A stretch of 37,759 nt of DNA from a virus (IMGVR_UViG_3300047379_000509:1-37759); one strand, 5' to 3'; positions 1-37,759 are shown, counted from the stretch's first letter. Numbers and translations are program-made. The notes: generated by a model from the sequence alone, not told the origin.

Positions 1-425
1 GGGACAACAAGCAAGACGACAACAAAATTCGTGCTTTGATCTCAGCGACACGTTGGATCGACACGTTGAATTTTTATGGTGATCGTTGCGATTCAGGTCA
101 AGCCTTAAGTTGGCCCCGCAATAATTATCACGTTGATCGCGTTGAGTTAACTTGCAGTGCTATCCCTGCAGACATTAAGTACGCTACTTATGAACTGGCG
201 CGTGCATTAGCAAATGACACGGACTCGATTACAGGGAATACCGGCGATACGGGGTTATACGAAGAAGTCGAACTCGGAGACCTCAAGGTCAAGTACAACA
301 CTTCTAGCCAAGCTGTTGGAACTATCAATAACGTATTCGACGTTTACCCTTGGCTGCAGTCTTATCTTGGTGCTTATTGTCTTGGAGGTTCTGGCGCTTA
401 TCAAATTCGTATGGTGAGGGGTTGA
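1..425 (+). CDS. Head-tail connector (DnaT-like adaptor), C-terminal part
   Basis: This is the C-terminal part of a small head-tail connector of the siphovirus 'DnaT-like' adaptor type, which sits between the portal and the head-closure protein. The reading frame is already open at base 3 and continues the frame of the partial gene at 37684-37759: joining the last base to bases 1-2 gives a Trp codon. The conserved features are a helical stretch ending in ALISATRWIDTL, a middle containing KYATYELARAL, and a C-terminal strand ending in IRMVRG. Its place directly after the capsid gene and before the head-closure gene (1-base gap) fits this role. The TTG at 36 is internal to the frame and not the true start. 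The adaptor assignment is by family resemblance and position. Confidence 0.72.
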   Translation, partial: DNKQDDNKIRALISATRWIDTLNFYGDRCDSGQALSWPRNNYHVDRVELTCSAIPADIKYATYELARALANDTDSITGNTGDTGLYEEVELGDLKVKYNTSSQAVGTINNVFDVYPWLQSYLGAYCLGGSGAYQIRMVRG

Positions 426-426
426 G

Positions 427-804
427 ATGGCACTTATCGATGATGTTTTTGGTCAGATACCGACAACACTGTTAAACCAGTGGGGTTTAGACATGACCTA
501 TGTAAAAGCTGCAACGTCTGAGGTTTATGACCCAGCGACTGGAACGATTAGCGGGACAGAAACCAGTGTTGCACTGAAGGGCGTGATCTTGAAGTTAAAC
601 CCAAAAGAGCTTAATGGTGACTATCAGACTAATGATATTAAGGTCATTATTGGCAATGATGAACTGGGTAATTATTATCCAAACGTTCGTGACCGAGTGC
701 GTTATACGGAAGCGGGGTCAACGCGTGAAGGTCGAATTGTTGATGTCGAATCTTATCGTGGGGACGATGCGATTATGCACAACTTAATCTTGAGGCCGCA
801 GTAA
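427..804 (+). CDS. Putative head-closure / head-tail joining protein
   Basis: A 125-residue protein that likely closes the portal channel and forms the head-side docking surface for the tail. It starts with MALIDDVFGQIP one base after the connector stop and ends in a TAATG overlap with the next gene, so it is translated within the head-tail operon. Its short beta-rich make-up (segments such as VALKGVILKLNP, DIKVIIGNDELG and REGRIVDVESYR) is typical of SPP1 gp16-like head-closure proteins. Identity rests mainly on position between the connector and the tail-completion gene. No catalytic motif is expected or seen. Confidence 0.55.
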   Translation: MALIDDVFGQIPTTLLNQWGLDMTYVKAATSEVYDPATGTISGTETSVALKGVILKLNPKELNGDYQTNDIKVIIGNDELGNYYPNVRDRVRYTEAGSTREGRIVDVESYRGDDAIMHNLILRPQ

Positions 805-1394
805 TGGCTAAGAACGACCTGAAGGAATTGCTTCAAGATCTTGATCGATTAGCGGTTAATTTAACTTTTAATGGTCGTGCTAGAGCTGCGGAAGAAATCG
901 TCAAAGACTTGCAAGATTTAAGTCCTGCATGGACCGGAAAATTCAGAAACTCTTGGTATATCGAGACACCAGACGGTACAAAAGCAGGTGGCCAAGGTAC
1001 TCCTGGTCAAGCGATGCCTGTTCAAGCACCGAAAATCAGTGGGATCCAGTCTGCAACAGCACTTTTTAATAGGGTGTTTGGAGGTTCTGGAGCGAAAAGG
1101 CTATTTACGGTGGGCAATTCCGCGAGTTATGCCGACCAGGCGACTGATCTGGCGCCATACGTTCCAGGCAAGCTTCCCGCCTTGAAAGCTTCGACTAAAT
1201 TTGGTCGTAAATACGGGGTCAGACCCGTTGGTGCTGAGAGAGGAAATCTTTCTGCCGCTGGGCCTACTGGACCAGGAGCTGGTAACTCCAGCAGCGCACC
1301 ACTGGACTGGTTTTCCCATTACCAAGGTAGCGGTAAGGCTGATGAGGCAGTAAAACGCGCTTATAGCCGAGGTTTTAAAGGATTTAGACGATGA
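804..1394 (+). CDS. Putative tail-completion / head-tail joining protein (HK97 gp10-like position)
   Basis: A 196-residue protein overlapping the preceding stop (TAATG) and the following start (ATGA). The N-terminus has a helix (KNDLKELLQDLDRLAV) followed by AEEIVKDLQDLSP and WTGKFRNSWYI, a pattern typical of HK97 gp10-like or minor capsid/tail completion proteins. The C-terminal third is Gly/Ser/Pro-rich and ends in a basic tail (SRGFKGFRR). Gene order (connector, head closure, this gene, tail terminator, major tail protein) supports a role in joining heads to tails. Function is inferred from order and the N-terminal pattern. Confidence 0.6.
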   Translation: MAKNDLKELLQDLDRLAVNLTFNGRARAAEEIVKDLQDLSPAWTGKFRNSWYIETPDGTKAGGQGTPGQAMPVQAPKISGIQSATALFNRVFGGSGAKRLFTVGNSASYADQATDLAPYVPGKLPALKASTKFGRKYGVRPVGAERGNLSAAGPTGPGAGNSSSAPLDWFSHYQGSGKADEAVKRAYSRGFKGFRR

Positions 1395-1846
1395 ATTATC
1401 AAGGCATTCGAGCTGAATTTGAATCAGACCTCTATGCGGCATACGGCGCACTAAGCCCTGCTGTTCCTGTTTATTTCGACAACACCTTTAATACAGTTTC
1501 AGACGCTGAAACTGAATTTATTCTTGTCAACTTGCAGTTTGGTCTGACGACCGAAACAACGCTGACGACACAAAGTGATTACATCAGGGGCACCATTGTC
1601 ATTCGTGCGTACACAGAAAAAGGGAAAGGCCCAGCTCGTAACCAAACATTGATCAATACAGCAGTCACAACTTTGCAGGCACTGAGTGATCAAGCCAAGG
1701 CGAGCAGTGGTATTTACGTGCGGATTGGAGCGTTAAATGGCCCAAGTTTTGGCACTGGGACTGACGCTACCGAATCTCGGTTAGCACTTACACCATTTTT
1801 TATATCTAGAATTGACACCAGCTTTGTAGCTCAGGTGATTTCTTAA
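1391..1846 (+). CDS. Tail terminator protein (DUF4128-like)
   Basis: A 151-residue protein that probably caps the tail tube and stops tube polymerisation before head joining. It starts with MNYQGIRAEFESDLYAAY and has the mixed alpha/beta pattern of the lambda gpU / DUF4128 tail terminator family: an N-terminal helix, then strands around EFILVNLQFG and TIVIRAYTEKGKG, then a helix (NQTLINTAVTTLQAL). It overlaps the previous gene by ATGA and lies directly upstream of the major tail protein gene, the usual place for a terminator. Confidence 0.65.
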   Translation: MNYQGIRAEFESDLYAAYGALSPAVPVYFDNTFNTVSDAETEFILVNLQFGLTTETTLTTQSDYIRGTIVIRAYTEKGKGPARNQTLINTAVTTLQALSDQAKASSGIYVRIGALNGPSFGTGTDATESRLALTPFFISRIDTSFVAQVIS

Positions 1847-1917
1847 TTGAAGGCTTGAGCTAAACTGTAAATAGCCGGGCTGTGCCCGCGTACACCCAAA
1901 ACAAATAGGTTTTCCCT
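1847..1917 (+). promoter_or_regulatory. Leader of the major tail protein gene with hairpin; possible promoter
   Basis: This is the first real gap in the structural operon (71 bp). It contains a small GC hairpin, CGGGC-TGT-GCCCG, without a T run, and A/T-rich hexamers (TTGAAG at 1847; TAAATA about 15 bases later) that could form a weak promoter for the very abundant tail tube protein. The spacing is short of the canonical 17, so promoter activity is only a possibility; the hairpin may instead stabilise the mRNA 5' end. Confidence 0.3.
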
Positions 1918-2664
1918 ATGGCCACCGTCCTTTCGGGCACCTCCGGCGCCCTGTATTACAAGCCAGCCGGTACATCAGTTACCACGTTGGCAGTTGGTGC
2001 TTTCCCTGCCAGTGGTAGTGACATCACCGTCGGTACTTTCCTGGGCTTCAAAGTCAACGATCCAGTAACTCTTGCATACCCATCTGGCGCGGGTGTCACT
2101 GGAGCAATTGCTGCAGGCAACTATTTTGTCCTGACCTACGTGGAAGCCACTGGCGTCATGACTGTTAGTTCCAGTGTAGGCGGCTCTGCTGAGTCAGCTT
2201 CTGCCGCACCAACAGCGTTTGGAAGTGGGACAGCAAGTATCACCTACACAGCTGCAGAGTCAGTCGGTCAGGTCCGAGAGTGGAGCTTTGAGATCACTCG
2301 TTCTGAAATCGATGTGACCACTATCGGTCAAACGGTTTCTGGCACAGCACCTTTCCGGGCTTATATCCCTGGGTTTGCTGATGGATCGGGTTCTGCCACG
2401 GTTTACACGACCGATGACGACACCACGCTATCCAGCCGTCTGATTGAAGACGTGATCAAGCGTGAGCAAAACGGTGCAACGATGAAGCTTTACATCGACC
2501 AAATTTTGTCTTCTGGAACGCCAGACGACACAGCTAGCCGTTCAATTGAGGTTCCAGTCATCTTGACTTCAGCCAGCTTGAACGTGAACCCAGACGATGG
2601 ACAAAGCGTAGAAATTGCTTTCCGTCCTAGCGCTGCTCCTACCTTCGACCTCAGCAAGTCCTGA
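1918..2664 (+). CDS. Major tail (tube) protein
   Basis: A 248-residue protein that should form the tail tube by stacking hexameric rings. The sequence is Ser/Thr/Gly-rich and beta-dominated. It has a long extended region at residues 1-110, followed by a conserved-looking core (VREWSFEITRSEIDVTTIG, then FRAYIPGFADGSG) that resembles phi13/TP901-type major tail proteins. The C-terminal EVPVILTSASLNV resembles the final strands of such proteins. It is a stand-alone gene between a leader with a hairpin and a strong terminator, as expected for high expression, and is followed by the tail-assembly chaperone and tape-measure genes. Confidence 0.78.
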   Translation: MATVLSGTSGALYYKPAGTSVTTLAVGAFPASGSDITVGTFLGFKVNDPVTLAYPSGAGVTGAIAAGNYFVLTYVEATGVMTVSSSVGGSAESASAAPTAFGSGTASITYTAAESVGQVREWSFEITRSEIDVTTIGQTVSGTAPFRAYIPGFADGSGSATVYTTDDDTTLSSRLIEDVIKREQNGATMKLYIDQILSSGTPDDTASRSIEVPVILTSASLNVNPDDGQSVEIAFRPSAAPTFDLSKS

Positions 2665-2690
2665 TAGTCGATTATTCGGAGAATATAACG

Positions 2691-2712
2691 CCCCGGTTCG
2701 CCGGGGTTTTTT
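2691..2712 (+). terminator. Rho-independent terminator after the major tail protein
   Basis: Perfect 6-bp GC stem CCCCGG / CCGGGG closed by a TTCG tetraloop and followed by six T residues. It lies 26 bases after the tail protein stop. The extra-stable loop and T run make this one of the clearest terminators in the window; it would isolate the abundant tail-tube message from the chaperone and tape-measure genes. Confidence 0.93.
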
Positions 2713-2715
2713 ATT

Positions 2716-2760
2716 TGTTGTTTTCAACTGCTACACTAAAGCTATAAAACAATCATTGAA
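2716..2760 (+). promoter_or_regulatory. Possible sigma70-type promoter for the tail-assembly/tape-measure genes
   Basis: After the strong terminator a new transcript must begin. A TTGTTT-like -35 at about 2716 and a TATAAA-like -10 near 2742 are separated by roughly 18-20 bases, and the ATG of the tail chaperone follows at 2761. Sequence match is moderate; the main support is the need for a promoter after the terminator. Confidence 0.4.
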
Positions 2761-3117
2761 ATGGCTGCAGCTCTTCGCGCAATTGACCGTTTACGCAAAG
2801 CCGCGAATCTAGAACCTGCCAAAAAAGAAGTTGAACTTTCGGATGGTTCAGTATTTGAAATGTGGGTAGCGCCGCTGACGATGGCAGAACGTGAGCGTGC
2901 TCAGAAGCAAGCAAAGTCTGATGATGCAACAGCTTTTGCGCTCCAGCTGCTGATCAATAAAGCTAAGGATGAGACTGGTCAGCCTTTATTTAAGTTTGGC
3001 GAAATCGATGTCCTGAAGAACGAGGTCAAGGACAAGGATCTGCAAGTTTTGATGCTTGCTGTTCTTTCGGACGATAACGAGGACACCGAAAGCGACATGA
3101 AAAGCACTGCAGAGTGA
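2761..3117 (+). CDS. Tail assembly chaperone, short form (gpG-like)
   Basis: A 118-residue protein in the position of lambda gpG, just before the tape-measure gene. It probably coats the tape-measure protein during tail assembly and is not in the virion. The N-terminus is basic and helical (ALRAIDRLRKAANL), then VELSDGSVFEMWVAPLTMAER leads into helices (FALQLLINKAKD, KDLQVLMLAVLSDD) and an acidic tail. It ends at TGA 3115-3117, while a second open frame of gpT type continues from 3101 to 3298, so a fraction of ribosomes probably changes frame near its end. Confidence 0.75.
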   Translation: MAAALRAIDRLRKAANLEPAKKEVELSDGSVFEMWVAPLTMAERERAQKQAKSDDATAFALQLLINKAKDETGQPLFKFGEIDVLKNEVKDKDLQVLMLAVLSDDNEDTESDMKSTAE

Positions 3118-3298
3118 GATCAAGAAGGATCCTTCTCTGCAATTTCAGTTCTTTCTAGCGGCAGAGCTGAAGATGACGCTTGGTGAGCTTCGCGCTCGAA
3201 TGGGGCAAGAAGAGATGTTTGGCTGGCACGCATATTTCACGTATCGAGCGGAGCAAGAGGAGAAGGCGTATCAGGACGCGAAGCGTCGAGTCCGTTAA
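3101..3298 (+). CDS. Tail assembly chaperone extension (gpT-like), made by frameshift
   Basis: An open frame without a convincing start codon, in frame +1 (equivalently -2) relative to the short chaperone gene. It opens at 3101, just after a TGA at 3098-3100, and encodes about 65 residues including FFLAAELKMTLGELRARM, EEMFGWHAYF and a charged C-terminus. This is the pattern of the T domain of lambda-like gpGT chaperones. It overlaps the first frame only between 3101 and 3117, so the slip must happen there. The next gene (tape measure) starts 28 bases later. Expression by frameshift is inferred; direction is not the usual -1. Confidence 0.72.
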   Translation, partial: KALQSEIKKDPSLQFQFFLAAELKMTLGELRARMGQEEMFGWHAYFTYRAEQEEKAYQDAKRRVR

Positions 3299-3326
3299 TA
3301 TGGGGATATTGTCGTAGTGGACCTTT

Positions 3327-6011
3327 GTGGCTTATAAGACCGAGATCCAGATTGGCGTAAAGGGAGCCGCCCAGCTAGATAAATTAAGCAGGCAAGTAGC
3401 TGTTTTAAATCAAGAGATTAATCGTACTAACTCCAAATTTAGTCAAGGCATTCAATCCTTAGAACGATATAGCCTAGCTAGTCAAAAGGCTTCCAGTAAT
3501 CTGCAAAGGGTAAGGCAGACTGTAGATGCTGCAGGCAATGCAACTGGAAAGTATAAGGCCGCGATTAATCAGTTGGTTTCTGCTCGTATGGCAGAAAATA
3601 GAGTCCAAGAGCAAACCAACAAGCTTCTTGAAAGAGAAATGAGGCTTAGAGAAAGAGCCAGCATTATGCGACAAATACCCAAAGCCGTTGCGACTACACA
3701 GTTTGATAAACCTATAGGCCCTCAACCAAAAGGCGCTAAATCCGGGGCAAATAGCGCATTAGAGACAGCAGGTCAGTTTGGTCTTGGTACAGGATTCCCG
3801 CTGTTGTTTGGTGGTGGAGCGGGACAAGTTATTGGTGGCGGCCTCGGCACTGCGTTAGCTGATGCGTTTGGCTTGGTGGGACAGGCCGCGATGGGCCTTC
3901 AGATTGGATTGTCGGCAATTATAGGCAAGACCGAAGAGCTTATTACTCGTTTTAAGGATGTAGGTAATGCAATTAACTCGCTAAGCATGGACGCCTTGGC
4001 GAGCAGTTTCATCACGGTGAATGAAGAAACAAGAACTTTGGTGCGGCGGTTGATTGAAGCTGGACATGCCGAAGCCGCAGTTTCCGTTGCAGCAAATGAG
4101 GTTTACAAGCAGACTCGCTTAGCCCCAGATGCGGTCAGCGATATTACTAACAATTTAAATGTTCTTTCGAACGTATGGGATGAGGTTGTTGCAGCCGTAG
4201 CAGGTCTCGTTTCGCTTGTGACTAAAGATTTAATAGCTGGCTTGTCCGGTGTTCTTAAATTAGTTTCGCAAATAGCAAAAGGCATGAATGTTGTAATTCA
4301 AAAAGCTCAAGAAATATCAGAGACAAAATTTTTCAAGACGCTTTTAGGTACTGTGCCAGTTGTTGGTGGTCCACTCGTGGCTTATGGCACAGCTCTGGAA
4401 GAAATTCAAAAAAATACTAAAGGCATTTCTGAAGAAGAACAAAAAGCTTTAGCTCTAGCGAAGGAAAAGGTAGATCAGGTGCAGACTGAAGTTATTCGCA
4501 GTAAGGAACTTTACGATATTGAGAAGACTCGAACTAAGGGTAAGACTGCCGCTGAACAGTCAATAAATGCAAAAATAGAAAAAGCAAGGGACCTGAAGGA
4601 GCTGCAGTTTGAGACTGAGGACAAGATTTTAGCCATCAGGAAAGAACATGTGGGGGTGGAGGATAGCGTGTTGCAAAAGCTGATAGACGGCGAAACAGCT
4701 CTTGCTAAAATAAAACAATTAAGAATTGAAGATAGTTTTGTTGTCGAACAGCAAAATATAGCCCTTACCGCCCAGAGAGAGCTTGAGAAGCAGGCCAAAG
4801 AACAGTTAAAGGAAAAGATTCAACAGCACAAAATAGCTCAAGGAGCGATTCAAGCGCAAACAACTCTTTTAGAAGGCCAGGTTCAAATCTTCAACCTGCA
4901 GGCCCAAGCTGCTCAAAGCGTATTTGCGGTAACGCAGGCTCGAAATAAGTCTGAGTTAAGCGCATTAAAGCTTGAAGAATCCAGGTTGCAGCGTAAGCTT
5001 GAAAATCTTCAACGCATTGACGGGTTCTACAGCAAGCAACGCGACATAATTAACAAAATTGCTAAAAACAGAAAGCAGCAGGCAGAAATTGAATTCAAAG
5101 TTACACAGCAGTCCATCAAACAGATGGTTGCAAAGGCTGAACTGGAACGGCAGGCCGTAAGGTTCCAGGTTCAGAAGATTAATCTTCAGGTTGAGTTATT
5201 ACGACTGCAAGCGGAAGAAATTGAGGATACACAGAAGAAACTGGAAAGCCTGGCTCGAATTAATCAGCAAGCAAAGATCTCGGCAGAGATCGCAAAGCAG
5301 ATGACGATAAGTGCAGATAAGAGCTTAGCTTCTGCAAGAGAAATCGCTAAGTATCAACTACAAAGTGCTGAGTATTTACGTGACGGCAAGTTGGAGTCAA
5401 TTGAGGCAGAGCGGGTGGATGCAAGACGAGCTGTTCATGCAGCAGCGATAGCAAGAGACGCAAAAGCTGCAGCTAGTGCCGCAAGCTCTAGATCAAGTTC
5501 GGCTGGGAGTGTTTCTGATTCGGTGAAGAAAGCAACCACTTTGGGTCCAGCGGGGCGCACGACCCAAACAATGTCAACAGCAGGGCCTATCAGTGATGAA
5601 GTTAAGAAGCAAGTTTTATCAAGAGCCCCTGTCGGCGGTTACAGGAACCCTGCAGACCTTGTTGAGGCTTTAAACAAGGGAATGGGGTACTACGGGAACG
5701 GTGGTCACGTTAGTGGAGCGCAAATAGCAATGATCGGGGAAAAAGGCCCTGAGTACGTTGTCCCAGAGAAGAAAGCAGCTGCATTCGCAACTAATTACTT
5801 GATGGGGGCTCGTGGAGCGGGTGCAATTCCTCGTTATGCTGAGGGTGGTTATACCGGATCAATCAATATCCAGACTGGGCCTGTGATGCAGCAAGATAAC
5901 CAGACATACCTAACAATGGGTCAATTTGAAGAAGGGATGCGAGAATTGACGGAATCTCTTGCACGTGGTGGTCGGAGTTATGGCTCACGTCAGTTCCAGG
6001 GGATCTCATAA
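3327..6011 (+). CDS. Tail tape-measure protein
   Basis: The longest gene of the window (894 residues). It sets tail length; with the usual ~0.15 nm per residue it predicts a tail of about 130 nm. It begins at GTG 3327 because a stop at 3315 closes the frame upstream. Domains: an N-terminal coiled coil (residues about 10-130), a Gly/Ala-rich hydrophobic segment around 150-200 (GLGTGFPLLFGGGAGQVIG), further hydrophobic helices at about 280-310 and 335-355, then a long Lys/Glu/Gln-rich coiled coil (about 360-710). The C-terminus has the tape-measure signature AQIAMIGEKGPEYVVP and Tyr/Gly-rich turns. It ends in a TAATG overlap with the next tail gene. Confidence 0.93.
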   Translation: MAYKTEIQIGVKGAAQLDKLSRQVAVLNQEINRTNSKFSQGIQSLERYSLASQKASSNLQRVRQTVDAAGNATGKYKAAINQLVSARMAENRVQEQTNKLLEREMRLRERASIMRQIPKAVATTQFDKPIGPQPKGAKSGANSALETAGQFGLGTGFPLLFGGGAGQVIGGGLGTALADAFGLVGQAAMGLQIGLSAIIGKTEELITRFKDVGNAINSLSMDALASSFITVNEETRTLVRRLIEAGHAEAAVSVAANEVYKQTRLAPDAVSDITNNLNVLSNVWDEVVAAVAGLVSLVTKDLIAGLSGVLKLVSQIAKGMNVVIQKAQEISETKFFKTLLGTVPVVGGPLVAYGTALEEIQKNTKGISEEEQKALALAKEKVDQVQTEVIRSKELYDIEKTRTKGKTAAEQSINAKIEKARDLKELQFETEDKILAIRKEHVGVEDSVLQKLIDGETALAKIKQLRIEDSFVVEQQNIALTAQRELEKQAKEQLKEKIQQHKIAQGAIQAQTTLLEGQVQIFNLQAQAAQSVFAVTQARNKSELSALKLEESRLQRKLENLQRIDGFYSKQRDIINKIAKNRKQQAEIEFKVTQQSIKQMVAKAELERQAVRFQVQKINLQVELLRLQAEEIEDTQKKLESLARINQQAKISAEIAKQMTISADKSLASAREIAKYQLQSAEYLRDGKLESIEAERVDARRAVHAAAIARDAKAAASAASSRSSSAGSVSDSVKKATTLGPAGRTTQTMSTAGPISDEVKKQVLSRAPVGGYRNPADLVEALNKGMGYYGNGGHVSGAQIAMIGEKGPEYVVPEKKAAAFATNYLMGARGAGAIPRYAEGGYTGSINIQTGPVMQQDNQTYLTMGQFEEGMRELTESLARGGRSYGSRQFQGIS

Positions 6012-6478
6012 TGAGCTTTAGAGGCCAAGCTCAGTATTTAAGGGTGCACGCTCCAGGTGGAGCGGACTACCAGCTGTGGCAGAACTTCTATGTAAATCAG
6101 AACGTCACTGTATCTTCTAAGTCATACAGCTTTTTCCCTTTTACTTGTGACGGTATTACAGAGACTTCTGCTTTAGGAGGGCGATCAATACAAGTAAAGT
6201 TTCCTGCGACTTCCTTGGCTGTTAACGCATTTCAAGATGCGTCAAGATTGAAATACTTGTGCGAATTAAACGTTTACGAGTTTGATACTCGGCTAGGCGT
6301 TGCCAGCCCTCAATCGGCACAAATTTTGATTGCAAGCTTTGTGGGGTATGTTTCTAGAATGAATGGTTCGTTTACTGCGCTTAGAGTAGAGCTTGGCTCA
6401 ACGCTTGCGCCTATTGGAGCGCAGATCCCGCCACTTACCGCAACTAACGCTTTAGTTGGAGTCCCCATCCAGATATGA
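6011..6478 (+). CDS. Minor tail protein (distal tail region)
   Basis: A 155-residue protein between the tape measure and the gpJ-like hub, the place of lambda gpM/gpL or distal-tail proteins. The sequence is beta-rich (YLRVHAPGGADYQLW, NVTVSSKSYSFFPFTCDG, SIQVKFPATSLA, LCELNVYEF), consistent with a barrel that joins the tube to the tip. It overlaps its upstream neighbour by TAATG and its downstream neighbour by 4 bases (ATGA), showing a tightly coupled tip operon. The exact tip role is not determined by sequence. Confidence 0.6.
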   Translation: MSFRGQAQYLRVHAPGGADYQLWQNFYVNQNVTVSSKSYSFFPFTCDGITETSALGGRSIQVKFPATSLAVNAFQDASRLKYLCELNVYEFDTRLGVASPQSAQILIASFVGYVSRMNGSFTALRVELGSTLAPIGAQIPPLTATNALVGVPIQI

Positions 6479-8838
6479 CTCTCGAATTTACCGAACCCCT
6501 ATTTTTACTGTCAGCGCAGACTGGCCTGTCTGTGTCCGAGTTGCAGGCCCAGGCTGCAGAGGGTAATCCAGATGTTTCAGGGCCACAAGCAATTTTAAAG
6601 ACAGGTGAGCCTATTCCTATTGTTTTTTGTCGTCGTAAAGAAATTAATTCTGTGCAAACGGGCGGAGCAATGATTGCTCCAAAAGCGACTGAGGGCTTTT
6701 TTACAAACGATCAAGTCGTAACCGAGATTGACACCAGTAATGCTTGGGCTGCTACTCAGGTAAATGAGGAGATAGTCGTCAAATTACTTTTGGTAGTGAG
6801 TCAGGGAGAAATAGGTACAATTCAAGTTAGGGATATGTTTTACGGCAATTGCCGCCGTGGAACGTACAACCAGGCGTATAACGCTCGTGCGGGCAACTGG
6901 ACCCCAGGAAATACAATCGATGATTATATAGATTTTCATCTTTCACCTAATCAATATGGCGTCTACACATTCCCTGCAAATCCGCAAATAGGCGACTGGT
7001 ATAAACTTGGAAATCTTATACGTGGCCGAGTAGCTTCTGGAACTGTTGGTGGATATATAACCTACAACATTACCTACAGGGAGCATAAAATGCCTACGTT
7101 TTGTGGAACGTCTGGCAGCTACAGCGGTCTGACAACTTTAAGTTTTGAAATATCTCTTGGCGGAAGTACAGATTGGAATAAACAGATAAGTGCTTTCGTA
7201 AGGGATGGTCTTCAGGTCACAAGGATAATAGGCGGCGGTACAGGCTCTTCTGACAATTTTGTTGATCTTGCAAAGTATTTGATGCTGCAAAGCGGAAGGT
7301 TGCCGAGCGATTTAATTGATGACTCATCACTTAGTATTGCGGCCAATTTTACTGACGCTAATAACTTTTTGTTTAATGGCGTTCTAGCCAAAAGCGAAAA
7401 CCTATCCGATTGGCTGCAAAAAACTTCATACAATTTTCTGCTGCGTTTGACAAATACTAATGGCAAGTTTGGGCTAAGACCGCGCTTACCGTACAACACA
7501 AACTATACAATTAAAACAACAACGATCACGCCAGAATTTACTTTCACGGAGGATCATGTTCTTGGTAATGGTTTCGAGATTGATTTTGTTAGTTTGGAGG
7601 ATAGGGAGCCCGTCTGCGTGGTAGCGCAATGGCGACAACAGCCCGAGGCTGATTTTGGTTTGGTACGGACAATAAATGTTCGGTATCAAGGCGAAGCGGC
7701 ATCTGGTCCATTTGTGTCGATGGATCTAAGCGGTTACTGCGTAACAGAGAATCACGCCATTAAGGCTGCAACATATAAACTTGCTACGCGCAAACACGTT
7801 ACGCATCATCTGCGCTTAAAAGTTCGTGAAAGAAACTACAACAGCACGCTTGTGGTGGGAGACATTGTTCGCGTACGTTTGCAGCGAGAAACTTCTGAAG
7901 GGGAAATTCAGCATCATGACAAGGTATATGAGATCGCCAGGATTGAAAAAACTTTTGGCAGTTTAATTAAGTATGATTTGACGCACTTCCCCATAGATAG
8001 CCAAGGCCGAAGCATTGTAGCCAAAGCTGTTAACGATGCTGTTGGAGCGGGTAACGTTATTGCCGTGGGACGCAGTACGCACGATTGCGATACCAATAGC
8101 TCAACAAGCACAACGACGGTTGGATCGACTACATCAACGCAGGGTAATCCTCCATCGTCTAGTGACACAGAAAGCAATGTTCCTACGCCTGGGGCAGGGG
8201 ACCAGGACTCGCCATATCCAGGCGGTATATTCAATCCGGTAGACCCGATCGATGAGCCTGGCCAGCCCGGAAGCCCTGTTATTTCGGGCTATACCGGCGC
8301 GCCAGTTGCTGGCGATACTTTGACGTTTACGCCAGGTTGCGCGAACCCGTTGATCAAGTGGTATCTCATCGACATCAACACAGGCGTTAAGACTCAAGTG
8401 ACAAGCGGCGTGGCACAGCCTTACATCGTTTCAACCACAGCGCAACAAGCTGGCGTAAGGGTGTATGCAGAGGGTTGTTGCCCTGATCCTTCTCAACCTG
8501 GCGGTTATGCGGTCTGTGTTGAGTCAGATACGGTGGACGTGTTTGATGAAATCATCGATTGCCCTGGTGGTGGCGATGCAGGCGGACAGGGCGGCTCTAC
8601 AAAAGTCATTAATGTTGGCAGTGCCTTCCCTGGCTCGTTCACCTTTACTTACACTGCTTATACGATTCAGGATCGGTTTGTGATCTCGGGCGCAGCATCA
8701 CTCGACACAGGCTTTGTCAGTGGCATCAATGTTCCTGTCACTGTTCAAAAAACAAGTGCTAGCAGTTTTATCACTGTGACCGTCTACGCACCCACAGGCG
8801 GGACGGCATGGAATTATTCAGTTGGCTGCGCTTCTTAA
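6475..8838 (+). CDS. Tail tip attachment / hub protein (gpJ-like)
   Basis: A 787-residue protein likely forming the central tail tip that leads to the host surface. The N-terminal two thirds (about 1-520) follow the gpJ-like pattern: IPIVFCRRKE near 50, a predicted hub with VVKLLLVVSQGEIG (about 100-115), a 'phage-tail 3'-like middle with LSDWLQKTSYNFLLRL (about 305-320), then RVRLQRETSEG and KVYEIARIEKTFG before residue 500. A low-complexity Ser/Thr/Pro linker (about 540-600) leads to C-terminal beta domains rich in Gly and Cys (for example GCCPDPSQPGG), which may contact receptors or fibres. It overlaps the next ORF by TAATG. Confidence 0.75.
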   Translation: MTLEFTEPLFLLSAQTGLSVSELQAQAAEGNPDVSGPQAILKTGEPIPIVFCRRKEINSVQTGGAMIAPKATEGFFTNDQVVTEIDTSNAWAATQVNEEIVVKLLLVVSQGEIGTIQVRDMFYGNCRRGTYNQAYNARAGNWTPGNTIDDYIDFHLSPNQYGVYTFPANPQIGDWYKLGNLIRGRVASGTVGGYITYNITYREHKMPTFCGTSGSYSGLTTLSFEISLGGSTDWNKQISAFVRDGLQVTRIIGGGTGSSDNFVDLAKYLMLQSGRLPSDLIDDSSLSIAANFTDANNFLFNGVLAKSENLSDWLQKTSYNFLLRLTNTNGKFGLRPRLPYNTNYTIKTTTITPEFTFTEDHVLGNGFEIDFVSLEDREPVCVVAQWRQQPEADFGLVRTINVRYQGEAASGPFVSMDLSGYCVTENHAIKAATYKLATRKHVTHHLRLKVRERNYNSTLVVGDIVRVRLQRETSEGEIQHHDKVYEIARIEKTFGSLIKYDLTHFPIDSQGRSIVAKAVNDAVGAGNVIAVGRSTHDCDTNSSTSTTTVGSTTSTQGNPPSSSDTESNVPTPGAGDQDSPYPGGIFNPVDPIDEPGQPGSPVISGYTGAPVAGDTLTFTPGCANPLIKWYLIDINTGVKTQVTSGVAQPYIVSTTAQQAGVRVYAEGCCPDPSQPGGYAVCVESDTVDVFDEIIDCPGGGDAGGQGGSTKVINVGSAFPGSFTFTYTAYTIQDRFVISGAASLDTGFVSGINVPVTVQKTSASSFITVTVYAPTGGTAWNYSVGCAS

Positions 8839-9206
8839 TGGCTGATTTTCCTTCACTGTCACCGCAAAGCAGAAGCTACACACCTGGCTCATTTGCGGTG
8901 CGTCGTTCAAAGACCCTCTCAGGCAAAGAGGTAACTGTTCGCCGGACTAATGCTGCTGTTGACTACAAACTAAGATTTACATTTACAAGTGGATCAACAA
9001 TTCAGCAAAATCAAATTTTTTCGCATTATGCGGTTCAGAATCGCTTCCAGCCATTTGATTTACCTAGCTCGGTTTTGCAAGATTCTGGATTAACTTTCCC
9101 AGCAGGGTATCAGTGGATTTATGCAAAAACTCCTACGGTTGCTTACGATCCAGGTGTGGTCAGGGTATCAGTAGAGTTACTCCTCGTGGCTCCATACGAT
9201 ATTTGA
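8838..9206 (+). CDS. Minor tail protein, paralogue A
   Basis: A 122-residue protein. I chose ATG 8838, which overlaps the preceding stop as TAATG, rather than the in-frame ATG 30 bases upstream inside the hub gene. It starts MADFPSLSPQSRSYTPG and contains RRSKTLSGKEVTVRRTN and a hydrophobic C-terminal strand (VRVSVELLLVAPYDI). The layout (N-terminal FPSL-P motif, 'YKLRF' strand, a helix of the 'QNQIFSHYAVQNRF' type, C-terminal strand) is repeated in the next gene, so the two look like paralogous tip or fibre-anchoring proteins. No function can be read directly. Confidence 0.62.
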   Translation: MADFPSLSPQSRSYTPGSFAVRRSKTLSGKEVTVRRTNAAVDYKLRFTFTSGSTIQQNQIFSHYAVQNRFQPFDLPSSVLQDSGLTFPAGYQWIYAKTPTVAYDPGVVRVSVELLLVAPYDI

Positions 9207-9207
9207 C

Positions 9208-9735
9208 ATGAGCACCTTTCCAAGCCTAATCCCAAACTCAATTAACTTTGATTTTGGCGCACCACAAATCAGTGAATACTCTGCTTTTGGGGTAGGCCCG
9301 ATTCGATTTAGGCATACAGATTACATAAATGGTCAAACTTTTAGTCTTAAGTATCAAGCTCTTGACCAAGCTTCAATTGAACTACTGCGTACTCATTATG
9401 TAGCCAATAGTGGGACGGCAGGAGAATTTTCCGTACCAACTGCGGTAGTTGATGGCGTTAATGCAGTCAATTCTACAAGTGTTTATCGATATACAACAAC
9501 TCCAACTGAAGAGCATATTGGCTTTCAGCGATATAACGTCACCATTTCTATACGTGCAATCGAAGGAATCCTGATTCAGTTCATCCTGGTTGGTGAACCT
9601 GCTGCGCTGGGCAGTTTGGCTGCTTTCGATAGTTATGTTTTTTCAGGTACGGCGCCGTTTATCTTGGATGCCGACGATGCTAATCCTGCTGTTGCTGCCA
9701 GCCTTATACTGAACTCTGGGGGCGCTGACTCATGA
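9208..9735 (+). CDS. Minor tail protein, paralogue B
   Basis: A 175-residue protein one base after the previous stop. It shares with its neighbour the N-terminal FPSL-P pattern, a strand-helix unit (FSLKYQALDQASIELLRTHYV) and a strand describing a 'sum' residue series (RYNVTISIRAIEG). It then adds a C-terminal extension (ILIQFILVGEPAALGS onward, about 55 residues) that is Ala/Asp-rich. The extension suggests a point of attachment for the tail fibre encoded next; the gene overlaps that fibre by ATGA. Structural role inferred from context and paralogy. Confidence 0.6.
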   Translation: MSTFPSLIPNSINFDFGAPQISEYSAFGVGPIRFRHTDYINGQTFSLKYQALDQASIELLRTHYVANSGTAGEFSVPTAVVDGVNAVNSTSVYRYTTTPTEEHIGFQRYNVTISIRAIEGILIQFILVGEPAALGSLAAFDSYVFSGTAPFILDADDANPAVAASLILNSGGADS

Positions 9736-11006
9736 CGGCAACAAACGTTCGAGTTCAAATGCAGCAGCGGCGGGACACTGCCGCGAACTGGACAAGCGCA
9801 AACCCAACGCTTTTGAGTGGTGAGTTGGGATATGAGACAGATACCAAGAAATTCAAAGTTGGAGATGGCACTTCAGCTTGGAGTGCTATTGCGTATGTCC
9901 CTGGGTTTGCAATTAGTGCATATCCGCTAGCTGCTGCGGACATTGCAAATGGAGTGATTGCAGACGCTCAAATTTCCTCAACTGCTGAAATTGCTGTTAG
10001 CAAGCTTGCAAATGGAACTGCTAATCAGGTTCTTGTCACAAATTCTGACGGGGCCACGGTGTCGTTTAGTGACAACCTTAGCCTTGACGGCCTCTTGGGA
10101 GTCGTCGGGGAGGCGGTTTTTCTTTCACAGGTCAGAATTGAGGGCAACTTAACTGTTAACGGCACAACAACAACAATCGATTCGACCACGCTTGTAGTTG
10201 AAGACAAGAATATCGAGATTGGAAAGGTTTCGACCCCTACAGATACGACGGCTGATGGTGGCGGCATAACCCTGAAAGGTGCCACAGACAAAACTATTAA
10301 TTGGGTTGACGCGACTGATGCGTGGACATTTAGCGAACATCTGAACATCGCAAGCGCAAAAGAATTTCGCATTGCTGGGACGAAAGTTCTTGATGCGACA
10401 AGTTTGGGTTCTGCTGTTGTCGGTTCCAGCCTGACCAGTGTTGGGACGATTGCGACTGGTGTTTGGAACGGTACGCCAATTGCGACGGCTTACATCGCTG
10501 ATGACGCGGTTACGGCTGACAAGCTTGCCAATACGGCTGTGACGGCTGGCAGCTACACATTGAGCAGTATTACTGTTGATGCTCAGGGCCGGGTTACAGC
10601 AGCATCAAACGGAACCGCTGCAGACACCGACAAGATTGTTGAAGGAGATACCGAGGCTGAGGTTGTTGACACAGGCTCTGATGGCCATTTTAAAGTTACG
10701 ACCGAAAACGCTGAAAGGTTCCGTGTTGGTCCTGCTGGCCAAATTGGTGTTGGTGGAGCGAATTACGGCACAAGTGGCCAGGTCTTAACCAGTGGTGGAG
10801 CGTCAGGCGCGATCACTTGGGCGACGCCTGCTGGCGGTGGAGCGACTGGCGGTGGATCAGATGAATGGGCTTTAGAGCATGACAACACGATCACGACGAC
10901 TTATACGATTGGCACTGGCAAGAATGTAATTTCTGCTGGTCCGCTTAGTATTAATCCAGCGGCAACCATTACAGTGCCTGCAACGTCTAACTGGGTAATT
11001 GTCTGA
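9732..11006 (+). CDS. Tail fibre with tropism-determinant-like N-terminus
   Basis: A 424-residue fibre. Residues about 5-55 carry the classic virion-anchoring motif of Mtd_N-like proteins: MQQRRDTAANWTSANP, then LLSGELGYETDTKKFKVGDG and TSAWSAIAY. The shaft is made of repeated short beta segments with DAQISSTAEIAVSKLANGT, later DDAVTADKLANTAVTAGSY, and GQVLTSGGASGAITW near the C-terminus. Such proteins bind the virion at the N-terminus and host or other fibre parts at the C-terminus. The GQVLT module recurs in the next small gene, indicating duplication of fibre segments. Confidence 0.78.
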   Translation: MTATNVRVQMQQRRDTAANWTSANPTLLSGELGYETDTKKFKVGDGTSAWSAIAYVPGFAISAYPLAAADIANGVIADAQISSTAEIAVSKLANGTANQVLVTNSDGATVSFSDNLSLDGLLGVVGEAVFLSQVRIEGNLTVNGTTTTIDSTTLVVEDKNIEIGKVSTPTDTTADGGGITLKGATDKTINWVDATDAWTFSEHLNIASAKEFRIAGTKVLDATSLGSAVVGSSLTSVGTIATGVWNGTPIATAYIADDAVTADKLANTAVTAGSYTLSSITVDAQGRVTAASNGTAADTDKIVEGDTEAEVVDTGSDGHFKVTTENAERFRVGPAGQIGVGGANYGTSGQVLTSGGASGAITWATPAGGGATGGGSDEWALEHDNTITTTYTIGTGKNVISAGPLSINPAATITVPATSNWVIV

Positions 11007-11203
11007 TGGCACTACGACTTGTTGGCCAGACTTCTGGCTATGTAGAGATCCACGCTCATAGCACTGCATCAGACAATGCTTTGACTCTGCCTGTTGATAA
11101 TGGGACTAATGGCCAAGTCTTGACAACTGACGGGTCAGGCGGTTTATCGTTTACAACTCCATCTGCTGGGGTGAGCCTTGGACTTGCTATTGCGTTAGGT
11201 TGA
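11006..11203 (+). CDS. Small fibre-like protein with GQVLT module
   Basis: A 65-residue protein in a TGATG overlap with the fibre gene. Its core, GTNGQVLTTDGSGGLSFTTP, copies the C-terminal module of the larger upstream fibre (GQVLTSGGASGAITWATP), and it starts with MALRLVGQTSGYVEI. It may be a detached C-terminal fibre tip or a small cap. It has no signal peptide or membrane helix. Position inside the fibre operon supports a virion role. Confidence 0.55.
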   Translation: MALRLVGQTSGYVEIHAHSTASDNALTLPVDNGTNGQVLTTDGSGGLSFTTPSAGVSLGLAIALG

Positions 11204-11207
11204 TCCC

Positions 11208-11546
11208 ATGGCTGAAACTTTTAACAACGCATCCGTCAAGCTAACGACGACAAATGCGACAGATTTATATCAAGCGCCTACTAGCGCGGCAACAGATCGA
11301 GCGATTGTGCTGAGTTGCGTGGTTGCCAATGTTGATGGCAGCAATGCCGCAGGAATTACAATCACCCTGACGGACGGTAGTGATGCTGTTCTAAGCACTT
11401 TGGCTAGCACAGTTTCTGTACCAGCCGATGCGTCTCTGGAAGTGGTTGCAAATAAAGTTGTCATGAAGCAGTCGCAAAAGTTGCGTGCAACTGCTACTGC
11501 CGCAGATGATTTAGAGATAACAGTTAGTACATTGGAGATTACATAA
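11208..11546 (+). CDS. Small beta-sandwich-like virion protein
   Basis: A 112-residue Thr/Ala/Val-rich protein with regular strand alternation (RAIVLSCVVANVDGS, GITITLTDGSDAVLS, ASLEVVANKVVM, LEITVSTLEIT) that suggests an Ig-like or jelly-roll fold, as seen in small capsid- or tail-decorating proteins. It lies between fibre genes and ends in a TAATG overlap with the glycine-rich adhesin. It is a plausible fibre or tip decoration protein; no sequence motif proves this. Confidence 0.55.
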   Translation: MAETFNNASVKLTTTNATDLYQAPTSAATDRAIVLSCVVANVDGSNAAGITITLTDGSDAVLSTLASTVSVPADASLEVVANKVVMKQSQKLRATATAADDLEITVSTLEIT

Positions 11547-12589
11547 TGTCGAACGGTGGTTTTATTGGCAAAAGAATTGTTCCTTCTACGTTAAATGCTA
11601 GCGGTGTTTGGAACATCAACGAAGCAAGTTTAGTCCATGGCGATGGTATTTGGCCCTTATTGATTGCGACGGTTGTCGTAGATTATTTGATGATTGGTGG
11701 AGGTGGCGGTGGAGGATTCGGCACTTCTAGTCCTTCTGGCTATGCTGGATCACCCGGAGGAGGCGCAGGAGGGTATTTGAACTCTTATGGGTCAGAAGCC
11801 AGTGGTGGCAATTCAGCGTCTGCTAGCGCACTGCAATTGCTATCACAAACAAATTATTCGATAGCAATTGGAGCGGGTGGGGCTGCTAACACAAATGGCA
11901 GTGATACAACTTTATCGGGGATAAACCCTGCACAGCAATCTTTTACCGTCACTGCAGACGGCGGTGGGGCAGGGGCTGCGCCTTACGAAGCTGGGCACGA
12001 TGGTGGTTCAGGCGGTGGTGGCGAGATGGACACTTATTCTGGTCAGCCGACAAATTTTGACGCGAATGATAGTGCTGCTAACAACGGTTACTTAGGCGGA
12101 TCTGCAACAACTAATCAAGGCCACAATGGAGGCCAATCTAAATCTTCTTGGGGGACAAGCCAAACATACTATTGTGGGCGATTCGGCGGAGGCTGGTGTA
12201 CTATTAGTGGGGTAAAAGGTGCAGGCGGCGGTGGTGCTGGCGGTGTTGGAGATGGCGGAAATGAAGGCGGAACTGGTGGTGCAGGATTAGCATCATCTAT
12301 TACTGGCTCAAGTGTTACAAGAGCTGCTGGTGGATCAGGTCGCGGTCAGAGTAATGCTTATTGGAACGTCGAAGCCATGCCTACAGGGTCAGGATCTTCT
12401 TCTCCTGGCGGCGGCGGTGAAGGTGGTAATAACTCAGGGGGTGATGGCATTTTAGTTTTGCGTTATCCAAACACCTATACTGTGTCAAACCCTGGCGGAG
12501 GGCTTACTTTATCTTCTGCAACAGATGGCAATGATAAAGTAACAATAATTACTGCTGGAACTGGAAACATTCGTCTCGTAGCATCATGA
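11546..12589 (+). CDS. Glycine-rich tail adhesin
   Basis: A 347-residue protein with a short non-glycine N-terminus (GGFIGKRIVPSTLNAS, then GVWNINEASLVHGDG), a hydrophobic strand VDYLMIGGG, and many poly-glycine segments (for example GSPGGGAGGYL, GAGGGGAGGVGDGG). Such proteins form polyglycine type II helix sheets, as in T4-like gp38 adhesins, with variable loops between glycine runs contacting the receptor. The C-terminus returns to a beta fold (GILVLRYPNTYTVSNPGGG). It is the best receptor-binding candidate in the window and overlaps its putative partner gene by ATGA. Confidence 0.72.
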   Translation: MSNGGFIGKRIVPSTLNASGVWNINEASLVHGDGIWPLLIATVVVDYLMIGGGGGGGFGTSSPSGYAGSPGGGAGGYLNSYGSEASGGNSASASALQLLSQTNYSIAIGAGGAANTNGSDTTLSGINPAQQSFTVTADGGGAGAAPYEAGHDGGSGGGGEMDTYSGQPTNFDANDSAANNGYLGGSATTNQGHNGGQSKSSWGTSQTYYCGRFGGGWCTISGVKGAGGGGAGGVGDGGNEGGTGGAGLASSITGSSVTRAAGGSGRGQSNAYWNVEAMPTGSGSSSPGGGGEGGNNSGGDGILVLRYPNTYTVSNPGGGLTLSSATDGNDKVTIITAGTGNIRLVAS

Positions 12590-13041
12590 AGTATTTTGCA
12601 ATTCTTTCAACAGAAAACTTAGTGGAGCGAGTAATTACTGCTCCTGATAGCTCTGAAGAGCTCAAAACGCATTATGAGTCAGTATTTGGCAAACGATGTG
12701 TTGAAACATTCCGAGACGGGTCGCAACGTAAAAGATTTGCGGGCGTCGGAATGACATATTCAGAGGCCTTAGACGCATTCATTTATGCCAAACCGTTTAG
12801 CAGTTGGATTTTAAATAACGAAACTGCAGCATGGGAAGCTCCGATAGCTAAGCCTGCTGACACAGCTACTCAAGGTTATGGTTGGGACGAAAGCAGCACG
12901 TCTTGGCAGGCGTTCACACGATTCGATTTGTCACAAGCTGATGCTGATCTTTTAGCAACTGTTTCGACAGTAGAAGAGCTTGAAGCCATCAAGGATCAAT
13001 TTTCTGAGGATGGGCGTGCTCAGATGGGGCTGGTCAGTTAA
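12586..13041 (+). CDS. Fibre-associated protein, possible adhesin partner or chaperone
   Basis: A 151-residue protein translationally coupled (ATGA) to the glycine-rich adhesin. It starts with MKYFAILSTENLVERVITAP, contains a repeated Trp-centred motif (SSWILNNETAAWEAP, then GYGWDESSTSWQAF) typical of small virion proteins that accompany cyanophage fibres, and ends in an acidic helical segment. A role in adhesin folding or attachment is inferred from coupling only. Confidence 0.5.
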   Translation: MKYFAILSTENLVERVITAPDSSEELKTHYESVFGKRCVETFRDGSQRKRFAGVGMTYSEALDAFIYAKPFSSWILNNETAAWEAPIAKPADTATQGYGWDESSTSWQAFTRFDLSQADADLLATVSTVEELEAIKDQFSEDGRAQMGLVS

Positions 13042-13074
13042 AGTTGGCGTTATTGCCCTACGGCTGGCCTAGCG

Positions 13075-13548
13075 ATGGCGTTTGGAACGGTAAAGGTCGA
13101 TTCAATAACGACCAGCACTAAGACGGTCACAGTTGACAACGTCTTGGATTCAACTGCTATCGGCAACACTGTTCAGGGGTACGATGCAGACACTGCAAAG
13201 ACTGATGTAGCGCAAACGTTTACTGCTAGCCAGCGCGGTGAAATTACAACGCTGACAAGTGGTTCGACGGTAACGCCCGATTTTGCAGCAAGCAATAACT
13301 TCACTTTGACGTTGGGCGAGACCTTGACGTTTGCTAATCCAACAAATTGCACGGCTGGCCAATCTGGATCAATCTTTTTGGTACAGGACGGTACTGGATC
13401 ACGCGCCATTACATGGGGAAGTTATTTTGACTGGGCTGGGGGCACTCCGCCAACGTTAAGCACTGCTGCTGGGTCGGTGGATCGTTTGGATTACATTGTT
13501 CGATCTGCTAGTTCAATTCATTCTGTTGTTACTTTGGCTTACTCATGA
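13075..13548 (+). CDS. Tail fibre protein, short beta-rich
   Basis: A 157-residue protein with Mtd/fibre-like composition. It contains DSITTSTKTVTVDNVLDSTAIG, then TLTSGSTVTPDFAAS and NFTLTLGETLTFANP followed by GQSGSIFLVQDGTGSRAITW. This is a well-known beta-prism style segment found at the ends of phage fibres. It follows a 33-bp gap and overlaps the next gene by ATGA. Probable virion fibre or fibre cap. Confidence 0.6.
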   Translation: MAFGTVKVDSITTSTKTVTVDNVLDSTAIGNTVQGYDADTAKTDVAQTFTASQRGEITTLTSGSTVTPDFAASNNFTLTLGETLTFANPTNCTAGQSGSIFLVQDGTGSRAITWGSYFDWAGGTPPTLSTAAGSVDRLDYIVRSASSIHSVVTLAYS

Positions 13549-15482
13549 GCGTTATTGGCAACAACATTCTTGCTGGAGCGTCTGGCGCAGCAGGTGGCGG
13601 AAGCAAGGTTTACGTTGATGATGTTTTTAGCACGTATTTGTATACTGGTACAGGCAGCGCACAGACAATTACGAATGGGATTGATATAAGTAGTGAAGGT
13701 GGATTGGTTTGGATTAAGCGACGATCAGGGATTGACCCCCATAATTTGTACGACACTGAACGTGGAGTTGGTAAGATACTGAAATGCGACAGAACTAATG
13801 CTCAAACAACTTCCAGTAATGGTCTTACATCTTTTAACTCAAACGGATTCACTCTAGGCACAGATGTTGACGGGCATGGTTCCAACCCAAGTGGTGAAGA
13901 CTTGGTCTCCTGGACATTCCGCAAAGCGCCTGGTTTCTTTGATGTAGTTACTTATACGGGAACAGGTTCAGCAAGAACGATTGCCCACAGTCTTGGCAGC
14001 GTTCCTGGAATGATAATTATCAAATCAACATCATCAGGATATGATTGGAGAGTTTATCATAGGTTTCTTGGTAAAGACTACTACGGTGGTCTTGATAGTA
14101 CCGCTGCTTTTCAGCCTGAATCGGGCACTGGTTATGTAATTTGGAATAATACTGAGCCAACTTCATCGGTATTTTCAGTTGGTACTGCAGCCACTGTCAA
14201 CGCCAATGGCGTAAACTACGTCGCTTACATCTTTGCTCATGACGACGCACAGTACGGCACTGGTGGTGATGAAAGCATTATTAAATGTGGGGGTTATGCG
14301 GGTAGTTCATCAGAATTAGATGTAAATGTAGGTTTTGAACCTCAATGGGTGTTAATAAAAAAAGCGACTGGAAATCTTGGTTGGCGTCTGTTAGATAACA
14401 TGCGTGGCATCAATACTGGAGCTACCGATGACTATTTCCTTTCTGCCGACAGTTCTGATGAAGAGCAAGGGCAGGACATGGTGGACCTGACTGCTACTGG
14501 TTTCAGAGTAAAGAACAATAATAGTGTTAATGGGAGTGGTCATAACTTCATCTACATGGCAATCCGCCGTCCGAATAAGCCGCCCGAGGCTGCAACGGAA
14601 GTGTTTGCTATTGATACAGGTAATAGTTCTTCTACCATTCCATGTTGGGACAGCGGATTCCCTGTTGATTTTGCAATATGGGCTAAGCCTGACTACACTT
14701 ATCACAGAGGTGTGGGGGCAAGATTATCGGGCACTAAGTATTTAAAGTCTAATGAAAATCTTGTTGAAGCTAATGATCCAGATTTGACTTGGGATTCTAA
14801 TGTAGGTTGGGGAAAAGCATATGCCTCTACTTTTTATTCTTACATGTTTAAACGTGCTCCAGGCTTCTCTGATGTAGTTGCTTATAGCGGGAATGCAACC
14901 AGTAACCGTGCTGTACCGCATAATTTAGAAGTTACACCAGAGCTTTTAATACTAAAAAAGAGGCAGCCAGGTAATGAGCATTGGATGGTTCAATACACTG
15001 GTGTCTTTGGTTCTAATACAGCACTGCAATTAAGCACCGCGAGTCAAGCTTCAGCGCAGGCTGCATTTAATAGCACTTCAGCAGCCACTGCTTCTAATTT
15101 TTATCTTGGATCAGACAGCTCTTCTAATGGCACTGGCAAAACTTACATCGCCTACCTGTTCGCAACCCTACCCGGCATCAGCAAAGTAGGTAGTTATTCT
15201 GGCAACACTGGATATGCAGTTAACGTTAATTGTGGATTTACAAGTGGTGCAAGATTTATCTTAATTAAACGCACAAACAGCACTGGTGATTGGTACGTTT
15301 GGGACACAACTCGCGGCATCGTAAGTGGCAATGACCCTTATTTTTTGTTAAATGACGATGTAGCCCAAGTAACAAACACTGATTACATTGACCCAAATAT
15401 CTATGGGTTTACAGTTACTGCATCAGCCCCTGCTGCTCTTAATGCAACTGGCGGCACCTACTTATTCCTTGCAATCGCCTAA
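13545..15482 (+). CDS. Large repeat-containing tail protein
   Basis: A 645-residue protein built from about four diverged repeats. Each repeat contains a hydrophobic strand followed by polar residues and an aromatic W-x-V/L/Y turn: GMIIIKSTSSGYDWRVY, WVLIKKATGNLGWRLL, LLILKKRQPGNEHWMV and FILIKRTNSTGDWYVW. Repeats are separated by YTGTGSARTIAHSLG-type loops and end with 'YIAYIF/YLF' strands. From memory such repeats occur in marine cyanophage tail proteins. Together with the adhesin it probably forms the receptor-facing part of the tail. It has no signal peptide and sits in the fibre operon. Confidence 0.66.
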   Translation: MSVIGNNILAGASGAAGGGSKVYVDDVFSTYLYTGTGSAQTITNGIDISSEGGLVWIKRRSGIDPHNLYDTERGVGKILKCDRTNAQTTSSNGLTSFNSNGFTLGTDVDGHGSNPSGEDLVSWTFRKAPGFFDVVTYTGTGSARTIAHSLGSVPGMIIIKSTSSGYDWRVYHRFLGKDYYGGLDSTAAFQPESGTGYVIWNNTEPTSSVFSVGTAATVNANGVNYVAYIFAHDDAQYGTGGDESIIKCGGYAGSSSELDVNVGFEPQWVLIKKATGNLGWRLLDNMRGINTGATDDYFLSADSSDEEQGQDMVDLTATGFRVKNNNSVNGSGHNFIYMAIRRPNKPPEAATEVFAIDTGNSSSTIPCWDSGFPVDFAIWAKPDYTYHRGVGARLSGTKYLKSNENLVEANDPDLTWDSNVGWGKAYASTFYSYMFKRAPGFSDVVAYSGNATSNRAVPHNLEVTPELLILKKRQPGNEHWMVQYTGVFGSNTALQLSTASQASAQAAFNSTSAATASNFYLGSDSSSNGTGKTYIAYLFATLPGISKVGSYSGNTGYAVNVNCGFTSGARFILIKRTNSTGDWYVWDTTRGIVSGNDPYFLLNDDVAQVTNTDYIDPNIYGFTVTASAPAALNATGGTYLFLAIA

Positions 15483-15484
15483 TT

Positions 15485-15991
15485 ATGGAAATCCGCAACC
15501 GCTCCACAGGCACTGTCACTACTGTCAGCCAGTTCAAGTCTGAACACCCCAACACCAGCTTCCCAAAACAGATCACGACAGAAGTCTTAAATAGCTTTGG
15601 CTATGACGCTGTTTTGAATGGAGCGGCGGCAACTGTTGCTGCTCCTTATGGCGTCAGCATCCGTGATGGGGTTGAAGAGATTGACGGCAAATGGTTCACC
15701 AAGTTCATTGCCGGTCCTGTTTTTGCTGACACAACTGATGATGACGGCAACGTAACGACAGCAGCTGACAACGAAGTTGCATACAAGGCACGTATCGACG
15801 CCGAAGCCGCTAAATCAGTTCGCACGCAGCGTGACAGGCTTATTGCTGAGACCGACTGGGTTGTTGTTATGGCAAAAGAGACTGGAACAAACATTCCAGC
15901 CGCGATGAAAACGTATAGGCAAGCGTTACGTGACTTGCCGTCAGCGGATGGATTCCCGCATACGATGACTTGGCCAACTAAGCCTTCATGA
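15485..15991 (+). CDS. Tail fibre assembly chaperone-like protein (Phage_tail_APC-like C-terminus)
   Basis: A 168-residue protein. The C-terminal 50 residues have the fibre assembly/APC pattern: RDRLIAETDWVVVMAKETG, AMKTYRQALRDLPS, then GFPHTMTWP. The N-terminal half starts MEIRNRSTGTVTTVSQFK and resembles small tail proteins. Such proteins help trimerise or mount fibres. The gene follows the large repeat protein after 2 bases and overlaps the next small membrane ORF by ATGA. Confidence 0.68.
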   Translation: MEIRNRSTGTVTTVSQFKSEHPNTSFPKQITTEVLNSFGYDAVLNGAAATVAAPYGVSIRDGVEEIDGKWFTKFIAGPVFADTTDDDGNVTTAADNEVAYKARIDAEAAKSVRTQRDRLIAETDWVVVMAKETGTNIPAAMKTYRQALRDLPSADGFPHTMTWPTKPS

Positions 15992-16092
15992 CTTTCACTT
16001 TTGGTGTGCTAGCTGGGGTAGTCCTAACTGCCCTTGTTTTAGCTTTCGGGCCAGATGAAGACCTTTACGAGGATGAGCGACATGACCACTAG
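15988..16092 (+). CDS. Tiny one-pass membrane protein
   Basis: A 34-residue ORF, overlapping the preceding gene by ATGA. It has one hydrophobic helix at residues 3-20 (FTFGVLAGVVLTALVLAF) and an acidic C-terminus (PDEDLYEDERHDH). It is well placed for translational coupling and lies at the border to the membrane/lysis module. Function unknown; a small holin-type or lysis-accessory role is possible but unproven. Confidence 0.5.
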   Translation: MTFTFGVLAGVVLTALVLAFGPDEDLYEDERHDH

Positions 16093-16279
16093 ACCCGATC
16101 CAATGATCCCCTGCAAACCAGGAGCAGAGGATTTGGAAGCAATGAATAATCGCGTTGTCTGGATGGACATGCTTTACAAGCTTGAAGGTCGCGACAAGCC
16201 AGACCATCCAAAGCGTGGTCTTTACACCGGACTGCATAAGCGTCATTTCTCAACGTTCCCTGGAACGGATGAGGACTGA
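16082..16279 (+). CDS. Small hypothetical protein
   Basis: A 65-residue protein. I chose ATG 16082 because GAGG at 16069-16072 is at a good distance; two in-frame ATGs further upstream lie within or before that site. The sequence is charged (MTTRPDPMIPCKPG, NNRVVWMDMLYKLEGRD), without membrane helix or motif. It overlaps the tiny membrane ORF by 11 bases. I do not recognise a function. Confidence 0.5.
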   Translation: MTTRPDPMIPCKPGAEDLEAMNNRVVWMDMLYKLEGRDKPDHPKRGLYTGLHKRHFSTFPGTDED

Positions 16280-16350
16280 TAAACACATTCAGAACCGTCC
16301 ATTGACTGGGCCAGCTAATCTGGCTCAAGAAAACTCAACCCTTTCTGATA

Positions 16351-16707
16351 ATGATCAAAGCATTCGCAGTAGCTGTTTCTGGTGTTCTCGCTGGTTCAGC
16401 TGCCTTGGCAGGCCCTTATGTCAACGTGGAGAATAACGGCGGTTATTCTGGCGGTGATTACGCCGGATCTGTCACAGATTTCCACGTTGGTTTTGAAGGT
16501 TCAGACGGCGCTTACGGTTACTACTTGCAGGGCGGCCCAGCCTTGGTTGCTCCTGATGGTGGCGATTCTGAGTTTGAACTGTCCGGCAAAGTTGGCGGAA
16601 ACGTTCAAGTAGCCGAAAGCGTTGGCATTTATGGCGAGCTGAGCTTCATCACTGCAGAAGAGGATCCTTCCATCGGAACCAAGCTTGGCGTGAAGTGGGC
16701 TTTTTGA
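16351..16707 (+). CDS. Secreted beta-barrel-like outer-membrane protein
   Basis: A 118-residue protein with a clear Sec signal peptide: a basic start (MIKA), hydrophobic core (FAVAVSGVLAGSAALA), cleavage expected near ALA-GP at residue 20-21. The mature part is Gly/Tyr/Val-rich with alternating strands (PYVNVENNGGYSGG, VTDFHVGFEGS, YGYYLQGGPALV, KVGGNVQVAESVGIYGELSF) and ends in Phe (GVKWAF), a typical outer-membrane barrel end. It is likely an envelope protein expressed during infection, perhaps modifying the cell surface or excluding other phages. A strong terminator follows. Known from memory as recurring in marine cyanophages. Confidence 0.62.
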   Translation: MIKAFAVAVSGVLAGSAALAGPYVNVENNGGYSGGDYAGSVTDFHVGFEGSDGAYGYYLQGGPALVAPDGGDSEFELSGKVGGNVQVAESVGIYGELSFITAEEDPSIGTKLGVKWAF

Positions 16708-16733
16708 GCTAGTCTTTAAAAGAACTGCCGCAA

Positions 16734-16769
16734 CCTCCCTTGGTGCTCACACAGCAAGGGGGGTTTTTT
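16734..16769 (+). terminator. Rho-independent terminator after the barrel-like gene
   Basis: Nine-base-pair stem CCTCCCTTG / CAAGGGGGG (one T-G wobble), 12-base loop, then six T residues. It lies 27 bases after the stop of the secreted barrel-like protein and ends just before the next ATG at 16774, so the following gene probably has its own weak promoter or depends on read-through. Confidence 0.92.
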
Positions 16770-16773
16770 CTTG

Positions 16774-17016
16774 ATGCAAAAAGTATTTAATTTGCTCGGG
16801 ACCACAGCCTTTGTTATGTCTGGAGCGATGGTTGTTGGGTCGTTGGTGCTTTACACCCGCATTCCATCGCTGACGAAGTATTACATGAGCGAGCTAAAGC
16901 TTGAGTTAACCAAGGTTGTGACTGACATGATCCCAGCCAAGATTGATGATGTGATGCCTGAATTGCCGTCAGCAACAGGCCCTGTAATCAAGAACGGTTT
17001 GACGGCACCTTTTTAG
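16774..17016 (+). CDS. Membrane-anchored small protein (cyanophage type)
   Basis: An 80-residue protein with one membrane helix at residues about 8-28 (LGTTAFVMSGAMVVGSLVLY) followed by a helical, mostly polar tail (YYMSELKLELTKVVTDMIP, KIDDVMPELPSATGP). ATG 16774 is preferred over TTG 16771. From memory, very similar small proteins occur in marine cyanophages. The tail-to-membrane layout suggests an inner-membrane protein facing the cytoplasm or periplasm. Function unknown; it lies in the lysis region. Confidence 0.6.
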   Translation: MQKVFNLLGTTAFVMSGAMVVGSLVLYTRIPSLTKYYMSELKLELTKVVTDMIPAKIDDVMPELPSATGPVIKNGLTAPF

Positions 17017-17128
17017 GGATATTTGGAACGGATGCCCCTTGGCCACTTGCGTGCAGTGCATCTAAAAGTTCTGCATCATGATGATCTTCGGGCTTAGGAC
17101 GTTGCTTGGCCTTTTGATTTGTGGTCAT
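16988..17128 (-). CDS. Possible small antisense-overlapping ORF
   Basis: A 46-codon ORF on the minus strand starting MTTNQKAKQRPKPEDHHDAE, with amino-acid composition plausible for a small protein (LLDALHASGQ). It starts back to back with the Pro-rich gene (the two ATGs overlap in CATG) and overlaps the 3' end of the preceding plus-strand gene. The 110 bases between those genes would otherwise be empty. Could also be chance. Confidence 0.3.
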   Translation of the reverse strand: MTTNQKAKQRPKPEDHHDAELLDALHASGQGASVPNIPKKVPSNRS

Positions 17129-17900
17129 GGCTGAAATTCCTGAAGTTGGTGTTGGGTCCATTGGTGTTGGGCGTGTTTACGTTCCAGAAATACCAGCCTG
17201 GAGAGGCATCCCACCGCAAAGTATTCCGCAGGAGCCGCCAGTTACGTTAATGCTGGGTTTTCCGGTTGCAGATATACCGGGTTGCGTTGAGACCAGGAAT
17301 ACACAGCCCGGCAACGCAGACGCTTACACCAATGACCCAAAGGGGAACTTTGTTGTTTGCGATGGAACGATGCCAAGTTATGACGCGCTGGATTTTACGC
17401 CTGGGACGTTGACTTATGGGCCAGCTAAGCCGCCAGCTATTGAGGCACCAAAAGAAAAACCGGCTGCCTCGAAACAACCGGCTAAGTCCCCTTCACCGGA
17501 GGCGTCCAACCCAACCGGCATTCCAAATGTAGACACAGAACTGCCATGCCCGCCACCCGATGCAATACCTATTGGCGCTAAAAATAAACAGCAGACTGCG
17601 GTGATTATTGGCTATGAACGGATCGATGGAGAATGCAGAGCACAGCTCGACCCGTTGGACATACCAACGATCATCAGCAATTATTTGCCTGGTGGCCCTG
17701 TTGTGGTCACGACGGCAACGATCGCAGCAGTAGCGACAACAGCAGCCATCTTTGCCAAACCGTTAGGCGATATTCTGCTGAAGGTTGTCAAACCCATCGT
17801 CAAAAAGACGATCAAGAAAATTAAGGAGAAGCTGGAGAAGAAAGTTGTTGTTGAGTCGGCTTGGCAACGCCGGAAGTTTCAGCGGTCTTTAAAGAAGTAG
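17127..17900 (+). CDS. Proline-rich membrane-associated protein
   Basis: A 257-residue protein (ATG 17127; GTG 17121 is possible). The N-terminal part is Pro/Val/Gly-rich (EIPEVGVGSIGVGRVYVPEIP, split by a conserved WRGIPP). It continues with a segment holding two Cys (PGCVETRNTQPGN, FVVCDGTMPSYD), a Pro/Lys-rich linker (about 110-150), ELPCPPPDAIPIG, a hydrophobic helix at about 195-215 (GPVVVTTATIAAVATTAAIF), and a strongly basic coiled tail (VKKTIKKIKEKLEKK). The N-terminal part resembles, from memory, a protein family of marine cyanophages. The last 80 bases overlap antisense with the secreted cassette. Role unknown. Confidence 0.55.
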   Translation: MAEIPEVGVGSIGVGRVYVPEIPAWRGIPPQSIPQEPPVTLMLGFPVADIPGCVETRNTQPGNADAYTNDPKGNFVVCDGTMPSYDALDFTPGTLTYGPAKPPAIEAPKEKPAASKQPAKSPSPEASNPTGIPNVDTELPCPPPDAIPIGAKNKQQTAVIIGYERIDGECRAQLDPLDIPTIISNYLPGGPVVVTTATIAAVATTAAIFAKPLGDILLKVVKPIVKKTIKKIKEKLEKKVVVESAWQRRKFQRSLKK

Positions 17901-18555
17901 GGATTGAATGTGTGTGGGGCGGCAAGACGCCAGGCGGGTTAGTCAGGACAACATCAGCACAGATTGACGCATAGGGGCTCTTCGGATGAAACATGATGCC
18001 TTCTTTCATCAAGCCAGCGCAATTTTTAAGCCTTGCAATTTCGTAGTTCAGTCTTTTATCGGCGAGGGTTGCATCTAGAAGTGCCACCTGTTTTTCGGCG
18101 GCTTTGCGACAAGTTCGTACGTGATGACGATCCAGCGGTATCGAAATCGTGGCAGTGATGCCGCCGTTAATCGATAGGTTGGTTTTTTGTCCTGTTCTAA
18201 TTGGCTTGTAAAAAAGGACATCGCCCGGATTGTCTGGTCTGCCATCTGGGACAGGATTGCCTTCTGGGTCAAACGCGCCAACAACATCGATCGTGTCATA
18301 TACAGGTTCGTTGTAGTGGCTTTCGTAGGGTTGTGCCCAGCCTGTTGTTGTACTTATGAAAGGGTTGATGCTTAGCGTTGCACCTTGGCAGCTAATCCCA
18401 CCGCCGTAAGTATTAGTGAACTGTCTTGCTGGTACTACCTGAACAGCTTGGTTGGTGACTGATCCTGAGCTGTTGGCTACTGGAGCGGCAGTGCTTGAGA
18501 CCTGTGCTTGTGCTGGAGCGGCTAGCAGCAAAAGCGTTGCGATAACTCGCTTCAT
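17821..18555 (-). CDS. Secreted protein 4 of the coupled cassette
   Basis: A 244-residue protein with a clear signal peptide (MKRVIATLLLLAAPAQAQ; cleavage near residue 17). The mature protein has an extended Thr/Asn/Gly-rich N-terminal half (FTNTYGGGISCQGATLSI), then a strand-rich part (TNLSINGGITATISIPLDRHH) and a helical C-terminal domain (AAEKQVALLDATLADKRLNYE) followed by NCAGLMKEGIMFHPKSPYAS and ICADVVLTNPPG. Four Cys could form disulphides in the periplasm. The C-terminal domain resembles one in cyanophage hypothetical proteins (memory). Start overlaps the upstream stop by ATGA; last 80 bases overlap the convergent plus-strand gene. Confidence 0.62.
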   Translation of the reverse strand: MKRVIATLLLLAAPAQAQVSSTAAPVANSSGSVTNQAVQVVPARQFTNTYGGGISCQGATLSINPFISTTTGWAQPYESHYNEPVYDTIDVVGAFDPEGNPVPDGRPDNPGDVLFYKPIRTGQKTNLSINGGITATISIPLDRHHVRTCRKAAEKQVALLDATLADKRLNYEIARLKNCAGLMKEGIMFHPKSPYASICADVVLTNPPGVLPPHTHSIPTSLKTAETSGVAKPTQQQLSSPASP

Positions 18556-18974
18556 TGACTAAAGGTGCTTGTCGTCTCTGTTAAAGATTCAATGTCTGTT
18601 TCTCTGTTAATCAGGGTGTGGTTTGTGAGCCCTGGCCCTTGAAGCGTTTCGACGAACTGAAATGATGCACCTTGGTTGACGATGTTCCAAGTAGGTTTGC
18701 TAGCAGGGTCAAGACCAGTCCAACGACTAGAAACGCCATTGAGAGTGTTTGTTGTTGTGGTCAGACTAGCTGGAGCAATGCTGCCACCAACTGGAGCGAT
18801 ATTAGTTCCGCTTGCGCTGTACTCATATCCTGTCCTGTATTCGTATGAGTTGATAACCTCAGTAACTTTTGTTTTGGTGCGTGTCGTGGAAGACAGCACC
18901 CCTTGCTGAAAATTTGGCACTACAGGAATTGCTGCAGCTGGAGCAGCCAAAAGCAACAACAGCAAGATTTTCAT
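18552..18974 (-). CDS. Secreted protein 3 of the coupled cassette
   Basis: A 140-residue protein with a short, very hydrophobic signal peptide (MKILLLLLLAAPAAA). The mature part is Ser/Thr/Asn-rich and beta-prone (QQGVLSSTTRTKTKVTEVIN, YEYRTGYEYSASG, WNIVNQGASFQFVETLQG) with no Cys. It may be an extracellular or periplasmic partner of its neighbours. Overlaps both neighbours by 4 bases (ATGA), which implies fixed stoichiometry by translational coupling. No known motif. Confidence 0.58.
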   Translation of the reverse strand: MKILLLLLLAAPAAAIPVVPNFQQGVLSSTTRTKTKVTEVINSYEYRTGYEYSASGTNIAPVGGSIAPASLTTTTNTLNGVSSRWTGLDPASKPTWNIVNQGASFQFVETLQGPGLTNHTLINRETDIESLTETTSTFSQ

Positions 18975-19468
18975 CTAATAGTTAGCTCTTGAATGACTTG
19001 ACCAATTGCAGTAGTACCAGCGCCACCAGCAGTGATTGTGAGTGCCCCGTCTGTTGCAATTGTTCCAGCCAAAGTGCCTGCAACCCCACCTGAAGTCGTG
19101 GTGTTACTGCCAAAGATTGGCATAGCAGGGACTACACCAGCGGTGACAGTTGTTGAAAGTACGGTTGGAACGTCGTCACCTTCTATGTATGACTCTGAAT
19201 ACGAAAAGCTGTCACCAGCAGTAGTAATACTGTAGTCACCAGGAGTGTACCCAAGAGCAGTGCCGGAAGTAAGTGTCCCCAAAGTAGGAGCAGTACCCAA
19301 AGTGACGTTAGAGCCAGATACTGCCATTGTGCTCGGCAAACGCGTTGAGATTGATCCCGCACCATCAACAGTCAGAGAGATTGAAGATTTAATAGCGTGC
19401 GTAATGTCTGCCGAAGCAGGACTTATCGCAAAGAATGTTAGGCACGATACAAAGAGAAAACGTCTCAT
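18971..19468 (-). CDS. Secreted protein 2 of the coupled cassette
   Basis: A 165-residue protein with an N-terminal signal peptide (MRRFLFVSCLTFFAISPASA). The mature protein is rich in Gly, Thr, Ser and Val (TLGTLTSGTALGYTPGDYS, VLSTTVTAGVVPA, GTLAGTIATDGALTITAGG). This is an adhesin-like or beta-helix-like composition, ending with a conserved-looking IGQVIQELTIR. Not a classical cellular enzyme; likely a secreted structural component. It overlaps by ATGA with its neighbours in the cassette. Confidence 0.58.
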   Translation of the reverse strand: MRRFLFVSCLTFFAISPASADITHAIKSSISLTVDGAGSISTRLPSTMAVSGSNVTLGTAPTLGTLTSGTALGYTPGDYSITTAGDSFSYSESYIEGDDVPTVLSTTVTAGVVPAMPIFGSNTTTSGGVAGTLAGTIATDGALTITAGGAGTTAIGQVIQELTIR

Positions 19469-19728
19469 TTGGGTTTGGACGTAGGGGTTTCTTCCTTAAG
19501 TGTAGGCTGCTCTTTCTTCTTTTTATTGTTGCCAACGGCTAGGCCAAACGACGCTGCCGTTCCAGAAAGAATTGAGGCTGGGTAGGTCGGATCAAGCGAC
19601 TGCTTGAAGACGCCAAGGTAATTTGCAGTCAGGATTGCCATTGCCCAAGCAAGCAACACAACCTTGATTACATCGCCTAGACGTGAGTTGTCCTGTTCTT
19701 GCTCTTGCTTAGCCTGTTCTTCTGCCAT
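19465..19728 (-). CDS. Membrane protein 1 of the coupled cassette
   Basis: An 87-residue protein with an N-terminal acidic helix (AEEQAKQEQEQDNSRLG), two hydrophobic segments (IKVVLLAWAMAILTANYLG and PASILSGTAASFGLAVG) and a basic C-terminus (NNKKKKEQPTLKEETP). It is the first gene of the cassette and overlaps the second by ATGA. Small two-helix proteins like this could be an anchor or a holin-like pore for the downstream secreted proteins. There are only 23 bp to the divergent gene at 19752, so its promoter must lie inside that gene. Confidence 0.58.
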   Translation of the reverse strand: MAEEQAKQEQEQDNSRLGDVIKVVLLAWAMAILTANYLGVFKQSLDPTYPASILSGTAASFGLAVGNNKKKKEQPTLKEETPTSKPK

Positions 19729-19751
19729 GATGAGTTCACGCTAGAGGTCGA

Positions 19752-20006
19752 ATGGTGGTTGAAATCTGGGCTGCTGTTGCTGGTGCGTCAATAGGCGTGG
19801 CCGCTTCTGGCATCAAAGGCGCCAACCGCGATAACCAGCATGGAAGGGATTCGTTGGTACGTCTGACTTCAGCTGTCGATAATTTAGCGTCACGAATGGA
19901 TGTGCTCCATGCAGATCTGAGGGTTAGGGATCAGGAGCTATTCGCTCGAATCTCAGACCTAGAGCAGAATGTTGCACGACTGGAAGGCCACGCTAATCGG
20001 ACTTAG
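19752..20006 (+). CDS. Holin-like protein with N-terminal membrane helix and coiled coil
   Basis: An 84-residue protein: hydrophobic segment at residues 3-20 (VEIWAAVAGASIGVAASGI), then a coiled coil (SLVRLTSAVDNLASRMDVLHADLRVR split in heptads) and an acidic/basic C-terminus (LEQNVARLEGHANRT). Hydrophobic and coiled parts together resemble the XhlA or rz-like proteins that join holins. Position just upstream of the putative endolysin gene supports a lysis role. Divergent to the secreted cassette. Assignment is by architecture only. Confidence 0.45.
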   Translation: MVVEIWAAVAGASIGVAASGIKGANRDNQHGRDSLVRLTSAVDNLASRMDVLHADLRVRDQELFARISDLEQNVARLEGHANRT

Positions 20007-20030
20007 ACTTCCGGCACACACAGTGCTGTC

Positions 20031-20204
20031 ATGGTTTTACTTCTAAAGCCAATTCTGTTTAGCTTCATCAAATCAAAAGCCGTAAAACAGTTGCTGTTGG
20101 ATTGTCTGATCAAAATCAGCGAGCAAACGGACAACCAATTGGACGATGTGGCCTGTAAGTATGTGCAGGACTTACTGTTCCCGGATGGTCGCGTTGAAAA
20201 GTAA
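20031..20204 (+). CDS. Small membrane-active protein, possible holin
   Basis: A 57-residue ORF. The N-terminus is hydrophobic (MVLLLKPILFSFIKSKAVKQ) and continues as a helix LLLDCLIKISEQTDNQLDD with a short polar end. From memory, very similar small proteins (…SKAVKQL…DLL.KL…TDN…DD) recur in marine cyanophages. Its stop (20202-20204) directly abuts the start of the C39-like peptidase gene (20205). Amphipathic hydrophobic helices with charged end and location next to the candidate endolysin suggest a holin or antiholin, not proven. Confidence 0.55.
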   Translation: MVLLLKPILFSFIKSKAVKQLLLDCLIKISEQTDNQLDDVACKYVQDLLFPDGRVEK

Positions 20205-20924
20205 ATGTGGCTTTGGGTCGTAATCATTGTGGGCTTATCACTCCTCCCGTTCTTTCAGTTCTTTAAAAAAGGCGATCCTCACCAGCTAGCTGCGATTGCG
20301 GAGCTGGAGAAATCTATTGATCAAGACCTCCTAAGTGATGAGGCTGAATGGTTTGAGATGTGGAAGACCAGCGGCATTCACCAAGAGGTTTATGGCGTTC
20401 CGTATTACAACCAAATGGATAGCCTCACTGGCTATGGCTATAGGGAATGCTTTGATGCAGCAGCTGCAATGGTTGTAGCGTTCCACCATGGGATAAGAAG
20501 CCAAGACGCTTATCGGCATGTACGCCGAAAGTTTGGTGATACGACAGCAGTTCATGCCCAAGTTTCTGCGTTGAGATCACTTGGCTTAGACGCTCAGTTC
20601 CGCAGGGATGCCAGAGTTGAGGACATTGAGATTGAGATTGATGCTGGCAGGCCAATCATGGTTGGTTGGCTGCATAAAGGTGATCTAACTAAAGGCAAAC
20701 CAGCAGTGTGTGATAGCGAGGGCTGTGGTCATTGGAGCGTAATCATTGGCTACGACAAAGACGACTTCATTGCCATGGATCCAATGGGTAAGCCAGACAT
20801 GGAGCATGGCGGCCATGACACCACAAAATCTGGTGAGTTGATCAGGATGTCGCGTCCCGCCTTTTACCAGCGTTGGTCAATAGAAGGAGAAGCAAGCGGC
20901 TGGGCTGTATTTGTGGATCGATGA
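20205..20924 (+). CDS. Membrane-anchored C39-like cysteine peptidase, putative endolysin
   Basis: A 239-residue protein. Residues 2-20 form a hydrophobic anchor (WLWVVIIVGLSLLPFFQFF), a signal-arrest-release-like or uncleaved anchor. The rest matches a papain-like C39 peptidase domain: VPYYNQMDS with Gln70, then YGYRECFDAAAAMV with the putative nucleophile Cys82, SEGCGHWSVIIGYD with His176 and FIAMDPMG with Asp192. These could form the Q-C-H-D active site. Such domains in phages cut peptide cross-links of cell walls, so endolysin is the likely job. Starts at the stop of the small membrane protein and overlaps the next ORF by ATGA. Substrate not determined. Confidence 0.68.
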   Translation: MWLWVVIIVGLSLLPFFQFFKKGDPHQLAAIAELEKSIDQDLLSDEAEWFEMWKTSGIHQEVYGVPYYNQMDSLTGYGYRECFDAAAAMVVAFHHGIRSQDAYRHVRRKFGDTTAVHAQVSALRSLGLDAQFRRDARVEDIEIEIDAGRPIMVGWLHKGDLTKGKPAVCDSEGCGHWSVIIGYDKDDFIAMDPMGKPDMEHGGHDTTKSGELIRMSRPAFYQRWSIEGEASGWAVFVDR

Positions 20925-21118
20925 ACTGGGGTTATATCAGTGCGTTCTGGACGACAGTCGTGATGAACTGTGTCCAACCCGTGAATTGGCAAGCTTGTTT
21001 GCCAGTGCAGGACTGGTTATTTCCCGCTATAGGTGATTACATACGATTTAAGACGGAGGAACCTTATGCTTCCGAAAAACGAGCCTTACGATCCATCAAT
21101 GGAATGGATGGTCGTTGA
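20921..21118 (+). CDS. Possible small ORF after the peptidase gene
   Basis: A 65-residue ORF that overlaps the peptidase stop by ATGA. It starts MNWGYISAFWTTVVMNC and contains WLFPAIGDYIRFK. Otherwise 141 bases before the next gene would be empty. Against it: it overlaps the well-supported next gene by 53 bases and its second half loses protein-like composition. Unknown function if real. Confidence 0.35.
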   Translation: MNWGYISAFWTTVVMNCVQPVNWQACLPVQDWLFPAIGDYIRFKTEEPYASEKRALRSINGMDGR

Positions 21119-21290
21119 GCAAAGTCTTGAAGAGGAGTTGACGCTCGAACGCAGTATTAGAGAGATTGAGGACTGCGAGAATATAGATGTGTTGTCACAG
21201 CTTTGTGTTGCGATGGCACGTCAACAGTGGCATCAGGGCAAGTTGCTTAGACAAGCTGTTGGGCATATCGCTGGATTAGAGCAGGTTTAG
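21066..21290 (+). CDS. Small conserved cyanophage-like protein
   Basis: A 74-residue protein. Start ATG 21066 is fixed by a strong Shine-Dalgarno (GGAGGA, 5 bases upstream); an earlier TTG/ATG in the frame lies outside it. The acidic N-terminal half (MEWMVVEQSLEEELTLERS) is followed by a helical part with CVAMARQQWHQGKLLRQAVG. From memory this second part resembles a conserved small protein of marine cyanophages (…QNWHQ…LL.QAV.HIAELE). Ends tail to tail with the RHH gene, overlapping by 4 bases. Confidence 0.6.
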   Translation: MLPKNEPYDPSMEWMVVEQSLEEELTLERSIREIEDCENIDVLSQLCVAMARQQWHQGKLLRQAVGHIAGLEQV

Positions 21291-21562
21291 GACTCTTCTT
21301 TGAGGCCAGCGCGTTCACGTCGCTTAGCGGCACGTCCAGCAATTCTTGCTTCTACGGAGTTTTGCCATTCCTGTTTATCTTGGATTAGGGCTTGCTCGTA
21401 GGCATCAAGAGTATTTTCGCTTGCGACATGATCATAAATAATTTCACGCATTAAGGACGAAGGTTTAACTCCTTTTTCTTTCGCTTCAAGTAAAAACAAC
21501 GCACCACGATTGGGGTCTAGTAGCACTTGGATGTAAACACGTTTGCCGTGATTGCTTGCCAT
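21287..21562 (-). CDS. Ribbon-helix-helix-like regulator
   Basis: A 91-residue protein (ATG 21562). The first ~50 residues fit an Arc/CopG ribbon-helix-helix fold: a beta-strand (RVYIQVLLDP), helix A (RGALFLLEAKEKG) and helix B (PSSLMREIIYDHVAS). The remainder is a basic helix (EARIAGRAAKRRERAG). Such dimers bind short tandem repeats. A tandem 8-bp repeat lies directly upstream, so it probably controls its own promoter. Confidence 0.62.
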   Translation of the reverse strand: MASNHGKRVYIQVLLDPNRGALFLLEAKEKGVKPSSLMREIIYDHVASENTLDAYEQALIQDKQEWQNSVEARIAGRAAKRRERAGLKEES

Positions 21563-21580
21563 CAAACGGCACAATACTAA

Positions 21581-21610
21581 AGTAATGTTACCATGTTACT
21601 GAGTTGTCAA
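21581..21610 (-). promoter_or_regulatory. Promoter with tandem operator upstream of the RHH gene
   Basis: On the minus strand there is a perfect -35 TTGACA (plus 21605-21610). The next 16-20 bases hold two tandem 8-mers (plus AATGTTAC at 21584-21591 and CATGTTAC at 21592-21599) flanked by inverted AGTAA/TTACT. The -10 would fall inside these repeats (CATTAC, weak). The arrangement is what one expects for a self-repressed RHH gene. The element sits in the 3' end of the upstream small gene. Confidence 0.5.
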
Positions 21611-21797
21611 CCTTTTTCTCCCAAGCATTGGCCTGTGCTTTTCGAGCGGAAGATCTTTGACGACTTGAGCCAGCTCTAATCTTTTTGGCTCCTTCTAAGA
21701 GCATTGCAGCTCGTTGTATGTCAGCGGTTGTGGCTGAACGAACAGCTGCGTATAGACGATCCAACATGAGTTGACGCCCTGATTTTGGTAGAGGCAT
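21588..21797 (-). CDS. Small helical protein
   Basis: A 69-residue protein from ATG 21797 (TTG 21815 possible). Helical and basic: PKSGRQLMLDRLYAAVRSAT, then DIQRAAMLLEGAKKIRAG, then a Ser/Arg-rich part. The first part looks like a dimeric helical protein; the basic middle could bind nucleic acid. It overlaps the next upstream gene by 77 bases in another frame, so one of the two may have a different real start. Confidence 0.5.
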   Translation of the reverse strand: MPLPKSGRQLMLDRLYAAVRSATTADIQRAAMLLEGAKKIRAGSSRQRSSARKAQANAWEKKVDNSVTW

Positions 21798-21894
21798 CAG
21801 CCATCGCTCCAGCAAGCGTTTGGTGGAACGTTATCTCATTGTTCTCAGTTAGCACAATCCATGTGCCATCATTGCGAAAGATTTTAAGTCTCAA
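21721..21894 (-). CDS. Small protein with TTG start
   Basis: A 57-codon ORF. Start TTG 21894-21892 overlaps the upstream TGA as TTGA, the same coupling design as ATGA. N-terminal RLKIFRNDGTWIVLTENN is a strongly protein-like strand/turn, then EITFHQTLAGAMADASTK forms a helix. A similar small family exists in cyanophages from memory. The 3' half overlaps the 21588-21797 gene, so its C-terminal sequence is less reliable. Confidence 0.45.
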   Translation of the reverse strand: MRLKIFRNDGTWIVLTENNEITFHQTLAGAMADASTKIRASTHVGSSIRSCSFSHNR

Positions 21895-22148
21895 GCTTGT
21901 TGCGAGAGTTGATTAATCCAAGCAAAATCTTCCATTGGTGAAGCGGTTATGACACTTACATCAACTCCGCACGAAAGAGCAGCAGAGACCTGAGCTTGAA
22001 AGTAATTAGGGTCACTTTCGTAAGTTACTTGCTCTACTGACAGAGGCTTGTGATCCTCGTCATAAGCTGTGAATCGAGCGATAGCGAGTGGGAAGTGATC
22101 GTCATCGTCATCGACCTGGCAGTAGTAGAGATTAATTTTTTGCTGCAC
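21891..22148 (-). CDS. Small acidic hypothetical protein
   Basis: An 85-residue protein. GTG 22148 is chosen because AGGAG lies 9 bases upstream; the longer in-frame ATG would put 117 extra bases inside the RHH gene. The sequence is MQQKINLYYCQVDDDDDHF onward, mostly beta then helical with SVEQVTYESDPNYFQ and SCGVDVSVITASPMEDFAW. No match recognised. It overlaps the upstream RHH gene by 17 bases. Confidence 0.55.
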   Translation of the reverse strand: MQQKINLYYCQVDDDDDHFPLAIARFTAYDEDHKPLSVEQVTYESDPNYFQAQVSAALSCGVDVSVITASPMEDFAWINQLSQQA

Positions 22149-22404
22149 GAATGCTGGCTCCTGAAAACTCTGTAAAGACTGATGCCACAAGGCTTTCAGC
22201 TTGATGGCGCCCCAACAAACTACCGCAACGCTTGCGAATCCTAACGACAGCTCTGTTGTAGTCATCTGGGGTGATGTTGAAGCTTGTTTGAGAGTTAGTA
22301 AGCAGGTCTCGAATTAATTCTGATCGCTTGATGCCAGCACTTTCTGCTTGATCAGAAAGACGTTTGGCGACTTCTTCTGGGAGGTAGGTTTCGACTCTTT
22401 TCAT
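22132..22404 (-). CDS. Second ribbon-helix-helix (CopG/Arc-like) regulator
   Basis: A 90-residue protein. The N-terminus is a classic RHH: MKRVETYLPEEVAKRLSDQA then GIKRSELIRDLLTN, i.e. strand KRVETYLP, helix EEVAKRLSDQAESAG and helix KRSELIRDLL. The C-terminal part (residues 50-90) is variable and includes RIRKRCGSLLGRH. As it stands next to the replication genes, it may regulate that region or the TGTCCCA repeats nearby. It overlaps neighbours at both ends. Confidence 0.65.
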   Translation of the reverse strand: MKRVETYLPEEVAKRLSDQAESAGIKRSELIRDLLTNSQTSFNITPDDYNRAVVRIRKRCGSLLGRHQAESLVASVFTEFSGASIRAAKN

Positions 22405-22549
22405 TCCGTGATTTTACGGGTTTCTTTTTGGACTTCTTGGATTTGTTGGACGATTTAACCCTTGGTTTGGAGCGTACCGAAGCAACGGTTTCAAGGTAGC
22501 CCGGAGGCTCGGGAACACCAGCCTTGCTGAGGATTTCGCTCCAATTCAT
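22352..22549 (-). CDS. Small basic protein
   Basis: A 65-residue protein starting MNWSEILSKAGVPEPPGYLE, a start motif (NW..IL..AG.PEPPG) that recurs in small cyanophage proteins in my memory. Residues 27-65 are extremely basic (KSSNKSKKSKKKPVKSRNEK), so nucleic-acid binding is possible. It overlaps the downstream RHH gene by 53 bases and the ORF before it by 59 bases. Coupled translation seems likely. Confidence 0.52.
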   Translation of the reverse strand: MNWSEILSKAGVPEPPGYLETVASVRSKPRVKSSNKSKKSKKKPVKSRNEKSRNLPPRRSRQTSF

Positions 22550-22667
22550 CGAAAGGCTTCTCGCGCGTATAGATGCCGTAGGTGTCCCAACCGCCCCAAA
22601 TGCTAGTGATAGCAGTGGAAGAAGGTTGGGACAGGGGGGTGGGACAGTTAGATGTGTCCCAGCTCAT
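22491..22667 (-). CDS. Small ORF overlapping the helicase gene end
   Basis: A 58-residue ORF starting MSWDTSNCPTPLSQPS and containing GGWDTYGIYTREKPFDELER. It overlaps the end of the primase-helicase by 20 bases and the next small gene by 59 bases. The aromatic, polar middle seems protein-like, but the strong overlaps and the repeat cluster beneath it make the composition hard to judge. Confidence 0.4.
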   Translation of the reverse strand: MSWDTSNCPTPLSQPSSTAITSIWGGWDTYGIYTREKPFDELERNPQQGWCSRASGLP

Positions 22668-22787
22668 CCGCGCCAATATCAATCTCAACAGAACCCTCTA
22701 AAAGGTTGGGACAAGACAGGGGTGTCCCAGCCTTGTGTCCCACCTCAGATACCGCTCCAGCACTAGCATCTACCCCTAGTTGGGACA
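22583..22787. repeat. Cluster of eight TGGGACA / TGTCCCA heptamers
   Basis: By eye, plus-oriented copies lie at 22627, 22640, 22707 and 22781, and minus-oriented copies at 22583, 22655, 22723 and 22736 (first bases, 7 bp each). This is eight copies in 205 bp, against about five or six in all the rest of the window. They cross the 3' end of the primase-helicase gene and the following small ORFs, so they are not a codon repeat of a single protein motif. Candidate iterons or a protein-binding array, for example an origin. Confidence 0.7.
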
Positions 22788-24897
22788 CTTTCTGACCCTC
22801 TCCACGCGCGAGTATTGCTTTATAGGAGTTGACTTGTTGTTTGGAACGGGACTTATCTGAGGCGTTTGAGACTACTAAGCCTCGTTTTTCTAATCGTTGG
22901 AGCGATTTGCGTATAGCGGCTGTTTTGCCGTTGATTAGTGGGTCGTAAAACAGATCCTCGATAGTGCGTGATTCGGGGTGAACGACTCTGAGTTTCTGAA
23001 GGACGCGATCAGCAACGGAAGCTGGTGACGTGTTGTTTTCATCCACTTCGGGCGTGAAGTCACTGATGGTGAAGGACAGGTCATCTTGCATTTGCATGAC
23101 GAGCTGGGTGTCCATACGGCCTGAGCGTGACTTCTCGATCGTTATGAGGCGGCTATGACCGCCTACACGGCCTTTCTCCTCGTCAGTCGGCTTGCGTAAC
23201 GCCCAGGTTTCGTCAACAGCATCACGAATGGCTGAGGTGCCCCTGAAGCCACCGTTCTTGTTGGCGTGATGAACGATGAGGATTGTTGTTGCAGGGAAGA
23301 GATCACCATTGTTTTTGGTGAGCCAATACAAGGGCTGAGCAAATTCAGATTTGTTCTCATCAAAGGCTCGACCACCAGAGCAACCAATAAGCGAGTCAAT
23401 GACAACGAGCTTGGGGCGGTGCTTCTCCATGAGCTTGATGAACTGTGCATAACGTTGAAGCTGCCAATCGGTCTGGATCAAGGTCTGGTCAGTGACGGGA
23501 AAATCCATCTCTTCCAGTTGTTCTTTGAGTTGAACCAAAGGCTGATCACCGTTCAGCAGGAGGACAGGGCCTTGTTCGACTGGGACGTGATTGCCACGAA
23601 CCAAAAAGGGTTGACCAGTTGCAATGTGTTTTGCAAGAGCCCAAGCGGACATGGACTTACCGTCACCCCCAGCTCCATAGATCAAGACGACAGAAGGATG
23701 GGGCAGAACATCAGGGATCAAGTAATCACGTTTGGCGTCCAGCTTCATCAGCTCCTTAACGGTCATGAGGTCTTGAGCTTTTTCGTACGACAGTTGATCG
23801 ACGATTAATTTCTCAAGAGCTGATTGATCTCTGTAACCAGCCTGCAGGGCAAGGGTATTGAGCTTGTAATTAACCTCGGCTGGGTTGTCCAGATCAAGGA
23901 TGTGTTTGGCGCGGCGGATGACTTCATCGAAGTCCAGGGTTGCTTGGCGCGTTTCTTGAACTACTTTTTCTTCTGCTGATTTGACGACTTTGGCCAGATC
24001 GTCCGAAAACCTACGGCGTTCTGGATCCTCCCTGTCCGCCAAGAAAATTAAGGTGCCAATACCAATGCCGTTGCCTTTAAAGGTGTTCCAAGCGTCAGCG
24101 CAAGGGTTGGAATCTTCCCATTCAGAGGCGTAATCAGGATCCTCTGCTGACCATGCTGACCAAAGCATGAAGCCCATTTCATTGGGCAAAGCAGAGTTGA
24201 TTGCCATGCCAATTCTGACCCAGTGATCTCTGGAGCCAGCGCCTTTACAGGGGATGACGTTTAGGCAATCACGAACGATCTCAAAGATTTCGTCTTGAGT
24301 GCGGTCAGTGAAATCAAGATCACGTTTGTTGATTGTTTTTGGTGGCTGCTTCATTTCTGCAAGCAACCAATCTGGGGCAACAGGAATGCTATTTAGGTCG
24401 CCTTCAAAGCTGTAGTGACCTTGAGTTGAGTTCTTGCCGCCTGGGTAAGCACCAAAGATGACGCCTTGACGCTTTGAGTTCCAGAGGATCTCGTAGTCAG
24501 GGCAGTCATCAGTAAGCCCATGGCCTTCTACCTGATTCCAGAGGGCTTCTGGGACGCGAAACAGGTACTTAGCTGCATCGTCCTTGGTTGAAGTGATTAT
24601 TGGGGCGTCATCGATGGACGAGCCCCAGACTTTGAGGTGTTTGTTGAGGTGACGATCAACGTCAAGGATGACGATGCCATTGCCGCGAATGCCAGTGAAG
24701 ACACCAACAGCTTTGAGGTCTGGATTGCGCTTGATTGCCAGTGCAACGTCAGCTGGATCAAACTTCGAGTCGTAGCTGGCCTCTAAAGGGTTCTTGCCAG
24801 TAGCAGGCTTGCCAGAGACCATCGGTGCGTCTTTGGCATATATCGGTGCGTAGACCAGGCCAGAAGGCAGCTGGGCAACAAATTCCTGAAGGTTCAT
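22648..24897 (-). CDS. Primase-polymerase / replicative helicase fusion
   Basis: A 749-residue replication protein. The N-terminus (1-190) is prim-pol-like, with GVFTGIRGNGIVILDVDRH holding the putative catalytic acidic residues Asp79 and Asp81, and a C-terminal part of the domain with GVIFGAYPGGKN. Residues about 200-295 match a PriCT-2-like domain (DHWVRIGMAINSALPNE, WEDSNPCADAWNTFKG). Residues about 385-600 are a RecA/RepA-like helicase: Walker A GAGGDGKS (408-415), Walker B KLVVIDS (496-502) and IVHHANK sensor. The C-terminus (640-700) looks like a winged helix. It can prime and unwind DNA for the phage; no phage DNA polymerase is present, so elongation would use the host. Confidence 0.88.
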   Translation of the reverse strand: MNLQEFVAQLPSGLVYAPIYAKDAPMVSGKPATGKNPLEASYDSKFDPADVALAIKRNPDLKAVGVFTGIRGNGIVILDVDRHLNKHLKVWGSSIDDAPIITSTKDDAAKYLFRVPEALWNQVEGHGLTDDCPDYEILWNSKRQGVIFGAYPGGKNSTQGHYSFEGDLNSIPVAPDWLLAEMKQPPKTINKRDLDFTDRTQDEIFEIVRDCLNVIPCKGAGSRDHWVRIGMAINSALPNEMGFMLWSAWSAEDPDYASEWEDSNPCADAWNTFKGNGIGIGTLIFLADREDPERRRFSDDLAKVVKSAEEKVVQETRQATLDFDEVIRRAKHILDLDNPAEVNYKLNTLALQAGYRDQSALEKLIVDQLSYEKAQDLMTVKELMKLDAKRDYLIPDVLPHPSVVLIYGAGGDGKSMSAWALAKHIATGQPFLVRGNHVPVEQGPVLLLNGDQPLVQLKEQLEEMDFPVTDQTLIQTDWQLQRYAQFIKLMEKHRPKLVVIDSLIGCSGGRAFDENKSEFAQPLYWLTKNNGDLFPATTILIVHHANKNGGFRGTSAIRDAVDETWALRKPTDEEKGRVGGHSRLITIEKSRSGRMDTQLVMQMQDDLSFTISDFTPEVDENNTSPASVADRVLQKLRVVHPESRTIEDLFYDPLINGKTAAIRKSLQRLEKRGLVVSNASDKSRSKQQVNSYKAILARGEGQKVSQLGVDASAGAVSEVGHKAGTPLSCPNLLEGSVEIDIGADELGHI

Positions 24898-24924
24898 GTA
24901 CTATGGAAGGGCGGTTATTTAACT

Positions 24925-24969
24925 CTCCCGATTGGCCCCCTGGAACGTGGGCTAGTCGGGAGTTTTTTT
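24925..24969 (+). terminator. Strong plus-strand terminator in the divergent region
   Basis: A 14-bp stem (CTCCCGATTGGCCC at 24925-24938 with GGGCTAGTCGGGAG at 24949-24962, two G-T wobbles) with a 10-base loop and seven T residues at 24963-24969, functional for plus-strand RNA. It lies between the divergent helicase and SSB-like genes, but no plus-strand gene precedes it for over 3.5 kb. It may shield the SSB promoter from antisense transcription or end an antisense/leader RNA. Confidence 0.75.
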
Positions 24970-24976
24970 ATCCTAG
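24968..24976 (-). promoter_or_regulatory. Possible -10 region for the helicase gene (CTAGGATAA)
   Basis: On the minus strand CTAGGATAA occurs here and again at 30958-30950, both upstream of leftward genes. As an extended -10-like element it would give leaders of about 65 and 190 bases. No good -35 is visible at the usual distance. Shared 9-mer in two upstream regions is the only evidence. Confidence 0.33.
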
Positions 24977-24982
24977 CCCATA

Positions 24983-25011
24983 TTGACAAAAGGCAAGGTT
25001 GTTTGTAGTTT
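24983..25011 (+). promoter_or_regulatory. Sigma70-type promoter of the SSB-nuclease operon
   Basis: Perfect -35 TTGACA (24983-24988), 17-base spacer, -10 TAGTTT (25006-25011), 48 bases before the GTG start of the SSB-like gene. It follows directly after the strong plus-strand terminator. This is among the best promoters of the window; the -10 is not consensus, which may fit early or middle timing. Confidence 0.6.
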
Positions 25012-25058
25012 GTTGGAGCGTCAAACACTGACGCGACAACCTACAAGACAACTTTCTC

Positions 25059-25664
25059 GTGAAACTTTCCGCAGGCTTCATCCAATCTCTTGAACAAGAG
25101 AATGACGGTAGTTCTTCTAAAGATAACTACCTTGGATATACAAAACTAGAGCAAGGTAAGCCAGCAAACTTTGCACTTTTAGAGCAAGACCCGCTTGAAT
25201 ACTGGCTTGTCTGGGCAGAAGCCAAGGCATCAGGCTCCATGAAGCCATTCCGTTTTATGGGTCAGCCATCATCTGATGAGATTGATTTAGAGCTTGGCTC
25301 TGAATATGTTCAGTCGATGAATTATGACAAGACAGCTATTCGCAAGCCACAACAATGCTTGACATGGCCTGTTTATAACTGGGACATGGATAGGGTCCAA
25401 GTTCTTGAAGTTTCACACATTTCATTGGCACGTCAGTTTGCAAAGTATGGCTTGAACAAGAAGTACAGCAAGAACTTGCTGGACTGGGATTTCGAGCTGA
25501 GCAAGATCAAAGCTGACATGGTGCGTTATGAGCTGTTGATCGTTCCCCGTGATGAGGACGAGCACAACGAGACGCAAATGGAAAAGGCTTGGCTGCAGGT
25601 GCAGAAGGGTGGCTTTGACCTAAACCGGATGGTGACAGGCGACGATCCGTTTAGCGAGGGTTGA
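25059..25664 (+). CDS. Putative single-stranded DNA-binding protein
   Basis: A 201-residue protein, GTG start. Features: basic/aromatic central part with YWLVWAEAKASGSMKPFRF, LTWPVYNWDMDRVQVLEVSH and LARQFAKYGLNKKYSKNLLDW, as expected for an OB fold that binds ssDNA through aromatic and basic residues. It ends with an acidic tip GDDPFSEG similar to the DDIPF tip by which SSB proteins bind partners. Divergent from the primase-helicase and upstream of the nuclease, so it probably coats ssDNA in replication or recombination. Fold not proven. Confidence 0.62.
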   Translation: MKLSAGFIQSLEQENDGSSSKDNYLGYTKLEQGKPANFALLEQDPLEYWLVWAEAKASGSMKPFRFMGQPSSDEIDLELGSEYVQSMNYDKTAIRKPQQCLTWPVYNWDMDRVQVLEVSHISLARQFAKYGLNKKYSKNLLDWDFELSKIKADMVRYELLIVPRDEDEHNETQMEKAWLQVQKGGFDLNRMVTGDDPFSEG

Positions 25665-25667
25665 ACC

Positions 25668-25997
25668 GTGGAGCCGCATATCAGCGAATCCCTGGGATCA
25701 ATCTCAGAATCTCTTGGTTTTATTGGTAACAACCTTCCTGAAACTCCGTATTTTGAGACTGAGGTCATTGAAAGTGCTTTAAAAGATGTTGCAAATGGAT
25801 TTGATACGCTTTCTCCCCGCATTGGGGGGCAAGAATTATGTCAAAGCTTGGAAAACATCGACGGGCACTTGGCTGAGTTGAATGAAACGATGGACAATCA
25901 ACGCGATTGGCTTCATGACATTCACGTTTCTCTGCGTCATTTAGCTGAGTCAAAGGCTGGCCGTAAACTTGAAGGGTATTGGGAGGACCAAGAGTAA
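25668..25997 (+). CDS. Hypothetical protein
   Basis: A 109-residue protein starting with GTG 25668, 3 bases after the SSB stop. It has helical, acidic sequence with a repeat of ISESLG (SESLGSISESLGFIGNN), later CQSLENIDGHLAELNETMD and a C-terminal acidic end. No recognised motif. Operon position behind the SSB-like gene suggests a role with replication. A strong terminator follows. Confidence 0.55.
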   Translation: MEPHISESLGSISESLGFIGNNLPETPYFETEVIESALKDVANGFDTLSPRIGGQELCQSLENIDGHLAELNETMDNQRDWLHDIHVSLRHLAESKAGRKLEGYWEDQE

Positions 25998-26006
25998 TTT
26001 TGGAGC

Positions 26007-26031
26007 GGGGGCCTTGCGCCCCCTTTTTTTT
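26007..26031 (+). terminator. Rho-independent terminator
   Basis: Perfect 6-bp stem GGGGGC / GCCCCC with loop CTTGC, followed by eight T residues. Ends the SSB-109 residue gene pair; the next gene has an excellent Shine-Dalgarno downstream, so it probably uses its own promoter or read-through. Confidence 0.93.
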
Positions 26032-26062
26032 AATGTAAAGTAAATTTGGGAAGGAGCGTCTA

Positions 26063-26260
26063 ATGCCTGACACAACAGAACTACCCGAGACAGTCACAGA
26101 GTTTCTAGAAGACGGTTCTGTCGCTGTCGTCGTTGGCCACCTAAGAGGTTGGGTTTCGAGCGCCCATTTAATTGAGCCAAAAGCAAACCAGCTAATGCGT
26201 AAATGGCTGGAAGAAAAATCAGAGGCTCTATTGAACGAGGGTTATGACGGAGCAGCCTGA
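26063..26260 (+). CDS. Small hypothetical protein before the nuclease
   Basis: A 65-residue protein with a strong ribosome site (GGAAGGAG, about 8 bases upstream). Sequence PDTTELPETVTEFLEDGSVA then VVVGHLRGWVSSAHLIEP suggests one beta hairpin and a helix (NQLMRKWLEEKSEALLNEG). No motif recognised. It overlaps the nuclease start by 17 bases, so both are coupled. Confidence 0.55.
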   Translation: MPDTTELPETVTEFLEDGSVAVVVGHLRGWVSSAHLIEPKANQLMRKWLEEKSEALLNEGYDGAA

Positions 26261-27062
26261 CGCCCAAGACATATTGGCGTCACTGCGTCGATGGCAACTG
26301 GAACAAGATAACTCTGGTCCATTCAGGGTTTACAGAGATCAAGAAGGGCAGATTTATCACTCTGTCACCCATATCCTGAAGCACACAGCCCCCCAAACCC
26401 AAAAAGATGCATTGGCCCGATGGTCCAAGAGACCTGGCAGTTCATTGGAGCGTGATCTTGCCTGTGACCGGGGTACTGTTGCCCATGAGCATTGCGAGTA
26501 TGTACTCAAGACCGCAGCGAAGTTGGCCCGTCAAAGTGCCAACAAGAAAGGAGCGTGGAAGGTTTGGGATGATGGTTTGGCACGTCCTCCAAAAGCCATC
26601 ACCACCTGGGCACTTAAGAAGTCAGAGAAAGGAGCGCCGAAGGTATCGTGGGCAGCCCGTGAGTACGCCAGAGGTTTATCCGACTGGTTGGTGAGTGGAG
26701 CGGTAACGGCGATTCATGCCTCAGAATTTAGCGTTAGCCATTCATCAGGCTTTGCCGGAACAGCAGACGCCCTGTTGGATACAGAACTAGGGCTGACGAT
26801 CTGCGACTTCAAGACAAGCGGCAGGGAGACCGACAAGCCCGAGTCTTGGCTGAAAGACCATCAAGACCAACTTGGCGCTTATAGCCTCGCCTTATATGAA
26901 AGGGCTGGCATCCGTGTTGGTGGTGGAGCGGTAATCATCGGCAAGCCCAATGGGACCATTCAACTACGGATGCTGAGCGAACTAGAAATGCGTGGATGCG
27001 AGGTTAGGTGGCAGGAACGTTTGGATCGTTACATGGCAATGCTTCAGGTTGGAGCCTTTTGA
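26244..27062 (+). CDS. PD-(D/E)XK nuclease (RecB/Cas4-like exonuclease)
   Basis: A 272-residue protein. Motifs: His81 in RGTVAHEHCEY, GFAGTADALLD with Asp175, ICDFKTSG with Asp188 and Lys190 (the D...(D/E)xK core), and QLGAYSLALYE with Gln209/Tyr213, the usual RecB-type helix. The order and spacing identify a PD-(D/E)XK exonuclease. It likely acts in phage recombination or DNA degradation together with the SSB-like protein. No separate annealing protein is evident. The last 59 bases overlap antisense with the AT-rich gene 27004-27681. Confidence 0.8.
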   Translation: MTEQPDAQDILASLRRWQLEQDNSGPFRVYRDQEGQIYHSVTHILKHTAPQTQKDALARWSKRPGSSLERDLACDRGTVAHEHCEYVLKTAAKLARQSANKKGAWKVWDDGLARPPKAITTWALKKSEKGAPKVSWAAREYARGLSDWLVSGAVTAIHASEFSVSHSSGFAGTADALLDTELGLTICDFKTSGRETDKPESWLKDHQDQLGAYSLALYERAGIRVGGGAVIIGKPNGTIQLRMLSELEMRGCEVRWQERLDRYMAMLQVGAF

Positions 27063-27681
27063 CTTGCCTAGTCATGGCTCTAGAAATTAAAGGAAGCAAA
27101 TGATGAATGTAGTAAACATCATTCATATATTTATATTCCAGGCAAACTTCAGAAGCAATTTTAAGCACTTCTTCTTCTTTGCAATTTTCAAAGTATGACT
27201 CAAAGTATTCTATCTGTTTTTTTCTAGAAAAATTGCATCTTAGTAACTGGCTAAGGGTAAAAAACAATCTCATTGAATTTTTATCTCTTGAATAATACAA
27301 CCAACCTGAGACAGCAGCAAAGCATGAACCTATAAATTTTTCCAATTTTTTATCACGCTCCTCGTATGCCTTAATCCGCTTCTCATATTTTTTTGCATCA
27401 CGCTTGGCACGCTTGTTCTCAACATTCTCTTTAAGGGATAACCTGCAATGGAAAGCAAACTTTTTTGTTATCAATATCTTGCCAGAAATCTTTTTAATCC
27501 AGTTTAGATCCTCGCTATCTCTTTGGTCATCCAAATGAGCCTCAAGATCTTCGACAAGCAATTCGGCCTCATACAATAAGATATTTTGCTGATAATAAGG
27601 TAATTTATAAATGTCTCTAACAAGAAATTCTTCTTGGTAATGGTAACTGAAATACGACAGAGGCTTGTAAGAATGGGGCAT
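27004..27681 (-). CDS. AT-rich hypothetical protein
   Basis: A 225-residue protein from ATG 27681 (a longer frame exists upstream but would run through the divergent gene). It is Lys/Glu/Tyr-rich and helical, for example NILLYEAELLVEDLEAHLDD, then KKYEKRIKAYEERDKKLEKF and a hydrophobic patch FIGSCFAAVSGWLYYSRDK. Base composition is visibly more AT-rich than its neighbours, a sign of recent transfer. It overlaps the nuclease gene tail to tail by 59 bases. Function unknown; an exclusion or host takeover role is only a guess. Confidence 0.58.
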   Translation of the reverse strand: MPHSYKPLSYFSYHYQEEFLVRDIYKLPYYQQNILLYEAELLVEDLEAHLDDQRDSEDLNWIKKISGKILITKKFAFHCRLSLKENVENKRAKRDAKKYEKRIKAYEERDKKLEKFIGSCFAAVSGWLYYSRDKNSMRLFFTLSQLLRCNFSRKKQIEYFESYFENCKEEEVLKIASEVCLEYKYMNDVYYIHHLLPLISRAMTRQVKRLQPEALPCNDPNVPAT

Positions 27682-27713
27682 GGTAGTGTGATTAAGTTTG
27701 CTGGAGCGGTGGG

Positions 27714-27896
27714 ATGAAGCTTGAGGAAGCGTTAGATCTTTGTTATCGGGGAAAGAAGAATGTGGCGAAAGCAGCCGCAGAGGTTGAAATTCCATTCATA
27801 GAGATGAAACATCTGCTGACTGCCTACATTGAAGAACGACCGATAAACGGCCATTCATGGGAAGAAGAGCTAGAAGTTAGTTGGCCTTATTGTTAA
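27714..27896 (+). CDS. Small HTH-like protein
   Basis: A 60-residue plus-strand gene between leftward genes. MKLEEALDLCYRGKKNVAKA followed by AAEVEIPFIEMKHLLTAYIE resembles a short helix-turn-helix. Such small DNA-binding proteins are common in cyanophages. It is divergent (32 bp) from the AT-rich gene and convergent (4-bp overlap) with the end of the early leftward operon. It could be a repressor or activator of those genes. Confidence 0.52.
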   Translation: MKLEEALDLCYRGKKNVAKAAAEVEIPFIEMKHLLTAYIEERPINGHSWEEELEVSWPYC

Positions 27897-28057
27897 TCAT
27901 CAGGATCAACGCGACCAGTCTTTAGGGCATGAAGGTAAGCACGTTCAAGGGTAGTGAGCCCTTTACTGTGTTTATGGTGGAGCGCCGCAAGCGCCCTGGA
28001 CTTAGCGGCTGCTATGACTTCATGGGGCCTATTGTTCCAGTTGATATCACCACTCAT
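27893..28057 (-). CDS. Small hypothetical protein, last of early operon
   Basis: A 54-residue ORF. Start ATG 28057 overlaps the previous stop by ATGA. Sequence SGDINWNNRPHEVIAAAKSR, then ALAALHHKHSKGLTTLERAY, ends in VDPDD. No motif seen. The overlap and helical composition make it real; it ends 4 bases into the convergent HTH-like gene. Confidence 0.55.
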   Translation of the reverse strand: MSGDINWNNRPHEVIAAAKSRALAALHHKHSKGLTTLERAYLHALKTGRVDPDD

Positions 28058-28341
28058 GACCATTCAACCTCATTAATTAAGGACGATAAAACCTTTAATG
28101 ATTGAATGCTTGAAAGTTTGCGTTGAGATCTACCCAAAGCAGCACCAACCATTTCAGGATCACCTAATTTTATGTCGTTCTCCATTTCTTGCCCAATCAA
28201 TTTCAAACAAAGCTCTAAACGTTCTGGGATGTAATTTTCCAGGTGATTTGAGGCTATAGCTTGTCTCCTGCCGATGATGACAGATAGCAATTGATTGATG
28301 GCACGGTCAGCTTGTTGGCGTGAGATTAGTTCTTTAGTCAT
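28054..28341 (-). CDS. Helical hypothetical protein
   Basis: A 95-residue protein (MTKELISRQQADRAINQLLS...) with long amphipathic helices and LCLKLIGQEMENDIKLGDPE in the middle. No membrane helix or known motif. It begins 3 bases after the preceding gene of the operon. A role in early takeover is possible but cannot be read from sequence. Confidence 0.55.
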   Translation of the reverse strand: MTKELISRQQADRAINQLLSVIIGRRQAIASNHLENYIPERLELCLKLIGQEMENDIKLGDPEMVGAALGRSQRKLSSIQSLKVLSSLINEVEWS

Positions 28342-28344
28342 TGA

Positions 28345-28551
28345 TCAATACTGTGGTGTTGGGTCGCAGTAAACTTCAGCTTCAAGTAATGGGATGATTT
28401 CATATTCCAGAAGATCCCGCATCGAATGTGAAAGGTGTTCATCCATCATATGGCGCTTTTTTTCACGTTCAATAACAGACTGAAGTTCTTTAAGGATCCT
28501 CTCAAGCTTGTCTAATTCATATTCTTGTTGTGGTTGGTAGTGGTACGTCAT
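28345..28551 (-). CDS. Helical hypothetical protein, His/Glu-rich
   Basis: A 68-residue protein with coiled-coil-like stretch ELDKLERILKELQSVIEREK and a His/Met-rich patch (KRHMMDEHLSHSMRDLLEYE). Overlaps the previous gene stop by ATGA. Possibly a dimeric small regulator. No recognised family. Confidence 0.55.
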   Translation of the reverse strand: MTYHYQPQQEYELDKLERILKELQSVIEREKKRHMMDEHLSHSMRDLLEYEIIPLLEAEVYCDPTPQY

Positions 28552-28793
28552 GAGTGGTTACGGATGAAGGTTTTGCACTTAGCAACCTGATCGGCATCAA
28601 TAACCTGATCAGGGTCGCAGGAGTTAGACAGCATCAAGCCATCACCTTCTTTGATCGAGTTAAAGGTGCTGACGTAATAGCTGCTAACCAGGGAACCAGC
28701 CCTGGTCTTAAAGAAGATGATCTTCTCAGTTTTGCTGGTGTAACGTCCCAAGGTGGCTATCAAAAGCTCACCGGTTTTGGTGTTGATGTTCAT
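28548..28793 (-). CDS. Hypothetical protein
   Basis: An 81-residue protein. ATG 28793 is used rather than the upstream in-frame ATG because the 51-residue gene 28801-28956 ends just before it. It begins MNINTKTGELLIATLGRYTS and continues IIFFKTRAGSLVSSYYVSTF and a C-terminal acidic/basic part. Beta-rich first half; function unknown. Confidence 0.52.
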   Translation of the reverse strand: MNINTKTGELLIATLGRYTSKTEKIIFFKTRAGSLVSSYYVSTFNSIKEGDGLMLSNSCDPDQVIDADQVAKCKTFIRNHS

Positions 28794-28800
28794 TGGTGCG

Positions 28801-28956
28801 TTAAGCCTCTGTGAGTGCGAATTGGTGGATGCGTTCTTGAAGATCACGGAGAAGGTCGGCACGTTTGGAGTCATGCCATCCTTTCTCTTCAAGAAAGAAC
28901 AGCTCCCAGCTGATGGCATCAACTAGGAGTTCGAGTTCGTGAACGGTTAAATCCAT
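28801..28956 (-). CDS. Small acidic hypothetical protein
   Basis: A 51-residue ORF starting MDLTVHELELLVDAISWELF and ending RADLLRDLQERIHQFALTEA. Helical and acidic, with Trp; similar small genes sit in early phage operons. Stop lies 7 bases before the next start. No motif. Confidence 0.5.
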   Translation of the reverse strand: MDLTVHELELLVDAISWELFFLEEKGWHDSKRADLLRDLQERIHQFALTEA

Positions 28957-28959
28957 TGG

Positions 28960-29319
28960 TTAGGCGAAAGGTGAAACGGATTGGGTGTTGTACCCGTTCC
29001 ATTGTTTGGCTTGGTTCATAGCTTTAATTAAGCTGCAGACTGCTTTGTCGTCACCAGTAGCCACAGAAACCTCCAGACGGTGCTGGAGCATCGCTAGGAC
29101 GCTATCGGTGTTGATTGGTTCGGAAGACTCCTCAAGACTTGGTCCGTCGTCACTCAACTCGATCTCAGCTTGTGCGGCTTGGATGTCGTTGTATGCAGTG
29201 GAACGTGAGACGCAAAATTTTGCGCTGACCATTGTGGCGACTGAAGCTGTACGGATGCCTCGTTCGAGCATTGCTCGGGTGTAACTAAGGCGGGCTTGGA
29301 CTTCCTGCTGGGTTGACAT
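28960..29319 (-). CDS. TerS-like or regulatory helix-turn-helix protein
   Basis: A 119-residue protein. Residues about 20-50 form a HTH (IRTASVATMVSAKFCVSRST, AYNDIQAAQAEI), followed by an acidic linker and a second helical domain SVLAMLQHRLEVSVATGDDK. The layout (HTH, linker, LA.LQH helix) is like the small terminase gene at 31222-31605, suggesting a diverged paralogue. Alternative: an early operon regulator. A 9-bp tandem repeat sits right before its start. Confidence 0.5.
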   Translation of the reverse strand: MSTQQEVQARLSYTRAMLERGIRTASVATMVSAKFCVSRSTAYNDIQAAQAEIELSDDGPSLEESSEPINTDSVLAMLQHRLEVSVATGDDKAVCSLIKAMNQAKQWNGYNTQSVSPFA

Positions 29320-29320
29320 T

Positions 29321-29351
29321 GGACAAGTTGGAAAAGTTGGACAGGTTGGTT
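29321..29351. repeat. 9-bp tandem repeats before the TerS-like gene
   Basis: Three and a half tandem units: TTGGACAAG, TTGGAAAAG, TTGGACAGG, TTGG (plus strand). They fill the whole gap between 29319 and 29350 and touch the start of the HTH gene. They could be an autoregulatory or packaging-like binding site; no other copy group was seen. Confidence 0.7.
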
Positions 29352-29544
29352 ATTTGAGGTTGGGATTGAGTTCTGCTGGTGTTGGAACGGATGGCAGGGA
29401 TTCGCGCCAAAGTTCCTCGGCGATTAAGTCGTCAAGTTTCTGGCGGTCGTAGGCATCCAGCTCCATGGCTTCGATGTCGTCGTCAGATGGTGGCCAGGAT
29501 GGTTCAAGCTCACTGGGGAGCATGAAGTCGTCGGAGTTGTTCAT
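29350..29544 (-). CDS. Small acidic hypothetical protein
   Basis: A 64-residue protein, very acidic (NNSDDFMLPSELEPSWPPSD, DDIEAMELDAYDRQKLDDLI), ending with Pro-rich residues. Start overlaps the preceding stop as TAATG. Such small acidic proteins can mimic DNA or bind host enzymes, but nothing here proves it. Confidence 0.55.
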   Translation of the reverse strand: MNNSDDFMLPSELEPSWPPSDDDIEAMELDAYDRQKLDDLIAEELWRESLPSVPTPAELNPNLK

Positions 29545-29759
29545 TAGTTAAAACCTGAGGTGTTTTGGTGTGGGCCGGTGATGTACCAGGAGCAAACATT
29601 TCCTGGTATCCCTCGCTCTGATAGCGATTGATTCCAACCATCGGCTAGTTCGTCAGCGTCTCGTTGTGAGGCTGACAATTGATAAACCACTTGGTGGCCG
29701 TGTCGTTCTGTGTACTGGCAAAGATGAAAGACGTGGGTTTGTCGTTTGGGTTGGTTCAT
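29544..29759 (-). CDS. First gene of the early leftward operon
   Basis: A 71-residue protein: NQPKRQTHVFHLCQYTERHG, then QVVYQLSASQRDADELADGW, then VCSWYITGPH. It has a beta-alpha arrangement with scattered His/Cys. It is directly downstream of a clear promoter and operator-like inverted repeat. Unknown function. Confidence 0.58.
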   Translation of the reverse strand: MNQPKRQTHVFHLCQYTERHGHQVVYQLSASQRDADELADGWNQSLSERGIPGNVCSWYITGPHQNTSGFN

Positions 29760-29764
29760 TGGTT

Positions 29765-29814
29765 GTAGTTGTAACTACTCCCCCAATATAGTATCAATAT
29801 CGATCAGCCGTCAA
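29765..29814 (-). promoter_or_regulatory. Promoter of the early leftward operon with operator-like inverted repeat
   Basis: On the minus strand -35 TTGACG (plus 29809-29814), 17-base spacer, -10 CTATAT (plus 29786-29791), start of the first gene at 29759. Between the -10 and the gene there is a perfect inverted repeat GTAGTT-GT-AACTAC (29765-29778), a probable repressor site near +1. Strong match for a regulated early promoter. Confidence 0.68.
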
Positions 29815-29825
29815 TAACAAGGCAT

Positions 29826-29850
29826 AAAAAAAGACCCCTAGCTGGGGTCT
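29826..29850 (-). terminator. Rho-independent terminator (leftward)
   Basis: Perfect 7-bp stem AGACCCC / GGGGTCT with a 5-base loop; on the minus strand it is followed by seven T residues (plus 29826-29832). It lies after the 132-residue gene at 29865-30263 and just before the early operon promoter, so it separates the two leftward transcripts. Confidence 0.92.
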
Positions 29851-29864
29851 GTTGGTTGTTTGGG

Positions 29865-30263
29865 TTAGATCGCTTGCCATTGGTTGATACTCCATGAGTA
29901 GTGATCGATTTGATCCCATACCCGGTCGCTCTTTGTTGTGTTGGTACGTTTCCGAGCCAGCATCTTTTTGCCACGGTTCGAGTACAGCACCGATTCGCCG
30001 ATCAAGTGACAAGCCAAAGCGTTAACTCGGCTGAAGGTGGTGCGACTGTGCCACAGGTAGCCGTTGGCATAGATACTGAAAAGGAAGCACTGACCGGAAG
30101 CCGACCACGTCACAGACGCGATCTGGTTTCCATGTAGGTCAATTGAAACGGCCCCATTGTTGTTGGTTGAAACTTCAGTGTTTGCGCCAACGCGTCTGTA
30201 TTGATTCGGTTTGCCTAGCAACTGACGGACGGCTCCGATCATGTCCTGTTCAATCTTTCGCAT
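29865..30263 (-). CDS. Hypothetical protein with beta-rich core
   Basis: A 132-residue protein from ATG 30263 (the frame is open further upstream, but the terminator-like hairpin and the preceding gene lie there). Sequence: MRKIEQDMIGAVRQLLGKPN, SIDLHGNQIASVTWSASGQC, FLFSIYANGYLWHSRTTFSR then a basic C-terminal part (RGKKMLARKRTNTTKSD). The middle resembles small phage early proteins with a beta sheet followed by a helix. Function unknown. Confidence 0.55.
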   Translation of the reverse strand: MRKIEQDMIGAVRQLLGKPNQYRRVGANTEVSTNNNGAVSIDLHGNQIASVTWSASGQCFLFSIYANGYLWHSRTTFSRVNALACHLIGESVLYSNRGKKMLARKRTNTTKSDRVWDQIDHYSWSINQWQAI

Positions 30264-30291
30264 GGTGTTGTTTGGTGTTGTTGGTACGGAT

Positions 30292-30314
30292 AAAAAAAGG
30301 CCAGCCCTGAGGCC
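30292..30314 (-). terminator. Possible leftward terminator
   Basis: On the minus strand GGCC-TCAGGGCT-GGCC followed by seven T residues (plus 30292-30298). The stem is short but all GC, with a second alternative pairing (GCC-CTGA-GGC). It follows the 52-residue gene. Confidence 0.5.
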
Positions 30315-30336
30315 AGCCAGTGTGCTGTTGGTACGA

Positions 30337-30495
30337 TTATTCGGCTGTGTAGCCGTCAAACCATACGCCCGCTTCGCGGGTATCCGGACGGCGACAGTGG
30401 GCCTGTGCTTCCTCAAGTGTTAAGCCGCGCTTGATGGTGCGGTCTGACTTGTTGAGGCTTGGAGCAAACGAACGAACGATCTTGAAAGTTTCCAT
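30337..30495 (-). CDS. Small conserved phage protein
   Basis: A 52-residue protein: METFKIVRSFAPSLNKSDRT, IKRGLTLEEAQAHCRRPDTR and EAGVWFDGYTAE. This pattern (RSFAP.LNK.DR.IKRGLTLEEAQ.HC) is familiar from small proteins in many phages of diverse hosts, in my memory; function unknown. Terminator-like sequence follows and its gene is separated from the next by a hairpin. Confidence 0.7.
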   Translation of the reverse strand: METFKIVRSFAPSLNKSDRTIKRGLTLEEAQAHCRRPDTREAGVWFDGYTAE

Positions 30496-30529
30496 GGTGT
30501 GGTTAGGTTGGTTTCCTTAGAATACTACA

Positions 30530-30559
30530 GCAACAAGAAAGCCCAGCGCGTGGCTGGGC
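30530..30559 (-). terminator. Rho-independent terminator (leftward)
   Basis: Perfect 7-bp stem GCCCAGC / GCTGGGC (30541-30547 and 30553-30559) with a 5-base loop. On the minus strand it is followed by TTTCTTGTT. It ends the small membrane protein gene 30567-30755. Confidence 0.82.
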
Positions 30560-30566
30560 CCCTTGC

Positions 30567-30755
30567 TTAACGTCCGTAGACAGTTAAAAGACATTCCGCC
30601 TTTTCTGCATTGGAACGTAGACACCTTTGCATCGCCTGCTCGTTCTCAACGTTAAAGACAACAGCCCCGAACGTTAAGACCAACAGGAACGCCGACAACG
30701 TGGCACCTAAGCGCCACGCGTCCAGCGTGGTTTCTTCGATCATTCGTTGAGTCAT
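30567..30755 (-). CDS. Small one-pass membrane protein
   Basis: A 62-residue protein (ATG 30755; the longer frame has no better site). A single hydrophobic helix LGATLSAFLLVLTFGAVVF at about 17-35 follows a charged N-terminus (MTQRMIEETTLDAWR). The C-terminal part has two Cys (QRCLRSNAEKAECLLTVYG) and may form a disulphide loop outside the cytoplasm. Function unknown; it is the first leftward gene after the structured leader. Confidence 0.55.
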   Translation of the reverse strand: MTQRMIEETTLDAWRLGATLSAFLLVLTFGAVVFNVENEQAMQRCLRSNAEKAECLLTVYGR

Positions 30756-30807
30756 GGTTAGTCGATTCGGTGTGGTTTTAGGTGGCTTCCCTGAGCTGTT
30801 TTCCTGC

Positions 30808-30942
30808 ACTCTCTGGGAGTAAGCTGGTAAGGCTCACGGACTGCCAGATGGCAGCTGCAAAGCGGCAGGACTCGCAAGGGTTACGCGAGGGCGGAGCGGA
30901 TTGGCTCCCAAGTTGTCAAGGTCTTGAGGATGTTGAGTCCTC
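30808..30942. ncRNA. Candidate structured RNA: chain of hairpins in gene-free region
   Basis: No gene was found between 30756 and 31221 (466 bp). Within it five or more perfect stems follow each other: CTGCCA-GA-TGGCAG (30841-30854), CTGC-6-GCAG (30855-30868), CTCGC-9-GCGAG (30871-30889), GGAGC-6-GCTCC (30893-30908), GAGGA-7-TCCTC (30926-30942), plus a smaller ACTC/GAGT (30808-30820). If transcribed leftward from about 30950 it would be a ~190-base leader of the membrane gene; transcription and direction are not shown. Could be an attenuator, ncRNA or protein-binding site. Confidence 0.45.
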
Positions 30943-30949
30943 TTGTTTA

Positions 30950-30958
30950 TTATCCTAG
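30950..30958 (-). promoter_or_regulatory. Possible -10 element (CTAGGATAA) for the leftward leader
   Basis: On the minus strand CTAGGATAA, identical to the element before the helicase gene. It lies directly upstream of the hairpin chain. The -35 is not convincing. Repeated use of the same 9-mer before leftward genes is the support. Confidence 0.33.
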
Positions 30959-31036
30959 TCGGTAACACGACGGATTGCGACTGCCCCCACTGGAAATAAT
31001 TATTTCTTAATACTCTAGTATGTTACAGGCTGGCTA

Positions 31037-31079
31037 GTCTGTGTGTACTACCTAGCACCTACTGGTCTGTGTGTACTAC
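31037..31079. repeat. 15-bp direct repeat near the terminase genes
   Basis: GTCTGTGTGTACTAC occurs at 31037-31051 and 31065-31079, 28 bases apart. It lies in the non-coding stretch between the hairpin chain and the terminator of the small terminase gene. Because TerS binding sites usually lie near or in its gene, this is a good candidate for a packaging initiation or regulatory site. Confidence 0.65.
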
Positions 31080-31163
31080 TGGGGGCAGGGTTGCAGATCC
31101 CAGCGGCGTAGGGGGTAACTCATATACCCCAAACATATATCCGCTGAACAGTTCTATTGTGCT

Positions 31164-31188
31164 AAAAAAGACCCCCACGATTAGTGGG
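31164..31188 (-). terminator. Terminator after the small terminase gene (leftward)
   Basis: CCCAC-GATTA-GTGGG stem (31174-31188). On the minus strand it is followed by GGTC and six T residues (plus 31164-31169). It is 34 bases after the stop of the TerS gene and fits a rho-independent terminator. Confidence 0.75.
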
Positions 31189-31221
31189 AGCCGGGGGTGG
31201 GGGTTGAGTTTTGCGGTCGTA

Positions 31222-31605
31222 TCAGTCGTCCTTGCCCTGAATTTTGATAGTCAAATCAGGCGCCTGGATATTGACAGTCTCAGTGGACTCACCAATCACG
31301 CGCCCAATGGAATCCAGAACCTGACTTGCAGTCTGCAATTGCCCCTTCTTAATGGCCTGATTAAATAGTTTGGTACGCATGTGCTGAAGCCGCGCCAGCA
31401 TATTTTCGCGATCAGACTTCCAATCTTCATCAACAAGAAGCTTTACTTCTGCCCAATCACGCCAAGCTGTATTGATGCTGACCTGTTCCCGCTCGACATG
31501 CTCATAAACAAGTGCCCTAGCAGACAACCCCTCTAGCTGCCGACGATATAAACGCCGCACACGATCCTCTTTTGCATTATTGGAGCGGCGTTCGTCTTGA
31601 GTCAT
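31222..31605 (-). CDS. terS: Small terminase subunit (TerS)
   Basis: A 127-residue protein (ATG 31605; a TTG at 31626 is possible). Residues about 15-45 look like a HTH-like DNA-binding part (YRRQLEGLSARALVYEHVER), followed by AWRDWAEVKLLVDEDWK and a coiled-coil oligomerisation region (LARLQHMRTKLFNQAIKKGQ), then a C-terminal strand IQAPDLTIKIQG that may bind TerL. Divergent from and adjacent to the large terminase gene. It should recognise the packaging site and form a ring. Confidence 0.68.
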   Translation of the reverse strand: MTQDERRSNNAKEDRVRRLYRRQLEGLSARALVYEHVEREQVSINTAWRDWAEVKLLVDEDWKSDRENMLARLQHMRTKLFNQAIKKGQLQTASQVLDSIGRVIGESTETVNIQAPDLTIKIQGKDD

Positions 31606-31702
31606 GCTTGATACGACCTTTTCCAAGATCTTAACTGGTAGAAAGGCTTCTAGCCCCTATTGAAGGGGGGCAGGGGTCAAGAATCTGTGTAATGTGGCAT
31701 TT

Positions 31703-32956
31703 ATGAGCCAAAAAACCGCACCAATAGAGCTTCGATGGGCTCAAGGCCAAGTATTTTCGTGCGAAAAACGCTTCAGAGTTTTAGTAGCAGGCCGCCGCTT
31801 CGGCAAGTCGTACTTATCTTGCGTTGAATTGGTGCGTGGAGCGATTAATCGACCTGGGGAGACATTTTTTTATTGTGCTCCGACGTATCGGATGGCAAAA
31901 GATATTGCATGGCGAGCATTAAAGAAGCTTGTGCCACAAGTTTGGATCAAGAGTAAGAACGAGACCGACTTGCGACTTGAGTTAATTAATGGATCAACGA
32001 TCGAGTTAAAGGGAACCGAGAACGCAATGGCCTTGAGGGGCCGCAGCTTGTCTGGCGTCGTATTAGATGAGGCTGCTTTTATGAGTTCGGACGTATGGTT
32101 TGAGGTGATTCGACCTGCGTTAGCGGATAAGGAGGGGTGGGCATTATTTATTTCAACACCAGACGGGACAGCTAGTTGGTTTTATGACTTGTGGTGTTAT
32201 GTGCCTGAGGACGCGACGGGGTTATGGGAGAGATGGAGTTATACAACAATTGACGGAGGGAATGTCAGTAAACATGAGGTTGAAGCAGCCCGTGCCCAAC
32301 TTGACACGAGAACATTCCGTCAAGAGTTTGAGGCCAGCTTCGAGAACCTTACGGGTCTTGTTGCAATCAGCTTCAGTGATGAGAACATCTCTCAAGAAGC
32401 GCGAGACATCAGTATTCAGCCATTGCTACTTGGGGTTGATTTTAACGTTGATCCAATGAGTGGTATTTGCGCGGTCAAGGACGGCGATACTTTATATGTC
32501 TTCGACGAGATTATGTTGACTGGCGGTGCAACAACCTGGGATTTTGCCGAAGAAGTTACACGTAGATATGGTGTGGATCGAAGGATTATTGCGTGCCCGG
32601 ACCCTACGGGTGGAGCCAGGAAGACCTCTGGCATTGGCGTAACGGACCACACGATTTTGCGTCGAAGTGGATTTACGGTCCAGTCACCCAAAGCGCCATG
32701 GAAAATTAGGGATAAGATTACAGCGGTCAATACAGCGTTACTTGATGCTGCTGGGACGCGAAGAACTGTAATTCATCCACGATGTAAGCAGTTAATCAAA
32801 GATTTAAGGACGTTAACTTATACACCAAATACGGGCCTACCAAATAAAAACCTAGGGGTAGACCACGCCTTTGACGCATTCGGTTATTTAGTTTTACAAC
32901 AGTTTAATTTGGCAAAACCGGAGACGATGGGCACTACGTCTTATCGGTTGTATTGA
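31703..32956 (+). CDS. terL: Large terminase subunit (TerL)
   Basis: A 417-residue packaging motor. ATG 31703 (MSQKTAPIELRW) is chosen; GTG 31694 is an alternative; no clear Shine-Dalgarno is visible. ATPase: Walker A AGRRFGKS (about 29-36) and Walker B VVLDEA (about 119-124), then FISTPDG motif III. Nuclease: LLLGVDFNVDP (Asp at ~246), IIACPDPTG (~300) and VDHAFDAFGYLV near the C-terminus, giving the three acidic groups of the RNase H-like nuclease. It drives DNA into the prohead and cuts concatemers. Length is usual for the family. Confidence 0.95.
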   Translation: MSQKTAPIELRWAQGQVFSCEKRFRVLVAGRRFGKSYLSCVELVRGAINRPGETFFYCAPTYRMAKDIAWRALKKLVPQVWIKSKNETDLRLELINGSTIELKGTENAMALRGRSLSGVVLDEAAFMSSDVWFEVIRPALADKEGWALFISTPDGTASWFYDLWCYVPEDATGLWERWSYTTIDGGNVSKHEVEAARAQLDTRTFRQEFEASFENLTGLVAISFSDENISQEARDISIQPLLLGVDFNVDPMSGICAVKDGDTLYVFDEIMLTGGATTWDFAEEVTRRYGVDRRIIACPDPTGGARKTSGIGVTDHTILRRSGFTVQSPKAPWKIRDKITAVNTALLDAAGTRRTVIHPRCKQLIKDLRTLTYTPNTGLPNKNLGVDHAFDAFGYLVLQQFNLAKPETMGTTSYRLY

Positions 32957-32961
32957 GGTTG

Positions 32962-33291
32962 TTATTGGACGTGTTGCCAAGACCGTCCAACAATTGCCTT
33001 ATATGCAGTTGATTGCGCTACATCAAAGGCAAGGGCACAGTCAAACGAGCTAGCTCCGCCAGCAGCAAATTCACGCATTTCACGCACCGTAGCTTCTGTG
33101 AGTTTTGAATTTTGTTGGTCTTCGCCCTTGCGATAAAGAACCTGCTTCCTTTGTGCGATCTCTTCAGGGCCTTGAGTGGTCACAAATTTGTATTCACAAG
33201 CGGTGCATTTTCTGTAGCGACGAATTTCTTCTGGCTTTTTCTTGTTAATGGAGACGACGCGGCTGCTGCTCCCGCATTTTGGGCACTTCAA
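32962..33291 (-). CDS. Zinc-ribbon plus HTH protein
   Basis: A 109-residue protein on the opposite strand between terL and the small basic genes. The N-terminus is a zinc ribbon with Cys3, Cys6, Cys29, Cys32 (MKCPKCGSSSR ... CTACEYKF) of NrdR type. The C-terminal half is a HTH: KLTEATVREMREFAAGGASS, ALAFDVAQSTAYKAIVGRSW. This resembles small regulators that accompany phage homing or DNA modules. It has a standalone position, tail to tail with TerL and head to head with the basic genes. It could regulate late genes. Confidence 0.65.
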   Translation of the reverse strand: MKCPKCGSSSRVVSINKKKPEEIRRYRKCTACEYKFVTTQGPEEIAQRKQVLYRKGEDQQNSKLTEATVREMREFAAGGASSFDCALAFDVAQSTAYKAIVGRSWQHVQ

Positions 33292-33344
33292 AGTGGCTAT
33301 TGATTGGCACGAAAGGCTAGACTAGGGCAAAGTCGAGCTTCGTC

Positions 33345-33452
33345 ATGCCCCAAGGCCCCGGAACTTACGGCACAAAAAAGGGTCGTCCCCCCAAGAAGAA
33401 AAAGGGCATGAAGAAGGGCTCTAAAAAAATGCGTTGCACCTGTGGCGACTAG
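33345..33452 (+). CDS. Tiny basic protein with Lys-rich core
   Basis: A 35-residue ORF: MPQGPGTYGTKKGRPPKKKK, then GMKKGSKKMRCTCGD. The start MPQGPGTYG is found in small cyanophage proteins in my memory. About 40% Lys/Arg; the C-terminal CTCG could bind a metal or form a disulphide. It overlaps the next gene by 11 bases. Probably DNA-binding or an internal head protein; unproven. Confidence 0.6.
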   Translation: MPQGPGTYGTKKGRPPKKKKGMKKGSKKMRCTCGD

Positions 33453-33630
33453 AAACGAGCCCACCAATAAGGCGCTTTATAGCCGTGTCAAAGCGGCTGC
33501 CAAGCGTAAATTCGCTGTATATCCCAGCGCCTATGCCAATGCATGGCTGGTGCGGGAATATAAGAAGCGTGGCGGCACCTATCAAAAAGTGAGTGATGGC
33601 GGAACGAAAAAAGCCAAAAAAACCAAGTAA
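33442..33630 (+). CDS. Small basic protein, DUF5872-like first type
   Basis: A 62-residue protein with GTG start overlapping the previous ORF. Core KALYSRVKAAAKRKFAVYPS, then AYANAWLVREYKKRGGTY. This is a domain I recall from cyanophages and large algal viruses. Basic tail (KKAKKTK). Probable nucleic-acid binding; possible packaging or capsid-associated role given location between TerL and portal. Confidence 0.65.
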   Translation: MATRNEPTNKALYSRVKAAAKRKFAVYPSAYANAWLVREYKKRGGTYQKVSDGGTKKAKKTK

Positions 33631-33898
33631 GACCAGCAAGCCCAAGGGTGGGCTTAGTCGTTGGTTTGACGAGAAATGGGTCGATGTAAAGACCGGAAAG
33701 CCTTGTGGCCGCTCCAAAGGGGAAGACAGGGCATATCCAGCATGCCGACCATCAAAGCGTGTATCTGCAAAGACGCCTAAGACAACAGGCGAGATGACAG
33801 CTGCAGAAAAAGCCCGATTTAAACGTGAAAAGACCGGCTCAAGCAAGATAAAATATCAGCATAAACGCCGTAAATCTGCCAAGAAAAAAAATGGCTGA
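33596..33898 (+). CDS. Small basic protein, DUF5872-like second type
   Basis: A 100-residue protein (ATG 33596; GTG 33593 also possible). Core: GGLSRWFDEKWVDVKTGKPC, GRSKGEDRAYPACRPSKRV and TTGEMTAAEKARFKREK. Two Cys, mostly basic, and a Lys-rich tail. From memory the same domain is found in algal giant viruses and cyanophages. Overlaps both neighbours, so all four basic genes form one translational unit. Confidence 0.68.
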   Translation: MAERKKPKKPSKTSKPKGGLSRWFDEKWVDVKTGKPCGRSKGEDRAYPACRPSKRVSAKTPKTTGEMTAAEKARFKREKTGSSKIKYQHKRRKSAKKKNG

Positions 33899-34157
33899 AA
33901 AGAAAAAGCGTAAAAAAGGACCAAATCTTAGTGTTGGTCGTGGTGAAAAACTTCCAGCAAGTAAAGGCGCTGGCCTGACCGCAAAAGGCAGGGCTAAATA
34001 TAATAAAGAAACCGGTTCAAATTTAAAAGCACCTGTCACGGGCAAGCCTAAAACCAAAAAAGAAGCAGCACGCAAGAAATCTTTTTGTGCTCGCAGCAAA
34101 AGCTGGACCGGCGAACGAGGCAAAGCTGCTCGAAGGAGATGGGGTTGCAACAACTAA
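33891..34157 (+). CDS. Small basic protein, DUF6321-like
   Basis: An 88-residue protein with LSVGRGEKLPASKGAGLTAK, GRAKYNKETGSNLKAP and KKSFCARSKSWTG, then RGKAARRRWGCNN. The pattern is recalled from large algal viruses and cyanophages. It ends with a Trp-Gly-Cys motif. Very basic; may bind DNA or RNA. Followed after 20 bases by the portal gene. Confidence 0.7.
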   Translation: MAEKKKRKKGPNLSVGRGEKLPASKGAGLTAKGRAKYNKETGSNLKAPVTGKPKTKKEAARKKSFCARSKSWTGERGKAARRRWGCNN

Positions 34158-34177
34158 TCAATGGTTAAAATAATGAC

Positions 34178-35629
34178 ATGACTTACTCCGTTCCAGGGCT
34201 CGTTCGGACCCATTTGGTCAGCAGCTCCTATATGGGGAGTGTTGACAGTCCATTTGTCCGAACACGGGCAGTGATTGACCAGATGAAAGGCTGGGAAATC
34301 ATGAAAGCCGTGGTGTCTGGCACCGAGTATTTACGTGATAACAGCGAAGCATTCCTGCCATTAGAGCCTCGTGAGGACTATTCCGCGTATCTAGCGCGTG
34401 TAAATCGTGCTGTATTTACGCCATATACCCAACGGTTGATTCGAGCGGCGGCAGGTTTGATTCTGCGTAAGCCAATTAACATTGTTGGCGATCCATATTG
34501 GACAGAAGTTTTCAACAAAGATGTTGATGGCTGCGGTTCAGATCTGGACGAGTATGCACGTCGTCTGGTGATTTGTGCGCTGACCTATGGCCATTGCCAT
34601 ACGTTGGTTGATTTTCCCGCTCCAACAGAAGCCCGAAGCCTTGCAGAAGAGCGTGCATTAAACCGTCGCCCATATTGGATTGAAGTTGATCCAACCAAAG
34701 TGTATGGCTGGCGTTTGGATCGTGAATCCAACTACGGCAACTTGACGCAAGTGCGTATTGGCGAAAAAGCTGTTGTCCCTGACGGGGAATTTGGGGAAAA
34801 GGTGTATGACCAAATCCGTGTCATTGAGCCGGGTCGTTATCGCGTCTATCGGCAAGAAGAGCAAAATAAAGCGATGCAAGGGAATTTCCCATACCCCTCT
34901 TCGTTTGACCAATCAGACGCTACGTCGGAGTTTGAGCTTGTTGAATCTGGGCCGTATTCACTTGATCAAGTCCCCTTGGTCACGATCTATGCGAACAAGA
35001 CGGACACCCTGACAAGTCGTCCACCATTACTAGATATTGCTCATCTGAATCTTGCTCACTTCCAGCGTCAAGCTGACCTGATTCATAGCTTGCATATCGC
35101 ATCACAACCGATGCTGGTGCTTGAGGGTTGGGACGATCAGACTAAAGATATGGCGGTAGGTGTGAATTATGCGATGGCAACGCAACCGGGAAACAAGGTC
35201 TATTACGTGGAGCCTGCCGCTAGTGCTTTTGAAGCGCAATCTGCGGAGATCCAAGAGTTACAGCAACAAATGGCGACGTTGGGCATCAGTACGCTTAGCC
35301 AACAAAAGTTTGTAGCTGAATCAGCTGACGCACGACGATTAGACCGTATCGACACAAATTCAATGTTGTCGATGGTTTCTATGGATCTGGAGTCTGGGTT
35401 GCAGAAGGCTTATAACCTTGCTGCTAATTACTTGGGTATTGAGCCGCCTAAGGTGAAAATCAGCCGTGACTTTGACCTTCAACGTCTTATTGGCCAAGAC
35501 ATTACGGCAATGGCTCAGCTATTCCAGGACAGCATTATTGATCGTGAAGAGTTCCGCGACATGCTGGTACAAGGCGAAATCCTGCCTACATCAGCTGAGT
35601 CGCAAGATCAATCGATAGAGGTACAGTAG
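34178..35629 (+). CDS. Portal protein (DUF4055-like)
   Basis: A 483-residue protein. Portal signs: N-terminal WEIMKAVVSGTEYLRD, YSAYLARVNRAVFTPYTQRL, then GLILRKPINIVGDPYW, later LLDIAHLNLAHFQRQADLIH with a tail-like hydrophobic helix, and IQELQQQMATLGISTLSQQ near the crown. This matches the DUF4055 portal type common in cyanophages. Ring-forming entry for DNA. It lies between the basic genes and the scaffold; the C-terminus is rich in acidic residues. Confidence 0.9.
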   Translation: MTYSVPGLVRTHLVSSSYMGSVDSPFVRTRAVIDQMKGWEIMKAVVSGTEYLRDNSEAFLPLEPREDYSAYLARVNRAVFTPYTQRLIRAAAGLILRKPINIVGDPYWTEVFNKDVDGCGSDLDEYARRLVICALTYGHCHTLVDFPAPTEARSLAEERALNRRPYWIEVDPTKVYGWRLDRESNYGNLTQVRIGEKAVVPDGEFGEKVYDQIRVIEPGRYRVYRQEEQNKAMQGNFPYPSSFDQSDATSEFELVESGPYSLDQVPLVTIYANKTDTLTSRPPLLDIAHLNLAHFQRQADLIHSLHIASQPMLVLEGWDDQTKDMAVGVNYAMATQPGNKVYYVEPAASAFEAQSAEIQELQQQMATLGISTLSQQKFVAESADARRLDRIDTNSMLSMVSMDLESGLQKAYNLAANYLGIEPPKVKISRDFDLQRLIGQDITAMAQLFQDSIIDREEFRDMLVQGEILPTSAESQDQSIEVQ

Positions 35630-35651
35630 GGGCATAACAGCTCTTATTCTC

Positions 35652-35759
35652 ATGGGACTTCGTTTTGAAGAGATCAATCCTCCCAAAAAAGAGGGGTCTT
35701 CAGCGTCTGCTGCGAAGAAAGAAACTAAAAAAGCTAAAAGCAGTAAAGTAGAAGAGTAA
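35652..35759 (+). CDS. Tiny Lys/Glu-rich protein
   Basis: A 35-residue ORF between portal and scaffold: MGLRFEEINPPKKEGSSASA, AKKETKKAKSSKVEE. Starts 22 bases after the portal stop and ends 14 bases before the scaffold start. Small charged ORFs here are common in phages. Function unknown. Confidence 0.5.
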   Translation: MGLRFEEINPPKKEGSSASAAKKETKKAKSSKVEE

Positions 35760-35773
35760 AATTACTTTTCACA

Positions 35774-36484
35774 ATGGAAGAACAAGTCATCCAGGAGACG
35801 CCCGTGGCGCCTTCTGAACAGCCCGTGGCTGAGACTGCGACTTCAACTCCCGCTGTAGACGTTTCAGCGTATGAGCAACAAATTCAAGCGTTAAAATTAC
35901 GCGCCAATGAAGCCGAGGAAAAATTCCAAGGCGTTAAAGGCAAGCTTGACGATGTCTACAAAAAACAAGACGATCAACGCAGAAAAACGCTTGAAGACCA
36001 GGGTCAATGGAAAGACCTTTGGGAAGAAGCCAACAAGACCGCTCAAGATAAGCAGCAACAAATTGCGGATCTAGAGCGCCAATTGCAAGAGCTTCGGACT
36101 TCAAACGAAACTGCAGCGATGCAAACGTCTGCTTTGTCTGCAATTAGTCAGGCTGGAGCGATTAACGCTGAGCAGATGCTGCAATTAGTGCAGAACGGCC
36201 TTAAGAAGTCTGAAGATGGCAGCGTCAAAGTTCTTGACGGTGGCGTTGAACAAGACCTAGGTGTTTACTTAGCCAAGCTAAAAAACCCTGGCTCTGGCTT
36301 TGAACATCACTTTAAGCCAAGCACTCAAGCTGGCATGGGAGCTAAGCCATCAACAGGGACTGCAGGTGCCGCAGGCATCGCAAATCCTTGGCTAGAGGGT
36401 AGTATTAACTTAACAAAGCAAATGGCTTTGGATGCTTCTGACCCCGATCTTGCAGCTGTGCTCAGGAGAGAGGCCGGTAAGTAG
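35774..36484 (+). CDS. Capsid scaffolding protein
   Basis: A 236-residue protein directly upstream of the capsid gene. N-terminal Glu/Pro/Ala region, then a long coiled coil (YEQQIQALKLRANEAEEKFQ, QDKQQQIADLERQLQELRTS), a helix-turn part with ISQAGAINAEQMLQLVQNGL, and a C-terminus with NPWLEGSINLTKQMALDASD, which probably binds the capsid protein. Typical length and arrangement for a siphovirus scaffold. The next gene starts 65 bases later behind two inverted repeats. Confidence 0.85.
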   Translation: MEEQVIQETPVAPSEQPVAETATSTPAVDVSAYEQQIQALKLRANEAEEKFQGVKGKLDDVYKKQDDQRRKTLEDQGQWKDLWEEANKTAQDKQQQIADLERQLQELRTSNETAAMQTSALSAISQAGAINAEQMLQLVQNGLKKSEDGSVKVLDGGVEQDLGVYLAKLKNPGSGFEHHFKPSTQAGMGAKPSTGTAGAAGIANPWLEGSINLTKQMALDASDPDLAAVLRREAGK

Positions 36485-36519
36485 TCCCAGTGGGACACCA
36501 TCTCAAGTCCGTGACTTGA
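36484..36519 (+). promoter_or_regulatory. Two consecutive inverted repeats in the capsid leader
   Basis: GTCCCA-G-TGGGAC (36484-36496) overlapping the scaffold end, and TCAAGTC-CGT-GACTTGA (36503-36519), both perfect. They lie in the 65-base leader before the major capsid ATG (36550) and lack a T run, so they are not classical terminators. They may stabilise or process the mRNA so that capsid protein exceeds scaffold. Confidence 0.5.
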
Positions 36520-36549
36520 ACTTCCGCAAACATTATCCCTGAATAAGAA

Positions 36550-37629
36550 ATGGCCGCTCCATTTCAGAATTATTCCGGCGGTGTCCTACTTGCAGACATC
36601 GTCAAGAGGAATAACCTCAGCGCCTATGTGTCTGAGGCCATCAAAGAGCGCAGCTTGTTCATCAAGTCTGGCGCTGTCATTCGTAACGCTCTTCTCGATT
36701 CACGTGAAGGCGGTACTCGCATCCAAGTTCCCGAGTTCAATCCTGTATCCCCAACAGAAGAAATTCTGGACGGGACAGCAACATGGGGCACCAGTTCCGG
36801 TGGTTATTTGACGCCACAAAAGATCGGTACTGGCACTCAAATTGCAACTATCTGCCATCGCGGTTTCGCGTATGCCGTAGATGACGTTGCAGTTTTGGCT
36901 GCTGGTGAAGATCCAATGCTTCACATCCGTAACCAGCTGGCTGATGCAATCAACAAGCTGAACAGCGCACGTCTGTTCTCGCAGCTTGCTGGCTTGTTTG
37001 GCACAGCACTTTCTGCCAACGCACTGGATAAAGGTAAAGGTGCTGCTTCTGGCGGCGCTGAAGCCAACTTCCTGACTGCTGCAACAGTGGCAGAAGCCCG
37101 CTCCAAGCTTGGAGAGCGTGGTGAAGAGCTGGACACTCTGATTGTTCACCCTTCCGTTGCTTACTACCTGTATCAGGTAGGAATGCTGACCTTCTCTACT
37201 TCAGCACTCGTTAATGCTGGCGCAGTGACTTGGGGTGGTGGTGGCGTAGGCATTGGCGCTCGTGAAGTTGGTGAGTTTGCCGGTATGCGCGTAGTTGTTG
37301 ATTCTGCAGTCAACACCGTTGCCCCTGGCACTTCTGGCCACCAGAAAGAGTTCTACTGCTATCTGGTTAAGTCAGGCACCATCCTTGAAGGTGTGCAGCA
37401 AGATCTTCGGATTGAAGCTGATCGCAACGTCCTCTCGAAGCAAGACGTGCTTTCTGTGGATTATCACAGCACCTATCACGTGATGGGAACTAAGTGGTCT
37501 GACGCTGGTGACAACCCCACCAACGCCAACCTGGCTACCGCTAACAAGTGGGCCGCCACTTATGACATCGACTTGATCCCTATGGTTCAGTTGACTGTCA
37601 ACACTCCGCTGGATACCAGCACCATCTGA
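36550..37629 (+). CDS. Major capsid protein (HK97-like)
   Basis: A 359-residue protein. N-terminal arm MAAPFQNYSGGVLLADIVKR; E-loop-like GGTRIQVPEFNPVSPTEEIL; P-domain part QIGTGTQIATICHRGFAYAV (approximate), long helix HIRNQLADAINKLNSARLF; A-domain DTLIVHPSVAYYLYQVGML and later FAGMRVVVDSAV. Position after the scaffold and length are typical of siphoviruses. The long Gly-rich loop (WGGGGVGIGAREVGEFAG) lies before the A-domain strand. The gene ends before a hairpin at 37646. Confidence 0.92.
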   Translation: MAAPFQNYSGGVLLADIVKRNNLSAYVSEAIKERSLFIKSGAVIRNALLDSREGGTRIQVPEFNPVSPTEEILDGTATWGTSSGGYLTPQKIGTGTQIATICHRGFAYAVDDVAVLAAGEDPMLHIRNQLADAINKLNSARLFSQLAGLFGTALSANALDKGKGAASGGAEANFLTAATVAEARSKLGERGEELDTLIVHPSVAYYLYQVGMLTFSTSALVNAGAVTWGGGGVGIGAREVGEFAGMRVVVDSAVNTVAPGTSGHQKEFYCYLVKSGTILEGVQQDLRIEADRNVLSKQDVLSVDYHSTYHVMGTKWSDAGDNPTNANLATANKWAATYDIDLIPMVQLTVNTPLDTSTI

Positions 37630-37645
37630 TCTTGATCAGAGCAAA

Positions 37646-37667
37646 GGCCCTACCATTAGGTGGGGCC
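37646..37667 (+). terminator. Hairpin after the major capsid gene
   Basis: Nine-base-pair stem GGCCCTACC / GGTGGGGCC with a 4-base loop ATTA. The tail is CACCTTATTATTG, not a clean T run, so termination is probably partial. It could lower expression of the connector and downstream genes relative to capsid protein. Confidence 0.72.
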
Positions 37668-37683
37668 ACCTTATTATTGTCTT

Positions 37684-37759
37684 ATGGCTGCCACGATCAA
37701 CGCCACACTCAAGAGTGAGACAGCCAACAGCTTTGTGACGTTGGCGGAGGCAGACGCGT
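37684..37759 (+). CDS. Head-tail connector (DnaT-like adaptor), N-terminal part
   Basis: First 25 codons plus one base of the connector gene: MAATINATLKSETANSFVTL then AEADA. NSFVTLAEADA is the standard start of DnaT-like adaptor proteins (NSYxTxAEADAY). The gene continues at base 1 of this window in the same frame. In most family members an about ten-residue segment (Y-F-x-x-R type) follows AEADA before the Trp that begins the other piece, so a few dozen bases may be missing at the join. Confidence 0.75.
   Translation, partial: MAATINATLKSETANSFVTLAEADA

Follow-up and report, generated by a model that had tools for sequence, protein, structure and literature searches.

A conserved, probably late and envelope-directed gene cassette of marine cyanophages with a possible role in lysis or egress

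The window, i.e., the whole stretch of DNA that was analysed, is a 37.8-kb virus record whose major capsid protein relates it to the tailed cyanophages S-2L, KBS-S-2A, S-H1 and MED4-184/P-HS2 (Prochlorococcus MED4). Four minus-strand genes, here termed P4, P3, P2 and P1, are present at positions 17821-19728 and overlap at every junction by the four nucleotides ATGA, as the original prediction from the window sequence had described. The plus-strand phage genes that it placed on both sides are also real, with the OMP barrel, 'plasmid stability' (PS) and A164 genes on one side and the genes of a TM-coiled-coil protein, a 57-aa protein and a C39 peptidase on the other:

Phage_OMP, 16351-16707, plus strand: secreted predicted beta barrel, PF24653/phrog_417; neighbour in siphovirus-type loci.
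PS, 16771-17016, plus strand: 81 aa, N-terminal TM and short C-terminal tail; phrog_568 'plasmid stability' (T4-GC 414); accessory.
A164, 17121-17900, plus strand: converging gene, phrog_570 (Syn9 gp164, T4-GC 234); Pro-rich with Cys, C-terminal TM, basic tail; universal core.
P1, 17821-18555, minus strand: 244 aa, secreted; phrog_848 (T4-GC 235); four invariant Cys, long C-terminal helix.
P2, 18552-18974, minus strand: 140 aa, secreted; DUF6322/phrog_650 (T4-GC 236); AF2 model all-beta.
P3, 18971-19468, minus strand: 165 aa, secreted, Ser/Thr/Gly-rich; phrog_564 (T4-GC 237); accessory, missing from T7-like carriers.
P4, 19465-19728, minus strand: 87 aa, two hydrophobic segments, charged C-terminus; DUF6450/phrog_721; holin-like size and layout.
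TM-coiled-coil protein, 19752-20006, plus strand: phrog_26178; first gene of the adjoining putative lysis cluster; homologue in the cassette-free KBS-S-2A.
57-aa hydrophobic protein, 20031-20204, plus strand: phrog_2738; homologue of Syn5 gp48.
C39-type peptidase, 20205-20924, plus strand: N-terminal TM; likely endolysin; phrog_10051.

Regarding export, the N-termini of P3, P2 and P1 are hydrophobic and have an AxA-like site, and the three signal peptides that had been predicted persist as signal-like N-termini in relatives, a hydrophobic core (scored by a simple heuristic, not by SignalP) being detected in 129/129 P3, 144/145 P2 and 137/149 P1 relatives. Those P1 relatives without the core that were listed belong to annotated T4-like, T7-like, S-SKS1, S-TIM5 and MED4-184 records, and the T4-like and T7-like exceptions have a signal-like segment at a more upstream position, within the P2 gene. 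In annotated records of these two groups the P1 reading frame, which differs from that of P2, is already open about 30-140 codons ahead of the P2 stop; in P-SSP7 the likely core of the P1 signal peptide, LYYYFALCILSVSPVLA, straddles the P2 stop, and the same is found in other annotated T4-like and T7-like records. The P1 start in these phages is putative, some records (e.g., P-SSP7) beginning P1 downstream of the signal-like segment. Window-like phages differ in that P1 carries a short signal of its own, located at the ATGA junction. In about half of the P2 relatives (L038, L039, L047-L053 and others) a basic n-region is missing and no basic residue precedes the hydrophobic start, e.g., MMWTGIWITWGVLCVIALAAPEAKS, which is odd for a Sec signal; this stretch might be a membrane anchor.

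The two-helix character claimed for P4 was borne out by hydropathy, with two hydrophobic segments in the window protein and in 246/263 relatives, which also have conserved alignment columns. Similarly, the four cysteines and helical C-terminal domain described for P1 were recovered: its AF2 model is of low confidence (pLDDT 68) except for one long helix (mature residues 126-167), which bears the invariant C132 and C162. P2 is modelled as all-beta (pLDDT 84, pTM 0.47), two of its strands being 24-25 residues long. Searching the PDB with the P2 and P1 models gave no significant match; P2 had weak, non-significant Foldseek matches to collar proteins of phages (E 3e-3 and 5e-2) and weak ones to beta-hairpin pores (E 0.1 and above), which are not taken as evidence of function. 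Confident matches in BFVD were cyanophage relatives only, and a sequence search of solved structures detected no relative. P-SSP7 P2 (L006:8222-8584) and the T7 o-spanin gp18.7 (L314:3033-3284) both end in VFSQ-stop, a likeness of four residues noted post hoc and possibly due to chance. The N-terminal region of A164 is rich in Pro and, in siphovirus-type and T4-like members, contains conserved Cys; a C-terminal TM and a basic tail follow. No signal peptide was found in A164, although by the positive-inside rule its N-terminus would be periplasmic. The four minus-strand families match PHROGs 848, 650, 564 and 721 (E 1e-16 to 1e-88), and in Pfam, PHROGs and NCBIfam P1-P4 and A164 match families of unknown function only, with no homology to any lysis protein.

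Homologues of P1, P2 or P4 are carried by about 410-440 phage records, compared with some 460-470 cyanophage records that match S-PM2 gp23 at the cutoff used, and all P1 matches come from cyanophage, marine-virus or uncultured marine phage records. The cassette had been described as unusual for a phage and as an insertion; such a private or unusual insertion is rejected by these numbers, the cassette being not unusual among marine cyanophages and already noted in 2010 (PMC3037559). On the host side, 17 P1 relatives were found among 84,980 genomes, on contigs reading as viral or admixed, and a cellular origin was rejected accordingly. Profile searches identified T4-like, T7-like, S-TIM5-like and siphovirus-type marine cyanophages as carriers. 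The families cluster in relatives rather than occurring apart from each other: in 18/18 whole records P1 and P2 are either both present (13) or both absent (Syn5, S-PM2, P-SS2, S-CBS4 and T7). The cassette is optional in some cyanophages, as Syn5, P60 and KBS-S-2A do without it. In Syn9 the homologues are gp167 (P3), gp166 (P2), gp165 (P1), gp164 (A164), gp162 (PS) and gp161 (P4), and gp42 of P-SSP7 is a homologue of A164.

Three layouts were found. In siphovirus-type phages (the window, MED4-184 and most window-like IMG/VR loci) and the podovirus MedDCM-OCT-S37-C6, the genes P4, P3, P2 and P1 are read in this order towards the oppositely oriented A164, PS and, in parts of this group, OMP genes. 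In T4-like phages, S-TIM5 and S-SKS1 the arm P3, P2, P1 meets the opposing A164, followed on the same strand by PS and P4 where these were detected. T7-like phages (P-SSP7, P-SSP3, P-SSP10, S-TIP37, KBS-P-1A and others) have P4, P2 and P1 in one direction and no P3, the order A164, P4, P2, P1 being present in 69/80 T7-like IMG/VR loci. As A164, P4, P2 and P1 are common to all three layouts, they are regarded as the core, while P3 is dispensable and missing from the T7-like carriers seen. The C39 peptidase was rejected as a constant partner, being missing from the T4-like and T7-like carriers tested. The suggestion that the four minus-strand products act together thus stands insofar as they look like one envelope-aimed functional unit, but its membership requires revision, with A164 brought into the core and P3 left outside it.

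Regarding the junctions, a 4-nt overlap was found between P4 and P3 in 129/129 relatives, between P3 and P2 in 98/139 (with a 1-nt overlap in 28 more) and between P2 and P1 in 131/152 scored junctions. The fixed coupling that had been proposed does not hold throughout: tight ATGA coupling is lineage-specific, T4-like phages carrying P4 on the other arm and P1 opening deep inside P2 in T4-like and T7-like phages. At their 3' ends P1 and A164 overlap antisense by 80 nt in the window (17821-17900); tail-to-tail overlaps of 15 to 107 nt are present in the annotations of Syn9, Syn1, S-TIM5, S-SKS1 and MedDCM-OCT-S37-C6 and were not seen in those of S-SM1 or MED4-184.

The window block belongs to a cassette reported in T4-like cyanophages as an uncharacterised 'mobile hypothetical gene cluster' of T4-GCs 218, 219, 234, 235 and 237 plus plasmid stability (Sullivan et al., 2010; PMC3037559). 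Profile HMMs of the window genes match the annotated GC genes in Syn1 and S-SM1, with homologues of GC 218, 234, 235 and 237 clustered with the plasmid stability protein. Shared with that cluster are a P4-type gene, A164 (GC 234), P1 (GC 235), P2 (GC 236), P3 (GC 237) and PS (GC 414), as well as the convergence of P1 and A164, and in the window the OMP barrel gene stands near the position of GC 219. The window differs in having P4 within one ATGA-coupled operon with P3, P2 and P1, and in being a siphovirus-type phage in which the cassette adjoins a lysis cluster; the present analysis also found the cassette in T7-like, S-TIM5-like and siphovirus-type carriers. In the literature searched, no proposed function for the cassette was found, nor anything specific about DUF6322, about holins or spanins among these genes, or about when they are transcribed, and the cryo-EM paper on P-SCSP1u gives no virion proteomics.

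The late-promoter motif TAAATA was detected, mostly 20-39 nt upstream of the start codon, before the P3 arm in 54/60 unique leaders of T4-like relatives (shuffled mean 9.4, reverse complement 28) and before the P4 arm in 49/53 (shuffled mean 6.3, reverse complement 6). As controls, TAAATA occurs within 70 nt of 12/19 structural genes vs 4/30 replication/middle genes. With the motif before both arms and these controls, late timing of the cassette in T4-like relatives is well supported at the level of promoter sequence; for the window phage itself we infer it.

Comparison of genomic positions revealed that the cassette and lysis genes can replace each other. Syn1 carries the cassette downstream of nrdA-nrdB-RusA; S-PM2, which lacks P1 and P2, has after RusA genes for a C39 peptidase, a protein with a lysozyme domain (PF00959), an RlpA-type protein and a lipobox protein. 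This S-PM2 group thus has the same neighbour, RusA after nrdA-nrdB, as the Syn1 cassette, and S-PM2 RusA has the same late motif upstream, whereas its genes encode peptidoglycan-active enzyme families and a lipobox protein and include no cassette family. The start of the S-PM2 'putative lysin' S-PM2p157 (L316:16254-16718) seems to be annotated too short, the upstream frame holding the rest of PF00959. As a marker, T4-type lysozyme (PF00959) was uninformative, since it matched S-PM2 and one 925-aa S-SM1 ORF only. In T7-like carriers the cassette lies between the tail fibre and small terminase genes, a slot that elsewhere holds a GH19-type endolysin and a TM-coiled-coil gene (P60), a TM-coiled-coil gene and the 57-aa family (Syn5) or the holin (T7). 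In the window the cassette adjoins the TM-coiled-coil, 57-aa protein and C39 peptidase genes, and KBS-S-2A has kept the TM-coiled-coil and endolysin genes without the cassette. Strict exclusion between the cassette and the TM-coiled-coil gene was rejected, S-TIP37 carrying both, and in Syn9 and S-SM1 the cassette lies between regA and hsp20, which is not a lysis slot.

All core products are signal-like or have TM segments, and the cassette looks late in T4-like phages, is nearly absent from host genomes and is common to phages with unrelated tails and the same hosts, which speaks for action at the host envelope and against a virion role. In a published survey, spanins were not found in Syn9, Syn1, Syn33, S-SM1, P-SSP7 and related phages, and it was supposed that the outer membrane may simply be fragile (PMC6139136). 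Given the lysis-type slots and this published absence of spanins, lysis or outer-membrane egress, one of several roles listed in the original prediction, is the best single guess, although homology to lysis proteins is lacking. We put the probability that the cassette is a late module spanning the envelope and serving, most likely, lysis or egress at roughly one half.

The cassette would then be one half of a late envelope-spanning module confined to phages of marine picocyanobacteria, with A164 and P4 in the inner membrane, the exported P2 and P1 in the periplasm or outer membrane, and P3, PS and the OMP barrel as accessories. P4 would act as a holin-like inner-membrane protein, A164, anchored by its C-terminal TM, would hold its Pro-rich segment on the periplasmic side, and P2 and P1, a secreted pair that may form a complex with them, would breach or disconnect the outer membrane, perhaps via oligomerised P2 beta hairpins, so that the module would complete lysis by doing the job of spanins in phages without recognised ones. 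In its most specific form, A164-P4-P2-P1 being an unrecognised, non-lipoprotein machine for outer-membrane disruption or egress that replaces spanins (possibly also the holin) in most marine picocyanophages of T4-like, T7-like and siphovirus type, this proposal is tentative and somewhat more likely to be wrong than right. Lysis of Prochlorococcus and Synechococcus by phages moves a large amount of carbon in the ocean, and the carriers infect the ocean's most abundant photosynthetic bacteria; the cassette may be their way out of the cell, and a conserved, probably late, envelope-directed module that occupies lysis slots, with lysis genes in its place in some phages, is a testable candidate for the outer-membrane step in cyanophages without recognised spanins.

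In two-component spanins the o-spanin is an outer-membrane lipoprotein with a lipobox and the i-spanin has an N-terminal TM and a periplasmic coiled coil. The cassette resembles such pairs (Rz/Rz1; T7 gp18.5/18.7) in being envelope-directed, in its position near terminase genes in T7-like phages and in the gene nesting, P1 of T4-like and T7-like phages opening out of frame inside P2 as Rz1 is embedded in Rz, with a 4-nt overlap in the window. It differs in having no lipobox, no inner-membrane coiled-coil partner among P1 and P2 and no sequence similarity, and none of P1-P4 fits an i-spanin. As a lipobox was detected in 0/129 P3, 0/145 P2 and 0/149 P1 N-termini of relatives, P1-P3 are not spanins. 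P4 resembles the class II holin gp17.5 of T7 in its small size, its two hydrophobic segments, its charged tail and, in T7-like cyanophages, its gene position between tail fibre and small terminase; however, none of 23 members has a Pfam holin match (DUF6450 only, 23/23), so that judged by sequence P4 is not a holin by homology and its holin-like activity is putative.

Several observations speak against the lysis reading. Besides the lack of lysis-protein homology and of a significant structural match, Syn5, P60 and KBS-S-2A manage without the cassette, the S-PM2 replacement genes include peptidoglycan enzymes, which represent a different lysis step, and the window and MED4-184 already own a separate lysis-type cluster or its 57-aa gene. 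The co-occurrence in S-TIP37, the regA-hsp20 position in Syn9 and S-SM1 and the supposed periplasmic domain of A164 without a signal peptide also count against it, and late expression fits virion or surface roles too. The cassette could serve late remodelling of the host surface (superinfection exclusion, receptor masking or keeping released virions off debris) instead of lysis, as might be expected from several exported proteins joined by an OMP barrel in siphovirus-type loci, from a module that is optional in some cyanophages and common to phages with the same hosts and different tails, and from the other lysis-type genes adjoining it in the window. Exclusion genes usually act early, however, whereas T4-like relatives have the late-promoter motif, and the repeated lysis-type slots and the S-PM2 replacement would be left unexplained; we regard surface remodelling as unlikely.

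That P1-P3 are virion components, e.g., secreted fibres or decorations binding particles at release, or minor tail proteins, appears very unlikely. The late motif, the position after tail genes in the window and in T7-like phages, the Ser/Thr/Gly-rich P3 and the weak, non-significant collar matches of P2 would suit such a role, but signal-like N-termini are out of place for cytoplasmically assembled virions, one module serves phages with unrelated tails, no relative was detected among solved structures, and the cassette genes carry no structural label in the records of S-TIM5 and S-SM1, where other proteins do. Least probable among the readings weighed is an auxiliary function, with the exported proteins acting on host physiology in the thylakoid lumen or periplasm and not in egress. 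In its favour, Sec signals of cyanobacteria can direct proteins to either the periplasm or the thylakoid lumen, carriers of the cassette are marine cyanophages only, and P1 has four invariant Cys; against this, no similarity to host proteins was found, the 17 P1 relatives in host genomes lying on viral or admixed contigs, and the lysis-type slots are again not accounted for.

Regarding the neighbouring genes of the window, the TM-coiled-coil protein (19752-20006) could fit the i-spanin pattern, and it has a weak PHROG match to an Rz-like spanin (E 0.13). PS (16771-17016) is short, with a TM segment at its N-terminus and a conserved tail, MPELP..TGP; the name 'plasmid stability' of phrog_568 fits it poorly, and these features make the 2010 idea that PS mobilises the cassette doubtful. 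The phrog_2738 57-aa family, with a holin or a small virion protein as possible identities, is present in the window (20031-20204), Syn5 (gp48), MED4-184 and T7-like cyanophages, including an ORF of P-SSP7 (L006:9029-9187) that matches phrog_2738 and carries no annotation.
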